Source: Candidatus Solibacter usitatus (GTDB lineage Bacteria; Acidobacteriota; Terriglobia; Bryobacterales; Bryobacteraceae). From it: a DNA stretch of 57,363 nucleotides. The position numbers and the translations under genes were made by a program. Shown here piece by piece: positions 1 to 57,363 of the stretch. The notes under the pieces are model-generated. The model did not search any database. It was not told the DNA's origin and worked only from the letters and a program-made list of their open reading frames with translations. The stretch covers positions 1 to 57,363 of the forward strand of contig JACPVQ010000238.1 of the NCBI GenBank assembly GCA_016191645.1, read 5' to 3'. The stretch's first letter is position 1. Each line of letters opens with the position of its first letter.

Positions 1-2
1 AT

Positions 3-587
3 TACGATCAGCGCCACCTCTGGAATATGTGGTGGATATACGAACTGCCGGTTGGCAAAGGCCGCAAGTTCCTTTCCGGCTCACGCGGTGTTGTCGATCA
101 TGTGCTCGGCGGTTGGACGGTTTCGGGCGTTTGGAGCCAATCGACGGAATTGCCCGTTTCGGTGGGCAACGGATTGTTCTGGGCCACCAACTGGAATGTG
201 ACCACCGCCGGCACGCCGGTGGGGCCCATCTCTCAATCCACCAAGACGAAGAACGTCACGGGCGGAACGGGAGGACCCAACATCTGGCCGAACCCGAAGC
301 AGACGATCAATGAATGGCTGTACACGCCGCCGGGACAGAGTGGCACGCGCAATACTCTACGCGTGGATGGTCTGTCCGGTTTCGATATCGGCTTCTCCAA
401 GAGATTTCGCATGCCGTTCCGGGAGAAGCACACCCTGATGTTCCGCTGGGAGACATTCAATCTGCTCAACCAGGTGCGTTTCACCGCCCCTGATATCGAC
501 AGATCGAGTGTTTCGACGTTTGGAAACTACACCGGACAGGCGAACGATCCGCGGCAGATGCAATTCGCCTTACGCTACGAATTCTAG
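3..587 (+). CDS. TonB-dependent receptor-like protein, 3' part
   Basis: The reading frame is open from the window edge, so the true start lies upstream. The visible 194 residues are the C-terminal beta-barrel part of a large outer-membrane receptor of the carboxypeptidase-regulatory/TonB-receptor (Oar-like) kind. The frame opens with YDQRH, followed by a strand rich in W and Y and a GKGR turn. Near the end is an FRWETFNLLNQ segment that matches FRWEMFNMFNH in the complete receptor at 41869-45129. The protein ends in QMQFALRYEF, the terminal aromatic expected of a barrel. It probably imports oligosaccharides or other large substrates across the outer membrane. The substrate cannot be read from this fragment. 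Confidence 0.85.
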   Translation, partial: YDQRHLWNMWWIYELPVGKGRKFLSGSRGVVDHVLGGWTVSGVWSQSTELPVSVGNGLFWATNWNVTTAGTPVGPISQSTKTKNVTGGTGGPNIWPNPKQTINEWLYTPPGQSGTRNTLRVDGLSGFDIGFSKRFRMPFREKHTLMFRWETFNLLNQVRFTAPDIDRSSVSTFGNYTGQANDPRQMQFALRYEF

Positions 588-599
588 CTGTGCTGGTCC

Positions 600-752
600 G
601 TGGGGCAGATCTCCAGATCTGCGGCGGGATCTCCAGATCCCGCATGGCCTCGCAAGAGGCCATCGGCTGCTTTGCAGCCGCCCGGGAGATTGCGATTACT
701 TCAGGCAGAGCCGGTCTGGAGACCGGCTCGCAGATCTGGAGATCTGCCCCAC
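600..752. repeat. palindromic intergenic repeat, copy 1
   Basis: Four 16-nt near-perfect palindromic arms lie at 606-621, 626-641, 711-726 and 731-746. Each has the core RTCTCCAGAY or its complement RTCTGGAGAY, where R and Y pair. The outer arms are reverse complements of one another, so the whole element can fold on itself. It fills the gap between two convergent genes. A second copy is at 6666-6781 and a degenerate remnant at 39519-39545. A GC-rich inverted repeat at about 783-800 (cggccgc/gcggccg) follows it. No coding potential is credible here. Confidence 0.8.
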
Positions 753-804
753 ACAAACTCGGGACATGTCCAAACTCGAGTCGGCCGCGAAGCGGCCGCC
801 GCAC

Positions 805-1623
805 TTATTTCTGGTCGTAGCCTTTCAATCGCCGCACCCAGATGTTCCGGTAGCGCACGGGATTGCCGTGGTCCTGCAGACCGAGCGGTAATTCGGGCTC
901 GTGCGCCGTGTACACGCCCACTTTGCGGTAGACCATCGCGCCGATCACTTCTTTGTGATTGTGCACCATCACTCCATTCCAGAACACCGTCTGATAAGCG
1001 GGCTTCACCAACTTTGTGCCTTCGAATTTCGGAGCCTCAAATACGATGTCGAATGTCTGCCATTCGCCGGGAGGGCGAGGCGCGGTAGCCAGCGGGGGCC
1101 ATTGACCGTAGATCGCGCCCGCGCCGCCATCGGCGTAAGTCTGGTTCTGATACATATCCAGAACCTGGATTTCGTACTGCCCCATGATCAACACTCCGCT
1201 GTTGCCGCGGCCTTGGCTCGTTCCCTTCACTACCGGGGGCGCGGCCCATTCGATGTGCAGTTGAATGTCGCCGAATTTTTCGCGTGAAAACATCTCGCCC
1301 GTGCCGGAGCCCGTTTCGAAGTAGCCATCTCGTACCGTCCACTTCGCGTCGATGAGCTTCCCGCGATCATCACCCCGTCCGCGCTGGGCCCACTTGGATA
1401 GATCCTTGCCATCGAACAGCACGATGGCGTCCGACGGCGGCGCACCGGGAGTCTTGCCGGGCGTGACGATGGGCGGATGCGGCCGGTTGGAATCGTGGAC
1501 GTGCCACGGCTGGCCGGGAAGCATTGGCGTATCGGTAAAGCCGAGGTCGCCGCGGTTGGTTTGCGCGGTGAGCGAAACGGCGGCCAGAAAGCAGAACGGC
1601 AAAAAGGTCCTCATCCCATACAT
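805..1623 (-). CDS. DUF1080 (3-keto-disaccharide hydrolase) family secreted protein
   Basis: This is a 272-residue protein with an N-terminal signal peptide (hydrophobic run MRTFLPFCFLAAVSLTAQ). The DUF1080 fold is shown by IVLFDGKDLSKW near residue 68, the middle RGNSGVLIMGQYEIQVLD segment and the closing YRNIWVRRLK. This LamG-like family hydrolyses 3-keto-glycosides or acts on related sugars in the periplasm. It starts 7 bp after the Gfo/Idh/MocA gene on the same strand, so the two are probably one operon. That fits a 3-keto-sugar pathway in which the oxidoreductase makes or uses the keto sugar. An internal ATG at 1614 is an equally good start. Confidence 0.88.
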   Translation of the reverse strand: MYGMRTFLPFCFLAAVSLTAQTNRGDLGFTDTPMLPGQPWHVHDSNRPHPPIVTPGKTPGAPPSDAIVLFDGKDLSKWAQRGRGDDRGKLIDAKWTVRDGYFETGSGTGEMFSREKFGDIQLHIEWAAPPVVKGTSQGRGNSGVLIMGQYEIQVLDMYQNQTYADGGAGAIYGQWPPLATAPRPPGEWQTFDIVFEAPKFEGTKLVKPAYQTVFWNGVMVHNHKEVIGAMVYRKVGVYTAHEPELPLGLQDHGNPVRYRNIWVRRLKGYDQK

Positions 1624-1630
1624 TGTAGTG

Positions 1631-2827
1631 CTACATCTCGACCTTTCGGAGGGTGCCGTTCCACTTCATGCGGCGGCCGCGCCGCAGAGAGAGATTTGCC
1701 AGTTGCACCACCAACGCGGCCTGGAAACCCAGATGGATGGGTGCTGTGGGCGTTTTCCGCGTGCGCACGCATTCCAGGAAGTTCTGCACATGAAGATCCG
1801 TCGCCCAGCCGAAACCTCTCGCGGAGCGCTTCTCGATGGCCGCGCTTTCCTCCGCGCCTTGCGCAAATACGCGAAGCTCTTCCCGGCCAATGTCCATGCG
1901 GGCTTTGAGCCCATCGACATGGTTCATCTGATCATTGCGGCTCTGGTATCGCATGGCCGCGTAATTAATGGTGAACACGCCGATGAAGTCCTCCGCGTAT
2001 TCCGCGGTGACGACGACAGACTCCGGCGTATCGCCGCCGGCAGCGTGCGGACGTCCCGCCGCCGCGGTCACGGCAAGCGGCGCGCCCGCGTTCATCAGCA
2101 TCTGAATTCCGTCGTACACATGCGCGCCCTGATCGGCCACAATGCCGCCGGCGAAATCGGAATACAATCGCCAGCGGCGAAAAATGTCGGGATCAAGCAC
2201 CCGGTTGTCACGCGTACCCAGCCACTGTTTCCAATCGAGCGGGCCATCGAGCTTCGTGACCTTGCTGCCGCCGAGTTGCGTATTGAGCCACCAGGATCGA
2301 ACCATGTGGACGTCGCCGAGCGTGCCCGCGGCGACGATCTTGCGCCCCTCCTGATAAAGGTCGTAGCTGCGCCGCTGCATGCCCACCTGAATGATTTGTC
2401 TGGTGCGCTTTTCCGCATCCACTAGCTCGACCCCTTCTTCGGGAGTGTGGCAGAGCGGCTTCTCCACATATACATCCTTGCCCGCCGCCAAAGCGTCCAG
2501 CACCATGCGGTGATGCCAGTGTTCAGGCGAAGCGATGAGCACTGCTTCGATGGACTTGTCGTCGAGCAGTTGTTTGTAATTGCGGTACGCCTTCGGAGAA
2601 ACGCCGCTCTGTGCTTTCGCCGCGGCGGAAAGCGCGCGTTCCAGATTCGGCTCATAAACATCGCAGATCGCGCCGACGCGAAGAGCTGGATCTTTCTGAA
2701 AAACGCCCATCACGAACGTTCCTCGCCCCCCCGACCCGATGACTCCAAGAACCACTTTGCTGGCGGCTTGCGCCGAAAGCGTTATGCCGGAAGCGCCCAT
2801 AAGAAATATGCGGCGTGTAGATTTCAT
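1631..2827 (-). CDS. Gfo/Idh/MocA family oxidoreductase, Tat-exported
   Basis: This is a 398-residue NAD(P)-dependent sugar oxidoreductase-type protein. It begins with a twin-arginine signal (TRRIFLMG followed by a short hydrophobic stretch). The Rossmann dinucleotide motif GVIGSGGRG is near residue 28 and the family EKPLCHTPEEG motif near residue 120. The C-terminal alpha/beta substrate domain is complete. The ATG is preceded by GGGGAG. The downstream partner is the DUF1080 protein 7 bp away, and the gene diverges from the DUF1549 gene at 2888. Substrate is unknown. A role in oxidising or epimerising a sugar ring in the periplasm is inferred from family and neighbour. Confidence 0.9.
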   Translation of the reverse strand: MKSTRRIFLMGASGITLSAQAASKVVLGVIGSGGRGTFVMGVFQKDPALRVGAICDVYEPNLERALSAAAKAQSGVSPKAYRNYKQLLDDKSIEAVLIASPEHWHHRMVLDALAAGKDVYVEKPLCHTPEEGVELVDAEKRTRQIIQVGMQRRSYDLYQEGRKIVAAGTLGDVHMVRSWWLNTQLGGSKVTKLDGPLDWKQWLGTRDNRVLDPDIFRRWRLYSDFAGGIVADQGAHVYDGIQMLMNAGAPLAVTAAAGRPHAAGGDTPESVVVTAEYAEDFIGVFTINYAAMRYQSRNDQMNHVDGLKARMDIGREELRVFAQGAEESAAIEKRSARGFGWATDLHVQNFLECVRTRKTPTAPIHLGFQAALVVQLANLSLRRGRRMKWNGTLRKVEM

Positions 2828-2858
2828 CTCCCCATTATCAAGCTTTCGCCCGCCGGGT

Positions 2859-2864
2859 TATACT
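2859..2864 (+). promoter_or_regulatory. candidate -10 box (TATACT)
   Basis: TATACT lies 23 bp upstream of the ATG at 2888, within ggttatactgg. The same 11-base string with TATACT recurs at 41838-41848, upstream of the receptor gene. No convincing -35 element is visible, so this would be an extended or -10-dominated promoter. This is pattern evidence only. Confidence 0.4.
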
Positions 2865-2887
2865 GGCTGTACAACGCCGCCACAGAG

Positions 2888-5188
2888 ATGCGACTCGTCA
2901 CTATCCTTGTCTGTTCGACGCTCGCCATGCACGCCCAGACCGCGCGCCAGGTGCTGGAAAAGCACTGCCTCGCCTGCCACGGAGCGGCGAAGATGTCCGG
3001 TCTCGATCTGCGCGCGCGCGATTCTATGCTCAAGGGCGGAACGCGCGGCGGCGCCGTCGTTCCCGGCAACGCGCATGCCAGTCTCATTCTGCGTGCCGTC
3101 CGCCGCGATGGCGATGTCAAAATGCCCCCCGGCAAAGACGGTCTCGCGCCATCGGAAATCGCCGTTCTCGAAAAGTGGATCTCCGCGGGGGCTCCCTGGG
3201 ATGACAAAGCTGTAGCCGAATCGCAATGGTGGTCCTTCCGCTCGCCGAAGCGCCCGGCTTCCGGCGCAAGCATCGACGATTTCATCAATCGCGCGCTGCA
3301 ATCGAATCGCCTTCGCGCCGCGCCTCCGGCTTCCCGCCAGGCGCTGATCCGTCGCGCCACTTACGATCTACACGGACTTCCTCCTACGCCCGAAGAGGTC
3401 GCGGCATTCGCCGGCGACAAAGATCCGAGAGCGTTCGAAAAGTTGATCGACCGCCTGCTGGCCTCGCCCCGTTACGGCGAACGTTGGGGCCGGCACTGGC
3501 TCGACGTCGTGCGTTATGCCGATACGGGCGGCTTCGAAACCGACGTGCTTCTGCCCAATGCATGGCGCTACCGCGATTACGTCATCCGTTCTTTCAACTC
3601 CGACAAGCCGTACAACATCTTCGTTCAGGAGCAGATTGCCGCCGACGAAATCTGGCCCTCCAATCTCGATCTGGATGGCAGCTACGAACTTCCCAAAGCG
3701 CAGCGCGAGGGAATCGAACGGCGGCTGGGCACCAGTCTGTTCACTCTGGGCGCGCTGCCGGTTGAGTTTGCATTCATCGGAGACCAGTACCGCGCCGAAT
3801 GGCAGGCCGAAAGTGTCGAGACAACCGCCGCCGCATTTCTCGGCCTCTCCATGAATTGCGCGCGCTGCCACGATCACAAGTTCGATCCCATCTCGCAAAG
3901 GGACTTCTTCCGCATGTCAGCCCTGTTCGCGGGAAGTGAAGATCGCGAAGTCCCCATCGTCAGTCAGATGGCTATCTTCGAGTACACCCGCTACCAGACG
4001 AAGCTGGTCATCGCCGAACAGCTCAAGGAAAAACTGCAGCGCCTGGAGGCCGAAGCTCGCAAACGTCAAAACGTAAGTGGCAAGTACGCAAAGTTCGAAC
4101 TGACTCCTTCCGAACGCGATGCGCGGGAAACACTGCTGCGCCAGATTGGCGATGCGTTTGTCAAAGCGCCCGCGCCTTATGCGAAGGCAAATCTTCTGGT
4201 CCACGCCGCGCCCGTACCGGATACCTTTCTGCTCACGCGCGGCGAATGGAATCAGCGCGGCGAAAAAGTAACGCCGGGGTTCCCCGCCGCCATCGGGCCG
4301 GCTGCTTCAATCTCCGAGCCTGAGGGGCCGTGGTTCATTCCGCGACGCCGCAAAGCACTCGCAGAATGGCTCACCTCGCGCGAGCATCCCTTGCTGGCGC
4401 GCGTCATGGTGAACCGTATCTGGCAAGGACACTTTGGACGCGGCATCACCAACACGCCCAACGATTTCGGGCGGCAGGGCGACAAGCCGTCTCATCCCGA
4501 ACTTCTCGATTGGCTCGCCGTTGAATTTATGGAGCGCGGCTGGAGCGTCAAGCAGATGCACAAACTCATTCTGCTCTCCGATGCCTATCGGCGTTCCAGC
4601 GAAGCCGTGCCTGCCGGCCTCGAAAAAGATGCGGACAATGTTTACCTGTGGCGCATGAATCGGCGGCGGTTGGAAGCCGAAGCCATTCGCGACGCCGTCC
4701 TCGCCTCCTCCGGCGCGTTGAACGCGAAGATGTTCGGGCCCGCCGTAGTGCCCGCATTGAGCAAAGAAGAGGCCGAGGCGATGCGCGACATGACGCAGTG
4801 GCCCATCACCAGCGATCCGCGCGAACACGAACGCCGCGGCGTCTACCTCTTCGTGAAGCGCAGCTTCCGCAATCCGATGATGGAGACCTTCGACGCGCCG
4901 GACGCGGCCGCCAGTTGCCCGCGCCGCGAAACCTCCACCATAGCGCCGCAATCTCTGGCGCTGATGAACGGCGAATTTGCCAATCGCCAGGCGGAAGTGT
5001 TCGCCGCCCGCCTCAACAAGGAATCGCGCGATGCGGCCGCGCAGGTGAACCGGGCCTTCCTCATCGCGTTCGGCCGCGAACCTGGCGACGCCGAGCGCAA
5101 GCGGGCCATGGATTACGCCGCGCGCGCGGGCCTCGCTAAACTCTGTCTGCTGCTATTCAACACAAGTGAGTTCCTTTATGTCGATTGA
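2888..5188 (+). CDS. PSCyt1-DUF1549-DUF1553 protein (heme-motif, exported)
   Basis: This is a 766-residue protein. The ATG at 2888 gives a signal peptide (MRLVTILVCSTLAMHAQ), while the frame upstream runs antisense to the oxidoreductase and is not coding. A planctomycete-type cytochrome motif CLACH is at residues 27-31. The DUF1549 core has YGERWGRHWLDVVRYADTGG and CARCHDHKFDPI at about residue 324. The DUF1553 C-terminal half has MVNRIWQGHFGRG, SHPELLDWLA and RRRLEAEAIRD. This pair of domains is abundant in Planctomycetes, Verrucomicrobia and Acidobacteriota near polysaccharide or sulfated-glycan genes. The biochemical role is not established. It overlaps the following DUF1501 gene, so the two are translationally coupled. 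Confidence 0.9.
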   Translation: MRLVTILVCSTLAMHAQTARQVLEKHCLACHGAAKMSGLDLRARDSMLKGGTRGGAVVPGNAHASLILRAVRRDGDVKMPPGKDGLAPSEIAVLEKWISAGAPWDDKAVAESQWWSFRSPKRPASGASIDDFINRALQSNRLRAAPPASRQALIRRATYDLHGLPPTPEEVAAFAGDKDPRAFEKLIDRLLASPRYGERWGRHWLDVVRYADTGGFETDVLLPNAWRYRDYVIRSFNSDKPYNIFVQEQIAADEIWPSNLDLDGSYELPKAQREGIERRLGTSLFTLGALPVEFAFIGDQYRAEWQAESVETTAAAFLGLSMNCARCHDHKFDPISQRDFFRMSALFAGSEDREVPIVSQMAIFEYTRYQTKLVIAEQLKEKLQRLEAEARKRQNVSGKYAKFELTPSERDARETLLRQIGDAFVKAPAPYAKANLLVHAAPVPDTFLLTRGEWNQRGEKVTPGFPAAIGPAASISEPEGPWFIPRRRKALAEWLTSREHPLLARVMVNRIWQGHFGRGITNTPNDFGRQGDKPSHPELLDWLAVEFMERGWSVKQMHKLILLSDAYRRSSEAVPAGLEKDADNVYLWRMNRRRLEAEAIRDAVLASSGALNAKMFGPAVVPALSKEEAEAMRDMTQWPITSDPREHERRGVYLFVKRSFRNPMMETFDAPDAAASCPRRETSTIAPQSLALMNGEFANRQAEVFAARLNKESRDAAAQVNRAFLIAFGREPGDAERKRAMDYAARAGLAKLCLLLFNTSEFLYVD

Positions 5189-6632
5189 CCCCGGGTCGAA
5201 ACATTGGTTGCGCCGCGGATTCCTGCAGCAATCGGGTCTGGGATTTGGCGCACTGGCTGCGGCGTGGATGCAGAACGCGCAGGCCGCCCCCGCCGGCAAT
5301 CCGCTGTCGTCGAAGAAGCCTCCGCTCCCCGCTACTGCGAAGAACGTCATCTTCCTCTTCATGCACGGCGGACCGAGCCACATGGAAACCTTTGACCCAA
5401 AGCCCGCGCTGAACAAACTCCACGGCCAATTGGTCCCGGCCAGTTTCGGCCACGTGCAGTTGCAGTTTTCGAAATTCAATGAATCGCCGGTGCTCGGCTG
5501 CAAGCGTACGTTTCGCAAATACGGCGAAGCCGGCATGGACATCTCCGATCTGTTTCCGCACGTCGCTTCGCAGGCGGACAAACTTGCCGTAATTCGCTCC
5601 ATGAATCACGACGGCTTCACGCACACGGCCGCGTTGAACTGGTTGAACAATGGCTGGCCGCGCCTGGGACGTCCCAGCCTGGGTTCGTGGCTGGTCTATG
5701 GATTGGGCAGCGAAAGTGAAAGCCTGCCCGCGTTTGTCGTGATGCTGGAAGGCGGCATCAAGAGTGGATCCGTTGTCTACAGCTCCGGTTTCCTTCCCGC
5801 GGTTTATCAGGGCACGCCGCTGCGCCCGGGACCGTCGCCGATTCTCAATCTCAAGCGCCCGGCGGACATGACGCAAACGCAACAGCGCGATTGGCTGAAC
5901 GAATTGCGCTGGTTCAATGAGCAACACCGGACCTCGCGCGAAGACGAGACCGCGCTCGATGCGCGCATCTCCTCCTATGAACTGGCCTTCAAGATGCAGA
6001 TGGCCGCGCCGGAATTGACCGACCTCGGCAAGGAGACCGCGGCCGCGCGCGCACTCTACGGCATCGGCGACAAGACCACCGATGAGTTCGGTTCCAAATG
6101 TCTGCTGGCGCGAAGATTGGTCGAACGCGGAGTCCGCTTCGTGCAACTCTGGAGCGGCAGCACGACAGGCGGTGAAGATTGGGATGGCCACAAACAGTGC
6201 GATGCCAATCATCAACGCATGGCTGCGAAGACCGATAAACCGATCGCCGGACTTCTCGCCGATCTTGCCGGACGCGGTCTGCTCGATTCCACACTGGTGA
6301 TTTGGGGCGGTGAATTCGGACGCACCCCAACATCCGATGGCAACATGAACGGCGGCGGCGACAGTCAGGGCCGCGATCACAATCCCTACGGCTTCACCAT
6401 CTGGATGGCCGGCGGAGGCGTGAAAGGCGGGCGTGTGATTGGCGCAACAGATGAGATCGGCCTGCGCGCCGTTCAAGATCCCGTCCATGTGCACGACCTG
6501 CACGCGTCGATACTGGCCATGATGGGTATGGATCACACAAAACTGACATACCCATTTCAAGGCCGCGACTTCCGCTTGACCGATGTCCACGGCAAGACAG
6601 ACTTGGTCGCCAAGCTTCGCAGTACTTCCTGA
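5178..6632 (+). CDS. DUF1501 family protein, Tat-exported
   Basis: This is a 484-residue alkaline-phosphatase-superfamily-like (sulfatase fold) protein. It has a twin-arginine leader (LRRGFLQQSGLGFGALAAA) and the typical opening KNVIFLFMHGGPSHMETFDPKP. The middle holds WGGEFGRTPTSDG, and the end reads HDLHASILAMMGMDHTKLTYPFQGRDFRLTDV, all in family order. The ATG at 5178 overlaps the upstream DUF1549 gene by 11 bp. An in-frame GTG at 5166 is an alternative start. It always travels with DUF1549/DUF1553 proteins in these phyla, which suggests a joint periplasmic function, but no reaction has been assigned. Confidence 0.9.
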   Translation: MSIDPGSKHWLRRGFLQQSGLGFGALAAAWMQNAQAAPAGNPLSSKKPPLPATAKNVIFLFMHGGPSHMETFDPKPALNKLHGQLVPASFGHVQLQFSKFNESPVLGCKRTFRKYGEAGMDISDLFPHVASQADKLAVIRSMNHDGFTHTAALNWLNNGWPRLGRPSLGSWLVYGLGSESESLPAFVVMLEGGIKSGSVVYSSGFLPAVYQGTPLRPGPSPILNLKRPADMTQTQQRDWLNELRWFNEQHRTSREDETALDARISSYELAFKMQMAAPELTDLGKETAAARALYGIGDKTTDEFGSKCLLARRLVERGVRFVQLWSGSTTGGEDWDGHKQCDANHQRMAAKTDKPIAGLLADLAGRGLLDSTLVIWGGEFGRTPTSDGNMNGGGDSQGRDHNPYGFTIWMAGGGVKGGRVIGATDEIGLRAVQDPVHVHDLHASILAMMGMDHTKLTYPFQGRDFRLTDVHGKTDLVAKLRSTS

Positions 6633-6665
6633 AATCTTCCCACTCAGCGAAGATTTCCTTTGGTT

Positions 6666-6781
6666 GAGGGCAGGTCTCCAGACCTGCGACGGGATCTCCA
6701 GATCCCGTCCGCGGGGGCGTTTCCGCGCTGCCGGCAGAGCCGATCTGGAGATCGGCTCGCAGGTCTGGAGACCTGCCCCAC
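6666..6781. repeat. palindromic intergenic repeat, copy 2
   Basis: This copy has the same four-arm architecture as 600-752, with arms at 6671-6686, 6691-6706, 6740-6755 and 6760-6775. Relative to copy 1 the outer arms changed A..T to G..C on both sides, and the third arm changed G..C to A..T on both sides, so pairing is kept throughout. The inner spacer is shorter (33 versus 69 nt). Like copy 1, it sits between the stops of two convergent genes. Confidence 0.8.
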
Positions 6782-8665
6782 CTACTTGATATTGATCAGC
6801 ATGGGGTTGGAAGCAATGCCATGCACAAGCAAACGCAGCGGAACAATCCCGCTGCCTGCAAGTGTGGCCGGGAGCGTCAACTTCACCACATCGGACCCGG
6901 GCTCGGAATCGTGCGGGCCCGCATAGATCACCGGCGTCGATACATCGCCAATCGTGCACGTCACAGCATCGAGCGAAGTTCTGCCGCGAATGCCGGTTCC
7001 GGAAAGCTCCAGTACCGCGCCACCCGCGCTGAGATCGATCGGGGTAGCATCGCACGTGCTCTGCTCAGCGCAGAACGTAACAGCGGTGGCGACCTCACTG
7101 CCATCGAGACGAAGCGTGCCGGTATTCTTGAGGCCAGGGGCAACCGGTGCGATGGTGATGGAGCCATGATTCGCCGAGCCGGTTTGCACCAGCGCCGCCG
7201 GACCGCTTGCAATGCCAGTGGGAATTAGAAATCTCCACGGGCTGGAAGACGAATCGAGCAGCGTCGCAACACGGGCCAATCCGGTGCCGTCGATCACCAT
7301 CAATTCTGCGTCCGTTGCGCCGGAGATAGACGCGATGCTTTCGGGCGCGAGCGGACCGGGCGTCAGGTTCGCGCCGTTGACCGCGGAAAGAGCGAATGCC
7401 CCGTCCTCGCCGCGCCATGGCGGACCGGCCGTGGACGGCAATTCCGCCGCGATCTTTGATTGCCCACGAAACGCGCGAGTGATCTCGCCAGACAGCCGCA
7501 AATACCAATCGCTGGGCAGCGTAAAACCGTCCGCGTCCAGCGTCAGCCAGTAGCCTTGGTCCGGCGCGTCCTCACGCCGCGCGGCCACTTTGAACATCGC
7601 CGTGCTCTCGTTCACTTCGTCGAACATCGCGATCTTGAGAACGCGCGCACCCGCGTTCTGGGCATTGACGGCCTGCCTCCAGAGAAACTGGCCGCCATTG
7701 CGCGGAATTTGATTCTGCCTCGCGTTGCGGTTGAGGTTGTACCAGGAGAATCCCGGAAAGATCACCGGCATGTAGATCTGTTGGCGCTGGCTGGTGAGCG
7801 CTACATCCGGCTCAATGCGCTGCGTCTTCCAGCGATCGACGTCGGCAAGCGTTGCATAGCGGCCGACGTTCCAGGGCTGAATGCCGTCCATCGCCTGATA
7901 CACGCCGGCCCAGCGCGCATCGGGCGCGGCATCGTTCGACAGGGTTCGCCAATAGGCCGGAGTTCCACCAAGGTAAGTCACGTTTGCCTGCGTCTGAAAC
8001 CAGCGCACAATCTGCAACGCCGCATCGGGATTGGAAGGCGGATGCGAAGAGTCGTTCAAGCCCATTCCCCAAACAGCGAGCACGGGTTTGCCGTTGTGAT
8101 GCAGATACCCTGGTTGTGAAGTGACGTTGAGTGTTCCCGTCAGGTACTGCCAATCGCTTTGCAAGACGGATTCAAGCGTAGCCGGGTTGGCGCCGCTGAT
8201 ATCGTATTCCATCGCGAACACCCGCCCGTAGCGTCGCGCCGCGGCCATGATGTTTTTCAGAACCGCGTCGCCCGCTGCGCGATGACCCGGAATGTCCGTG
8301 ATAAAACGCTGCACCAGAACGCCGTCCAGCGCATATTCCTGCATCCATCGGAAATGGCGCGCAACGGTGGTGGAGTTGCCCGCCGAAAAAAGATAGGCTG
8401 CATTCGGTCCGATGGTCATGCCCGGAACGGCGCAGCCTTCCCCGGTTTCGAATTCGCGCAGATCCGGGTACATATCGATCACGAGGCTGGCCGCGGTGGG
8501 AACGCCGTTCGACCAATGGCTCCAATTATTACCCGACGTCCCGCCGCCCGGGCAGCGAAACCACCCCTGATAACCGAGCAGCACTTTATCGTTCAGCGTT
8601 GTGGGATCAACGCTCTGTGCCAGGCAATGCACGGACAACAACGCGAGAACAGGAACTCTATGCAT
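6782..8665 (-). CDS. GH71/GH99-like glycoside hydrolase with TIGR03437-type C-terminal domain
   Basis: This 627-residue secreted protein has a short signal peptide (MHRVPVLALLSVHCLAQ). Residues 25-400 resemble the GH71/99-like bacterial family: KVLLGYQGWFRCPGGG, SLVIDMYPDLREF, ALDGVLVQRF, GRVFAMEYDISG, KPVLAVWGMGLND and KIAMFDEVNESTAMFK. The C-terminal 200 residues form an Ig-like domain of the kind found on many Solibacter secreted proteins (ESIASISGATDAELMVIDG onward). Its ATG overlaps the TAA of the DegT gene (TAATG), so the two are co-translated. It probably cleaves an external glycan. The linkage is unknown. Confidence 0.8.
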   Translation of the reverse strand: MHRVPVLALLSVHCLAQSVDPTTLNDKVLLGYQGWFRCPGGGTSGNNWSHWSNGVPTAASLVIDMYPDLREFETGEGCAVPGMTIGPNAAYLFSAGNSTTVARHFRWMQEYALDGVLVQRFITDIPGHRAAGDAVLKNIMAAARRYGRVFAMEYDISGANPATLESVLQSDWQYLTGTLNVTSQPGYLHHNGKPVLAVWGMGLNDSSHPPSNPDAALQIVRWFQTQANVTYLGGTPAYWRTLSNDAAPDARWAGVYQAMDGIQPWNVGRYATLADVDRWKTQRIEPDVALTSQRQQIYMPVIFPGFSWYNLNRNARQNQIPRNGGQFLWRQAVNAQNAGARVLKIAMFDEVNESTAMFKVAARREDAPDQGYWLTLDADGFTLPSDWYLRLSGEITRAFRGQSKIAAELPSTAGPPWRGEDGAFALSAVNGANLTPGPLAPESIASISGATDAELMVIDGTGLARVATLLDSSSSPWRFLIPTGIASGPAALVQTGSANHGSITIAPVAPGLKNTGTLRLDGSEVATAVTFCAEQSTCDATPIDLSAGGAVLELSGTGIRGRTSLDAVTCTIGDVSTPVIYAGPHDSEPGSDVVKLTLPATLAGSGIVPLRLLVHGIASNPMLINIK

Positions 8666-9963
8666 TAGGCAATCTTCGGATAGACTTTGCGAATCGCCGC
8701 AACAATGTCATCGGTGTCCCGCTGCGTATACTTCGGATCGATGGACGGTCCGGCGAAGCGGCTGAGAATATCCAGCGTCTTCGGGCATGTCGCGGGTCCG
8801 TATTGAATCGACTTGCCGCGCGCCGTCGTCCACGTGGGCCAATCCGGATGGACCGTAACTTTGTTGATGATGTAGGGAAGCGTTGGAAGCACAACGGATC
8901 CGCCGGGAGGACCGGTGGGAACGTTCTCCGCTTTCATCATCGCCACAAACTGATCGCGTCTCTGTTTGCTGTCGAAGCGCACAAACACTGCCGCGCCAAG
9001 TTCCCCTTGCGCATCGGGCAGATGGCGGAAGCGGATGCCGGGAAGGTCGCGGATCCCGTCGTAGACGCGCCTGGCGTTGCCGCGGACCGCATCCACAATC
9101 TTGTCGAGCTTACGCACCTGCGCCAGCATCACGCCGCCGGTGAACTCGCTCATGCGGTAGTTTGCGCCCACAAAGGCATCGAGCCTCGGTTCGCCCAGCA
9201 GGCTGCCATGAGGACCGCGCAGCGCGCCGAGATCGTGGAAGCGCGACGCGCGCTCGAAAAGAACGGGATCATTCGTGACCACCGATCCGCCCTCGCCGGC
9301 CGTGATGGTCTTGTTCAACTGATGACTGTAAATGGCGATGTCACCCATGGAACCGAGCGGCTTGCCCTTGTAGCTGCCGCCCACCGCCTGCGCGCAATCT
9401 TCCAGCACCTTGATGCCACGCTTTTTGGCAATGCTCAAGATGCGATCCATGTCCGCGGGGCAGCCCTGCAAGTGCACTGCCATGATGACCTTCGTCTTCG
9501 CCGTGATTCGATGTTCGATATCTGCTGGATCGATATTGAACGATTCGTCGATCTCGGCAAATACCGGAAGCCCGCCTGCGCGGATCACGGAGGTGGCGGA
9601 GGAATGCCACGTCCACGCCGGAATAATCACCTCGTCGCCAGGACCGATTTGCAGCGCGGCCATCGCCACTTCCAACGCCGCCGTGCCGGAGGTAACGGCC
9701 AGCGCATACTTGGCATTCATGCGCGCCGCGAATTCCTTTTCGAACGTCGCCACTTTCATCGGCTGGCCGCCCGGCCCGTACCACCGGAAAGGCCGGCCGC
9801 TCTCGATCACTTCCGTAAGCTGCTGCTGCTCTTGCTGGTTGTAGTATTGCGTGCCCCAATAACCGGGCCGTAAGGGCGTTTTGCGCACCGGCGCGCCGCC
9901 CTCCGCCGCCAATGCCGGAGCCGCCGCCGCGCCGATGGCGCCCACAAATTGTCGTCTGTCCAT
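8665..9963 (-). CDS. DegT/DnrJ/EryC1/StrS family aminotransferase with Tat leader
   Basis: This is a 432-residue PLP-dependent sugar aminotransferase-type protein. The ATG at 9963 follows an excellent ribosome-binding site (ggaggagg) and gives a twin-arginine leader (MDRRQFVGAIGAAAAPALAAEGG). Family landmarks are VTSGTAALEVAMAAL, GDEVIIPAWTWHSSATSV and VLEDCAQAVGGSYKGKPLG. The presumed Schiff-base lysine is K218 in HQLNKTITAGEGG. The exported location is odd, because this family normally makes nucleotide-amino sugars in the cytoplasm. It is coupled by TAATG to the GH71/99-like gene. Confidence 0.88.
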   Translation of the reverse strand: MDRRQFVGAIGAAAAPALAAEGGAPVRKTPLRPGYWGTQYYNQQEQQQLTEVIESGRPFRWYGPGGQPMKVATFEKEFAARMNAKYALAVTSGTAALEVAMAALQIGPGDEVIIPAWTWHSSATSVIRAGGLPVFAEIDESFNIDPADIEHRITAKTKVIMAVHLQGCPADMDRILSIAKKRGIKVLEDCAQAVGGSYKGKPLGSMGDIAIYSHQLNKTITAGEGGSVVTNDPVLFERASRFHDLGALRGPHGSLLGEPRLDAFVGANYRMSEFTGGVMLAQVRKLDKIVDAVRGNARRVYDGIRDLPGIRFRHLPDAQGELGAAVFVRFDSKQRRDQFVAMMKAENVPTGPPGGSVVLPTLPYIINKVTVHPDWPTWTTARGKSIQYGPATCPKTLDILSRFAGPSIDPKYTQRDTDDIVAAIRKVYPKIA

Positions 9964-10065
9964 GAGGAAATCCTCCTCCGCCCTTTCTACCTTATTTGGA
10001 GGAGCGTGTCCATCGGAGATGACTCGATTTTTCGCAACCGGCTGTTCAATAAAACATTTTGTGGG

Positions 10066-10071
10066 TATTAT
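10066..10071 (+). promoter_or_regulatory. candidate -10 box (TATTAT)
   Basis: TATTAT lies 12 bp before the ATG at 10084, with a TTCAAT-like element at 10045-10050 as a possible -35 (15-bp spacing). This is weak pattern evidence for a promoter of the membrane-protein gene that diverges from the aminotransferase. Confidence 0.3.
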
Positions 10072-10083
10072 GTAAGTAACCAG

Positions 10084-10635
10084 ATGAGACACACGCGACG
10101 CTCCCCCGGGCGTAGGATGCTGGAGATTTTTGTGTGTGCCATCCTCTTCCTCGTTTTTGAAGCGCTCGTCATTGTTGCGCTGTTCGGGGGAGTGGAGGCT
10201 GCAAAATGGTTGGCGATGATCGTCGGCCCGCGGATGCCGGAACTCAGCCGCGCACAGTGGTTCTACTTTTCCGCGGGCGTGTTTGTGGCCGCTACAGGTG
10301 GGCTCGCGGCCTACATTTCCGCCCGCAACGAATTCCTCGGCGACGAACCGGGTTTCTGGAGACGTCAGTCAGCCTGCATCCTCGCCGCCGTTTTTGTTTT
10401 CGGACTCTACACCATGGGCTGCTACAAGGCTCACGGTATCGCGCTGAATCGAGGGGCGTCGGACAAGGACTCCGCCATTCGCAGTGTGTTTAGTTGGGTC
10501 TACGTGACAGGCGAGTTTGGCAGACACCTGTACGAAAAAAGAAACGAGCCCTTGGATGCGGCCGTGAACGAATTCAGCAAACTGACTGATATCCCCGAAA
10601 CTGCCGCCGAACTGGCTCAGGTCACGATTCGATAG
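10084..10635 (+). CDS. hypothetical membrane protein, three TM segments
   Basis: This 183-residue protein starts at ATG 10084 (MRHTRRSPGRR). Three hydrophobic segments are visible: near residues 13-37 (LEIFVCAILFLVFEALVIVALF), near 61-80 (WFYFSAGVFVAATGGLAAYI) and near 98-115 (ACILAAVFVFGLYTMGCY). The C-terminal 65 residues are soluble and end shortly before tRNA-Lys. No family was recognised. The basic N-terminus suggests an N-in topology. It stands alone between a divergent gene and the tRNA. Confidence 0.65.
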   Translation: MRHTRRSPGRRMLEIFVCAILFLVFEALVIVALFGGVEAAKWLAMIVGPRMPELSRAQWFYFSAGVFVAATGGLAAYISARNEFLGDEPGFWRRQSACILAAVFVFGLYTMGCYKAHGIALNRGASDKDSAIRSVFSWVYVTGEFGRHLYEKRNEPLDAAVNEFSKLTDIPETAAELAQVTIR

Positions 10636-10638
10636 CAA

Positions 10639-10714
10639 TGGTGAGCCGGGCGGGACTCGAACCCGCGACCCTCTGATTAAAAGTCAGATGCTCTACCAAC
10701 TGAGCTACCGGCTC
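10639..10714 (-). tRNA. tRNA-Lys (anticodon UUU)
   Basis: The minus strand gives a full cloverleaf. The 7-bp acceptor stem is GAGCCGG/CCGGCTC, the D arm is AGCTCAGTTGGTAGAGC and the anticodon loop is CTTTTAA with TTT. The T arm is GCGGGTTCGAGTCCCGC. The discriminator is A and CCA is encoded at 10639-10641. Length is 76 nt with CCA. Confidence 0.97.
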
Positions 10715-10740
10715 GGGAATTACTAATAGGCGGGACATCT

Positions 10741-11919
10741 CTAGGATATCACGGTGTCCAGTCTCCGCATGCTGAAAAGTAACGCCCGCGGAACGTGAAA
10801 GAAACCTTTATAGGGTCCGCCCTTTAGATCCAGCGCGGGCGCGCCGCGGCGGTCGCAGTAGCCGAGCCATTCGCCGTGCTCCCAATCGACAAACGTTCGA
10901 AATGTGTACTCGTCGATTCGCTCCAACCATGTGAGCCATCGCGGGTCCTTCGTTTTCGAATACGCAAGGGTCAGCGCGACTATCGCCTCCGTATGCGGCC
11001 ACCAAAGTTTCATGTTCGCTTCCAGTTGCTGCGCGGGGAAACCCTCGGAGTCGAGAAAATAATAGAGGCCGCCGTAGTCTTTGTCCCATCCAAATTCCAG
11101 CGATCCTTCCATCACATCGAGCAGAAACCGCACGTTCTCCGGCGTTTCGGCATTTCGTTTTTCCAAAGAGTGCCAGAGCATCCACGCCACCTCCATTGCG
11201 CTGCCCGGACACAGTTGACGCGTTACAGGGCTCTCGCGGTAATCGGAGCCGTCGAGAGGCAGGTTCTCCAGCAGCGTGCGTTTTTCCGGCAGCCAGTGCG
11301 CACGCGCATCGCTCCAACAATTTTCCAGAATACGAACATAGTTTGCCTCGGGCTCCACTTCATGCAGCTCCAACGCTAGCGATGCGATCACCATTACATC
11401 CGCCAGTTGGCGGCACGGCGTCTGACCCGGCAAGTGCGGCCGTCCCAGCGGCGTCGCATTGTCAATCCACTCGCGAATCAGGCGGAAGAGTTCCTTCGCC
11501 TGCTCGATGTAACCCTCCGCCGGCGCTCCGGTCTTCGAATACTCGATCAACGCCAGCGCCAGGAAAAACGCCGCGTACGGCTTGCGCTGGAAAAACACCG
11601 GCCGCCCATCGCGCGTCACGCTGAAATAACAACGGCCTTCCGCGTCTCGCGCATGGCGCAGAAGAAACTCCAGAATGGAATGCGCCGCGTCCAACCATTC
11701 TTGCCGGCGTTCCACCTGGTTGTACAAGCGGCTGAACATCCACACCGCGCGGCCCATCATCCACACGTACTTGCGCGAATCGTAGACGCGGCCGTCCCGC
11801 GTAAGGCAGTTCAATTGGCCGCCGCATTCCAGGTCCAGCGAATGATTCAGCCAGAACGGAATTACGGAATCGAACAAATTGCGTTGGTAGCGTTCGCGCA
11901 GCTCTAGGAGATCGAACAT
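10741..11919 (-). CDS. AGE family epimerase/isomerase (N-acylglucosamine 2-epimerase-like)
   Basis: This is a 392-residue (alpha/alpha)6-barrel protein with no signal peptide, so it is cytoplasmic. Family motifs include NCLTRDGRVYDSRKYVWMMGRAVWMFSRLYN, KPYAAFFLALALIEYSKTG, WDKDYGGLYYFLDSEG, KLWWPHTEAIVAL and KGGPYKGFFHVPRAL. The catalytic histidines expected in the barrel are matched by the H in WWPHTEA and the FHVPR histidine. It interconverts a sugar at C2 or the corresponding aldose/ketose. The start at 11919 (MFDLLELRERY) is preferred, with ATG 11931 as alternative. It diverges from the DUF1549 gene at 11957. Confidence 0.88.
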   Translation of the reverse strand: MFDLLELRERYQRNLFDSVIPFWLNHSLDLECGGQLNCLTRDGRVYDSRKYVWMMGRAVWMFSRLYNQVERRQEWLDAAHSILEFLLRHARDAEGRCYFSVTRDGRPVFFQRKPYAAFFLALALIEYSKTGAPAEGYIEQAKELFRLIREWIDNATPLGRPHLPGQTPCRQLADVMVIASLALELHEVEPEANYVRILENCWSDARAHWLPEKRTLLENLPLDGSDYRESPVTRQLCPGSAMEVAWMLWHSLEKRNAETPENVRFLLDVMEGSLEFGWDKDYGGLYYFLDSEGFPAQQLEANMKLWWPHTEAIVALTLAYSKTKDPRWLTWLERIDEYTFRTFVDWEHGEWLGYCDRRGAPALDLKGGPYKGFFHVPRALLFSMRRLDTVIS

Positions 11920-11942
11920 GAACCACAGCATAGCGGGTTTGA

Positions 11943-11948
11943 TAGAAT
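11943..11948 (+). promoter_or_regulatory. candidate -10 box (TAGAAT)
   Basis: TAGAAT sits only 8 bp upstream of the ATG at 11957, which would give an almost leaderless transcript for the second DUF1549 gene. No -35 element stands out. Confidence 0.35.
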
Positions 11949-11956
11949 CGCCATGA

Positions 11957-14557
11957 ATGCGGATTCTGGCCGGACTACTATTGCCCATGGTGTGCCTGGC
12001 GCAGCGCGTGGACCCTGTGGAGTTTTTCGAATCGAAGGTGCGCCCCGTGCTGGCGAAGAACTGTTTCTCCTGCCACACGTCGACGAAGATGGGCGGGCTG
12101 GAAATGGTTTCGCGCGAGTCGTTCCTCAAAGGCGGCGGCTCCGGGCCCGCCATCAGTATCGACAGGCCCGATGACAGCCTGCTTCTGAAGGCCATCAACT
12201 ATTCGCATGACCGGCTCAAGATGCCTCCCAGCGGCAAGCTGTCCGCGGCGGAGATCAAGGATATTACTTCGTGGATCTATCGCGGAGCGGTGTGGCCTAT
12301 CGCGAAATCGGACGCGTCCGCGAAGACGTACGTCATCACCGATCAGCAGCGCGCCTGGTGGTCGTTTCAACCCGTGCGCAAACATGCGCCGCCCGCGGTG
12401 AAGGACAAAGCGTGGGTGAAAGATCCCATCGATCAGTTTGTCCTCGCCTCATTGGAAGCGAAGGGATTGCGTCCGGTGGCCGCGGCTTCCAAGCACGATT
12501 GGATCCGGCGCATTACTTACGATCTCACGGGGCTGCCGCCAAAGATGGCGGACGTCGAAGCTTATTTGCGCGATACGACGCCGCACGCCAAGGCCGCGGT
12601 CGTAGACAGACTGCTGGCTTCGAAACAGTACGGTGAGCGATGGGGCCGCTATTGGTTGGATGTCGCGCGCTACTCCGACGACCTTCTCAACTCCACGCAA
12701 GATCAGCCTTACGACAACGCTTATCGCTATCGCGATTGGGTCATTCAGGCATTCAACGACGATATGCCGTACACCACTTTCGTCAAAGCGCAGTTGGCTG
12801 GAGACCAGATTGCCGATAAAGAAAAGTACGTCGCGGGCCTGGGCTTCTACGCGTTGAGCCCGCAATTCCAGGACGACCGCGTCGATGTCACCAGCAAGGC
12901 GTTCCTGGCGCTGACGGTGGCTTGCGCCACTTGTCACGATCACAAATTCGATCCGATTCCGACCAAGGATTACTACTCGCTGTTGGGCGTGTTTACCAGC
13001 ACCGCGGAAGGCGAATATCCGCTGGCGCCGCCGGAAGTAGTGGAAACATATAAGCAGCGCACGAAAGCTGTGGAGCAACAGCAGGCCAAGCTCACCAAGT
13101 TCCTCGAATCCCAGGCCAAGGCGCTCTCCGAAGTTCTCGCCGAGCGCACCGCCGATTATCTTCGCGCCGCGCGCAAAGTTGAGGCCGGTGAAAAACCCGA
13201 TGTGAAATTGGATGCCGAAACGCTGGACCGTTGGGTGGCCTATTTGAAGATGCCCGCGCACGAGCACTCCTTCGTCGATGGGTGGCGGGACGAAGCAAAA
13301 CTTCCCGCCGAGCTTTTTCGCAAACGCGTTCTCGATTTGCTGGCGGAGCAGAAGAACATCGAAGAGCAAAACTTTATCCGCCTCGGCGGGTCGAATGCGC
13401 GCAACGATCTTTCGCGCGCCGATCTACTCTCGCTGCCCCGCGAAAAATGGATCTTCTGGCGCGATCTGTTCTCCAATCAGAGATTCGGAAAATTCGAAAG
13501 TGGGCTGTTCTATTACAAAGAAAAAAAGATCGATCGTTTTCTCACCGGCGAATGGAAGGCGCACCTCGACCAGCTGAACGCCGGCCTGGCCTCGTTCAAA
13601 AAAGCGGTTCCGGAGCGATACGATTACTACCACATCATCAAAGATCGCGAGAAGCCGCGCAATGAACGGATCCGTGTGCGCGGCAGCACGGACAATTTGG
13701 GTGAGGAAGCGCCGCGTGGTTTTCTCACGGTTTTGCATAAAGGCGAAAAGCAAATATTCCAGAAGGGAAGCGGCCGCCTGGAACTGGCGGAAGCCATCGC
13801 CAGAGCCGATAATCCGCTGACCGCGCGCGTGATGGCGAATCGCGTTTGGCATCATCTGTTTGGTGCGGGGCTCGTGCGCACGTTGAGCAATTTCGGCCAA
13901 CTGGGCGAGAAACCCAGCCATCCGGAGCTGTTGGATCATGTCGCGTCCCGGTTGGTGGACAATGGCTGGTCCCTGAAGAAGCTCATTCGCGAACTGGCAT
14001 TGAGTTCCACCTACGCGTTGAGTTATCAAAGCGAAACGAAAGCGTTCACGGCCGATCCGGACAACCGCTTACTGTGGCGCGCCAATCGCAGGCGCCTCGA
14101 TATTGAATCGCTGCGCGATTCTTTGCTCGCCGCCTCAGGCGAGTTGGACGAGAGCATGGGCGGCAAACCGTTGAAGGTCGCCGACGAAAAGAACAAGCGG
14201 CGAACCGTATACGGGTTTGTCAGCAGGCGCAAACTGGACGGCACGCTGGCCTTGTTCGACTTCCCCAATCCAAACTCCACATCCGAGCAGCGCATGCCGA
14301 CGGCAACGCCCGTGCAGCAATTGTTTTTCCTTAACGGCAAATTCCTGATGGAGCGCGGCGATGCTTTGAGCGCGCGTCTGGAAAAAGAATCGTCCGCCGA
14401 TAGTGCGCGCATTCGCGCCGCCTATCGTTTATTGTTTTGCCGCGAGCCGGAGAAAGCCGAGATCGATGCCGGCCTCGCCTATCTGAAATCGAAACCAAAT
14501 GCCTGGCCGGAATATGCGCAGGTGCTGTTCAGTTCCAATGAATTCGTCTTCTACTAA
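11957..14557 (+). CDS. PSCyt1-DUF1549-DUF1553 protein (heme-motif, exported)
   Basis: This is an 866-residue paralogue of the protein at 2888-5188, about 100 residues longer in the central linker. It has a signal peptide (MRILAGLLLPMVCLAQ), a CFSCH cytochrome motif near residue 36 and DUF1549 with YGERWGRYWLDVARYSDD. CATCHDHKFDPIPTKDYY follows near residue 323. DUF1553 has MANRVWHHLFGAGLVRTL, SHPELLDHVASRL and NRRRLDIESLRDSLL. The central insert (about residues 350-480) is lysine/glutamate rich and probably helical. It overlaps the following DUF1501 gene by 20 bp. Function is unassigned. Association with polysaccharide or sulfatase loci is known for the family. Confidence 0.9.
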   Translation: MRILAGLLLPMVCLAQRVDPVEFFESKVRPVLAKNCFSCHTSTKMGGLEMVSRESFLKGGGSGPAISIDRPDDSLLLKAINYSHDRLKMPPSGKLSAAEIKDITSWIYRGAVWPIAKSDASAKTYVITDQQRAWWSFQPVRKHAPPAVKDKAWVKDPIDQFVLASLEAKGLRPVAAASKHDWIRRITYDLTGLPPKMADVEAYLRDTTPHAKAAVVDRLLASKQYGERWGRYWLDVARYSDDLLNSTQDQPYDNAYRYRDWVIQAFNDDMPYTTFVKAQLAGDQIADKEKYVAGLGFYALSPQFQDDRVDVTSKAFLALTVACATCHDHKFDPIPTKDYYSLLGVFTSTAEGEYPLAPPEVVETYKQRTKAVEQQQAKLTKFLESQAKALSEVLAERTADYLRAARKVEAGEKPDVKLDAETLDRWVAYLKMPAHEHSFVDGWRDEAKLPAELFRKRVLDLLAEQKNIEEQNFIRLGGSNARNDLSRADLLSLPREKWIFWRDLFSNQRFGKFESGLFYYKEKKIDRFLTGEWKAHLDQLNAGLASFKKAVPERYDYYHIIKDREKPRNERIRVRGSTDNLGEEAPRGFLTVLHKGEKQIFQKGSGRLELAEAIARADNPLTARVMANRVWHHLFGAGLVRTLSNFGQLGEKPSHPELLDHVASRLVDNGWSLKKLIRELALSSTYALSYQSETKAFTADPDNRLLWRANRRRLDIESLRDSLLAASGELDESMGGKPLKVADEKNKRRTVYGFVSRRKLDGTLALFDFPNPNSTSEQRMPTATPVQQLFFLNGKFLMERGDALSARLEKESSADSARIRAAYRLLFCREPEKAEIDAGLAYLKSKPNAWPEYAQVLFSSNEFVFY

Positions 14558-15929
14558 AACACGTCACTCTCGCCGCGAGGTTCTCGCCGCTATTGGCAGC
14601 GGTTTCGGAATGCTCGGGCTGAATCACACGATGACGGCCGCGCCATCGGCCACCACGCATGCGCCGCACTTCGCCCCTAAGGCGAAGCACGTCATCTATC
14701 TCTTTCTCAACGGCGGCCCGTCCCAAGTGGACACCTTCGACCCCAAGCCGATGCTCACCAAGTATCACGGCAAACCCGCGCCGTCCGGCAATCTGCGCAC
14801 GGAGCGCAAGACCGGAGCGCTGCTGGCATCGCCATTTCAGTTTCCGCGCTGCGGCAAGAGCGGCATCGAGATCAGCGAGATTTTTTCCGAACTAGGCAAG
14901 CACGCCGACGATCTGTGTGTCATCCGCTCCATGCATACGGAGCGGCCAAATCATGAGCCGTCCTTGTTCATGTTGAATTGCGGACACGTATTGCCCGGAC
15001 ATCCATCGATGGGTTCCTGGCTGAACTACGGACTGGGAACGGAAAATCAAAACCTTCCCGGCTTCGTCGTGCTGTGTCCCGGGTTGCCTGTGATTGGTCC
15101 CCAGTTGTGGAACTCGGCCTTTCTGCCGCCCATCCATCAGGGCACTTACATTCCCAATCAGGAGACGGAGCCGGAAAAACTCATTCAGCATCTGCGCAAC
15201 ACAAAACACACGATGGAGGATCAGCGGAAGCAACTCGATCTGCTGGCGTCGCTAAATCGCGCGCATGCGCGTCGCGAAGGCAACGACCCGGCGCTGGAAT
15301 CGCGGATTGAGTCCATGGAAATCGCCTATCGCATGCAGGGCGAGGCGATGGATGCGTTTGACGTGCGCAAAGAGCCGGAGAAGGTTCGCGAACGTTATGG
15401 CGATGGCCCGTTCGCGCGCGGCTGCCTGCTGGCCCGGCGTTTGGTGGAGCGCGGCGTGCGCATGGTGCAGGTCTACTATGGCGATGGTCAGCCTTGGGAC
15501 AATCATGACGACATTCTCATCCATCGTAGACTCGCACAAACTTCGGACAAGCCGATGGCGGCATTGTTGCAGGACCTCAAGGACCGCGGATTGTTGCAGG
15601 AGACCGTCGTCATTATCGGTGGCGAGTTCGGTCGCACGCCTTCGGTGGAGGTCAGCGGGCTGGTGAAATTCCAGAACGGGCGCGATCATAACAACCACGG
15701 TTTCTCGCTTGCCGTTGCGGGCGGAGGATTCCGTGGAGGCATCACTTACGGCGCTACCGATGAATTCGGTTTTAAGGCCGTGGACAAACCCGTGCATCCG
15801 CACGATTTGCATGCCACCATCCTGCACTTGATGGGAATGGACCACACGCGCCTCACCTACCGTCATAGCGGACGCGATTTCCGGCTCACCGATGTCGCCG
15901 GCAATGTGATCAAAGAGATTCTGGCTTAG
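14538..15929 (+). CDS. DUF1501 family protein, Tat-exported
   Basis: This is a 463-residue paralogue of the 5178-6632 protein. ATG 14538 gives a twin-arginine leader (SRREVLAAIGSGFGMLGL). The conserved opening KHVIYLFLNGGPSQVDTFDPKP is present, as are IGGEFGRTPSVE, GRDHNNHGFSLAVAGGG and HDLHATILHLMGMDHTRLTY. It starts inside the end of the DUF1549 gene (20-bp overlap), which implies coupled translation. Its last 20 bp also overlap the end of the convergent lnt gene, which is tight packing for two unrelated transcripts. Confidence 0.9.
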   Translation: MNSSSTKTRHSRREVLAAIGSGFGMLGLNHTMTAAPSATTHAPHFAPKAKHVIYLFLNGGPSQVDTFDPKPMLTKYHGKPAPSGNLRTERKTGALLASPFQFPRCGKSGIEISEIFSELGKHADDLCVIRSMHTERPNHEPSLFMLNCGHVLPGHPSMGSWLNYGLGTENQNLPGFVVLCPGLPVIGPQLWNSAFLPPIHQGTYIPNQETEPEKLIQHLRNTKHTMEDQRKQLDLLASLNRAHARREGNDPALESRIESMEIAYRMQGEAMDAFDVRKEPEKVRERYGDGPFARGCLLARRLVERGVRMVQVYYGDGQPWDNHDDILIHRRLAQTSDKPMAALLQDLKDRGLLQETVVIIGGEFGRTPSVEVSGLVKFQNGRDHNNHGFSLAVAGGGFRGGITYGATDEFGFKAVDKPVHPHDLHATILHLMGMDHTRLTYRHSGRDFRLTDVAGNVIKEILA

Positions 15930-17382
15930 GTTTCGTCAGTCGACTGCGTAAACAACAGGCGCATCCAACCAGCAGGCAGCCCCACACAAACCAATCTCCG
16001 TTCCGCGTGTAGAATGACAAATCGGCGCGATTGTTGTAGCGCATCACGGTGGCCGTTGCAACAAAGGGAGGCAGCCGTTGCGTAATGCGGCCGGCGGGGT
16101 CGATGACCGCCGAGATGCCGTCGTTTGTTGCGCGCAGTAGCCAGCGACGGTTCTCCACTGCCCGCATGCGCGCAATCGCGAGATGCTGTTCCCGCGCCGC
16201 GCTTCGCCCGAAGTATCCGTCGTTGGAAAGATTCACCAGCACTCCCGCGCCGTCCAATGCGAACTTGCGAATGTAGTGCGGAAACACCGATTCGTAGCAG
16301 ATGAAGACACCCGCCTTTCCGCCGCCGGCCGGCAGATTGTCCGAACGCTCGCCAGGAATAAATCCTCCAACTTCCTGCGTAACCTGACCGACCCACGATA
16401 CCCACGGCGGCGTGTATTCTCCGAACGGAACCAGATTCATCTTGTCGTAACGGGAGACGAGCGCTCCGTCCGCCCCGACGTGAAAAACGGAATTCAGCGA
16501 CTCGCGTTTCGCGGTGTGCGCGACCCCTCCGAACAGAAAGTCCGATTGCATGGAGGTAGCCAGCGCCGCGGCTTTGGCGCGCAACATCGGGTCGTCATCG
16601 TAGTAGAACGGCGCGGGCATCTCCGGCCACAGCACCAAATTGGGCCGCGCCTTCATACTGCTGCCGGCCTCCCGGGTCTGAACAGTCATGCGATCCAGCG
16701 CGGTCTCAATATCCTTCGCCGTCCAGCGCGGTCTTTCCTGAATGTCCGGCTGCGCCGCCACCGCGATCTCGCGGCCGGTTTCCAATTCCGGCAGCGCGGG
16801 AAGCAGGAAAAGCACCGGCAGCATGAGAACCGGCGCGTGCACAATTCGTGGACGCTTTCTTATGGCGAACGCGAGTGCCGTGCCCGTCATCGCAAAAAGA
16901 AACGACAGGCCGTACACGCCGCTGAACGGCGCAATGCGCATCGGGACATCCATCGGGATGCCTGCGTTTCCCAACACGAGCCAGGCGAATCCGAACGGCC
17001 CATAACATCGCTCCAAACCTGTCCACAATGCCGCGATGGCAATGACCCCGATCCGCGATTCGGTTACATATCCGGCCAGCAATCCGAATGCCGCCCAATG
17101 CAGCGATCGCAGGATACAAAACAACAGGAAGGCGAGCCACACCAGTGCCGGGTGCATTCCACCGTACTGCGCCAGCACGTCGCGAATCCAATAACAGACG
17201 CCAAACCAATAGACGAACCCCGCGCACCAGCCATAGAGCATGCGGCGCTTCGCGCTCGGTTCTTCGCAAAGCGCCATCACCGCCGGGGTCAGTGCAAAGG
17301 GCGCCAGGAAGAAGAGATTTGCCGGAGCGAAGCAGAGGATCGACAGGATGGCGCTCAGCAGAATCAGAGCGGGACGCTTCAC
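15910..17382 (-). CDS. lnt: apolipoprotein N-acyltransferase
   Basis: This 490-residue inner-membrane enzyme adds the third acyl chain to lipoproteins. The N-terminal half holds several hydrophobic helices (residues 1-190). The nitrilase-like domain follows with the expected triad: E in LVLWPEMPAPFYY, K in YDKMNLVPFGEYTPPW and C in VFICYESVFPHYIRKF. The conserved NLSNDGYFGRSAAREQHLAIARMRAVENRR segment is present in order. A terminal hydrophobic helix closes the protein. It overlaps lipA by 4 bp (ATGA-type), so the two are co-translated. Confidence 0.95.
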   Translation of the reverse strand: MKRPALILLSAILSILCFAPANLFFLAPFALTPAVMALCEEPSAKRRMLYGWCAGFVYWFGVCYWIRDVLAQYGGMHPALVWLAFLLFCILRSLHWAAFGLLAGYVTESRIGVIAIAALWTGLERCYGPFGFAWLVLGNAGIPMDVPMRIAPFSGVYGLSFLFAMTGTALAFAIRKRPRIVHAPVLMLPVLFLLPALPELETGREIAVAAQPDIQERPRWTAKDIETALDRMTVQTREAGSSMKARPNLVLWPEMPAPFYYDDDPMLRAKAAALATSMQSDFLFGGVAHTAKRESLNSVFHVGADGALVSRYDKMNLVPFGEYTPPWVSWVGQVTQEVGGFIPGERSDNLPAGGGKAGVFICYESVFPHYIRKFALDGAGVLVNLSNDGYFGRSAAREQHLAIARMRAVENRRWLLRATNDGISAVIDPAGRITQRLPPFVATATVMRYNNRADLSFYTRNGDWFVWGCLLVGCACCLRSRLTKPKPESL

Positions 17383-18287
17383 GCGCGCGTGGCCTCGTCA
17401 TTCACCATGTCGGCCATATAGGAGCTGCGCACATAAGGGCCGGAGAAAACCATCTTGAATCCCACGGCGAGTCCGAAGTCCCGATAGGCATCGAATTGTT
17501 CGGGCCGCACATATTCGGCGACCGGCAGATTGCGCCGCGTGGGCTGCAAATACTGCCCGATGGTGGCGACATCCGTTCCCGCCGCATGCAAGTCGCGCAT
17601 CAGAGAATGAACTTCCTCCGGCGTTTCTCCCAACCCCACCATGAATCCCGATTTCGTCAGAATGCCCGGCCTTCGGAAAGAAGCATGCCGCAGCACATCG
17701 AGCGATTGCCGGTAGCGCGCTTGCGGCCGCACGCGCCGGTACAACCGCGGCACCGTCTCCATGTTGTGATTGAACACGTGCGGCCCTGCGTCCAGGACGC
17801 GATCCACGGCGTCCGTATTTCCGCAAAAATCCGGAGTGAGCACTTCCACGCGAGCTTCCGGCAGCGCTTTACGCACCTCGCGAACGGTTTCGGCAAAATG
17901 ATGTGAACCGCCATCGGCAAGATCGTCGCGATTCACGCTGGTGATCACGACGTAGCGCAGGCCCATATCCGCCGCCATGCGCGCCACGTGCACCGGCTCC
18001 TCCGCGTCAAGCGTGAATTCGCGCTTCTCCGGCGAGCCCTTTGGAACCGAGCAGAATCCACACCCGCGCGTGCAGAGATTTCCCAGGATCATGAAGGTTG
18101 CCGCGCGGCGCGAAAAGCACTCGTGAATGTTTGGGCAGCGGGCGGATTCGCAAACCGTGTGCAGCCGCAGCGACCGCAGGTCCCGCTTCAGGCCCATTAC
18201 CGCTTCGTGATGCACGGTGCTCTTGCGCAACCACTGCGGAAGACGAGGGCCGGGCGTAGCGGCTATTTGAACAAGCGTGGAATCCAC
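17379..18287 (-). CDS. lipA: lipoyl synthase
   Basis: This 302-residue radical-SAM enzyme inserts two sulfurs into octanoyl groups on lipoyl domains. The auxiliary cluster motif CESARCPNIHEC (C-x4-C-x5-C) precedes the radical-SAM motif CTRGCGFC (C-x3-C-x2-C). Typical later segments are VVITSVNRDDLADGGSHHFAETV, FNHNMETVPRLYRRVRPQARY and TKSGFMVGLGET. The length and complete motif set match housekeeping LipA. It sits 7 bp downstream of the SPOR protein gene and overlaps lnt. Confidence 0.97.
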   Translation of the reverse strand: MDSTLVQIAATPGPRLPQWLRKSTVHHEAVMGLKRDLRSLRLHTVCESARCPNIHECFSRRAATFMILGNLCTRGCGFCSVPKGSPEKREFTLDAEEPVHVARMAADMGLRYVVITSVNRDDLADGGSHHFAETVREVRKALPEARVEVLTPDFCGNTDAVDRVLDAGPHVFNHNMETVPRLYRRVRPQARYRQSLDVLRHASFRRPGILTKSGFMVGLGETPEEVHSLMRDLHAAGTDVATIGQYLQPTRRNLPVAEYVRPEQFDAYRDFGLAVGFKMVFSGPYVRSSYMADMVNDEATRA

Positions 18288-18294
18288 GGCAACT

Positions 18295-18975
18295 CTAATA
18301 CTTCTTCACGAAGGGTGATTGAAAGCCCGCTTTTTCCAACTCGCCTCGCGTTTTCGAAATCGTCTCCGCGCTGTCCACCGGTCCTACAAGCACGCGGAAG
18401 ATGCCACCGTTTTCCGAAGGAACCACCGTGGCCAGGAATCCGCGTTTACGCAGCGTGTCGGCAACAAAGTCGCAATCGGAGCGCGAAGATGCCACCACCT
18501 GCAAAAAGGACTGGCCCTTCGAGGGAATCCCATTCGGCAGCAATGCCGGCCCTTTGCCGTTGGAAGCGACCGGCGCCGGCGCCGGGTCCTGCTTGGGCGG
18601 CGCGACCGGTTTAGGCGTCTCTTTCTTCGCTATTTCTTTTTTCGGCTCCGGCGCTTTCACTTCCGGCTTCTTCGGCTCGGGTTTCTTTTCTTCCGCTTTT
18701 TTCTCGGTCACCACCGGCATCTTTGCAGCCTGCTCGGGAACCGGCTTGGGAGTCAACGGATTCACCGCCGGTTCGGGTGGCTTGGCCGCCGGGTTGGTGG
18801 GGTCCACCACAATCGGGTCGCGCTTTGCCGCAACTTCCGGCCCCCCGACATTCTTCCCTACGATATACCCCATCGTAAAGAAAACGCCCAACAGCACGAC
18901 AACAATGAAAAACACGCTCAGCAACTGGCGGTTGCCCAGGATCAGTTCAAATTCACCGTCTTCGCTTCGTTTCAT
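18295..18975 (-). CDS. SPOR-domain membrane protein
   Basis: This 226-residue protein starts at 18975. After a short cytoplasmic N-terminus (MKRSEDGEFELILGNRQ) comes one TM helix (LLSVFFIVVVLLGVFFTMGYIVG). A long periplasmic linker rich in proline, lysine and glutamate follows. Residues 155-226 form a SPOR domain (SFLQVVASSRSDCDFVADTLRKRG, RVLVGPVDS). SPOR domains bind denuded peptidoglycan at division sites, so a septal role is likely. The low-complexity PKKPE-type linker is common in this class. Confidence 0.85.
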   Translation of the reverse strand: MKRSEDGEFELILGNRQLLSVFFIVVVLLGVFFTMGYIVGKNVGGPEVAAKRDPIVVDPTNPAAKPPEPAVNPLTPKPVPEQAAKMPVVTEKKAEEKKPEPKKPEVKAPEPKKEIAKKETPKPVAPPKQDPAPAPVASNGKGPALLPNGIPSKGQSFLQVVASSRSDCDFVADTLRKRGFLATVVPSENGGIFRVLVGPVDSAETISKTRGELEKAGFQSPFVKKY

Positions 18976-19088
18976 TGAGGAACCTTTGCTATGCAGAATA
19001 GCGCGCTGGAACCTCACATGACAAGCCGATTCTGTTTTTTACCAAAGGGCTGTCCCCGATGAGGAACCCTGCGCTATCATAAGCAGTC

Positions 19089-19970
19089 TTGGATCTCTAT
19101 CTACTCTCCATCTTCCTGGGCATAGTTGAAGGATTGACTGAGTTTCTTCCCGTCAGTTCCACCGCCCATCTGCGAGTTTTCGAAGCCGTTCTGGGCGTCG
19201 ATCTGAAGGATGGTTATTGGAAAATGTACACGGTGGTGATTCAATTGGGGGCAATTCTGTGCCTCCCGTTGCATTTCCGCGGACGCATAGAAGGCTACTT
19301 CAAAACGTTTCCCAAAGGCAGATTTGGCGACAAGACGATGGTGACGCATCCACTTTCGTTGACGCTGATCGCTTTCGCCTGCACCGCCGCACCCGCCTTC
19401 CTGCTGTCGAAGCTGATCGGCAAGCAACTGGAGAGTCTCTTCGTGATGGGATTCTCGTTGATCATCGGCGGCCTTGTGATGTGGCTGGTGGATGTGTTGT
19501 ACGGTACGCGCCGCATGGGAAAGCGCGTTCGCGGAGCCAAGGACGGTACGGGCCCTGATGAAATGGAGCAAATGACCTTGCCCCAAGCCGTGTGGATCGG
19601 TTGCTGCCAAACACTCTCCGCGGTTTTTCCTGGAACCTCGCGCTCCATGGCAACCATTGCCGCCGGCCAGGTCGCCGGTCTTTCGCGAGCGGGAGCACTG
19701 GAGTTTTCCTTCCTCGTTTCCATTCCCACCATGTTTGCCGCCACCGGCTACGAATTCCTGAAGGCGCTCAGAGGCGGATCGGGATTCCACATGGGCGCGC
19801 AAGAAGGCGTCATGCTGTTCATTGGATTCGCCGTTTCGTTTCTGGTTGCCCATCTTGTTGTGAAGTGGTTCCTGGCATGGGTGAAGCGCCACGGATTTGT
19901 ACCGTTTGCTCTCTACCGGATCGTGGCGGGTGCCGGGGTGCTTCTGTGGGCGTTTTCCGGACGCTTATAG
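19089..19970 (+). CDS. uppP: undecaprenyl-diphosphatase
   Basis: This 293-residue integral membrane enzyme recycles the lipid carrier for peptidoglycan and other envelope polymers. Both active-site motifs are visible: EGLTEFLPVSSTAHL near residue 14 and PGTSRSM near residue 184. Many hydrophobic segments match the BacA/UppP family. The start is TTG at 19089 (LDLYLLSIFLG). No ATG lies in a suitable place, since the family always starts about ten residues before EG(L/I)TEFLP. A TATCAT element lies just upstream (about 19075-19080). Confidence 0.95.
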   Translation: MDLYLLSIFLGIVEGLTEFLPVSSTAHLRVFEAVLGVDLKDGYWKMYTVVIQLGAILCLPLHFRGRIEGYFKTFPKGRFGDKTMVTHPLSLTLIAFACTAAPAFLLSKLIGKQLESLFVMGFSLIIGGLVMWLVDVLYGTRRMGKRVRGAKDGTGPDEMEQMTLPQAVWIGCCQTLSAVFPGTSRSMATIAAGQVAGLSRAGALEFSFLVSIPTMFAATGYEFLKALRGGSGFHMGAQEGVMLFIGFAVSFLVAHLVVKWFLAWVKRHGFVPFALYRIVAGAGVLLWAFSGRL

Positions 19971-20026
19971 CCACTTGACGTCTCCGCGTTCTTGTCCTAA
20001 CCTCACATCTACAGAGGATTTCGAGA

Positions 20027-20887
20027 ATGCAATTCATCCCCTTCACCCTTTTGACCCTGCTTGCACCCATGGTTCTATTTGCCGGCGGCAAGGAACCCAC
20101 ACACGAGTACTTCACCACATCCGATGGAATCAAGATCCACTACATGCGACTCGGTGACAAAGGATCGCCCGTGGTGCTGATCCACGGCTATACCGGAAGC
20201 GCCGAAGGAAACTGGTTCCGCAATGGCATCGCCGTCGCGCTATCGAAGAATCATCGTGTCGTAGCCATCGACTGCCGCAATCACGGCCGCAGCGACAAGC
20301 CGCAGCGCGGAGGCGCGGGCAAGCCCGACGACGTCATTGAGTTGATGGATCATCTCAAAATTGCCAAGGCGCACATCCACGGCTATTCGATGGGTGGCTC
20401 CATTACCGCGCGCCTTCTCGCTACGCACCCGGGGCGTTTCCTCACCGCCTCGTTTGGAGGCTCCGGCATCCGCGAATCCGATCCGGAATGGATCAGGAAA
20501 GTTCCCGCCGACAAAACAGGGCGCGACCCGCAGGAAGACGAGGCCAGCCGCGCTCTGCGCATTCGCAACGCGGTGGACAACGGCGCGTCAAAAGAGGATG
20601 CGGAGAAGTCTGCCAGTGCGCCGCGCCCAGCCACTCCGGCAAGAAGCGGGCTAACCGTTGCGCCCCTTCAAATCGATCTCACCAAAGTGACCATTCCCGT
20701 CCTGGCGATCAATGGCGAGTTCGACCGGCCGATCGAAAAGACCGTTCGCATGTCGCGCGAGTTGAAAAACTTCAAGAGCGTCGTGCTTCCGGGCAAGTCT
20801 CACTTGACGGCGATCGCGGCGCCCTACATCCCCAAAGAGTATGAGCTGAGTTTGGTTGGATTCATGAACAAGAACGATAAGCGGTAG
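20027..20887 (+). CDS. secreted alpha/beta hydrolase
   Basis: This 286-residue protein has a signal peptide (MQFIPFTLLTLLAPMVLFAGG). The alpha/beta hydrolase fold is shown by PVVLIHGYTGS (oxyanion region) and the nucleophile elbow GYSMGG with S121. Late motifs are VLAINGEFDRP (acid) and LPGKSHLTAI (histidine). The substrate is unknown. Its 3' end overlaps the truncated antitoxin remnant on the other strand and marks the left edge of the toxin-antitoxin cluster. Confidence 0.88.
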   Translation: MQFIPFTLLTLLAPMVLFAGGKEPTHEYFTTSDGIKIHYMRLGDKGSPVVLIHGYTGSAEGNWFRNGIAVALSKNHRVVAIDCRNHGRSDKPQRGGAGKPDDVIELMDHLKIAKAHIHGYSMGGSITARLLATHPGRFLTASFGGSGIRESDPEWIRKVPADKTGRDPQEDEASRALRIRNAVDNGASKEDAEKSASAPRPATPARSGLTVAPLQIDLTKVTIPVLAINGEFDRPIEKTVRMSRELKNFKSVVLPGKSHLTAIAAPYIPKEYELSLVGFMNKNDKR

Positions 20888-21050
20888 CCGGCGGCGGATT
20901 AATTCCATAACGCTTTGCCGCGTCGGCCTGAGTCAATCCTTCCTTCTCAATAAATTTCCGCAACGCCGTCATCATCTGCGACCGAAGCCGCAGGATACGG
21001 GATTCGGCGGGCGGGAACCCGAGGTCGGTGAAAACGTCGCCGCTGCCCAT
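20862..21050 (-). pseudogene. truncated XRE-family antitoxin remnant
   Basis: The 62-residue frame reads SGDVFTDLGFPPAESRILRLRSQMMTALRKFIEKEGLTQADAAKRYG. This is the first half of the small HTH antitoxins (COG5606-like) that pair with HigB-type toxins. The expected recognition helix and C-terminal half are missing. After AAKRYG the sequence becomes unrelated and runs into the end of the hydrolase gene. Upstream, the same frame continues family-like sequence (KTKIDTTIT) without a start codon, so the 5' end is also damaged. No partner toxin is visible upstream. Confidence 0.65.
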
Positions 21051-21208
21051 CGTGATCGTTGTGTCAATCTTGGTTTTGATTTCGATTTCCGCGACTCACC
21101 TACTCGCTGCCGCCGTGAACGCGGATCTCTATCACTCCCCAACCGGCATCCCAAGTTTCCGGTCGTCGCTTGACCTGTCTCTTACGGGTAGCGTAGGATG
21201 GGAAGCGT

Positions 21209-21484
21209 ATGATTCGCTCCTGCCGGGATGCAGATACACGGCGACTGATGGAGCGGCAGGCCAGCCTCAAGTACAAGAACGTGGAAAGGACGGCTTTGAT
21301 CAGGCTTCGGTTTCTGAATGCTGCGACCTCACTGAGCGACCTCCGGCTGCCGGGCCTTCATTTGGAACCGCTCAAAGCTGACAGGAAAGGGCAATACAGT
21401 ATCCGCATCAATGATCGCTACCGAATCTGCTTCGAGTGGCGGGACGGCGATGCCTACAATGTCGAGATTGTGGACTACCAATAG
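21209..21484 (+). CDS. higB: HigB-type toxin (RelE/ParE superfamily)
   Basis: This 91-residue protein matches the plasmid-maintenance killer HigB family, which is ribosome-dependent mRNA interferase-like. Visible landmarks are LMERQASLKYKN, RLRFLNAATSLSDLRLPGLHLEPLK, the RKGQYSIRINDRYRICFEW core strands and DGDAYNVEIVDYQ at the end. It is followed 12 bp later by higA on the same strand, the classic toxin-first order for this type. Confidence 0.9.
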   Translation: MIRSCRDADTRRLMERQASLKYKNVERTALIRLRFLNAATSLSDLRLPGLHLEPLKADRKGQYSIRINDRYRICFEWRDGDAYNVEIVDYQ

Positions 21485-21496
21485 AGGAAACGAAAC

Positions 21497-21802
21497 ATGG
21501 CCAGTAGCAAGAGAAAACTGCCGCCGGTACATCCTGGCGAAGCCCTGCAAGAGATCATGAACGAAGCCGGGCTGTCCGCTAATGCGCTTGCCCTCGTCCT
21601 GCGGGTCCCAGGAAATCGGATCACCGCCATCGTGAACAGGCAGCGCGGTATAACGGCGGACACCGCGCTTCGCCTAGGCCGCTATTTCGGCACCTCCGCT
21701 CAAATGTGGATGAACCTGCAATCCACCTACGAACTGGAAGTCGCGGAGGACACACTGTCCCAACAGATCCTGCGGGAAGTCATGCCGCGGCCCGCTGCTT
21801 AG
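21497..21802 (+). CDS. higA: HigA family antitoxin
   Basis: This 101-residue HTH protein opens with PPVHPGEALQEIMNEAGLSANALALVLRV, continues with NRITAIVNRQRGITADTALRLGRYFGTSAQMWMNLQ and ends YELEVAEDTL. This is the diagnostic HigA addiction-module pattern. It neutralises the HigB toxin encoded just upstream and should autoregulate the promoter of the pair. Confidence 0.93.
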   Translation: MASSKRKLPPVHPGEALQEIMNEAGLSANALALVLRVPGNRITAIVNRQRGITADTALRLGRYFGTSAQMWMNLQSTYELEVAEDTLSQQILREVMPRPAA

Positions 21803-21830
21803 GCCCCTGATCTTCCCGGAGTGCCCCCTG

Positions 21831-22112
21831 TTACGCCTGCCGTCGCTCCTTATCCAGCCTATCGGCAAGGAACATTTTCAATAGAGACTGATAAGGCTCA
21901 TCGCGCTTGTTCGCCAGGACTTTGAGATCCTTTATCATGTGGACCGGCAGCCGTAGAGAGATGGTCCGCAGCGTGGGTTTCAAGTTTGGAAAAGTGCGGT
22001 GCCCGGCGGACCGCCAATCGATAAACTCCGTCGAATCGTGCGTCGCCCAGTACTCGCGTTCCGCATCCTCGGATTGAAACTCAGGCGTCCGTTTCACTTT
22101 CGTGTTTGACAT
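21831..22112 (-). CDS. BrnA-like CopG-family antitoxin
   Basis: This 93-residue protein belongs to the CopG/BrnA antitoxin family. It has an N-terminal PEFQSEDAEREYWATHDSTEFIDW segment that binds the toxin and a ribbon-helix-helix segment (LRTISLRLPVHMIKDLKVLANKRDEPYQSLLKMFLADRL). The ATG at 22112 is preceded by AAAAGG at suitable spacing, with ATG 22118 as alternative. The toxin gene that should precede it is broken (see 22081-22260), so this looks like an orphaned antitoxin. Confidence 0.85.
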   Translation of the reverse strand: MSNTKVKRTPEFQSEDAEREYWATHDSTEFIDWRSAGHRTFPNLKPTLRTISLRLPVHMIKDLKVLANKRDEPYQSLLKMFLADRLDKERRQA

Positions 22113-22260
22113 AGGCATCCTTTTCTCGTCGATTCATGTCCCGAACGCTTACTACGCGAACTAGGGAACGGCGGATGATGAAGGCCACGAACAGGTATCG
22201 CCCGCCGCTGGTCCGCCAAGGGCGTAGCGCCCTGCGCCACGGCTGATCGGGTCCAGTATA
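22081..22260 (-). pseudogene. degenerate BrnT-like toxin
   Basis: The C-terminal frame reads GGRYLFVAFIIRRSLVRVVSVRDMNRREKDAYVKH, the typical end of a BrnT-family toxin with its RDM(N/T)RRE motif. Immediately upstream, family-like sequence (GRYALG) lies in a different frame, which indicates a frameshift near 22215. The N-terminal half, including the catalytic strand region, is absent, and the DUF433 gene promoter occupies the space. Its stop overlaps the start of the BrnA-like gene, as in intact BrnT/BrnA pairs. Confidence 0.7.
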
Positions 22261-22262
22261 AT
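22257..22262 (+). promoter_or_regulatory. candidate -10 box (TATAAT)
   Basis: A consensus TATAAT lies 17 bp upstream of the ATG at 22280. An AGGAG ribosome-binding site lies between them. No clear -35 is seen. It probably drives the DUF433/DUF5615 pair. Confidence 0.5.
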
Positions 22263-22279
22263 CGAAACAGGAGCAAGCC

Positions 22280-22603
22280 ATGCACAGCGAATACATCGAA
22301 CAGCGCCACGGGGGCTACTACGTGGCCGGGACGCGCATTTCGCTGGATTCCGTCGTGTACTCGTTCAACGAGGGACAATCGCCCGAAGCCATTCAGGAAG
22401 ACTTCCCGTCGCTGAAGCGCGCTCAGATCTACGGCGCGATCGCTTTCTACCTGGATCATCAAGCCGAGATCGACAAGTACCTCGAAGACACCGAGCGCGA
22501 GTTCGAGGGGAACGCGATCCCGCTCGAACAAGCCAACCCTGCGCTTTGGACAAAGATCCAACGCGCTAAGGCCGAGGCAGCCCAAGGTGAGCGGCGTTCT
22601 TGA
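22280..22603 (+). CDS. DUF433 domain protein (antitoxin-like)
   Basis: This 107-residue protein has the DUF433 pattern: RHGGYYVAGTRISLDSVVYSFNEGQSPEAIQEDFPSLKRAQIYGAIAFYLDHQAEIDKYL. DUF433 is a small HTH-like domain that usually serves as antitoxin or DNA-binding partner of DUF5615 PIN-like proteins. Here the partner follows with a 4-bp overlap. The C-terminal 35 residues are probably the toxin-binding tail. Confidence 0.88.
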   Translation: MHSEYIEQRHGGYYVAGTRISLDSVVYSFNEGQSPEAIQEDFPSLKRAQIYGAIAFYLDHQAEIDKYLEDTEREFEGNAIPLEQANPALWTKIQRAKAEAAQGERRS

Positions 22604-22977
22604 ACATCCGGTTTCAGGCTGATAACGACCTCAAGTTCAGAATCGTCAAGGCCGTCCGGCGGCGAGAGCCGGCCGTAGATTTCGTGTCTGCGCAGGAGGC
22701 CGGCTTGGATGGCGTTCCCGATCCGGTGTTGCTGGACCGTGCGGCAGCAGAGGGCCGAGTCCTGATCTCTCATGATCGCCGTACGATGATCGACCACTTT
22801 CGGGACCACCTGGCGGCGGGCAAGTCCAGCCCAGGGTTGTTGATTGTTTCGCAAGGTTCGGCTATCGGTGATATCGTCGAGGCGGTGGTCTACGTGTGGG
22901 CGCTTTCCGATTCGGCCGAGCTTCGAGATCAAGCCTACTACCTACCATCCATATCACGGCATTTCTTTACTCGCTGA
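22600..22977 (+). CDS. DUF5615 PIN-like protein (putative toxin)
   Basis: This 125-residue protein starts with TTG overlapping the stop of the DUF433 gene (TTGA). The PIN-like acidic residues expected for a Mg-dependent RNase are present: D in FQADNDLKF, D in VPDPVLLDRAAAEGRVLISHDRRTM and later acidic sites. Standard length for the family. With DUF433 it forms a VapBC-like toxin-antitoxin pair, inferred from family and order. Confidence 0.88.
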   Translation: MNIRFQADNDLKFRIVKAVRRREPAVDFVSAQEAGLDGVPDPVLLDRAAAEGRVLISHDRRTMIDHFRDHLAAGKSSPGLLIVSQGSAIGDIVEAVVYVWALSDSAELRDQAYYLPSISRHFFTR

Positions 22978-23236
22978 GGCCATCGGCTGACGGTTGGCGC
23001 ACAACCTTATTTTGACGGTGATGTACGAATGTTCAATCAAGCCGAAAGAGAGATTGGTCGCGGTGGGTTGTGTCAGTTCGGGTCTTCATGACTTTCGCTT
23101 TCAACTCGACTTCGCGCCTCAATCAACGCGGAGTAGTGTTGCCGATCCCAGCCGCGATCGCAGGCGCGAGATCCGGTGAACGCCGGCTCGTCCACGGCGG
23201 GCCCTCTGAAATCGTTGCCGCGCCTATCGCATCCCC
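22978..23236. other. intergenic stretch with no recognised feature
   Basis: This is 259 bp between the DUF5615 stop and the hepT stop. Short frames exist on both strands, but none has a family resemblance or a good ribosome-binding site. It may hold decayed sequence within the cluster. Confidence 0.4.
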
Positions 23237-23575
23237 TCACCCGCTATGCGGCACCAAAGGTTCAATCTGACGGATTAAGTCGGGCAAATCCGAGGTCACC
23301 ATTTTCCAGACTTCCTCCAGATCCACGCCCTCGTAAAAGTGGATGAGTTTGTCGCGAGTCCCGGCGATCAGCTTCCAGGGCACTTTGGGATGGTCAGCCC
23401 GGAATTCCGGCGATATCCTCTTGACCGCCTCGCCAACTATCAGAAGCTGGTGCAGAATCGCCGATTGGGTCTTCGCGTCAGCTAGGAACTCCACTTTCTC
23501 CGCCGGTCCTCTGAATTCGATCGCCAGGCGTGCGGCCTTGAGGATGTCGAGAAGGTGTGCGTCATCGCGAGGCAA
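23237..23575 (-). CDS. hepT: HepT-like toxin (HEPN ribonuclease)
   Basis: This 112-residue protein starts with TTG at 23575 (LPRDDAHLLDILKAARLAIEF). The HEPN active-site region RDKLIHFYEGVDLEEVW carries the R-x4-H-x-Y pattern of the HepT RNase/AMP-acceptor family, with the tyrosine that the partner AMPylates. The upstream part is typical (HQLLIVGEAVKRISPEFR). It overlaps mntA by 14 bp on the same strand. Together they form an MntA/HepT (type VII) toxin-antitoxin system. Confidence 0.9.
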   Translation of the reverse strand: MPRDDAHLLDILKAARLAIEFRGPAEKVEFLADAKTQSAILHQLLIVGEAVKRISPEFRADHPKVPWKLIAGTRDKLIHFYEGVDLEEVWKMVTSDLPDLIRQIEPLVPHSG

Positions 23576-23876
23576 AGTACGGCTCCGCGCTCTCCAGAAT
23601 CGCCTTGCGCCGGATCCAATTCGAACTCCGCTCGATCGCGCGCTGCGACACAAGGTCCACCTTGCGGCTTGCGATGCCGGACAGCTCCTCTTCCATCGCG
23701 ACGTGATCCAGAAGGCTCCAGTCCGCGTCCGGTGCGAATCTTACCAGCAGATCCAGATCGCTATCCGGGCGGAAATCCTCGCGCAGTGCGGACCCGAAGA
23801 CACGCAGTTCAACGATCTTCCAGCGGCGGCAGAATTCGTCGAGCCGCTCTCTCGGAATGGCAATCTCATTGCGCAC
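23562..23876 (-). CDS. mntA: MntA-type nucleotidyltransferase antitoxin
   Basis: This 104-residue minimal nucleotidyltransferase has the motif GSALREDFRPDSDLD, which is GS-x10-D-x-D. MNT antitoxins use it to AMPylate HepT. It then reads LLVRFAPDADWSLLDHVAMEEELSGIASRKVDLVSQRAI. The start chosen is GTG at 23876 (VRNEIAIPRERL). Upstream, the open frame runs through the tRNA-Pro gene and is not coding. Only 22 bp separate it from the tRNA 3' end. Confidence 0.9.
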   Translation of the reverse strand: MRNEIAIPRERLDEFCRRWKIVELRVFGSALREDFRPDSDLDLLVRFAPDADWSLLDHVAMEEELSGIASRKVDLVSQRAIERSSNWIRRKAILESAEPYFASR

Positions 23877-23898
23877 GATAGGTCCGGCTAGAAGGGAA

Positions 23899-23975
23899 TG
23901 GTCGGGGCGAGTGGATTCGAACCACCGGCCTCCTGGTCCCGAACCAGGCGCTCTACCAGGCTGAGCCACGCCCCG
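23899..23975 (-). tRNA. tRNA-Pro (anticodon CGG)
   Basis: The minus-strand cloverleaf has acceptor stem CGGGGCG/CGCCCCG, D arm GGCTCAGCCTGGTAGAGC, anticodon stem CCTGG/CCAGG with loop TTCGGGA, and T arm CCGGTGGTTCGAATCCACTCG. The discriminator is A and CCA is encoded at 23899-23901. Length is 77 nt. Its 3' end faces the toxin-antitoxin cluster. Confidence 0.97.
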
Positions 23976-24030
23976 AACTACTCCACATTAGCAATTCTCC
24001 GCCCTTCCAGCAAGCCTTCCGCAACGCGAA

Positions 24031-24036
24031 TATACT
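24031..24036 (+). promoter_or_regulatory. candidate -10 box (TATACT)
   Basis: TATACT lies 25 bp before ATG 24062 and only 1 bp before ATG 24038. If it is the promoter of the efflux operon, transcription starts near 24043 and the ATG at 24062 is the translation start. Confidence 0.4.
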
Positions 24037-24061
24037 AATGATGTATCCTAATCGCTTGCCT

Positions 24062-25300
24062 ATGCTACGCGTGCGTGTCATAACCGCTCTCCTTGTCACC
24101 GTCATCATTGCCTTGAACGGGTGCGCCCCGAAAACCGCCGCCTCGGAAAAGAAAGGCGGCAAGAAGGGCGGCGAAATACCGATTGTCGTCACCACCAAAG
24201 TCAGTGTGCGAAGCGTCCCTGTCGAGATCCAGGTCATCGGCAATGTCGAGGCCTATTCCACCGTCACGGTGAAGGCGCAGATCACCGGCCTGATCGAAAA
24301 GGTTCACTTCAAAGAGGGCGATTTTGTCGCCAAAGGCGCTCCCCTCTTCAGCATCGACCCTTCTCCGTTTCAAGCCTCTCTCAGTCAGGTGGAAGCCAAC
24401 GTCGCGCGCGACAAAGCCATTCTCGAACAGTCCCGCGCCACTCTTAGCCGCGATCAGGCGCAACAGAAATATCAACAGGCGCAAGCCGCGCGCTTCGACA
24501 ATCTTTTCAAACAAGGCATCATTTCCAAAGATCAAGCCGAGCAAATGCAGACCAGTGCCGACGCTATCTCACAAAGCGTGAAAGCCGATATGGCCGCCAT
24601 CCAGAGCGCGCAGGCGTCGGTTGCCGCGGGCGAGGCCGCTTTACGGAACTCGCGCATTCAACTCGGCTACACTTCCATCCGCGCGCCCATCGATGGACGC
24701 ACCGGCAACCTCATCGCCAAAGAGGGCAACCTCGCTTCCGCGAACGTCACCGAACTCATCGCCATCAACGAAGTGCAACCCATCTACGTAGCCTTCTCCG
24801 TGCCGGAATCGCAGCTTCCCACCATCAAGGAATTCATGTCGCGCGGCAAGCTCACCGTAATCTCAGCCCCTCCCGACGATCCGGCGAATCCCGAACGCGG
24901 CACGCTCACCTTCGTCGATAACCGCGTCGACGCCAATACGGGCACTATCCGCTTGAAGGCAACATTCGACAATGTGCAGCGCAAGCTGTGGCCCGGCCAG
25001 TTCGTCAAGGTCACCGTGCAGTTGGCCACGCGCGCCAATGCCGTGGTCGTCCCAAATCAAGTGGTGCAGACGGGACAGGACGGGCCCTTCGTCTACCGCG
25101 TGCGTGAAGATTCCAGCGTCGAGGCGGTGAAAGTAGTCACCGGCTCGCGCGTCAACGAAGACATCGTGATCGACAAAGGTCTCGAGCCGGACGACACCGT
25201 GGTTCTGGAAGGGCAGTTGCGGCTTGCACCCAACATGAAGATTCGCACCGGCGGCGGCAAAGGCGGCGAAGGCCGCAAGGGCGGAAAGAAGAAAGAGTAG
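24062..25300 (+). CDS. RND efflux periplasmic adaptor (membrane fusion protein), lipoprotein
   Basis: This 412-residue protein has a lipoprotein signal (LRVRVITALLVTVIIALNGC, lipobox cysteine). The HlyD/AcrA-type adaptor domains follow: barrel-sandwich (VEAYSTVTVKAQITGLIEKVHFKEGDFV), a long alpha-helical hairpin (about residues 105-190), a second lipoyl half (YTSIRAPIDGRTG) and the beta-barrel and membrane-proximal parts. The C-terminus is glycine/lysine rich. It bridges the inner-membrane permease to an outer-membrane channel and is the first gene of a three-gene operon. In-frame ATGs at 24038 and 24041 are alternatives. Confidence 0.92.
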   Translation: MLRVRVITALLVTVIIALNGCAPKTAASEKKGGKKGGEIPIVVTTKVSVRSVPVEIQVIGNVEAYSTVTVKAQITGLIEKVHFKEGDFVAKGAPLFSIDPSPFQASLSQVEANVARDKAILEQSRATLSRDQAQQKYQQAQAARFDNLFKQGIISKDQAEQMQTSADAISQSVKADMAAIQSAQASVAAGEAALRNSRIQLGYTSIRAPIDGRTGNLIAKEGNLASANVTELIAINEVQPIYVAFSVPESQLPTIKEFMSRGKLTVISAPPDDPANPERGTLTFVDNRVDANTGTIRLKATFDNVQRKLWPGQFVKVTVQLATRANAVVVPNQVVQTGQDGPFVYRVREDSSVEAVKVVTGSRVNEDIVIDKGLEPDDTVVLEGQLRLAPNMKIRTGGGKGGEGRKGGKKKE

Positions 25301-25312
25301 GGGGCACATCGC

Positions 25313-28300
25313 ATGAACGCATCCGGCATATTTATCCGTCGTCCTGTCGCCACCAGTTTGCTGATGTTCGCTCTCGCTGTCTTCGGTGCGCTCGCCTACC
25401 GCTTCCTGCCCGTCAGCGATCTGCCCAACGTCGATTTCCCCACGTTGGTGGTCTCCGCCAACCTGCCCGGCGCAAACCCCGACACCATGGCTTCCGCCGT
25501 GGCCACTCCTCTCGAGCGGCAGTTCACCTCTATCGCCGGGCTCGATTCGATGATCTCCGTCAACTCCACCGGCAGCACTTCGGTCACTCTGCAATTCAGT
25601 CTCGACCGCGACCTCGACGGCGCTTCCGTCGATGTCCAAACGGCTATCGCCGCCTGCATTCCGCTGCTTCCGCCGGGCATGCCGAATCCGCCCTCCTTCC
25701 GTAAGTACAATCCCAGCGATTCGCCCATTATGTTCCTCGGTTTGGTTTCCGAAACGATGCCGCTCTACGATTTGCAGGACATCGCCGAAACCAAGATCGC
25801 GCAGCGGCTGTCAACGGTGCCTGGTGTCGCTCAGGCCAACGTCTTCGGCGCGCAGCGCTTCGCCGTCCGCGTGCAGGCCGATCCCGACAAACTGGCCGCC
25901 AAGCGCATCGGCATCAACGAAGTGAGTGCCGCGCTGCGTTCCTGGAACGTCAATCTTCCCACCGGCACGCTGTGGGGCGAAAAGCAGGCTTTCAATATCC
26001 GTGCCAACGGACAGTTGCGCCGCGCCGAAGATTTTCAGCCGCTCATCATCGCCTACCGCGGCGGCGCGCCCATTCGCCTTCAGGATGTGGCCACGGTTGT
26101 GAACAGCGTGGAGGACAACAAGACCGGTTCGTGGCTTTATCAAAAAGGCGTTGGCATGCGCGGCTTGAACGTCGCCATCATGAAGCAGCCCAGCAGCAAC
26201 GTCATTCAAACCAACGATCAGATTCGCGCCTTGCTGCCCGAGATCCGCAAACAACTTCCCGCGGCGGTAACCCTCAAAGAGCGTGGCGACCGCTCGCGCA
26301 CCATCCGCGATGCCTTTCACGACATCGAATCGACCATGATGATCGCCATGACGTTGGTCATCCTGGTCATCTTCCTCTTCCTGCGCAATGCGCGCGCCAC
26401 CTTCATTCCGGCCGTCGCCCTCCCTCTTTCGCTGTTTGGAACGCTCGCCGTGATGCTCCTGCTCGGCTACAGCCTGAACAATCTTTCCATGATGGCCCTC
26501 ATTCTCTCCGTCGGCTTCGTCGTCGATGACGCCATCGTCATGCTCGAGAACATCGTGCGGCACATTGAAAAAGGCGAGTCGGTGATGCAGGCCGCGGTCA
26601 CCGGATCCAAAGAGATCAGCTTCACCATCGTCTCCATGACCGTTTCCCTGGGAGCCGTGTTCATCCCCATTCTTTTCATGGGCGGCTTGCTGGGCCGGCT
26701 CTTCAAGGAGTTTGCCGTCACCATCTGTCTGGCCATTTTCTTTTCCGGCTTCATCTCCATCTCGCTTACGCCCATGCTGTGCAGCCGCCTGCTGAAGGTG
26801 CACCAGCCGCATAAGATGCCGTGGTTTTTCCGCATCACCGAGACATTTTATTCCTGGACGTTGAAGCTCTACGAAATCTCGCTGCGTTGGGTGCTGCTAC
26901 ACCGCCCGGTCATGCTGGTGGTCTTCTTCGCCACCATTGGACTGACCGCCTACCTCTTTGAAATTGTTCCCAAAGGCTTCATTCCCGATCAGGACAGCGA
27001 CTCGATGTACGTCAACTCCGAGGCTGCCCAAGGCATCTCCTACTATCAAATGGCGGAGTATCAGCAGAAGATCGCCGAGATCGTCAGCAGCGACCCGAAT
27101 GTGGAATCGGACATGGCCAGCGCCGGCGGAATGCACAACACCAGTTCCAACAGCGCGCGTCATTACATCACGCTGCTGCCGCGAAGTGAGCGCGACAAAT
27201 CGGTTCAACAAATCATCGAGACGCTGCGGCCGAAAGTCGGATCTCTGCCCGGCGCGCGCGCGTTTCTCACCGCCCCGCCCTCCATCAGGCTGGGCGGGCG
27301 TTCTTCCAAGAGCCAGTACGAATACACGCTGCAAGGGCCCGACGTGAAGGAGCTTTACCGGGAGGCCCAGCGCCTGCAAACCGAGATCCTGAAACTGCCC
27401 AGCGTTGCCGATGTCACCAGCGATCTGCAAATCAAGAACCCCCGCTTGCAAATCAAAGTGGACCGCGACCGCGTGGCTTCCCTTGGTCTCAACATGAGGG
27501 AGGTTTCCAATTCCCTCTACGACGCGTTTGGTCCGCGCTGGTCTTCCACCATCTACGCCCCCAACAATCAGTACCGCGTGCTGCTGGAGATCCTGCCCAA
27601 ATATCAAGCACACCCGGATCTTCTTTCTAAACTTTATTTCAAGACCAACACGGGCGTTCTCATCCCGATGGATTCCGTGGCCTCCACCTACACCGACGCC
27701 GGACCGCTGACCATCAATCATTCGGGACAACTGCCCGCCGTCACCCTTTCGTTTAATATCCGCGCCGGATTTGCGCTGGGCAGTGTGGTCGACGAGGTGG
27801 AAGAGCTTGCCGCAACGCTTCCCAAGACGATCGCCACCAGCTTTCAAGGTACTGCGAAAGCGTTTCAGGATTCCCTCGCCAACATAACCGTGCTGTTGAT
27901 TCTGGCGGTGATGGTAGTCTACATCGCGCTCGGTATCTTGTATGAAAGCTACATCCACCCGCTGACCATTCTCTCCGGGCTCCCCTCGGCGGCGCTCGGC
28001 GCATTAATCTCGCTCCTCGTCTGCCGTTCGGAGTTGAACATCTACGCCTTTGTCGGTCTGTTCATGCTCATCGGCATCGTGAAGAAGAACGCCATCATGC
28101 AGATCGACTTCGCGCTTGAAGCCGAGCGCAACGAACACAAGAGCGCTCGCGATGCCATCTACGAAGGGTGCATCATCCGCTTCCGCCCCATCCTCATGAC
28201 CACCTTGGCCGCGCTCTTCGGCGTGCTACCCATCGCTCTGGGCACCGGCTCCGGAGGCGAGGCGCGTCGCCCCTTGGGCATCACAGTCGTCGGCGGCCTC

Positions 28301-28432
28301 ATCATTTCGCAACTGGTAACGTTGTATCTCACCCCGGTCGTCTACACCTATCTCGACGGTATTGTCGATTGGTGGCAGTCTCTCGGACGCCGTCGCACCC
28401 CTCACCCCGCGCCTGCCTCGGCCGGCGATTAA
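25313..28432 (+). CDS. RND efflux permease (HAE1 family), first of two
   Basis: This 1039-residue proton-driven multidrug transporter starts 12 bp after the adaptor with an AGGGGG ribosome-binding site. It has 12 TM helices in the RND arrangement. The proton-relay motif FVVDDAIVMLENIVRHIE in TM4 is intact (two aspartates). Porter-domain segments (PSFRKYNPSDSPIMFLGL, FGPRWSSTIYAPNNQYRVLLE) and the SGLPSAALGALISLLVC helix are present. It most resembles the MdtB/MdtC type. The substrate range is unknown. Confidence 0.93.
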   Translation: MNASGIFIRRPVATSLLMFALAVFGALAYRFLPVSDLPNVDFPTLVVSANLPGANPDTMASAVATPLERQFTSIAGLDSMISVNSTGSTSVTLQFSLDRDLDGASVDVQTAIAACIPLLPPGMPNPPSFRKYNPSDSPIMFLGLVSETMPLYDLQDIAETKIAQRLSTVPGVAQANVFGAQRFAVRVQADPDKLAAKRIGINEVSAALRSWNVNLPTGTLWGEKQAFNIRANGQLRRAEDFQPLIIAYRGGAPIRLQDVATVVNSVEDNKTGSWLYQKGVGMRGLNVAIMKQPSSNVIQTNDQIRALLPEIRKQLPAAVTLKERGDRSRTIRDAFHDIESTMMIAMTLVILVIFLFLRNARATFIPAVALPLSLFGTLAVMLLLGYSLNNLSMMALILSVGFVVDDAIVMLENIVRHIEKGESVMQAAVTGSKEISFTIVSMTVSLGAVFIPILFMGGLLGRLFKEFAVTICLAIFFSGFISISLTPMLCSRLLKVHQPHKMPWFFRITETFYSWTLKLYEISLRWVLLHRPVMLVVFFATIGLTAYLFEIVPKGFIPDQDSDSMYVNSEAAQGISYYQMAEYQQKIAEIVSSDPNVESDMASAGGMHNTSSNSARHYITLLPRSERDKSVQQIIETLRPKVGSLPGARAFLTAPPSIRLGGRSSKSQYEYTLQGPDVKELYREAQRLQTEILKLPSVADVTSDLQIKNPRLQIKVDRDRVASLGLNMREVSNSLYDAFGPRWSSTIYAPNNQYRVLLEILPKYQAHPDLLSKLYFKTNTGVLIPMDSVASTYTDAGPLTINHSGQLPAVTLSFNIRAGFALGSVVDEVEELAATLPKTIATSFQGTAKAFQDSLANITVLLILAVMVVYIALGILYESYIHPLTILSGLPSAALGALISLLVCRSELNIYAFVGLFMLIGIVKKNAIMQIDFALEAERNEHKSARDAIYEGCIIRFRPILMTTLAALFGVLPIALGTGSGGEARRPLGITVVGGLIISQLVTLYLTPVVYTYLDGIVDWWQSLGRRRTPHPAPASAGD

Positions 28433-28435
28433 GAC

Positions 28436-31400
28436 ATGAATTTTTCCGAAACGTTCATCCGGCGTCCCATCGCCACCAGCCTTCTTATGCTCGCCATCGC
28501 GCTGTTCGGCTCGGTGGCGTACCGCTCGCTCGCCGTCAGCGACTTGCCGAACGTCGACTTCCCTACCTTGCTGGTCACCGCGAACCTGCCCGGCGCAAGT
28601 CCGGAAACGATGGCATCCTCGGTTGCCACGCCGCTCGAAAACCAGTTCACCATGATCGCCGGGCTCAGTTCGATGAACTCCATCAACTCGCTGGGCAGCA
28701 CGAAGATCACCTTGGAATTCGATCTCAGCCGCAATCTCGACGGCGCATCGGTCGACGTGCAGGCGGCCATTACGCAGGCGTCGCGCCTGCTGCCGCAAGG
28801 CATGCCGACACCGCCCACGTTCACCAAAGTCAATCCCGCCGATCAACCCATCCTCTACCTGGTTCTCACCTCCACAACGCTTCCGCTGTGGAGTCTCAAC
28901 GAATACGCCGAGACGCGCGTCGCGCAGCGCATCTCCATGGTGAGCGGCGTGGCGCAAGTCCAGGTGCTGGGCGCGCAACGATATGCCGTCCACGTGCAGG
29001 TCAACCCGCGCGCGCTGGCGGCGCGGCAGATTGGCATCAATGAAGTGGAGGTTGCGCTGCGCAATTGGAACGTCAATTTGCCCATCGGCAGCATCGTCGG
29101 TCCGCAGCGCTCGTTTACGCTTCTGGCCAGCGGCCAGCTGATGAACGCCGAAGCCTATCGCCCGCTGGTGGTCGCCTACCGCAACGGATCTCCCATCCGC
29201 TTGCGCGAACTCGGCAATGTGACCGATGGGATTGAAGACGACAAGTCGGCCTCGTGGCTCTACAAAGGCGGAGAATCGCAGCGCGCCGTCGTTCTCGCCA
29301 TTCAACGCCAACCCGGCACCAACACCGTCGATGTCACTAGCAACGTCAAAAAACTGATCCCCGTCTTCCTCGGCGAGCTGCCGCCGTCGGTGAAGATGGA
29401 CACGCTCTACGACCGTTCCGAAACCATTCGTGAATCGTTCGACGACGTCAAATTCACCATGCTCCTCACGCTTGGTCTGGTGATCCTGGTGATCTTTCTG
29501 TTTCTGCGCAATGTGCCCGCCACCATCATCCCCAGCCTCGCACTGCCGTTCTCCATCATCGGTACTTTCGCTGTCATGTACCTGTTGGATTACAGCCTCG
29601 ACAATTTGTCCATGATGGCTCTGATTCTCTCTGTGGGATTCGTCGTCGACGATGCCATCGTCATGCTGGAGAACATCGTCCGCCATCTGGAAATGGGCAA
29701 GCCCCCGATGCAGGCCGCGTTTGAAGGCTCGTGGGAGATCGGCAGCACCATCGTGTCGATGACGTTGTCACTTGCCGCCGTATTCATCCCCGTCCTCTTC
29801 ATGGGCGGTCTACTGGGACGTTTGTTCCGTGAGTTCGCGGTGACCATTTGCGTCGCGGTCCTCATTTCCGGACTCGTCTCGGTAACGTTGACGCCCATGC
29901 TCTGCAGCCGCTTCCTGAAGCCTTCGCACCTGCAGCGCCGCGGCGCGTTCTATCGCACCACGGAAAAATTCTTCGAGTGGATGCTGCACGTTTACGACGT
30001 TACGCTGAAGCTGGTGTTGCGCCACCGCGTGTTCACCATGGCCAGCTTCGTGATCTCTCTCGGCATCACGGCATGGATCTTCGTCGTCATTCCGAAAGGC
30101 TTCATCCCCGATCAGGACACCGACCAGATCCTCGGTTTCACCGAAGCCACGCAGGGCACTTCGTATTTCCAAATGGTCGATCACCAGCATGAAGTTGCCA
30201 AGGTGATCTCCGCCAACCCCAATGTCGACGCTCTGGTTTCCAGCATCGGCGGCGCAACGGCATCCACCTTGGGCGGTGCGAATTTCGGCCAATTGATTGT
30301 CCACTTGAAGCCGCGCCATGAGCGCAAGGAACCCGTGGATAAGGTCATCCAGGACCTCCGCGAGCAGTTGATGGAAGTGACGGGCCTGCGCACCTATCTG
30401 CAGAACCCGCCCACCGTCCAGATCGGCGGCCAGGTGACCAAGAGCCCGTATCAATTTTCGCTGCAATCGCCCGACCGGGAAGCCCTGTTCAAGGCTGCCG
30501 AGGAGTTTACGAATGAACTGGCGAAATCGGAAAAACTGCATGATGTCACCAGCAACCTGCAAATCCGCACGCCGCAAGTCAACGTGAAAATCGATCGCGA
30601 CAAAGCCGCCGCGCTACAGGTGAACGTCGAGCAGATTGAGAACGCCCTCTACGATGCCTTTGGTCCGCGCTGGGTTTCCACCATTTACAGTTCGACGAAT
30701 GAGTACAAAGTCCTGCTGGAACTGCTGCCCGAAGATCAGCGTGATCCCAAGGCGCTCTCCATGCTCTATTTCAAGGGCGGCGGCGACCGCCTCATCCCCC
30801 TCGATTCCGTAGCGAAGATCGATGAGGACATCGGCCCGCAAACCATCAATCACTACGGACAACTTCCCGCCGTTACCGTCTCGTTTAATCTGAAGCCGGG
30901 CGTGCCGCTCGGCGATGGCGCAAACCAGGTGTTCGAAACGGCCGCGCGCATGTTGCCTCCCGAAGTCAACACCGCGCACCAAGGAGCGTTGCAGGCTTTC
31001 CAAGGCTCGCAGACAAATCTGTTCGTTCTGTTGCTTGTGGCGGTGCTGGTTGTGTACATCGTGCTCGGAATTCTCTATGAGAGCTACATCCACCCGTTGA
31101 CGATTCTCTCCGGCCTGCCTTCCGCCGGCTTCGGCGCATTGCTGACGCTCATCCTCTTCCGCCTCGATCTGAATATTTACGGTTTCGTCGGCCTCATCAT
31201 GCTCATCGGCATCGTTATGAAGAACGCCATCATGCAGATCGACTTCGCGCTGGAAGCCGAACGCACCGAGGGCTTGTCGCCCGAGCAGGCCATCTTCGAC
31301 GGCTGCCTCACGCGCTTCCGCCCCATCATGATGACGACCATGTCCGCTTTGTTGGGAGCGGTGCCCATCGCGCTAGGTTATGGCGCAGGCGGCGAAGCCC

Positions 31401-31567
31401 GGCAGTCGCTAGGCTTGGTCGTAGTGGGCGGCCTCATCTTCTCGCAAGCGGTTACGCTCTACCTGACGCCGGTGGTCTACACCTACATGGCGGCGTTGCA
31501 GACCTGGACAAAGAGCCGCAAAAAGAAACCCGTGACTACCCCGTCTCCTGTCGTTGCGGCTCGATAG
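28436..31567 (+). CDS. RND efflux permease (HAE1 family), second of two
   Basis: This 1043-residue paralogue starts 3 bp after the first permease. It has the same 12-TM architecture and an intact FVVDDAIVMLENIVRHLE proton-relay motif, so neither permease is an obvious inactive partner. The two differ throughout the porter domains (for example PTFTKVNPADQPILYLVL here), so they could form a heterotrimer as in MdtBC. No outer-membrane TolC-type gene follows. The channel must be supplied from elsewhere. Confidence 0.93.
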   Translation: MNFSETFIRRPIATSLLMLAIALFGSVAYRSLAVSDLPNVDFPTLLVTANLPGASPETMASSVATPLENQFTMIAGLSSMNSINSLGSTKITLEFDLSRNLDGASVDVQAAITQASRLLPQGMPTPPTFTKVNPADQPILYLVLTSTTLPLWSLNEYAETRVAQRISMVSGVAQVQVLGAQRYAVHVQVNPRALAARQIGINEVEVALRNWNVNLPIGSIVGPQRSFTLLASGQLMNAEAYRPLVVAYRNGSPIRLRELGNVTDGIEDDKSASWLYKGGESQRAVVLAIQRQPGTNTVDVTSNVKKLIPVFLGELPPSVKMDTLYDRSETIRESFDDVKFTMLLTLGLVILVIFLFLRNVPATIIPSLALPFSIIGTFAVMYLLDYSLDNLSMMALILSVGFVVDDAIVMLENIVRHLEMGKPPMQAAFEGSWEIGSTIVSMTLSLAAVFIPVLFMGGLLGRLFREFAVTICVAVLISGLVSVTLTPMLCSRFLKPSHLQRRGAFYRTTEKFFEWMLHVYDVTLKLVLRHRVFTMASFVISLGITAWIFVVIPKGFIPDQDTDQILGFTEATQGTSYFQMVDHQHEVAKVISANPNVDALVSSIGGATASTLGGANFGQLIVHLKPRHERKEPVDKVIQDLREQLMEVTGLRTYLQNPPTVQIGGQVTKSPYQFSLQSPDREALFKAAEEFTNELAKSEKLHDVTSNLQIRTPQVNVKIDRDKAAALQVNVEQIENALYDAFGPRWVSTIYSSTNEYKVLLELLPEDQRDPKALSMLYFKGGGDRLIPLDSVAKIDEDIGPQTINHYGQLPAVTVSFNLKPGVPLGDGANQVFETAARMLPPEVNTAHQGALQAFQGSQTNLFVLLLVAVLVVYIVLGILYESYIHPLTILSGLPSAGFGALLTLILFRLDLNIYGFVGLIMLIGIVMKNAIMQIDFALEAERTEGLSPEQAIFDGCLTRFRPIMMTTMSALLGAVPIALGYGAGGEARQSLGLVVVGGLIFSQAVTLYLTPVVYTYMAALQTWTKSRKKKPVTTPSPVVAAR

Positions 31568-31611
31568 TGTGCGGAGATCTACTGCGATTCCCAAATGGAA
31601 TATGCTAACTC

Positions 31612-31953
31612 TTGGCGGAGGCAAAAACTGCTGCCGTGGTCGAGGCAACGGATAAACTGAAACTGGCTCGGCGTCATTTGGACCGGGTTCTGGCCGTGGA
31701 GGCTGCCGCTCTGTTCAAGGGAATGGAAACTTCGCGAAAACACTGGGAAAAGGCCGACCTTGCACGCGCATTGAATGCTGGGCACGGCCTTCCGGACATT
31801 TGGCAGTTGCTTCGTGATCTAAATGAGGCCAGGAAATCCGCGGCGTATGGGGATTGTCCCGCTCCGGATCTGGATGCCGAAGACGCCGCATTGAGAATCG
31901 AACAATATGTTGAGGCTGTTGCTAAGCTTGTGGAAGGGGGGACTCAGAAATGA
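31612..31953 (+). CDS. HEPN-like small protein paired with nucleotidyltransferase
   Basis: This 113-residue, mostly helical protein is read from TTG 31612. A GTG at 31636 would give it a better-spaced GGAGG site. The segment LPDIWQLLRDLNEARKSAAYGD resembles the helix of HEPN domains (SAV_6107-like) in which R-K-S-A-x-Y-G replaces the usual R-x4-6-H. The stop overlaps the next start (ATGA), so the two are translated together. It is inferred to be the toxin-like half of an atypical HEPN/MNT pair. Confidence 0.6.
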   Translation: MAEAKTAAVVEATDKLKLARRHLDRVLAVEAAALFKGMETSRKHWEKADLARALNAGHGLPDIWQLLRDLNEARKSAAYGDCPAPDLDAEDAALRIEQYVEAVAKLVEGGTQK

Positions 31954-32630
31954 TGCGTATCGGCACAGTGATGGACAACGCACTTTCCGGGATTCTTCGC
32001 TGGCCGACGGATGAATCCAAGCAGTGGGTTGCCCAATTTCTGAACTTGGCACATGCCGATTCCAATATCGTTGCGGTGATTGCGATCGGCTCTGCTGTCA
32101 GACCTAATGTTCCAAGTGCCGACGTCGACCTGCTGGTGATCGCCGAGGATCCCGTTCTTCATACAGGCAACCGTCCGCTGGAAGTGGACTTGCGTGCATA
32201 TGCTGTCGCCGAAGCCAATCAACAAATAGCCAACGGTAACGACATGCTCGGCTGGGCGATCAAGTTCGGGAGGCTGCTATTCCAGCGCGACCGCTATTGG
32301 ACCAAGGTCGTCGAGTCGTGGCGGCATCGACTTCCTCTGCCTTCTGCTGAACTCGCAAGAGAGAGAGCTGCAGGCTCTCATCGGCGTCTTGCGACCGTAT
32401 CTGAATTCGGTGATGCGGACGCGGCACGCGAGCAGGCTGGAGCCTACTTGACTCACTTGGCCCGGGCGGCCCTGTTGGAGAATGGCGTTTACCCAGCATC
32501 ACGACCCGAGTTGCCTTCTCAATTGCGGAAAGTGGGCAAGCATCAACTCGCGGATTGGCTCGATGGCGTTCTGACGATGCAGGTTAACGAGCACAAGCTC
32601 ATTCGTGAGGTGATGCGTTTGTCCGCTTGA
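31950..32630 (+). CDS. nucleotidyltransferase-domain protein (HEPN partner)
   Basis: In this 226-residue protein residues 40-75 carry the nucleotidyltransferase signature IAIGSAVRPNVPSADVDLLVI (GS followed by D-x-D). The region VDLRAYAVAEANQQI supplies the third acidic residue expected in the fold. Residues 120-226 are helical (ARERAAGSHRRLATVSEFGD...YLTHLARAALLENGVYP) and look like a fused HEPN-type or substrate-binding bundle. It is longer than MntA. Together with the preceding 113-residue protein it forms a two-gene module. Confidence 0.72.
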   Translation: MMRIGTVMDNALSGILRWPTDESKQWVAQFLNLAHADSNIVAVIAIGSAVRPNVPSADVDLLVIAEDPVLHTGNRPLEVDLRAYAVAEANQQIANGNDMLGWAIKFGRLLFQRDRYWTKVVESWRHRLPLPSAELARERAAGSHRRLATVSEFGDADAAREQAGAYLTHLARAALLENGVYPASRPELPSQLRKVGKHQLADWLDGVLTMQVNEHKLIREVMRLSA

Positions 32631-32635
32631 AAAAC

Positions 32636-32666
32636 GGGCGCCCCACCGGCCTAAACAGGGCGCGCC
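32636..32666 (-). terminator. intrinsic terminator
   Basis: On the minus strand the stem ggcgcgccc/gggcgccc (one bulge) is followed by ccgttttt. It lies just past the stop of the antitoxin gene at 32701 and also sits at the end of the convergent nucleotidyltransferase gene. Confidence 0.7.
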
Positions 32667-32700
32667 ATTTCCTTCGCCCACTGCGTTCCCTGTTGTTGCT

Positions 32701-33027
32701 TTAGCGTGTGACTGTCTCTTCCCGGTCGAGCCCGGCACGCAAGAGCATCTTGATATAGGTCTGGTAGCCGATCCCTTTGCCGGCTGCCAGGCGTCGCGCG
32801 CGGTCGACGTCGCCGGTCGGGATCCGCAGCATAACCTTCTGCGACGGCGGCTTCCGCACGGTCTCCGTCTTCTTCGAAAGGGTAATGCCAATGCTTTTTC
32901 CGCCTACCCGCAGTGCGCCATCTCTTTCAGCCTGCTCGAACAGTTTCAGCAGCCGGCCTTGATTCTTTTCAAACCAGCGGGCCTCTTCAGCTTCAGTCCT
33001 CATCTCCACCAGCTCTTTCTTAACCAT
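32701..33027 (-). CDS. CopG-type antitoxin
   Basis: This is a 108-residue protein with a helical N-terminal half (EEARWFEKNQGRLLKLFEQAE). The C-terminal ribbon-helix-helix reads KVMLRIPTGDVDRARRLAAGKGIGYQTYIKMLLRAGL. It belongs to the CopG-like antitoxin class that accompanies BrnT- or RelE-type toxins. Its start overlaps the end of a small degenerate gene upstream (33020-33178) that looks like a toxin remnant. Confidence 0.82.
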   Translation of the reverse strand: MVKKELVEMRTEAEEARWFEKNQGRLLKLFEQAERDGALRVGGKSIGITLSKKTETVRKPPSQKVMLRIPTGDVDRARRLAAGKGIGYQTYIKMLLRAGLDREETVTR

Positions 33028-33178
33028 CGTGCTCTCCCTTGATGCGCATCCACCAAGCGCGCCATTTTCGATTCGCTGGAAAGGCGGTCACTACAGTGGA
33101 GTAACGCCGTGCCTCGCGACGTGTGCCTTTGTTGGCGGCATCCCAATCGAATGCAGTAGAAGGCTCTGCTTCTGGCAT
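33020..33178 (-). pseudogene. possible degenerate toxin gene
   Basis: This 52-residue frame from 33178 reads MPEAEPSTAFDWDAANKGTRREARRYSTVVTAFP, then NRKWRAWWMRIKGEHDG. The FDWD-AA-K opening is reminiscent of BrnT toxins (FEWDDAK), but the middle of the domain is missing. It overlaps the antitoxin start by 8 bp, exactly where a toxin gene should end. It is either a shortened toxin or a small protein of unknown family. The assignment is weak. Confidence 0.4.
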
Positions 33179-33249
33179 CTTATTCTCGTGTATACCCAAT
33201 GTCCATACGCATGGCCAGGATGACCACCCGTACGCGGAAACCAACAAAA

Positions 33250-33278
33250 ACGCGCCGCCGGGCTGAACCGGGGCGCGT
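33250..33278 (-). terminator. intrinsic terminator of cytochrome c' gene
   Basis: On the minus strand the stem acgcgcc/ggcgcgt is followed directly by TTTTTG. It is 26 bp beyond the stop at 33304. Flanking sequence (gggcgcg, then catttccttc) closely resembles the terminator at 32636-32666. Confidence 0.8.
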
Positions 33279-33303
33279 CATTTCCTTCTCCTACTGCTCT
33301 TTT

Positions 33304-33714
33304 TTATTGTTTAATTCTGTAGGTTCCGTCGGGCAGCTTTTCGCGATATTTTTCGTGGCAGCTTTTGCAGCTTGCTCCCATCGCGCTCGACGCGGTGCGC
33401 GCGGCTGCCGCATCGCCCGCTTCGGCGGCCTTCGCCAAAGCCATCGCCGCGGTATGGCCGTCCTTGCTCCACTTCACCGCTTCGTCATTCTTCCGGTCCG
33501 CCCAAAAACTGTCCGTGCCTTCCAGCGCCGACACCATCGCTTTGGCATGCGCCGCAACGTCCGGCATCGCGCCAGCACCCATTGACTTGCGCAGGCCGTT
33601 CATGTGCTCGCCTGCCGCTTTCATCTTCTTCGTCAGCTCTTTTTCATCCAACGCAACAAGAGAGGCGGCGCCGATCAAAAGGCCCGCCAGCCCCACTGCC
33701 AGCAATCTCTTCAT
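33304..33714 (-). CDS. class II cytochrome c (cytochrome c'-like)
   Basis: This 136-residue periplasmic protein has a signal peptide (MKRLLAVGLAGLLIGAASLVA). A helical-bundle body follows (LTKKMKAAGEHMNGLRKSM), and the heme motif CKSCH sits close to the C-terminus, as in cytochrome c' proteins. It may carry electrons or bind gases. The start at 33714 is preferred because it begins the signal peptide. It stands alone with its own terminator. Confidence 0.85.
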   Translation of the reverse strand: MKRLLAVGLAGLLIGAASLVALDEKELTKKMKAAGEHMNGLRKSMGAGAMPDVAAHAKAMVSALEGTDSFWADRKNDEAVKWSKDGHTAAMALAKAAEAGDAAAARTASSAMGASCKSCHEKYREKLPDGTYRIKQ

Positions 33715-33812
33715 CCTCAAACCTCCCATGGATATTTTCCAGAAGCGGAAAAATCATTCTACACCATCACAGGCCCGGGTCTCCACCTCAGGAAGAAACA
33801 AACAGCGACTCC

Positions 33813-34679
33813 TTACAGACCCTCCAGCAAAAACTCCCGCGCCTCCTTGAGAAAAAACTCCAGTTGGTCGTGATGCACCCAGTGCCCCGCGTCCGGCACA
33901 CGCACCATTCGATAGTTCTTCAACGTCGCCGTCCGGCCGTCTTTCTCCGGATCGGGCGCCCAACTCAACATCCCCCAAAAGAGCAGTACGGGACACGTAA
34001 TGTTTCCGATGATCTCCTGGAAATCCTCCAGGCTGTTTCCGAACGGCGGAAACAGGCGCGCGTAGTTATCGAACTTCCAAATCAACGATCCGTCCGATAG
34101 CCAGTTCGTCCCGTGCAAAGTCAGATGCCGCGCCCACTCATCGCGCAAATGCGGATTCGCTTCCTTCATCCGCGCCACGGCGCTGTTCAGATCGGGATAA
34201 CTGTGCGGCTCCCGCTGCTCCGTGCTGCGCACCTTTTCAATCCACTCGCGCAAACGCCGCACGGGAGGCGCGTGCCACTTCGAATTCGGCGGGAACCCCA
34301 TTCCTTCAATGGAGATCACCTTCTTCACACGGTCCGGATAGATACCCGCATAGGAAAGGGCAATCGATCCGCCCAGCGAATGCGACACCAAATAGACCGG
34401 CGACTCCTTGATCACATCGAGCAGCGCCGAAAGATCCAGCACATGCTCGGCGACGCTATACGTTGCGCCGGGAGCGTACGCGCTGTTTCCGTGCCCGCGC
34501 AGATCGAGCGCGTACACATGGAAATGCTCGCGCAAATCGCGCGCCACCCAATCCCAATTCCGCGCGTGATCCAATCCGCCGTGCACCAGCACCAATGGCG
34601 GCTTGCCTTCCATGCCCCAGTCCCAGAACTGCAGCTTGAGGCGATGCGAGTAGAAGAAGTGCGACACCGGCTCCATCAT
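33813..34679 (-). CDS. alpha/beta hydrolase
   Basis: This 288-residue cytoplasmic alpha/beta hydrolase has PLVLVHGGLDHARNWDW, nucleophile elbow VSHSLGGS with S101, VLLFWGMLSWAPD and the histidine in DAGHWVHHDQLEFF. The ATG at 34679 overlaps the TGA of the upstream M28 peptidase gene (ATGA). The two enzymes are therefore an operon, perhaps releasing and then hydrolysing an ester or amide. The substrate is unknown. Confidence 0.88.
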   Translation of the reverse strand: MMEPVSHFFYSHRLKLQFWDWGMEGKPPLVLVHGGLDHARNWDWVARDLREHFHVYALDLRGHGNSAYAPGATYSVAEHVLDLSALLDVIKESPVYLVSHSLGGSIALSYAGIYPDRVKKVISIEGMGFPPNSKWHAPPVRRLREWIEKVRSTEQREPHSYPDLNSAVARMKEANPHLRDEWARHLTLHGTNWLSDGSLIWKFDNYARLFPPFGNSLEDFQEIIGNITCPVLLFWGMLSWAPDPEKDGRTATLKNYRMVRVPDAGHWVHHDQLEFFLKEAREFLLEGL

Positions 34680-36280
34680 CGGACGCCGCTCCTTTCGCGC
34701 ACCGCCAGCAGCGGATCGCCTTTGCGCCACGTCGGCAGTTTCTCGCTATTTGCAACGTCCATGCCGATGGTGAATCCGAACTTCGCCATCTCGATCATCC
34801 CCGCAAAATCCCATGATTCGCTGTATTGATCGGAGGGTTGGTGGTAGTGGTTGTCGTTGTAATTGTTGAATACTTTTTCGCCGAACTCGCGCGGCTTCCC
34901 TGCAAACGATGCGCCCATACTCACGGAAAACGCGGGGACGCCTGCCTGCGCCAGCGAAAAATGATCGGAGCGGAAGTAGTGCCCCTGTTCCGGATGCGGG
35001 TCTTCCCGCACCGTCAACCGGAAACGCTGCGCGACATTTTCCACTAGCGTCCACAGAGTAGTTCGCTCCGCGCCGTCCACGGACACATCGGTGGTCCGCC
35101 CGAACGGATAGAAAGCATCGAAGTTGATGTTTGCGGCGGTGCGGCCCAGCGGAACCACCGGATGCGCGGCGTAATACTTCGATCCCAGCAGTCCGCTCTC
35201 CTCGGCGGTGACAAACAGAAACATCGCCGAGCGTCGCGGCTTGGGATTCAATGCCTGCCATGCGCGCGCCAGTTCCAGCACCATCGCGCAACCCGTCGCA
35301 TTATCCACCGCTCCGTTGTAAATGCCATCGCCCTTCACCGCCTCACCCATTCCCAGGTGATCCCAATGCGCCGTGAAGATCACGTACTCCGCTTGCTTCG
35401 CCGGGTCGCTGCCGGCGATCGTCCCAACAACGTTCTTCGATACGCTGTCGCGCACCCGCGAAGGGAAGCTTCCTTTCATCCGGCCCGGCAGTTTCACCGG
35501 CCGGAAGCCTTTCGTGTCGGCGAGCTGCAACATCTGGTCCGTAGCTTTGCCGGTGGCCGCGAACAAGCGGTCCCCCGCCTTACCAGTAATCCAGCCCGCA
35601 AACGACAGCGCATGCGCGCCCGGTTCCACGCGTACTTGAATGTCCTCGCGGCCCCACGAGCTTCGCACTACCTCCCACCCATAGCTCGCCGTCGCCGTGG
35701 TGTGCACAATGATGCACGCAACCGCTCCGCGCCGCGCCGCCTCTTCAAACTTGTACGTCCACCGCCCGTAATAGGTGAGCGCCTTGCCGCCGAAAAAATT
35801 GGGATCGTTCGACGGCGGTTCGCCCGTAAACAGAACAACCACTTTGCCGCGCACATCGGTATCGCCGTAATCGTCCCAACCGTATTCTGGCGCAGTAATT
35901 CCGTGCCCAACGAAGATGGCCTCGGCGTCGATGCTCGAATTCGTCTGCCGGTGCGAAGAACCGGCGAGATCTTCCAGCCATTCGAAAGTTTGCACTTCGC
36001 CGCCCGCCTGATACGACAGCGTAGTCGCAGGCAAGGGCCTCACGCCTGTCAACGGTACGCGCTGAAAGTAGGTTCCGCTGTCGCCGGTCGGCTTCACGCC
36101 CATCACTTCCAGTTGCGATGCCAGATACTCTGCCGCCAAATCGCCGCCGCGCGTGCCGACGCCGCGCCCTTCCAGCAAATCACTCGCCAGAAACTTCACG
36201 TGCGCGCGAATGCGCGGTCCGGCAATATCCTGTCCGTGCAGCAATCCGGTGACGGCCGCAAGAGCCCATACAATTCTCAT
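34676..36280 (-). CDS. M28 family zinc aminopeptidase with PA domain
   Basis: This 534-residue secreted peptidase has a signal peptide (MRIVWALAAVTGLLHGQ). A protease-associated domain is inserted around residues 140-260. The di-zinc site is visible as H in FTAHWDHLG, D in GAVDNATGCAMVLELARA, E-E in TAEESGLLGSKYYAAHP and H in DNHYHQPSDQY near the end. It probably trims N-terminal residues from peptides in the periplasm or outside the cell. It is first in an operon with the alpha/beta hydrolase. Confidence 0.92.
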   Translation of the reverse strand: MRIVWALAAVTGLLHGQDIAGPRIRAHVKFLASDLLEGRGVGTRGGDLAAEYLASQLEVMGVKPTGDSGTYFQRVPLTGVRPLPATTLSYQAGGEVQTFEWLEDLAGSSHRQTNSSIDAEAIFVGHGITAPEYGWDDYGDTDVRGKVVVLFTGEPPSNDPNFFGGKALTYYGRWTYKFEEAARRGAVACIIVHTTATASYGWEVVRSSWGREDIQVRVEPGAHALSFAGWITGKAGDRLFAATGKATDQMLQLADTKGFRPVKLPGRMKGSFPSRVRDSVSKNVVGTIAGSDPAKQAEYVIFTAHWDHLGMGEAVKGDGIYNGAVDNATGCAMVLELARAWQALNPKPRRSAMFLFVTAEESGLLGSKYYAAHPVVPLGRTAANINFDAFYPFGRTTDVSVDGAERTTLWTLVENVAQRFRLTVREDPHPEQGHYFRSDHFSLAQAGVPAFSVSMGASFAGKPREFGEKVFNNYNDNHYHQPSDQYSESWDFAGMIEMAKFGFTIGMDVANSEKLPTWRKGDPLLAVRERSGVR

Positions 36281-36320
36281 TGCTTGAGTGTACTAACAGA
36301 GGTGGCCGCAGCGATAACCG

Positions 36321-36575
36321 CTATTGACACAAACAGGAACAGGTGCCGTTTGGACTATAAATGGTCTTGCAGTGCTTGCGAAAAGGCCAAGCTCCACTGC
36401 AATGTTGCCCTTCCGACGCCGCGCAATATGTTCCGCCCACTGGGCAGTTCGTGTCGATGCCTGGGGGCACCGTCATCGGAACGCAAGCCGCGGGCGTCGA
36501 CCAGGCAATCCCGAACAGCGCCACGATAACGATGGCGAAAACAAAGAGGGCCAGTTTCACTTTGGTTTTCTTCAT
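36321..36575 (-). CDS. small secreted Cys-rich protein
   Basis: This 84-residue protein starts MKKTKVKLALFVFAIVIVALF, a clear signal or anchor segment. The remaining 55 residues carry eight cysteines, ending in CSCLCQ at the C-terminus, and are rich in G, P and S. No family was recognised. Even cysteine number and export suggest disulfide bonding. A TATAAT at 36593-36598 lies 17 bp upstream, so it probably has its own promoter just behind the terminator of the micro-ORF transcript. Confidence 0.6.
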   Translation of the reverse strand: MKKTKVKLALFVFAIVIVALFGIAWSTPAACVPMTVPPGIDTNCPVGGTYCAASEGQHCSGAWPFRKHCKTIYSPNGTCSCLCQ

Positions 36576-36592
36576 ACAGGAATCCGGCACCG

Positions 36593-36598
36593 ATTATA
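36593..36598 (-). promoter_or_regulatory. candidate -10 box (TATAAT)
   Basis: A consensus TATAAT on the minus strand is followed by about 17 bp to the ATG of the Cys-rich protein. The -35 region (GTGTTT) is poor. Confidence 0.45.
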
Positions 36599-36622
36599 CA
36601 TCCGCGCACGCTGGAAAACACG

Positions 36623-36666
36623 AAACCCCTGCTGAGCGCCTTCGCAGGACGTCTCAGCAGGGGTTT
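36623..36666 (-). terminator. strong terminator hairpin, perfect 14-bp stem
   Basis: The inverted repeat aaacccctgctgag / ctcagcaggggttt pairs perfectly, with a 16-nt loop. On the minus strand it is followed by cgtgttttcc, so termination is plausible in that direction. It closes the small transcript that begins near 36856. Confidence 0.7.
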
Positions 36667-36779
36667 CTAGCCGTTTTGGGAGATGGCCAGCGGCCTATCA
36701 ACCCTTGCACAGCGGTAGCCGGTCCACAGGAACGTAGGCTTCGTCACTGGACGAAACCAGCTACTTTAGAACAGGCGAC

Positions 36780-36827
36780 TCAACAGTCGGCCACCTCGTG
36801 CGTGTATAGTCTACTACCAGTAATCAT
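36780..36827 (-). CDS. 15-residue micropeptide ORF with extended Shine-Dalgarno
   Basis: The ORF reads MITGSRLYTHEVADC and a stop. It is preceded, with 6 bases between, by AGAAAGGAGGTGGTCC, which matches the complement of the 16S 3' tail at every position if one G:U pair is allowed. Pairing continues into the next bases (AGTC). Part of the ORF itself, GAGGTGGCC in the HEVA codons, repeats the leader. The peptide may matter, or its translation may only control the RNA. No homologue was recognised by eye. Confidence 0.55.
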   Translation of the reverse strand: MITGSRLYTHEVADC

Positions 36828-36862
36828 TAGACTGGACCACCTCCTTTCTCAGTGATAATTTC

Positions 36863-36891
36863 ATACTATTCAGGAAGTGGAAACCTGTCAA
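36863..36891 (-). promoter_or_regulatory. sigma70-type promoter of the micro-ORF transcript
   Basis: The minus strand has TTGACA (36886-36891), a 17-bp spacer and TAGTAT (36863-36868). This is the best promoter match in the window. The expected start is near 36856. Confidence 0.8.
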
Positions 36892-36939
36892 CGAAAAAAG
36901 TAGTCGCGCTACAACATTTTGTAGCCCCAGTGTTTGCGG

Positions 36940-37956
36940 CTACAGTTTTCGGCTTAGAAACCGGCACATCGCCAGCCCGTCCATCCAATTGAACGGGAAC
37001 CGGCCGGTTGTGTAGTGCGCGCAGGGCAGCGTGAACACCTCGTGGGGATAATTGCGCGTCTGGAAGCTCTCGATCACCTGCTTGGAGAACTCCGGAAGGA
37101 AGGTCGTGTCATATTTCGCCCACACCAGAAGCGCGGGCATCTTGCGGCCTTCCAAATGGCCTAAAAACGTAGCCGGGCTGATCAGCGCCCAAAGCCGCCG
37201 AAGCTCTTCCTGCGATACCTGGCTTTCCAGCCCCTTGCGCACGTGCTGCGTGGATAGGCCCGTCCACACGACGTCGCTGAAATACATCGACACGTGATTG
37301 AAAACGCCGCAGCGGATGCGCGCATCGTGCGCCGCGGTGATGAACGCCATGCAGGACCCAAGACTTGTCCCCAGAATCGCCAGCCGTTCATACCCCTGCT
37401 GCTGCAGCCAAGTCAGGCACGACCGGATATCGACAATGGTCTGCCGCGCCGCATGGATGGTCCGCCCGATGTTGCTGGAAACGTGGTAATCGGCGCGTTG
37501 CAGCTCCGGAGGCATGCGCCGGTCGTGGTAGGCCATGCTCATGCGCAAAGCCGTGATGCCGAATTTATTCAATAACTTACAGAGTCCAACGTGCCCCCCG
37601 GCATCGGAATTCCATTGCGGCAGCACCACCACGGCACGGCCTTTGTCATTCTTCGCTCGATAGAACCCGCCGTGAACCGTATTGTTCTCGGTATATGGCG
37701 AATGAATCGGGCTCGTGAAGGTCAGATGCTCGCCTTCCAATCGATAATCCGAAGGCGTTTCCGCCGAGTAGAAATCCGCCGACTTCGCAATCGCCTGCTC
37801 CACAAACCGGGACATGGCGGCCCTCGTGTCGCCGTTATACGATCTGTCCAGCAGCCAATCGTCCCCCCATTCAAATGGACGCACCTTGCGATTGGTGTCC
37901 TTGGTGGCTAGGTCGTATTCCCAACGATCGATGAACTTTGCGTAATAACCGAACAT
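36940..37956 (-). CDS. alpha/beta hydrolase (ABHD18 or dienelactone-hydrolase-like)
   Basis: This 338-residue cytoplasmic protein has an alpha/beta hydrolase core with AVVVLPQWNSDAGGHVGLCKLLNKFGITALRMSMAYHDRR. The nucleophile elbow ILGTSLGS carries S198. Late acid and histidine regions are ALLVWAKYDTTFLPEF and TLPCAHYTTGRFPF. The N-terminal 90 residues contain a FTSPIHSPYTENNTVHGGFYRA segment typical of hydrolases with an N-terminal beta extension. The gene lies 45 bp downstream of an intrinsic terminator on the same strand, so attenuation is possible. Confidence 0.8.
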   Translation of the reverse strand: MFGYYAKFIDRWEYDLATKDTNRKVRPFEWGDDWLLDRSYNGDTRAAMSRFVEQAIAKSADFYSAETPSDYRLEGEHLTFTSPIHSPYTENNTVHGGFYRAKNDKGRAVVVLPQWNSDAGGHVGLCKLLNKFGITALRMSMAYHDRRMPPELQRADYHVSSNIGRTIHAARQTIVDIRSCLTWLQQQGYERLAILGTSLGSCMAFITAAHDARIRCGVFNHVSMYFSDVVWTGLSTQHVRKGLESQVSQEELRRLWALISPATFLGHLEGRKMPALLVWAKYDTTFLPEFSKQVIESFQTRNYPHEVFTLPCAHYTTGRFPFNWMDGLAMCRFLSRKL

Positions 37957-38003
37957 GGTGGGTGGCTCTTAAGGCAGGAAATGCCAGTCTACCAAATAAT
38001 AAA

Positions 38004-38035
38004 GGCCCGGCGATCAACGACGAGATCGCCGGGCC
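38004..38035 (-). terminator. intrinsic terminator upstream of hydrolase gene
   Basis: The 12-bp perfect stem ggcccggcgatc / gatcgccgggcc is followed on the minus strand by TTTATTATTT. It ends 45 bp before the ATG at 37956. No minus-strand gene lies upstream of it, so it terminates either a small RNA or a regulatory leader. Confidence 0.8.
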
Positions 38036-38240
38036 AACAGGAGAACCGCAATTCCGGAGGCAACCTCACCACCGAAGCGGACCCAGCCTCTTTCAACCCT
38101 TAGCTCCCTTAGTGCACGCCAGTGGCCAACTGCTAAGTTGCTGAAATCCCATGGCGGCGAAGGGCGGCTTTCCCGAATGCCGGAACCTACTCTTCCATAT
38201 CCCGTAATGCCCCGTGAGGCCGTACCGGAGTAGAATAACC
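38036..38240 (-). other. possible structured leader or small RNA
   Basis: This stretch of about 205 nt lies between the MFS start and the terminator at 38004-38035. On the minus strand it can form a CAAC-TTAGC/GCTAA-GTTG helix around an inner GGCCACTGGC segment. A 19-codon frame (MGFQQLSSWPLACTKGAKG) is present but lacks a ribosome-binding site. No riboswitch class was matched. The only reason to call it is the terminator behind it. Confidence 0.3.
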
Positions 38241-38250
38241 CAGAGTGACC

Positions 38251-39438
38251 ATGCCTGCCCCCGCTTATCAAGGATCCGTTTGGGGAGCCGCCGCCCGCTA
38301 TGCCATGGGCGGATTCTTCCTCTCGGGCCTGCTCATGGCGTTCCTCGGCGCGATGCTCCCCGCCTGGGGCTTTCACGTACAATCGAACTACACCCGCATC
38401 GGCTTCTACTTCCTGAGCTTTAACGCAGGATTGATCCTATCAGCGCCCCTGGCGCAATACCTGCTGGGCCGCAAAGGGCTGCGCTTTCTGATCACCCTGG
38501 CGTGCATCCTGGCGGCCTCGTCCATCCTCTATCTGGCTGTAGTCACTCCCCCCGCCAGGCATCTCTTGCGCATCGCCGGGCTGTTCGTTCTGGGCGCAAG
38601 CGCGGGCATCCTCAACCTCGCCTCCTTCACCGCCATGTCGCCCGTCTATCGCCGCGATCCCGCTGCCGCCGTGAATCTGGGCGGCTTGATGTTCACCTTC
38701 GGATCGTTGATTGCCGCCCTTCTGGTTTCCGGTACGTTCTACATCTACACAACCGGGGCCATCCTAATCCTAATGGCCGTCCTGCCCTCCTACCTGGCCA
38801 TCTTCTACGCCCGGTCGAAGTGGAAATCGGAACCCGCGCCTCCCCACGTTCCCCTCAAACAGGCGGTTTCGGAATTTCGTAATCTGGCGGCGATTCTCTT
38901 CGCCATGCTGCTCTTTTTCCAGTTCGGCAACGAATGGGTGATCGCCGGATGGCTGCCACTGTTTTTGACGCAACGCCTCGGCGTGAGTCCCGCCAATTCG
39001 CTTCTGCTTCTCGCTCTGTATTGGCTTGCACTCTTAGTGGGCCGCATCCTGATGCAGGCCGTTCTTCTGCGCACGGGCCACGGCAAGGTGCTCATGGGCA
39101 GCGTCATTTCGGCCATGATGGGATGCTTCATCCTCTCCTTCACCGACAACGTCTTCGGCGCCGGCACGGCTCTGCTCATGACCGGCGGCGGTTTCGCGGC
39201 CATCTACCCGCTGGTGGTGGAAAGGATTGGCAGCCGCTTCCCCGCCTATCATCCCGGGTTGTTCAATGGCCTTTTCTCCATCGCCGTCACAGGTGGAATG
39301 TTAGCCTCGGCGAGCGTTGGATTCTGGGCTGAACTGTTCGGCGTTCGCGTTGCGATGTGGCTGCCGCTGGCCGGATCGATTGCCGTGTTCGTTCTTTCGG
39401 TCCTAATTTGGCTGGAAGCGAAATTGACCCAGGTTTAG
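38251..39438 (+). CDS. MFS transporter
   Basis: This is a 395-residue protein with about 12 TM helices and no soluble domains. The N-terminal half has a typical MFS pattern (TRIGFYFLSFNAGLILSAPLAQYLLGRKGLRFL), and a cytoplasmic loop with RSKWKSEPAPPHVP separates the halves. It resembles FucP/NarK-like sugar or small-molecule carriers, but the substrate cannot be assigned. The ATG at 38251 is preferred over GTG 38245. TAGAAT at 38231-38236 may be its -10 box. Confidence 0.85.
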   Translation: MPAPAYQGSVWGAAARYAMGGFFLSGLLMAFLGAMLPAWGFHVQSNYTRIGFYFLSFNAGLILSAPLAQYLLGRKGLRFLITLACILAASSILYLAVVTPPARHLLRIAGLFVLGASAGILNLASFTAMSPVYRRDPAAAVNLGGLMFTFGSLIAALLVSGTFYIYTTGAILILMAVLPSYLAIFYARSKWKSEPAPPHVPLKQAVSEFRNLAAILFAMLLFFQFGNEWVIAGWLPLFLTQRLGVSPANSLLLLALYWLALLVGRILMQAVLLRTGHGKVLMGSVISAMMGCFILSFTDNVFGAGTALLMTGGGFAAIYPLVVERIGSRFPAYHPGLFNGLFSIAVTGGMLASASVGFWAELFGVRVAMWLPLAGSIAVFVLSVLIWLEAKLTQV

Positions 39439-39518
39439 CTCTCTAGAACCTTATTAGGGTGTGTGAGATCCCGTCACGGCCGTCGCGCGGCCGCTTCAAT
39501 AGATTGTGATCACTTTCA

Positions 39519-39545
39519 GCCGAGCCGGTGTGGAGACCTGCCCAC
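39519..39545. repeat. degenerate remnant of the palindromic repeat
   Basis: The string gccgagccggtgtggagacctgcccac matches the right half of the elements at 600-752 and 6666-6781, that is, mixed third- and fourth-arm sequence. A GC-rich cggccgtcgcgcggccgc stretch lies just before it, like the one after copy 1. The left half is missing. Confidence 0.55.
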
Positions 39546-39547
39546 GG

Positions 39548-39553
39548 TATAAT
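39548..39553 (+). promoter_or_regulatory. candidate -10 box (TATAAT), leaderless arrangement
   Basis: A consensus TATAAT lies only 6 bp upstream of the ATG at 39560, and the intervening gccgtt holds no ribosome-binding site. Transcription would begin at or next to the A of the ATG. Confidence 0.5.
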
Positions 39554-39559
39554 GCCGTT

Positions 39560-40846
39560 ATGGATCTATCCCGCCTTCTGTTGGTGAAACAGAATTTTCC
39601 CGATCGCGGAATCAAGGACATTCCAGGTGAAGTTGCGCGGCAACTGGGCGCGTCGCCGTTTGCGTCGCGCGTAAAGCCCGGCGGCAAGGTGGCCATCGGC
39701 GTCGGCAGCCGCGGCATCTCGAATATCGCCACCATTGTGCGCGCCGTCGTGCAGTATTTCCAATCGCAAGGCCTGCATCCGCACATCTTCCCCGCCATGG
39801 GAAGCCACGGAGCCGCTACCGCCCAGGGCCAGGCCGACGTGCTCGCGCATTACGGGATTCGCGAATCGACCATGGGATGCCCGGTCATCAGCCAGTTGGA
39901 CGTGACGCCGCTGGGAAAAACTCCCGAAGGCATTGAGGCGTTCATGGACAAAACGGCCTACGATAGCGACGGCGTGATGCTGATTGGCCGCGTCAAGTGG
40001 CACACCGACTTCATGGGCAAGATTGAGAGCGGCTTGTTCAAGATGATGGCCATCGGTTTGGGAAAATTCGCCGGCGCGCAGCGTTATCACACCTACGCCT
40101 ACAAGATCGGCCTCGAAACGGTGATCCGCAGCATCGGACGGCAAGTGCTCGCGTCGGGCAAGATTCTCGGCGGACTGGCAGTGTTGGAAGATGCCTATCA
40201 CAACACCGCGCAACTGACGCCTGTGTTGGTGGAAGAGATGGAGCGCAAGGAAGAAGAACTGCTGGCGCTGGTGAAAACGTGGATGGGCAAGATCCCGGTG
40301 CCGGAGATCGACATTCTGATTCTGGACGAGATCGGCAAGAACATCAGCGGCGCGGGCATGGATACCAAGGTCGTGAATCGCGGCGTTCACGGGCAATACA
40401 ACCCATGGCCGGACACGCCGAAGATCCACCGCATTTTTGTGCGCGACATTAGTTCGCTCTCTTACAACAACGCCGTGGGATTCGGAATGGCCGACGTTAC
40501 GACAACGCGCCTGGTGAACCGCATCGATTGGGTGCCGACGCGTATCAATTCTCTGACCGCATCGACGCCCGCCGCCATTCGCACGCCGATCCATTTCCCC
40601 ACGGATCGCGAATGCATCGAGACGATGGTGCCGACCGTGGGCAAATTCGATTCGAGGGAAGTCACCATTTGCCGGATCCGCAACACCATGGAGCTGTCGC
40701 CGGTTTTGCTGAGTGAAAACCTACTGCCGGAGATCCGCCGGAATCCGTTGCTCGAAGTAGTGGGCGATGCCCGCGATGTGGAATTCGACAGCGGTGGGAA
40801 TCTTGTCGAGATGATGGCTAACCCGGAACTCGCCGCCGCACACTAA
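39560..40846 (+). CDS. DUF2088 / lactate racemase (LarA) N-terminal-like protein
   Basis: This 428-residue protein has a LarA-like opening (KVAIGVGSRGISNIATIVRAVVQYF, HIFPAMGSHGAATAQGQADVLAHYG). It also has VMLIGRVKWHTDFMGKIESGLFKMMAIGLGKFAGA. LarA proteins are nickel-pincer racemases. This family is a distant, uncharacterised branch, so a racemase role is only possible. It probably forms an operon with the phosphodiester glycosidase 12 bp downstream. Confidence 0.82.
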   Translation: MDLSRLLLVKQNFPDRGIKDIPGEVARQLGASPFASRVKPGGKVAIGVGSRGISNIATIVRAVVQYFQSQGLHPHIFPAMGSHGAATAQGQADVLAHYGIRESTMGCPVISQLDVTPLGKTPEGIEAFMDKTAYDSDGVMLIGRVKWHTDFMGKIESGLFKMMAIGLGKFAGAQRYHTYAYKIGLETVIRSIGRQVLASGKILGGLAVLEDAYHNTAQLTPVLVEEMERKEEELLALVKTWMGKIPVPEIDILILDEIGKNISGAGMDTKVVNRGVHGQYNPWPDTPKIHRIFVRDISSLSYNNAVGFGMADVTTTRLVNRIDWVPTRINSLTASTPAAIRTPIHFPTDRECIETMVPTVGKFDSREVTICRIRNTMELSPVLLSENLLPEIRRNPLLEVVGDARDVEFDSGGNLVEMMANPELAAAH

Positions 40847-40858
40847 GTCATCGGGATC

Positions 40859-41824
40859 ATGCGAGAGATGCCGCGCCGCAATTTCCTGGTCCTCGTTCTG
40901 CTGTCGTTGCTGCCGCTGCATGCGGCGACTTCAGTCGAGACGCCGTTTGCCGGTATCACGCACATCACGCGCACGGAAACATCGCCGCGCAATGTGTCCC
41001 TGCACATTGTCAAGATCGACCTGACCACTCCAGGTCTGCGTTTCAAACTAACCGAACCGGGCGGCACACTCGAGACAGTCCGGCAAACGACGCTTGCCTT
41101 CCTGAAACAGGAACAGGCACAGATCGCCATCAATGTGCATTTCTTTCTTCCTTTTCCGTCGGCGGAACCGGACGCCTCGTTGATCGGTTTGGCGGCGTCC
41201 AACGGCACCGTCTACTCCGCATTCGAAACTCCAGTGCAATCCTACGCCATTGTGACCAATGCTCCGGGCCTCAATATCGACGGGTCGAACCGCGCGTCCA
41301 TCGTGAGAATGAATTCCGAATACGAAGACCGGCTGCACATTCTGGAAGATGTGATGCTGTGGAATGCCGTATCCGGGTCGGCGCAAATCGTCACCGGCGG
41401 CGCAAAGACCATTCCGGGTTACAAGGACGACGAGCATCCGGACGGCCTTCTCACGCCGGGCGGCCCCGCCAATTATTCCAACGCGAATTCCTGGTACAAC
41501 TTGCCGAACGCCAGAACGGTCATCGGACTTTCCGAGGACAATCAGGCGCTGTTTCTGTTTACCGTGGACCGCGCGGCAGGCAGCCTTGGGATGACCTTGG
41601 ATGAGGTGGCAACTTTGCTCATCAACGAATATGGTGTCTACAATGCACTGAATCTCGACGGCGGCGGATCCACTACTCTGGCCATGGAGAATCCGAAAAC
41701 GCGAGAGAGTTCCATTGTGAACATCTCTTCCGACAACCCTGCCGGAAGATCCGTAGCAAGCAACCTTGCCATCTTCGCCATGCCCGTGGTGGACGCGGCC
41801 ATCGACAAGGGAAAGCGCCGTTAG
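40859..41824 (+). CDS. phosphodiester glycosidase family protein (NAGPA-like), secreted
   Basis: This 321-residue protein has a basic N-terminus plus a signal peptide (RNFLVLVLLSLLPLHAA). The NAGPA domain shows INVHFFLPFP, ARTVIGLSEDNQALFLFTVD and the diagnostic ALNLDGGGSTTLAMENP. The family cleaves GlcNAc-phosphodiester bonds in lysosomal or cell-wall polymers. It likely acts in the periplasm on teichoic-acid-like or exopolysaccharide phosphodiesters. Confidence 0.9.
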   Translation: MREMPRRNFLVLVLLSLLPLHAATSVETPFAGITHITRTETSPRNVSLHIVKIDLTTPGLRFKLTEPGGTLETVRQTTLAFLKQEQAQIAINVHFFLPFPSAEPDASLIGLAASNGTVYSAFETPVQSYAIVTNAPGLNIDGSNRASIVRMNSEYEDRLHILEDVMLWNAVSGSAQIVTGGAKTIPGYKDDEHPDGLLTPGGPANYSNANSWYNLPNARTVIGLSEDNQALFLFTVDRAAGSLGMTLDEVATLLINEYGVYNALNLDGGGSTTLAMENPKTRESSIVNISSDNPAGRSVASNLAIFAMPVVDAAIDKGKRR

Positions 41825-41840
41825 CTCCTCACCACTCGGT

Positions 41841-41846
41841 TATACT
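41841..41846 (+). promoter_or_regulatory. candidate -10 box (TATACT)
   Basis: TATACT in ggttatactgg lies 22 bp before the ATG at 41869. An AAAGGGG ribosome-binding site lies in between. The 11-base context is identical to that at 2856-2866. Confidence 0.45.
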
Positions 41847-41868
41847 GGTCATGAAACAAAGGGGAACT

Positions 41869-44800
41869 ATGAGCAAACCGATTCGTACTCTGTTCATTGG
41901 CGCGGCATTCGTAAGCGCCGCGTTCGCGCAAACCACGGCCACCATCGTCGGCGCCGTCACTGACCCGAGCGGCGCGGTGGTATCGAATGCAACGGTGACC
42001 GTAACCAATCAGGACACGGGATTGAAACGCACGGTCCGCAGCAACGATAGCGGCAACTACGTCGCGCCCGTGCTGCCCGTGGGCACCTACACCGTGGTTG
42101 GTGAAAACGCCGGCTTCAAGCGCAAATCCGTTACGGGCATCGTTCTGCAAGTGAATCAGGAGGCGCGCATCGACCTCGCTTTGGAAGTTGGCGCGACCAC
42201 CGAAACCGTTACGGTCAGCAGTTCGGCTTTGCTGCTACAAACGGAAAACGGAGTTGTGGGGCAAGTGATCGACAACAGCTACACGACCCAGATTCCGCTC
42301 AACAATCGCGACTTTTCGCAGTTGATCCTGCTCACGCCCGGCGCGGTGACGCGCCCCGGCGGGACGACGCTTGCCACGGGCGCGGCCACGGGCAGCAACG
42401 GCTCCGGCGTGGCCATCGGCGGCCGCGACAACCAGAACAATTTCATGATCGATGGAGCGAATAACAATGCGCGGCAGTTCGGCAACATTGCCATCAAGCC
42501 GTCCATCGACGCCATTGAAGAGTTCAAGGTCTTGTCGAATTCCTACTCCGCCGAGTTTGGATCGGCCGCCTTCGGCCAGGTGAACCTGATTACGAAATCG
42601 GGTACCAACGGGCTGCACGGCGCGCTGTTCGAATTCCTGCGCAATGACAAACTGGACGCCCGCAACTTCTTTCTTCCCAAGAAAAGCAAGTTGAACCGCA
42701 ACCAGTTTGGCGCGGCTGTCGGCGGACCCATCCGGCGCGATCACACGTTTTTCTTCTTCAACTACGAAGGTAATCGGGAACGGCGCGGTGTGGAGAGCTT
42801 CCGCTCCGTGCCCGTGGAGGCGTGGCGGAACGGCGACTTTTCCGGCATCGCGAACCTTGCCTTGCGCGATCCCGCCGGTACGGGTCCGTTTGCCGGCAAC
42901 CGCATCCCCACCAGCCGCTTCGTCAAGACGGCGACTGCATCCATCGCTCTTTGGCCAAAGCAGGATTTCGGCGGAGCAACGCAGATTTCGCAAAACCTGT
43001 TGGTCACCAGCCCGGACCAGTTCAACGACGATCAAGTCACGCTCAAGATGGACCACGACCTTACGTCGAAGGATCGTCTGAGCGGGCGTTACTCGCGCGC
43101 CGCGCGTGAGGAGATCACCACGCCCTCCCTGCCGTCGTTCGAACAAACGATTCCACCCCGCAATCAAGTGGAAGCGCTCACGCACACCCGCATCTGGAAT
43201 CCGCGCGTACTGAGCGAACTGCGTTTCGCTTACACGCGTTCGGAGTTCGTGCAGCGCAGTCCAAACACCGGAAAGACCGGTTTCTACGATCAATTCGGCA
43301 TCAACAACCCGCTGGCGGGATCGCAATTCGAAGGCGCGCCAACACTCACCTTCACCAACATCGCCCTTACTTCTTTCGGCGACGGAGATTTCAACACGCA
43401 GCGGGACATCTCCAATGAGTTTACTTACGCCGGCAGCCTCTCCTGGACGCGCGGCAATCATGCCATCAAGGGTGGATTCTCGTTGACCCGCTATCAGCAG
43501 AACACGCCTGGACCGGTCACCGGCTTGCGGCGCGGCAGTTTCAATTTCCGCGGCGATTTCACGGGCCAGGCGTTCGGCGATTTTTTGTTGGGGATTCCCT
43601 TTACTGCTTCGCGCGTGGTGGGCAAAGGTGTGGAGACTGGACGCTCCTGGTGGCACGGCTATTACTTTAATGACGATTGGAAAGTCTCCCGCAAACTTAC
43701 CGTCAATCTTGGACTGCGCTACGAATACGTCAGCCCCTTGCTCGATGTGCTCAATCGCCGCTCCAGCTTTTGGCCGCTGTCAAACGACTACAACACCGGC
43801 CAGCGTGGACAAGTCGTGGTTGCCAATAGCCCCGAAGCGAAGAGCGTTCTCAATTTGAGCGGCGTTGGATTACAGTCCGTATATGCGCCGGACCGCAACA
43901 ATTGGGCGCCGCGTTTTGGGTTTGCCTACAGCCTGAATCCGAAATCGGTGGTGCGCGGAGCGTACGGTATTTTCTACACCAACTCGCAGAACTTTGTGAA
44001 CAATTTCGTGATCAACCGCCGCCAGCCGCCGTTCGCCGAAACGCAGCAAATTACCTCGTCCACGGCGCGCCCCGAAATTAACATCGCGAATCCTTTTATC
44101 AACGCCGCCGCCGCATTGGTGATCGGCACGCAGAACATCAATCCCCGTTTCAAGGAAGGCTACACGCAGCAGTGGAACCTGGTTTATCAACGGCAGTTCG
44201 GAGCGGGCATTAATGTGGAGGCGGCTTATGTGGCGTCGAAGGGTACGAACCTGGGAGAGTTGGTGTTCTACAACATCCCGACTCCCGGCCCCACTGCCAC
44301 CATTCAGGCGCGGCGTCCGTTCCCGCTTTGGGGAACCGCGCTGAGCCTGGATGCCTACGTAAACTCCAGCTACAACACACTGCAGATGAAGGCCCAGAAG
44401 AGGTTCGCCGGCGGCTTGTCTTTCCTCGCCGCTTATACCTACGGCAAGTCGATTGACCTGTCGAGCGAGCGCGGTTCGGGCGACCGCGGCGGCGGATTCG
44501 ACAGCAGCGGAAACGTCCGCGACTTGCGCGCATCCAGGGCGCTGTCGGGATTCGACGTTCGCCACCGGCTTGTCGTCAGCTACGTCTATGCGCTTCCCAT
44601 CGGGCGCGGGAAAAGCCTTCTTCGCGACATCGGCCCCGCAGCGAACCTGCTCTTCGGCGGTTGGGAGATCAGCGGCATTACGCAGTTCCAGGGTGGTTTC
44701 CCGTTCACGCCCGTGATGTCCGCCGATATCAATGGCGATGGAATCCCGGACCGCCCGGATCTGGTGGGTCCGGTGACCATCAATTCGCGCGACCCGCGAT

Positions 44801-45129
44801 GTTACATTGTCGATCGGCGTAACGCCGCCTGCGGTGTAAGCACTTCGTCCTTTGTCGATCTGCCCGCGGGCAGCACCCGCTTTGGAACCTCCGGGCGAAA
44901 CATTCTCATCGGCCCCGGAATGAGCCTTTGGGACATGGGCATTTCCAAGAACACGCGTTTGCGCGAGCGCATGAACTTGCAGTTTCGCTGGGAGATGTTC
45001 AATATGTTCAACCATACGAACTTCAATCAGCCCGCGCGAACCGTGAACATCGCTTCGCCTGCCTTTGGCGTGATCACGTCCGCGCAGCGGCCGCGGGAGA
45101 TGCAATTCGGCTTGAAGCTCGGATTTTGA
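41869..45129 (+). CDS. TonB-dependent receptor with carboxypeptidase-regulatory domain (Oar-like)
   Basis: This 1086-residue outer-membrane protein starts at ATG 41869, behind AAAGGGG. It has a signal peptide (MSKPIRTLFIGAAFVSAAFAQ) and a carboxypeptidase-regulatory beta-sandwich at residues 22-105 (GAVTDPSGAVVSNATVTVTNQDTGL). A plug domain follows (NRDFSQLILLTPGAV, FMIDGANNNARQFGN, ALFEFLRNDKLDARNFF), then a large barrel ending REMQFGLKLGF. It probably takes up large substrates or bound ligands through TonB. Confidence 0.93.
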   Translation: MSKPIRTLFIGAAFVSAAFAQTTATIVGAVTDPSGAVVSNATVTVTNQDTGLKRTVRSNDSGNYVAPVLPVGTYTVVGENAGFKRKSVTGIVLQVNQEARIDLALEVGATTETVTVSSSALLLQTENGVVGQVIDNSYTTQIPLNNRDFSQLILLTPGAVTRPGGTTLATGAATGSNGSGVAIGGRDNQNNFMIDGANNNARQFGNIAIKPSIDAIEEFKVLSNSYSAEFGSAAFGQVNLITKSGTNGLHGALFEFLRNDKLDARNFFLPKKSKLNRNQFGAAVGGPIRRDHTFFFFNYEGNRERRGVESFRSVPVEAWRNGDFSGIANLALRDPAGTGPFAGNRIPTSRFVKTATASIALWPKQDFGGATQISQNLLVTSPDQFNDDQVTLKMDHDLTSKDRLSGRYSRAAREEITTPSLPSFEQTIPPRNQVEALTHTRIWNPRVLSELRFAYTRSEFVQRSPNTGKTGFYDQFGINNPLAGSQFEGAPTLTFTNIALTSFGDGDFNTQRDISNEFTYAGSLSWTRGNHAIKGGFSLTRYQQNTPGPVTGLRRGSFNFRGDFTGQAFGDFLLGIPFTASRVVGKGVETGRSWWHGYYFNDDWKVSRKLTVNLGLRYEYVSPLLDVLNRRSSFWPLSNDYNTGQRGQVVVANSPEAKSVLNLSGVGLQSVYAPDRNNWAPRFGFAYSLNPKSVVRGAYGIFYTNSQNFVNNFVINRRQPPFAETQQITSSTARPEINIANPFINAAAALVIGTQNINPRFKEGYTQQWNLVYQRQFGAGINVEAAYVASKGTNLGELVFYNIPTPGPTATIQARRPFPLWGTALSLDAYVNSSYNTLQMKAQKRFAGGLSFLAAYTYGKSIDLSSERGSGDRGGGFDSSGNVRDLRASRALSGFDVRHRLVVSYVYALPIGRGKSLLRDIGPAANLLFGGWEISGITQFQGGFPFTPVMSADINGDGIPDRPDLVGPVTINSRDPRCYIVDRRNAACGVSTSSFVDLPAGSTRFGTSGRNILIGPGMSLWDMGISKNTRLRERMNLQFRWEMFNMFNHTNFNQPARTVNIASPAFGVITSAQRPREMQFGLKLGF

Positions 45130-45319
45130 GATTCCCCGCCGCGGTACTCCAAGCCGTTGCCCGCGTCCAATCTGCAAACGCGCGACGTAGGACCTCGAAC
45201 AACTTCACCGGGACGAAGGGTCATGGATCCGCGACTCGTAGACCGAGTTTTCATCGGCGTACGCCGCTTCGAACTGCCCGCGTCCGACCAGTCACCACGT
45301 GGCATCTTCCACGCAACGG

Positions 45320-46996
45320 CTACTGAAACCCGACCAGCTTCGTCGTCGTGTCGGAGTACGTCAGCAGAAACACATCCAACCCCGGCACGTTCGCGCGGAC
45401 CTGGTCGTCGCCTTGCAGCCACGTAGTTACATTGAGCGCTCCGGTCGCGATGCCGAACGTCGATGCCGACACGGGCAGCAGAGACAGCACATCCGCCGGC
45501 ACGGTAAACGATCCGGCGGAAGCGCGTTCGGTACAGCTGAATCCTGCGCCGGAGCCCGCGGTGGGGTAAGAGAATCCTGTGATTGCCACGTACTGATTCG
45601 CCGTGCCGCCGGTCCAGGTAATGGTCAACGGACGCGTTCTCGGAACGTTCGTGATCGCCGCCTGATTCGACCACGTAACGGGAGCGGCTATCTGCATGCT
45701 CGCCGTGAATGAGCCCACCGCTGATCCGCCACCGCCGTTGTCTACCGTGTAACTGCCCGGAACCAGGAAGTCCGGCAGTGATTGTCCTGCGCCCGGCAGT
45801 CCTGGCAAATTCGGAGGCGTGCCGCCGAGCGCGCCGTGATAGACGCCCGCGGGTCCGGACGGCGTCAACGGCTTCGTGGCAACCGGTCCCTTTACGTTGA
45901 TCGCCGCTCCGGCATCCAATCCAGGCGCGGTGGTCACCGCGTCGATCGATCCCGTCGTCCGCGACGGAAACACGGTGCACGTTCCGAACGGCGGAATTCC
46001 GAATCCCTCCGAAACGCCGCGCGCGGCGTTGAGCGTATCGGCATCGTAGCGAAGAAACGCGGCGTCTCCCGTATCGTTGTTGCCTGCAAGCGATCCGAAG
46101 ATGGGTACCGTAATCTGCAAGCGGCTGCGTCCCAAGGTGACCACGCCGACGTTCAGACTGCCGCCCGAGGCAAGGCGATCCAGATCCGCCGCCGTGAAAC
46201 TGCCCGGCACGGCGCAGCGCGCGGACGAACTGGAAATGGCCATGCTCGTGAAATTGCTCACACCGCCCGCTGTGCGAACGGTCAGTGGCAAATAGCAGCC
46301 TTCCTGCGCATCGGAAGGAACCACGAAACTGATCTGATCCAGGCCCGGAGCAGGGCGGCTCTTATGAATCACACGCGCCGTCTTGTCGCCGATGAGCACC
46401 GTCACGTCAACGGGAAGATTACGCGTCGTGGGTTGATCGCCCGCCAGCGCGCCGAGTCCGGTCCCTGTGATCGTGTACACGCCGCCGGGTTTTCCGGATG
46501 TGGTCAGCGAGTTGTACGGGCCGGGCATCGGCGTCGCCGCCTGCGCGGTCCACGCGGGCCCGCCCCCCGATCCGCTGCGCGTGAAAATGCCGAAGGCTGC
46601 TTGCACCACTTGAAACGACGACGCCGCGCTGGTTTGGCCGTTGAAGGACACCGTCACGGTCGCGCTGCCCGTGGGCGTGGCGGAGGGAAGGAGCGCGGCT
46701 ACTCTTGTCGCCGACGCATACAACACCGGCACGGTAACCGTGTTCCCCTGCGCGGTCACTCGAACGGAAGTGCCGCCCAACTCATTGGAAAGCGACGCCG
46801 CTGCTGCCCGCACGGCTTCCGCCGGACCGAGACCCGTTCCAACGATTGCCAGGATCGATCCCTGCGCGATGCCGGAATTGGGCAATGTGCCGTCCGTCAT
46901 GCCGGCCGCATTCACGACGCCGCCCGGCGAGATAGTGGGCTGCGCCCATGCGGAACCCACAGCCAGTGCAATCAACAAAGAGAGTCTGCCGGACAT
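45320..46996 (-). CDS. secreted protein with IPT/TIGR03437-type repeats
   Basis: This 558-residue protein has a signal peptide (MSGRLSLLIALAVGSAWAQ). Residues 20-260 hold two IPT/TIGR03437-like segments (GGVVNAAGMTDGTLPNSGIAQGSILAIVGTGLGPAEA, YTITGTGLGALAGDQPTTRNLPVDVTVLIGDK), a hallmark of Solibacter-type secreted proteins. The C-terminal 300 residues are beta-rich with no recognised family. It may be an adhesin or a carbohydrate-binding cell-surface protein. It follows the SpoIIE phosphatase gene closely. ATG 47014 is an alternative start. Confidence 0.75.
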   Translation of the reverse strand: MSGRLSLLIALAVGSAWAQPTISPGGVVNAAGMTDGTLPNSGIAQGSILAIVGTGLGPAEAVRAAAASLSNELGGTSVRVTAQGNTVTVPVLYASATRVAALLPSATPTGSATVTVSFNGQTSAASSFQVVQAAFGIFTRSGSGGGPAWTAQAATPMPGPYNSLTTSGKPGGVYTITGTGLGALAGDQPTTRNLPVDVTVLIGDKTARVIHKSRPAPGLDQISFVVPSDAQEGCYLPLTVRTAGGVSNFTSMAISSSSARCAVPGSFTAADLDRLASGGSLNVGVVTLGRSRLQITVPIFGSLAGNNDTGDAAFLRYDADTLNAARGVSEGFGIPPFGTCTVFPSRTTGSIDAVTTAPGLDAGAAINVKGPVATKPLTPSGPAGVYHGALGGTPPNLPGLPGAGQSLPDFLVPGSYTVDNGGGGSAVGSFTASMQIAAPVTWSNQAAITNVPRTRPLTITWTGGTANQYVAITGFSYPTAGSGAGFSCTERASAGSFTVPADVLSLLPVSASTFGIATGALNVTTWLQGDDQVRANVPGLDVFLLTYSDTTTKLVGFQ

Positions 46997-47003
46997 AGAT
47001 GCC

Positions 47004-48167
47004 TCAACCTTCATACCGCAGCGCCATCGCTGTAATGTCGTCGCTCTGAATGGCGCCCGCGCAGTGTGTTCCCACGTCTGCTAAAACATCGCCCACCATC
47101 CGCTCGACTGTCCCATTCTTCGCATTCTCCAGCACACTGAGCAGCCGCTCATCGGAAAACGGATTCAACTCCTTGTCTTCCGCCTCGGTGACCCCGTCAG
47201 TGTAAAGGAAGATTGTTTCACCGGGCCGCAGATCAATGGTCTCCGTCATGAACTGAGCTTTTTCCAGGATGCCCACCACCATCCCGCCTTCCACGTCCAT
47301 CACTCGCGCGCCATCCTTGGCGGAGACCAAATAAGGAGGGTTATGTCCGCCGACGCTGTATTCCAACTGCCCTGTCTTCGTATTGAGAATGCCGTAGAAA
47401 ATAGTGACGAACATGGACGGATCGCTCTGGCGGTAGAGCACGGAGTTGGCGTATCGCAGGCAGTCCGCCGCCGCGCCGCCCTGCATCGCGGTAGCGCGGA
47501 TGAGCGTGCGGCTGACGGCCATGAAGATGGCCGCGGGAACGCCCTTTCCGGAAACATCGCCAATCACGACGCCCAGGCGGTCGTCATCAATGAAGAAGAA
47601 GTCGTAGAAATCGCCGCCCACGTGGCGGGCGGGCGTCATCGATGCATAGATGGAAAACTCCTTTCTGTCCGGAAAGGGAGGAAAGACGCGGGGCAGAATG
47701 GATTGTTGAATGCGCGTGGCCACGCTCAACTCGTGCTGAATCGCCGTCAATCGATGGCGAGCCTGTTCGCCTTGCTTGATCTCGTCCAATGCATTGCGGG
47801 TTTTCCTGATGGTGACTTCGAAATCGTCGAAGTCGATAGGCTTCATCAGAAAGTCATACGCGCCGCGATTCATCGCCGTGCGGATGTTCTGCATGTCCCC
47901 GTACGCCGACACGATCACGGTCTTCAGCGGGCGGTTCACATCGCCCAGGCGCAGCAGGAAGGTAAGGCCGTCCATCACGGGCATGTTGATATCGCTCATG
48001 ATGAGGTCGATGCTCTCATCTCCGCTCAGCTTGTCCAGCGCCTCCTGTCCGTTGCCGGCGAAGACGAACTCGAATTTTCGTTCTTTCAATTCCTTGCGGA
48101 ATCTCTGACGGAGCAACAGCTCGAGATCCGGCTCGTCATCCACTACCAGAATCTTGAAAGCTTCCAT
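47004..48167 (-). CDS. response regulator with SpoIIE-type PP2C phosphatase output
   Basis: This is a 387-residue signalling protein. Residues 1-120 are a receiver domain with D59 (LIMSDINMP) as phosphoacceptor and K109 in FLMKP. A short coiled-coil linker follows (ALDEIKQGEQARHRLTAIQHELSVATRIQQSILP). Residues 165-387 are an RsbU/SpoIIE phosphatase (HVGGDFYDFFFIDDDRLGVVIGDVSGKGVPAAIFMA, YTDGVTEAED, DDITAMALRY). It would dephosphorylate an anti-sigma antagonist when phosphorylated. It lies 3 bp after the hybrid kinase gene. Confidence 0.93.
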   Translation of the reverse strand: MEAFKILVVDDEPDLELLLRQRFRKELKERKFEFVFAGNGQEALDKLSGDESIDLIMSDINMPVMDGLTFLLRLGDVNRPLKTVIVSAYGDMQNIRTAMNRGAYDFLMKPIDFDDFEVTIRKTRNALDEIKQGEQARHRLTAIQHELSVATRIQQSILPRVFPPFPDRKEFSIYASMTPARHVGGDFYDFFFIDDDRLGVVIGDVSGKGVPAAIFMAVSRTLIRATAMQGGAAADCLRYANSVLYRQSDPSMFVTIFYGILNTKTGQLEYSVGGHNPPYLVSAKDGARVMDVEGGMVVGILEKAQFMTETIDLRPGETIFLYTDGVTEAEDKELNPFSDERLLSVLENAKNGTVERMVGDVLADVGTHCAGAIQSDDITAMALRYEG

Positions 48168-48170
48168 CCT

Positions 48171-49877
48171 CTAAACCTCCCTCGCGGCCGGCGAACCAGG
48201 CGCGCTCTCTTTGGGTAATTTAATAATGAACTCGGCGTATTCGCCCTCCACGCTCTCCACTCGCAATTCTCCGCGGTGGGCATGAACGACGATGTCTTGA
48301 GTAATCGAAAGGCCCAGCCCGGTTCCCACGCCGGCGGGCTTCGTAGTAAAAAACGGATTGAAAATCTTGTCCAGGTTTTCCTGAGAGATGCCTTTGCCGT
48401 TGTCGCGAATGCGGATCTCCACGTAACTGCCTGCATTGCGCGTGCGCAGCGAAATCTCCGGCTGGTACTCTCTTCCCAACCCTTTGCTCTTCTCATGCAC
48501 GGAGTGGCAGGCGTTGGTGACAATGTTCAGGAAAACGCGGCTCAACTGCTGCGGCACGGCGGTAATCTCTCCAATCGCGGCATCCAAATCGTTGCGAATG
48601 GTGCAATTGAAATCGGGGTGCTGCGCGCGCAAGCCGTGATAGGCGAGGTTGACATCGGAGGAGAGCAGCGCATTGATATCGGTTTTCTGCTGGTCGCCCG
48701 CCTGCCCCCGCGAATGGAGCAGCATCGCCTTCACGATGCTGTCGGCGCGCTTCCCATGCTCCTGAATCTTTCCCACGCTCTGATCCAGATTGGCGAGAAT
48801 CTCCCGCACATCCTCCGTCAGTTCCCCCACCTCTTCGCGCAGTTCCCCGGTGAGGCTGAGGGCCACTTCGGCGAAGTTGGTCACGAAGTTCAGCGGATTC
48901 TTGATCTCGTGCGCGATGCCCGCGGACACCGCCCCCAGGGATGCCAGCCGCTCCTGGACAATCAATTGATCCTGGGCCATTTTCAACGTGCGTAGCGCTT
49001 CTTCCAGATCGGCCGTTTTCTTGCGCTCCAGGTCGCGCAGACGTTTCTTCTCGATACAAGCGCCCACGCGCGCCTTGAGCAGCACCGGATCGAACGGCTT
49101 GGGCAGATAGTCTTCCGCACCCATCTCAATGCATCGCACGACGCTTTGAATCTCATCCAGAGCCGAGATCATGATCACCGGAATGGCGGCCAGCGCTTCG
49201 CCGCTCTTCATCGCCGCCAGCACCTGGTAGCCGTCCATCCCCGGCATCATGATGTCGAGCAGCATCAACTCAATACCGCCTTCGCGGGCAATTTCCAGGG
49301 CCTGCTCGCCGCCGGATGCCTGCACTACGCGATAACCTTGACGCTCCAGCCGGCGGCTCAGCATGTCGCGATTGGATTCATTGTCATCCACCACCAGCAC
49401 GCGCTGCGATTCCTGATCCAACTCGCCGGCGAGTTTCTCCTGCGGCTGCTTCCCTTCCGGCGGCGGCGGCTGCTGCGGCCGTTCCATCATGCGCGCCGCA
49501 AGCTCCATCAGCCGCGCCGACGCCGCGCGAATCGTTTCCAGGTCTTTCTTCGCGCCCTCGCCGCACGATTCCAGCAGCGCCGCGGCATCGCGCGCAATGC
49601 CGTCCGCGGGCCCGCGCAAATCCTCGCGCAGCGCGGCGAGATCCTCTTCCGTGACGTGATGCTTATGCGGCGAGAGCGTGTTTTGAATCACCGCCACCAG
49701 TTCTTTGGCCGTATCGACGACGCGCTGCATTGCCCCGCCGAATGCCGCATCGCCGCGATCCTCGGCATCTTCCATCAACATCTCGCCGTAGCCGATGATG
49801 TGGTTCAAAGGCGTGCGTAAATCATGGCGCAGTTCGGCGATGGCACGTTCTTCGGAAGCGTGCTCGCCGCCGCTCAT
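48171..49877 (-). CDS. hybrid sensor kinase with two HisKA domains around a receiver
   Basis: This 568-residue cytoplasmic protein starts at ATG 49877, overlapping the upstream regulator gene by 4 bp. An N-terminal HisKA motif RHDLRTPLNH has H18. Residues 159-275 are a receiver with D208 and K260. A second HisKA has H323 in AHEIKNPLN, and an HATPase follows (NIVTNACHSV, DNGKGISQENLDKIFNPFFTTK, GTGLGLSIT). No TM segment or sensory domain is present, so input comes from the neighbouring receiver. The first HisKA lacks its own ATPase and may only dimerise or accept phosphate. Confidence 0.9.
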   Translation of the reverse strand: MSGGEHASEERAIAELRHDLRTPLNHIIGYGEMLMEDAEDRGDAAFGGAMQRVVDTAKELVAVIQNTLSPHKHHVTEEDLAALREDLRGPADGIARDAAALLESCGEGAKKDLETIRAASARLMELAARMMERPQQPPPPEGKQPQEKLAGELDQESQRVLVVDDNESNRDMLSRRLERQGYRVVQASGGEQALEIAREGGIELMLLDIMMPGMDGYQVLAAMKSGEALAAIPVIMISALDEIQSVVRCIEMGAEDYLPKPFDPVLLKARVGACIEKKRLRDLERKKTADLEEALRTLKMAQDQLIVQERLASLGAVSAGIAHEIKNPLNFVTNFAEVALSLTGELREEVGELTEDVREILANLDQSVGKIQEHGKRADSIVKAMLLHSRGQAGDQQKTDINALLSSDVNLAYHGLRAQHPDFNCTIRNDLDAAIGEITAVPQQLSRVFLNIVTNACHSVHEKSKGLGREYQPEISLRTRNAGSYVEIRIRDNGKGISQENLDKIFNPFFTTKPAGVGTGLGLSITQDIVVHAHRGELRVESVEGEYAEFIIKLPKESAPGSPAAREV

Positions 49878-50248
49878 GATGCCGTCTTGGGAAGCAGGTT
49901 TTCGATCTTTTCCAGCAGCCGGGGAAGTTCGATCGGCTTCGTGTCGTAATCGTCGCAGCCCGCCTGCATCGCCTGCTCGCGATCGCCGGCCATGGCGTGC
50001 GCGGTGAGCGCAATCACCGGAATCGCTTTTGTGACCGGCTCCTGCTTGATGCGCCGGGTCGCTTCCCAACCATCCATCACGGGAAGACTCATGTCCATGA
50101 GAATCAAATCCGGACTCTCGGAATGCGCCTTCGACACGCCTTCCGCGCCGTCCACAGCCATGACCACCTGATAGCCTTTGCGCTCCAACCGGCGCGACAG
50201 CATGTCCCGGTTCATCTCGTTATCTTCCACCAGCAGGATTTTCGGCAC
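49874..50248 (-). CDS. single-domain response regulator (CheY-like)
   Basis: This 124-residue stand-alone receiver has VEDNEMNRDMLSRRLERKGY, D52 in LMDMSLP and a conserved KP motif near the end. No output domain is present. Its strong similarity to the receiver inside the downstream hybrid kinase (ESNRDMLSRRLERQGYRVV) suggests they arose by duplication. It overlaps the kinase gene by 4 bp and probably passes phosphate to or from it. Confidence 0.92.
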   Translation of the reverse strand: MPKILLVEDNEMNRDMLSRRLERKGYQVVMAVDGAEGVSKAHSESPDLILMDMSLPVMDGWEATRRIKQEPVTKAIPVIALTAHAMAGDREQAMQAGCDDYDTKPIELPRLLEKIENLLPKTAS

Positions 50249-50269
50249 GTTCCTCGTTGCAACCTAACC

Positions 50270-53200
50270 CTAAAAGTGTATCTTAAGCGCGAACTGGAAC
50301 TGGCGAGGGTCGAACGCCGACAGGAACGAGAGCGGATCGGAAGGCCGCCCTTTCGTGCCCACAATCGGGCGCGGCAGTTGATCCACCGTGACTTGTCCTA
50401 CCACGTTGTTCAAGCGCCGGAAATTCGTGTGGTTCAGCATATTGAAGCCCTCGGCGATGAATTCGATGTTGCGCGCCTCGATCTTGCCCCATTGAATACG
50501 GCGGCTGAGGCGAAGATCGACGTCGGCGTAAGCAGGTCCGTGGCCGATGTTGCGTCCCGCATAGGCAGGCCGAGTATTGGGGTCCTGACCGATGAGCAGG
50601 TTGAACGGACGCCCAGTGTTGGCCAGCACCAGCGGCGACAAAACGAAACCGCCGAAGATGGTTTGCATCGGACCGTCTTTGCGTTTGCCGCTGCCCGGCA
50701 GGTCGATCACCGCACTCGCCACGAATCGGTGGCGTTGATCGAACGTGGAGAGTCCACGGTCTTGCCGCGGATTCAGCGAGTTGTTGGGAATGAACTGAAG
50801 GTCCGTACTCTCGTCTATGGATTTGGAGAGTGTGTAACTTGCGTTCAAGACAAGGCGGCGCTCCAGACGCCGCGCCACTTGCAGGATCAGCGCGTGATAG
50901 AACGAGTTGGCGGCGCTCTCGGTGGCAATCAACTGTGAAATGAACGGATTGCTCGGGACCAGTCTTGGGACGCCTCCCAATCCGGGAGGCCCATATTGAA
51001 GATTCGTATCGCGCAGACGCGGCAGGTGCGCCGCGCGATTGAAGTTATAGGCCGCCGAGACGGCAAAGTCGCCGATGGCTCGCTCGATTTCCAAGCTCGT
51101 CTGCTGCGAGTAGGCGTTGACGAAATTCGTGGGCTTCAGAAACAGAATCTGGAACGGAAAGTTCGGACCGGGAGTGATGCCGAACTGCCGCAAATCGGCG
51201 GCATTGATGGCGCGCGTGCCGATCACATTCTGAGCCAGAAGCGTCTGGTAGACATCGGCGGACGTCAGCGGCTGCCCTGTGGCGGAACTGTTCACGCCCG
51301 GCAATCCGGTGAGCGGCACAATCACCTGGTTGTACTTCTTGCCCGATTGCAGGTCGATGGCCACCGCGTTCTGCGCGTTTGTCCTCAGGTAGAACATTCC
51401 GTATCCGGCCCGAACCACGGTCTTGTGATCGTCGAAGGGCGTCCAGGCAAGGCCAAAGCGCGGAGCGAAGTTGTTCGCATCCGTGGACAGCGGATCGGGA
51501 TTCGACTCCAGGTCGTAGCGCAGTCCCACATTCATCGTGAGCTTTGGGGTAACGCGAATGACGTCGTTCACGAAGAAGTTGTAGCGCTTAAACCAACCGT
51601 CCCATGTCGGGTTGCCGAACCCTTGGATGTAGAAAGCGGGCACCCCCAGATTGAATGCCTGCAACGCGCTGATGGGGTCGTTTAGATTCGGCGCAAGCCG
51701 CGCGCCGCCCAATTGCCGCAGCGTAGCGGCCAGCGAGTCCGCCGCCGTAGCATCGCCGGTGAATTGATTGTACAGCTGACCGAGCGGAAGATATTCGCCG
51801 AAAGAGAACCGCCCGCCAATATTCGTTTCCACTGTCACCGCGTCGCGAACGGGGTTGACGTCAACGCCGAAGCGGATGCTGTGCTTGCCGGTGGCATAGA
51901 ACATGTTCTGCTGGAACTGTCCATGCCATTCGTGAAGTCTGCCCGGCAGCGTCCAGTCCTTGCCGAAGTATCCAAAGCCGTTGATCTCGATAGACGGTCC
52001 CACGCGGTCGCGATTGGCCACGTTGTAGCGGTAGCGGTTGAAGGAGAGCCGCGATTCGCTGACTAGCTTTGCGTTGATCACGAAGGTATCGTTGATCATC
52101 AACGTTTGGTCGCTGAAATCGGAAATCACTCCCCGATTGAATCCGTTGAGTCCTTCCGCATCCGAGTTCTGGCTATCCCCGTTCCCCGCATTGAATCGAA
52201 GAAACGCATTGTGATTGTCGGAGAAGCGGTGATCGATGCGCAGCGAGCCGAGCGTGTTGCGTTCGCTGAATGGAAATGCGCCGCTGTTGGCGTTGAATAA
52301 GGCGACGGTGGCGGGAAAGGTTGTCGTGGTGAGACCCTGGCGCGAAAGGCTTGCCAGCGCTTGCAGAAAAGGCTGATTGGTGGCGGAGAGAAAACTGACC
52401 AGATCTTCCTGCGACTTGGTGAGACGCGTGAACACGGATCGGTCGCGCAGAATCCCGACATAGGTGGTCTCGGCGCGCTGCAAGCGTTCAAACGCGGCGA
52501 AGAAATAAGTCTTGTTTTTCATGATGGGCCCGCCCAACGTGCCCCCGGATTGGGTTCGTGTGAACGCACCTTTTTCAGGCACGAAATAGTTCCGTGCTTG
52601 AATCGAACGGTGCCGCAGGAACCCAAATGCGTTGCCGTGAAAATCGTTGCCGCCGCCCTTGGAAACGATGTTCACGATGCCGCCGATGCCGCCGCCAAAC
52701 TCCGCCGAGTAGTTGCTGCGGTCGACGCGAAACTCGGCCACCGCTTCCTGGCTGATGGAAGGCCGCACGCCGCCCGAATTGATGTAGTTCTCGCCGCCAT
52801 CCAGCCAGAAGATATTTCCGCGTCCGTTATTGCCGCCGAAACTCAAACCCGATTGCGGCGCTTGTACCAGCGGGGCATCCGTGATGCCGACGTAGTCGTT
52901 CACTTCGGCGACGGCGGGCGTCAGCGTGGCCAGGTTCAGATAGTTGCGACGGTTGATGGGAAGATCGCGCACCTGCCGCAGCAGGATGGTATCGGCCTGC
53001 TGCACGCGTTCCGTATCCACGGCCGGAATCCGCACGACATCCCCCAGCGTTTCCTGCTTTGCCTCCGGCCGCATCACCGTCGCCGGCAGACTGAGGACCT
53101 GTCCCGCGGCGATTGTAATGGATTCCAACTTCGCCCCCGTGAAACCGGCCGCGCTGAATTCCATTTGATACTTGCCCGCTGCAATCCCGCTCAAACGATA

Positions 53201-53386
53201 CACGCCGGCAGTATCCGTTTCGCCGCTTGCCACCGGCTTCGACGCCGCATCCGACACAGTCACTTTTACACCGCTCATCGCGATGCCAGACGCTCCGGAG
53301 ACTGCGCCTGACACTCCGCCCGCACCGCCTTGCGCCAGGCAACTCACAGCGGCAATCACTATCAATAATGGACGTAAACGCAACAT
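50270..53386 (-). CDS. TonB-dependent receptor with carboxypeptidase-regulatory domain
   Basis: This 1038-residue outer-membrane protein has a signal peptide (MLRLRPLLIVIAAVSCLAQG). The regulatory beta-sandwich is at residues 25-110 (SGIAMSGVKVTVSDAASKPVASGETDTAGVYRLSGI). The plug region has NRRNYLNLATLTPAV, NIFWLDGGENYI and FHGNAFGFLRHRSIQARNYF. The barrel ends PRQFQFALKIHF. AGGGACGG lies just before the ATG. It is preceded 9 bp earlier by a TonB-C-terminal protein, so an energised-uptake unit is likely. Confidence 0.92.
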   Translation of the reverse strand: MLRLRPLLIVIAAVSCLAQGGAGGVSGAVSGASGIAMSGVKVTVSDAASKPVASGETDTAGVYRLSGIAAGKYQMEFSAAGFTGAKLESITIAAGQVLSLPATVMRPEAKQETLGDVVRIPAVDTERVQQADTILLRQVRDLPINRRNYLNLATLTPAVAEVNDYVGITDAPLVQAPQSGLSFGGNNGRGNIFWLDGGENYINSGGVRPSISQEAVAEFRVDRSNYSAEFGGGIGGIVNIVSKGGGNDFHGNAFGFLRHRSIQARNYFVPEKGAFTRTQSGGTLGGPIMKNKTYFFAAFERLQRAETTYVGILRDRSVFTRLTKSQEDLVSFLSATNQPFLQALASLSRQGLTTTTFPATVALFNANSGAFPFSERNTLGSLRIDHRFSDNHNAFLRFNAGNGDSQNSDAEGLNGFNRGVISDFSDQTLMINDTFVINAKLVSESRLSFNRYRYNVANRDRVGPSIEINGFGYFGKDWTLPGRLHEWHGQFQQNMFYATGKHSIRFGVDVNPVRDAVTVETNIGGRFSFGEYLPLGQLYNQFTGDATAADSLAATLRQLGGARLAPNLNDPISALQAFNLGVPAFYIQGFGNPTWDGWFKRYNFFVNDVIRVTPKLTMNVGLRYDLESNPDPLSTDANNFAPRFGLAWTPFDDHKTVVRAGYGMFYLRTNAQNAVAIDLQSGKKYNQVIVPLTGLPGVNSSATGQPLTSADVYQTLLAQNVIGTRAINAADLRQFGITPGPNFPFQILFLKPTNFVNAYSQQTSLEIERAIGDFAVSAAYNFNRAAHLPRLRDTNLQYGPPGLGGVPRLVPSNPFISQLIATESAANSFYHALILQVARRLERRLVLNASYTLSKSIDESTDLQFIPNNSLNPRQDRGLSTFDQRHRFVASAVIDLPGSGKRKDGPMQTIFGGFVLSPLVLANTGRPFNLLIGQDPNTRPAYAGRNIGHGPAYADVDLRLSRRIQWGKIEARNIEFIAEGFNMLNHTNFRRLNNVVGQVTVDQLPRPIVGTKGRPSDPLSFLSAFDPRQFQFALKIHF

Positions 53387-53395
53387 GAACCGTCC

Positions 53396-53758
53396 CTACA
53401 TTCGGAAATCGAACTTCATCGGAGCATTGACACGAACCGGCTTTCCCCCAGCCTGGAATGGATTGAACCGCCACCGTTTCACGGCGCTGACCACGGCATT
53501 CGACAGCAGCGAATTGCCGCGCTTCACCGTGACTTTTTCCACGACGCCCGCCGCGCTGATTGTCACTTCCACTTCCACGTCGCCGGTCAACCGAAGCTGC
53601 CGCGCAAGCGCGGGGTATTCCGGTTCAATCTTCGTGGTGACGGCGCGCCGCACTTCCTCTTCGGCCAGCCGCATAGGGGCAGGATCCTGACCCGAAAGGA
53701 TAAATAGCGAGCACGCAAGGAGACCAATCCATTTGATGCAACCAGAAGGAAAGGCCAT
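53396..53758 (-). CDS. TonB C-terminal domain protein
   Basis: This 120-residue protein has an N-terminal hydrophobic segment (CIKWIGLLACSLFIL) that can be a signal peptide or an anchor. Residues 35-120 are a TonB C-terminal domain: EPEYPALARQLRLTGDVEVEVTISAAGVVEKVTVKRG, VSAVKRWRFNPF. The usual long proline-rich linker between membrane and domain is missing. It is encoded directly before the 1038-residue receptor and is probably its dedicated partner, though not necessarily an energiser. Confidence 0.85.
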   Translation of the reverse strand: MAFPSGCIKWIGLLACSLFILSGQDPAPMRLAEEEVRRAVTTKIEPEYPALARQLRLTGDVEVEVTISAAGVVEKVTVKRGNSLLSNAVVSAVKRWRFNPFQAGGKPVRVNAPMKFDFRM

Positions 53759-53895
53759 GTCTCGTATCGCGGGCAGATAGAAAAGTATAGCATTCTGGTT
53801 GCAGACTTCGTCGCCAAAAGCCTATCTTTTGCTATGGGGTTGCCCCCCAAAACCGTGCGGTCGTAGACTCGAAGGAGATCTCAAGCGTTTTCACT

Positions 53896-54627
53896 ATGAC
53901 TAAACAGCAAATACTCGGCGAAATCAAGCGGACTACTGCCGTCAACGGAGGATCGCCTCTCGGGAAGAGCAGGTTTTACACAGAAACGGGCATCAAGCAA
54001 ACAGACTGGTATGGAAAATACTGGGCGCGATGGGGTGATGCGGTTAAAGAAGCGGGCTTCGTTCCGAATCAGTTGCAAGTAGGCATTGAGGAGGAAGCAG
54101 TCCTGCTGAACGTGGCCAATTTGGCGCGCGACCTTGGACGTTTCCCTGTCGCGGGTGACTTGCGGCTAAAATCGAGAATCGAAAAGGCCTTCCCTTCCCA
54201 CACCACCGTACTGAGTCGTCTTGGAAGCAAAGCTGACCGGATTATGAAAGTACTCGAGTACTGTCAAACGCACGAAGGATATGACGACGTGGCACGCATT
54301 TGTGAGCAAGCCCGTGATCATCACGTAGAATTGATAACAGTCAAAGACGAAAATGGAGAGAACGACGAAGCCGTCGGAACCGTCTACCTACTGAAGTCTG
54401 GCCGAAACTACAAGATTGGCAGAAGCAATGCCGTGGGTCGGCGCGAATACGAACTCGCCATCCAGTTGCCGGAAAAGGCCGCTCTCGTCCATGAAATCCG
54501 AACGGACGATCCTGTGGGCATTGAGGCGTACTGGCATGGGAGATTTAAGCCGAAACGGAAGAATGGTGAATGGTTCGAACTCGATGCGCAGGACGTGAAG
54601 GCGTTTCGTCGGCGAAAGTTCATGTGA
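53896..54627 (+). CDS. GIY-YIG family protein with homing-endonuclease-associated repeats
   Basis: In this 243-residue protein residues 20-110 contain two HNH/homing-endonuclease-associated repeats (GKYWARWGDAVKEAGFVPN, LARDLGRFPVAGDL). The C-terminal 80 residues are a Mug113/T5orf172-type GIY-YIG domain: GTVYLLKSGRNYKIGRS, with RREYELAIQLPEKAALVHEIRTDD and a conserved E in IEAYWHGRF. It may be a DNA nuclease or a DNA-repair/replication accessory. It stands alone before the DUF6883/DUF4926 pair. Confidence 0.82.
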   Translation: MTKQQILGEIKRTTAVNGGSPLGKSRFYTETGIKQTDWYGKYWARWGDAVKEAGFVPNQLQVGIEEEAVLLNVANLARDLGRFPVAGDLRLKSRIEKAFPSHTTVLSRLGSKADRIMKVLEYCQTHEGYDDVARICEQARDHHVELITVKDENGENDEAVGTVYLLKSGRNYKIGRSNAVGRREYELAIQLPEKAALVHEIRTDDPVGIEAYWHGRFKPKRKNGEWFELDAQDVKAFRRRKFM

Positions 54628-54655
54628 GAGTTCATCTGCTATTCCCGGTGCGTAA

Positions 54656-54994
54656 ATGCGAATGCCGAGGGGCGAAAGCGCCATCATTGACCTTACGAAA
54701 CTTCGAGACTATTGTCTGAGCCGGGTCCATCCTCATGGCCGGCATAAGGCTCGCGTATTTACGTCCGCCCTTGGCATCACGCGGATGGACGCCGAATTCC
54801 TGAGAGGGGCGTTGCGACGCGCGGCGAGAGATGGGGATGCAACCAAAGGCCAAACGGACGAATTTGGCGAACGGTACATCATCGATTTCGAACTCGTGCG
54901 AAATGATCGCCGCGCCACGGTACGAAGCGCTTGGATCATTCGCCGAAGCGACAGTGCTCCACGACTGACGAGTTGTTATGTACTATTGGATTAG
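54656..54994 (+). CDS. DUF6883 domain protein
   Basis: This 112-residue protein has DLTKLRDYCLSRVHPHGRHKARVFTSALGITRMDAEFLRGALRRAAR, which matches the DUF6883 pattern. The function is unknown. The pairing with DUF4926 in diverse bacteria suggests a toxin-antitoxin-like module. An in-frame ATG two codons later is an alternative start. The DUF4926 gene follows after 7 bp. Confidence 0.8.
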   Translation: MRMPRGESAIIDLTKLRDYCLSRVHPHGRHKARVFTSALGITRMDAEFLRGALRRAARDGDATKGQTDEFGERYIIDFELVRNDRRATVRSAWIIRRSDSAPRLTSCYVLLD

Positions 54995-55001
54995 AAGGGC
55001 C

Positions 55002-55244
55002 ATGGCTGAAATAGAATTATTATCTGTCGTCGCTGTGCTCGAAGACGTGCCGCACAAAGGGTTGATTCGGGGGCAGGTAGGCACAGTTGTGGAAACCCTT
55101 GGGCTAGGCGTGTACGAAGTCGAGTTTAGCGACGACTCCGGACAGGCGTACGCCCTAACAGCACTGCGTGCCAGCCAGCTAATGCGCCTGCACCACCAGC
55201 CTGCCGAGCAGACCGGTCCAAGCCCGATGCTCCAAGAAACATAG
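55002..55244 (+). CDS. DUF4926 domain protein
   Basis: This 80-residue protein starts at ATG 55002, behind AGAAGGG. The DUF4926 fold is a small beta-barrel: LLSVVAVLEDVPHKGLIRGQVGTVVETLGLGVYEVEFSDDSGQAYALTALRASQLM. DUF4926 commonly accompanies DUF6883, and here the two are an operon. The role is unassigned. Confidence 0.85.
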   Translation: MAEIELLSVVAVLEDVPHKGLIRGQVGTVVETLGLGVYEVEFSDDSGQAYALTALRASQLMRLHHQPAEQTGPSPMLQET

Positions 55245-55270
55245 AAACGTTTTGCGGTTTTCTTCGTCAA

Positions 55271-55609
55271 ATGAGTGCAGGCATGCTTGGAGTTCATCCA
55301 TCACGGAAGGCAGTTGCCCTGTTCGCGGCGTTTCTCATGTTCGTGTGCGCATCGGTCTGCCAAGCCGAACCGAGAGTTGACTCGCAGCGCCACCAGGGCT
55401 GCCCGCATCACAAGAAGCCGGCAGCGAAAACCCAAGTCGGTTGTGCCATCCGCGGGTTCGACGTTCCGAAGCAAACGGCTTTCGAATTCGAGCTAGCCCC
55501 CATTCCGGAACACAGCGGGATTGCGCAGGAGCCGGCGTGTTCCCCCATCACGACGGCTTCGTTTCCACACGAGGATTTGTATCTCCGTCTCCGCGTTCTG
55601 CGGATCTAA
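55271..55609 (+). CDS. small secreted protein with Cys/His metal-ligand candidates
   Basis: This 112-residue protein has a signal peptide (SRKAVALFAAFLMFVCASVCQAEP). A short Cys/His-rich stretch follows (QRHQGCPHHKKPA, then VGC and a later C). The C-terminus YLRLRVLRI resembles the ends of small proteins that sit before heavy-metal efflux genes in related genomes, but no efflux gene is present here. It is followed by a 42-residue Cys-rich gene, which supports a metal-related role. That role is inferred. Confidence 0.5.
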   Translation: MSAGMLGVHPSRKAVALFAAFLMFVCASVCQAEPRVDSQRHQGCPHHKKPAAKTQVGCAIRGFDVPKQTAFEFELAPIPEHSGIAQEPACSPITTASFPHEDLYLRLRVLRI

Positions 55610-55698
55610 GAACCATTCCTTTCTCCATTCGTGCGGCGTCGTCTGTCGAGTCGCGCAAACGTCAATCTGAAACGAAACAGAAAGGATACGTGTGTTTT

Positions 55699-55827
55699 AT
55701 GAAGACTCTACTGAAGAATGTTGTTGTGGCCCTGGCCCTTGTCGTGGTTCTTGGCGGCGCCGTGAAAGCCGCCGAGGACTGCTGCGACATGCCGTGCTGC
55801 AAGCAGGGTTCCTGCCCTCGCAAGTAG
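55699..55827 (+). CDS. 42-residue secreted Cys-rich protein
   Basis: This tiny protein reads MKTLLKNVVVALALVVVLGG, then VKAAEDCCDMPCCKQGSCPRK. After the predicted signal peptide the mature part has five cysteines in 17 residues (CC, CC, C), as in metallothionein-like or metal-chaperone peptides. An intrinsic terminator follows at 55841-55876. Too short for standard gene finders, but the signal peptide and terminator argue that it is real. Confidence 0.6.
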   Translation: MKTLLKNVVVALALVVVLGGAVKAAEDCCDMPCCKQGSCPRK

Positions 55828-55840
55828 ACGTGCTGTAATC

Positions 55841-55876
55841 AAAGCGGCGGCTTCCACAACGGAGGCCGCCCGCTTT
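55841..55876 (+). terminator. intrinsic terminator
   Basis: The stem aaagcgg-cggcttcc / ggaggccg-cccgcttt (one bulge) is followed by tttt. It closes the small-secreted-protein operon and lies only 5 bp before the ATG of proline dehydrogenase. Confidence 0.8.
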
Positions 55877-55880
55877 TCGC

Positions 55881-56789
55881 ATGCGAACGCTGCTGCTTTA
55901 TCTTTCCCACCGCCCGTGGCTGCGAAACTGGATGCAGAATTCGCACGCCGCTTCCCGATTCACCCGCCGCTTCATCGCCGGCCGCACTTTGGACCATGCG
56001 CTGGAGGCGTGCGCGCGGCTGAAAAGCGAAAACATCGCGGCCACGTTGGACCGCCTCGGCGAAAACGTTACCTCACTTGCGGAGGCCGAAGCCTCGCGGG
56101 ACGCCTATCTGAATGCCCTCCGTGGAATCGCCGAGAGACAGCTGGGGGCAACGGTCTCCGTCAAGTTGACCCAACTCGGCCTGGACATCTCCGAACCGCA
56201 TTGCCGCGAGAACGTGCGGATGCTGGCGGAATGCGCCGGGCAGACCGGGACGCGCATCGAAATCGATATGGAGTCGAGCGAGTATGTGGAGCGCACGCTC
56301 GGAATCGTTACCTCGCAGCACACGGCAACCGGCAACGTGCGCGCCGTGATTCAGGCATATCTGCACCGCAGCGGGGAAGACGTAGACATGCTTTGCCGCG
56401 AGAAGGTTCCGGTACGTCTTTGCAAAGGCGCCTACGCCGAGCCCCATGGCGTAGCGATTGCGGACAAACAAGGTGTGGACGCGAATTACTCGCGCTTGAT
56501 ACGGAAACTGATGGCCGATGGAGTCCACCCCGCGTTTGCAACCCACGATGAAAAAATGATCCGTGAGGCCATTGCCGCGGCGCGCCAGCGCAATCTGCCG
56601 CCCGAGGCGTTCGAGTTTCAGATGCTGTATGGCATCCGGCGCGATCTGCAGCGGGAACTTGTGCGCGAGGGATTTCGTCTAAGGATATACGTACCGTTCG
56701 GCGACGCCTGGTATCCGTACTTCATGCGGCGTCTGGCCGAGAGGCCGGCGAACGTGTGGTTTCTGCTGAAGAATTTGCTGAAGGCGTAG
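55881..56789 (+). CDS. proline dehydrogenase
   Basis: This 302-residue FAD enzyme oxidises proline to pyrroline-5-carboxylate. Landmarks of the PRODH barrel are VSVKLTQLGLDIS, IEIDMESSEYVERTLGIV, VPVRLCKGAYAEP, FATHDEKMIREA, FEFQMLYGIRRDLQ and YVPFGDAWYPYFMRRLAERPAN. The length matches monofunctional bacterial enzymes. No partner P5C dehydrogenase gene is present in the window. Confidence 0.95.
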   Translation: MRTLLLYLSHRPWLRNWMQNSHAASRFTRRFIAGRTLDHALEACARLKSENIAATLDRLGENVTSLAEAEASRDAYLNALRGIAERQLGATVSVKLTQLGLDISEPHCRENVRMLAECAGQTGTRIEIDMESSEYVERTLGIVTSQHTATGNVRAVIQAYLHRSGEDVDMLCREKVPVRLCKGAYAEPHGVAIADKQGVDANYSRLIRKLMADGVHPAFATHDEKMIREAIAAARQRNLPPEAFEFQMLYGIRRDLQRELVREGFRLRIYVPFGDAWYPYFMRRLAERPANVWFLLKNLLKA

Positions 56790-56800
56790 GAGGCCAAGAA

Positions 56801-57226
56801 TTGAAGTATTGGGCGTACTTCGCTGGAAAACTCACAGCCATCGGCTTGTTGCTGGCGGCGTTGTGGTTCGGCGCACGGCTGGTGGTTCCCCGCGCCGAGC
56901 ATGCCTTTGTCGATGAGCGGCTGAACTACGACATGAAGAACGTCACGCTCGCCTACGGTTTTTGCCTTCTTGCCGCGGGCTTGCTCTACACGGCTGTTTG
57001 GGATCAGCGATACCGCTGCCGAACCTGCCTGCGACGCCTGCGAATGCCTGTCGAGCGTGGCGACTGGGGCCGAACACTGCTGGTGGGCCGTCCTCACATG
57101 GAATACATCTGCACTTACGGCCATGGGACACTGAAGGTTCCGGAACTGCAATTCGCGGGGAAAGAACCAAACGATTGGGACCAGCATCAAGACATGTGGA
57201 AAGAACTGGAAACGCCCAGGCGCTAG
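56801..57226 (+). CDS. membrane protein with Cys motif, unknown family
   Basis: This 141-residue protein is read from TTG 56801, directly behind AGGAGG (56788-56793). Two TM helices (about residues 5-22 and 48-65) are followed by a soluble tail. The tail contains YRCRTCLRRL and YICTYGHGTL, a possible zinc-ribbon-like C-x2-C / C-x3-H set. It starts 11 bp after proline dehydrogenase. Confidence 0.65.
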   Translation: MKYWAYFAGKLTAIGLLLAALWFGARLVVPRAEHAFVDERLNYDMKNVTLAYGFCLLAAGLLYTAVWDQRYRCRTCLRRLRMPVERGDWGRTLLVGRPHMEYICTYGHGTLKVPELQFAGKEPNDWDQHQDMWKELETPRR

Positions 57227-57363
57227 CGCAGGCTGGCGTTGCGCGATGGCGTATCGCGCTGGGAACGGCTTTGCTTGCCGCGCTTCTTCTGTTCTGTGTC
57301 GCGTTGGCGAAACCTTATTTGCAGAACTGGAAGCTGCAGACTTACGTCGAACAGATCGCCTTC
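57196..57363 (+). CDS. partial membrane protein, cut by window end
   Basis: The frame from GTG 57196 stays open to the window edge and reads VERTGNAQALAQAGVARWRIALG, then a TM helix (ALLAALLLFCVALAKPY), then QNWKLQTYVEQIAF. It overlaps the preceding gene by 31 bp. The GTG is the best upstream start visible, but the true start could be another. The C-terminal part resembles the first soluble region of DUF4845-like proteins, but this is uncertain. Confidence 0.5.
   Translation, partial: MERTGNAQALAQAGVARWRIALGTALLAALLLFCVALAKPYLQNWKLQTYVEQIAF

Follow-up and report, generated by a model that had tools for sequence, protein, structure and literature searches.

A small gene of Candidatus Solibacter usitatus that joins an anti-16S leader to a conserved short reading frame may be an acidobacterial form of the Ms_IGR-5 RNA

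Introduction

The window considered here is a 57,363-nt stretch of DNA from Candidatus Solibacter usitatus (contig JACPVQ010000238.1), the minus strand of which carries, at positions 36614-36891, a complete small gene consisting of a promoter, a leader, a short ORF, a structured segment and a terminator stem (Table 1). The leader is complementary to nearly the whole 3' tail of the 16S rRNA, which raises the question of whether such a gene acts through its RNA, through the peptide that it encodes or through the act of being translated. The initial annotation had regarded it as a self-contained small transcript that could be an extreme-efficiency micropeptide mRNA, a ribosome-binding or ribosome-sequestering RNA, or both. 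The anatomy of the locus, its homologues within the order and beyond, and its relation to described RNA families are presented below.

Table 1. Features of the small gene, in window coordinates
Feature	Position	Strand	Basis or remark
-35 box TTGACA	36886..36891	-	sequence and promoter scan
-10 box TAGTAT	36863..36868	-	17-nt spacer from TTGACA; sequence and promoter scan
Predicted transcript	36614..36857	-	5' end set at the conserved block TATCACTG, 3' end at the T-rich tail; both ends putative
5' CACTGA	36849..36854	-	may pair with the conserved hairpin loop TCAGTG as a pseudoknot
Leader AGAAAGGAGGTGGTCCAGTC	36830..36849	-	anti-16S; 20 nt pair with the 3' end
ORF MITGSRLYTHEVADC, 15 codons, ATG to TGA	36780..36827	-	sequence; frame kept in homologues
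Internal Shine-Dalgarno-like GAGGTG (Glu-Val codons)	36792..36797	-	stop 9 nt beyond; invariant in 53/53 loci
P0 helix, 5' strand CGCACGAGGTGGCC (ORF end)	36789..36802	-	85.0% of cells paired; two-sided changes in 4/14 pairs
Hairpin GACT..AGTC	36777..36788	-	stop codon in or near the loop; 76.8% of cells paired
Hairpin P2, CAGTG loop	36737..36758	-	86.7% of cells paired; two-sided changes in 4/7 pairs
P0 helix, 3' strand GGCTACCGCTGTGC	36707..36720	-	covariation with ORF end; comparable 3' element role in other phyla
Terminator stem-loop	36622..36667	-	perfect 15-bp stem 36667-36653 / 36636-36622, then GTGTTTT

Results

Organisation of the locus and its anti-16S leader

The promoter recognised in the initial annotation is present as described and is the single sigma-70-like site in 36400-37100, a region in which shuffled sequences average 0.2 such sites. 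The terminator stem is likewise perfect, although one base pair longer than the 14 bp formerly assigned to it, and is not among the stem-loops listed by a consensus terminator scan with a threshold of 5 T in 8. An 89-codon ORF on the same strand (36321-36590) begins just past the terminator; its product resembles a small exported protein in being hydrophobic at the N-terminus and rich in cysteines.

The leader pairs with the 16S 3' end GCGGCTGGATCACCTCCTTTCT over 20 contiguous nucleotides, two of them as G:U pairs, which bears out the pairing of about 20 nt with two G:U proposed before. The 16S tail used was that of the congeners G011 and G007, the two of 12 genomes of the genus that match the tail pattern, and the window's own assembly contains no match to this pattern. 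The next-best anti-16S stretch in the window is 14 nt long, which is also the maximum over 10 shuffled windows. The leader of the window RNA opens with TATCACTGAGAAAGGAGGTGGTCCAGTC, and its ATG follows 12 nt after GGAGG. Among the related loci described below, 14-21 contiguous nucleotides of the leader pair with the congeners' 16S tail and 11-17 nt separate GGAGG from the start codon, while the leader is also retained in loci of other phyla.

Conservation within the order

A nucleotide search with a 286-bp segment gives matches in 37/61 genomes including the window's own, distributed as 35/37 in the window's family (f1), 2/2 in f2, 0/18 in f3 and 0/4 in the other families of the class. The related set contains 30 loci, 29 of f1 and one of f2 (L028); L033 is the one locus added to the first 29 for leader pairing. 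The covariance model R1 was built on 28 of the loci (27 of f1 and L028), without L008 and L011; L011, the locus of which lacks the leader, was excluded from the alignment and from all counts, while L008, truncated at the edge of its contig, is absent from the alignment A1. R1 finds the gene in 79/81 genomes of the order, the exceptions being G928 and G047, with one match per genome save for an extra weak partial match in G022, and it recovers 17 of the 18 f3 genomes that the nucleotide search misses. The loci L116 and L136 (Bryobacterales) carry the same type of gene as the window. Upstream of the gene, TTGACA with at most one mismatch and a spaced NAnnnT occur in 30/30 of the related loci, which come from f1 and its sister family f2 (2/30 when shuffled), and a perfect stem of at least 8 bp followed by a T-run occurs in 19/29 of these loci (0/29 when shuffled), L008 being too short for inclusion. 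In the covariance search for homologues that the initial annotation had called for, two of the refuting outcomes named there, absence from related genomes or homologues devoid of leader and hairpins, were not observed.

Distribution beyond the order

When 396 genomes of the phylum were searched with R1, 63 gave matches with E<=0.01. Twenty-seven hits from outside the family were made into loci, 23 of which contain the leader and the Glu-Val codons followed after 9 nt by a stop; the remaining four (L053, L056, L058 and L060) lack the leader and were dropped, and 33 weaker hits for which no locus was made stand outside the counts.

A motif scan of the genome collection gave at least 119 stretches, which were reduced to 116 distinct loci (hereafter motif loci). 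Among the 80 matches listed of these at least 119, the titles name 62 Actinomycetota, 9 Acidobacteriota, 2 Zixibacteria and 3 recorded only as 'bacterium', together with one each from Sumerlaeota, Deltaproteobacteria, Nitrospinae and Nitrospirae. The strict motif occurs in 33/297 genomes of Acidobacteriota (2 with the reversed-motif control), in 72/296 of the phylum of a Streptomyces (control 0), in 29/80 of the phylum of a Zixibacterium (control 0) and in 1/148 of the phylum of the deltaproteobacterial seed, the single match being the seed itself (control 1). The distribution of the strict motif across phyla is patchy, and these figures are undercounts, since G035, a clear R1 hit, fails the motif. 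Each of the seven seed genomes contains one match, and all matching genomes in the strict-motif surveys hold a single copy except G684, which has two copies with differing ORF sequences.

R1, although trained on the order only, reaches E<=0.1 in 40/43 loci chosen by the motif, a result that is supportive and partly circular rather than independent, as the motif itself includes the leader. The TTGACA-type promoter is found in 16/115 motif loci (2 when shuffled) and the perfect stem with T-run in 29/115 (1/115 when shuffled), counts so low that neither element can be called general across phyla. A phage origin was considered and rejected, as the two matches in the viral collection are devoid of the rest of the anatomy when their context is inspected by eye. 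These homologues, within the order and outside it, support the initial view that the gene is self-contained, with its anti-16S leader and a small ORF that is conserved, and its relation to Ms_IGR-5, described further below, is an addition to that view.

Reading frame, stop codon and codon constraint

The ORF of 15 codons reported initially is present, as is the repeat of the leader within it, which reads GAGGTGGCC. All ORFs in the 29 leader-bearing related loci are 13-19 codons long and end in Glu-Val-(Ala/Val)-Asp-X-stop, while the N-terminal part of the peptide drifts in both sequence and length, so that the peptides comprise 11-20 residues over all sets. The two codons GAG GTG are free of any synonymous or wobble change in 53/53 loci (30 related loci and 23 found by R1), all of which were obtained through similarity or through R1 and none through the motif; since R1 was trained on the invariant GAGGTG and the loci within each set are akin, these counts are not independent trials. 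A fixed wobble position next to a drifting N-terminus points to a constraint on nucleotides rather than on residues, and pairing in the helix P0 (see below) could alone account for the invariance of GAGGTG. Judged as an ordinary Shine-Dalgarno-led protein gene, the locus falls outside the type on three counts, namely a 20-nt contact with the 16S tail, a fixed Glu-Val wobble and drifting N-terminal residues.

The frame is nonetheless kept. In the frame ending at the fixed stop, a stop codon precedes GAGGTG in 1 of the 116 motif loci, where shuffling predicts 53, while the other two frames contain stops in 82 and 78 of them. The 30 related loci show the same tendency, with a stop in 5 loci in the ORF frame and in 29 and 27 loci in the other two (17.6 expected), and as the ORFs are open from their ATG, these five in-frame stops lie upstream of the start. 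Conservation of the frame together with the stop thus suggests that translation itself matters.

The identity of the stop at this fixed place varies, being TGA in 21, TAA in 6 and TAG in 3 of the related loci, and TAG in 81, TGA in 23 and TAA in 12 of the motif loci. TAG is over-used in the motif loci L073-L191, terminating 72/102 of their ORFs vs 112/416 long ORFs from the same loci, the latter being a rough ORF set. The first canonical start in the motif loci is ATG in 51, TTG in 46 and GTG in 13, and the other six contain near-cognate starts only (CTG 3, ATC 2, ACG 1). By eye, the actinobacterial copies in G500, G627 and G681 carry nothing but near-cognate codons (ACG, ATT or CTG) where the start usually lies, with the frame kept, which recalls the start codons policed by IF3. 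In five loci of family f24 (L036, L040, L041, L042 and L045), each ORF contains two Glu-Val (GAGGTG) segments, as in MSYHSSSEVSYRTREVAAT, as if the Shine-Dalgarno-like segment had been duplicated.

RNA folding and covariation

The predicted fold of the window RNA has an energy well below that of shuffled sequences (z -5.0) and contains the 9-bp hairpin that had been noted, whereas the second hairpin of 7-8 bp was not identified as such; comparison suggests that its bases belong instead to a long-range helix (P0), where they form the 3' strand opposite the ORF end. A structure drawn by hand, with P0, P2, the stop-codon hairpin and a small helix P3, was scored on the alignment, and 84.9% of its cells pair, as against 81.8% in shuffles and 30-44% in slid versions. 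The covariation score is 0.228 vs 0.184 in shuffles (reached by 0/500) and at most 0.102 in slid versions, while two-sided changes affect 11 pairs vs 4.6 in shuffles and 5-11 in slid versions, so that this last count is weak by itself.

In the motif loci, a 3' element AAT.CC..CAG.CACC[CG] lies within 150 nt of the stop in 73/116 cases. Its pairing with the ORF end of the same locus amounts to 5.19 of 6 positions, which 0/2000 permutations reach, as against 4.38 when partners are swapped; examples are GGTGTCCGTC with GACGGACACC (L076) and GGTGGTTGTC with GGCAACCACC (L090). An unrestricted search for pairing between the ORF end and the 3' region gives 23.2 for own partners vs 20.8 for swapped ones in the motif set, while in the 30 related loci own partners (25.0) do no better than swapped ones (25.3). 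In the window's family the strand matching the 3' element reads like GGCCGCCTC, and AAT.CC is not recognisable in it by eye.

Two further interactions were considered and set aside. The pseudoknot between the 5' end and the hairpin loop is weak, as 94.6% of its cells pair in nearly invariant sequence and 8/500 shuffles reach its score, although two compensatory cells (L026 and L027) are visible by eye. A two-partner switch, in which the leader would pair with the 3' element as an alternative, looks good by eye in some loci (e.g. L074) and does not exceed swapped partners in either locus set.

Relation to described RNA families

At gathering cut-offs, Rfam models find only two tRNAs in the window, and the sub-threshold candidates rnk_pseudo (E 0.62) and mir-725 (E 0.18) are far under their cut-offs, match the terminator hairpin and were rejected. 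The family most similar to the window's kin is Ms_IGR-5 (RF02471), the consensus of which contains the leader ACACAAGGAAGGAGGUGGUCC, then GUGAGGUGgCug and AAUuCC..cAGuCACCC. Its model (cut-off 45 bits) gives no match in the window at the gathering threshold and none up to E 5 in 36500-37000, nor any listed match in the four scanned loci of the window's family, and none above the cut-off in 99 Acidobacteriota genomes, six of which give matches at E<=0.05. Out of 17 homologous loci searched, one (L051) passes with 50.6 bits (E 1.9e-8), and L039 (43.3 bits) and L037 (39.3 bits) stay below the cut-off, all three matching over the full model. The cut-off is exceeded in 9 of 18 motif loci.

The window copy being under the RF02471 cut-off, its link to Ms_IGR-5 rests on intermediates: R1 reaches the f24 and f54 loci of Acidobacteriota, to which L051 belongs. 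The window and the motif loci are also alike in their anti-16S leader, GAGGTG ORF end and stop 9 nt further on, features by which the motif loci had been chosen. Judging from these sequence matches, the window gene most probably belongs with the Ms_IGR-5 group as a branch outside the reach of the Rfam model. Rfam types Ms_IGR-5 as an Actinobacteria sRNA gene, and neither its family line nor the literature passages retrieved mention an ORF. In the RF02471 structure the partner of the leader is the run of codons just beyond GAGGUG, whereas P0 pairs the ORF end with the 3' element, and the pairing found here implies that the Rfam structure may need revision.

In a passage of PMC4974804, the MS_IGR-5 homologues of two mycobacteria are reported to carry ribosome footprints, and Ms_IGR-5 transcripts are reported in Streptomyces in the literature passages retrieved, the homologue of Streptomyces lividans TK24 being SLIV_16488. 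In those passages of the open-licence PMC literature, neither an ORF nor a function is named for Ms_IGR-5, and no earlier description of the anatomy appears there, including those from PMC8079986, PMC8780764, PMC10454040, PMC4117421, PMC9094748 and PMC4633059.

A second family, the Caulobacter sRNA CC2171 (RF01867), has a consensus that starts with cAAcaAucGAAAGGAGGUGAUCCAGUGUCUCAUuGuCaUcaaC, i.e. the same anti-16S leader followed by GUG, and the alphaproteobacterial consensus continues from the leader as GUG-UCU-CAU. The ORF end and the 3' element are not seen in it. The model reaches E 0.00077 against L044 in a search of 151 bases, while its scores, 13 bits in the window and 13-25 overall with the leader as the clearest match, are under the cut-off of 75 bits, and 60 Acidobacteriota genomes give none above the cut-off and six at E<=0.1. 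As a lead only, CC2171 may represent a further branch, the ORF of which has gone unnoticed.

Discussion

On the anatomy, conservation, reading frame, wobble constraint and covariation described above, a course of ribosome docking, holding and switching may be proposed. The preferred reading, put forward tentatively and as somewhat less than an even prospect, is that the gene makes an mRNA-like regulatory RNA, the Acidobacteriota form of Ms_IGR-5, to which ribosomes are recruited through their 16S tail; they would translate it and be held at its stop, and the RNA would be refolded in the process. A 30S subunit would dock on the leader, almost all of its 16S 3' tail being paired, and the docked ribosome would translate 11-20 codons up to the fixed stop. 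Because the stop lies 9 nt past GAGGTG, a terminating ribosome would carry this segment at start-site spacing: with the stop in the A site and the last sense codon in the P site, 6 nt would separate GAGGTG from the P-site codon, and 6 nt is the usual spacing at start sites. The terminating or post-termination ribosome may then be gripped again by the same 16S tail, cover the ORF strand, keep P0 open and free the 3' element, which immediately precedes the terminator. The RNA would accordingly exist in two states, ribosome-held and closed, and could serve as a sensor or a trap of ribosome supply that reports or consumes ribosomes, the signal being translation and not the peptide.

Elements of this arrangement are known from other systems. 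In the RF2 gene (prfB), a Shine-Dalgarno-like element a few nucleotides before a stop acts on the ribosome at the frameshift site with a spacing of 3, whereas the spacing to the P-site codon is 6 nt here and no frameshift product is proposed. In translation-dependent leader peptides and attenuators, translation of a short ORF alters the folding of the downstream RNA. The short ORF, hairpins and terminator of the window gene give it an attenuator-like anatomy, yet it has its own terminator, the stem of which is built without the P0 strands, and no gene further downstream was found to be under its control in cis. Inspected by eye, 7/11 related loci (5/5 congeners) share one upstream gene and the other four have a different one, while 14 loci from other phyla have other neighbours. 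The earlier statement that the neighbours do not explain the gene therefore holds, and with neighbours differing across relatives, the reading as an attenuator or leader of a downstream gene is highly improbable and was set aside.

Three other readings were weighed. A ribosome-sequestering RNA, in which 30S subunits are titrated or blocked when the leader binds their 16S tail and the ORF merely accompanies the second anti-16S site, would agree with a 20-nt pairing unique in the window, a leader kept across phyla and the 16S complementarity of GAGGTG; it is unlikely, as the frame is kept beyond such a need, with an in-frame stop in a single motif locus, and the RNA from one gene would need to be about as abundant as the free subunits. 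The retention of frame and stop, and of Glu-Val near the C-terminus in all 53 loci, would instead be natural for a micropeptide gene with a product of 11-20 residues ending in Glu-Val and three further residues, a reading made doubtful in turn by the absence of wobble change in these very codons, the drift of the N-terminal part and the often weak start codons, so that only a small chance is given to it. A micropeptide mRNA of extreme efficiency, as first suggested, is not well supported either, given the start 11-17 nt after GGAGG, the weak starts elsewhere and the drift of the peptide. According to the reasoning of the initial annotation, conserved pairing with a drifting peptide would indicate an RNA role, and such a role is indeed favoured, although translation itself seems to count as well, the frame and stop being kept. 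The 3' element could also act in trans, as an antisense sRNA whose CACC by the terminator binds the Shine-Dalgarno sites of target mRNAs once translation of the ORF opens P0. The occurrence of AATCC..CAG.CACC in 73/116 motif loci, paired to the ORF end, and the placing of Ms_IGR-5 among sRNA genes by Rfam agree with this; the role of the element as partner in P0 nevertheless suffices to explain its conservation, and the antisense reading is rather improbable.

If the preferred reading, that of a translated RNA held at its stop, is extended to all homologues, it is conceivable, though more doubtful than likely, that they form a cross-phylum class of ribosome-sensing RNAs in which the 16S tail is read twice, once for loading and once for parking at the stop, the parked ribosome setting fold and activity and translation rather than the peptide being the signal. 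At least two Rfam families (Ms_IGR-5 and perhaps CC2171) would then be branches of this class, which the excess of UAG stops (81/116 motif loci) and the weak starts could tune to the state of release factors or initiation factors.

The gene of the initial annotation is thus real and not unique to the window's genome. What is new, as measured against the open-licence literature searched, is the conserved frame, the second anti-16S site placed relative to the stop and the range across phyla, the actinobacterial form appearing so far, in the sources retrieved, as an uncharacterised sRNA only. By its anatomy the RNA is linked with the ribosome both where translation starts and where it ends, and a 'non-coding' RNA proves to have a conserved reading frame. 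The gene seems to be old and widespread, occurring mostly in single copy in Acidobacteriota and Actinomycetota and in some further groups, and to work through being translated, and its presence in 79/81 genomes of the order together with its sharing with Actinomycetota and other phyla makes some basic role likely.
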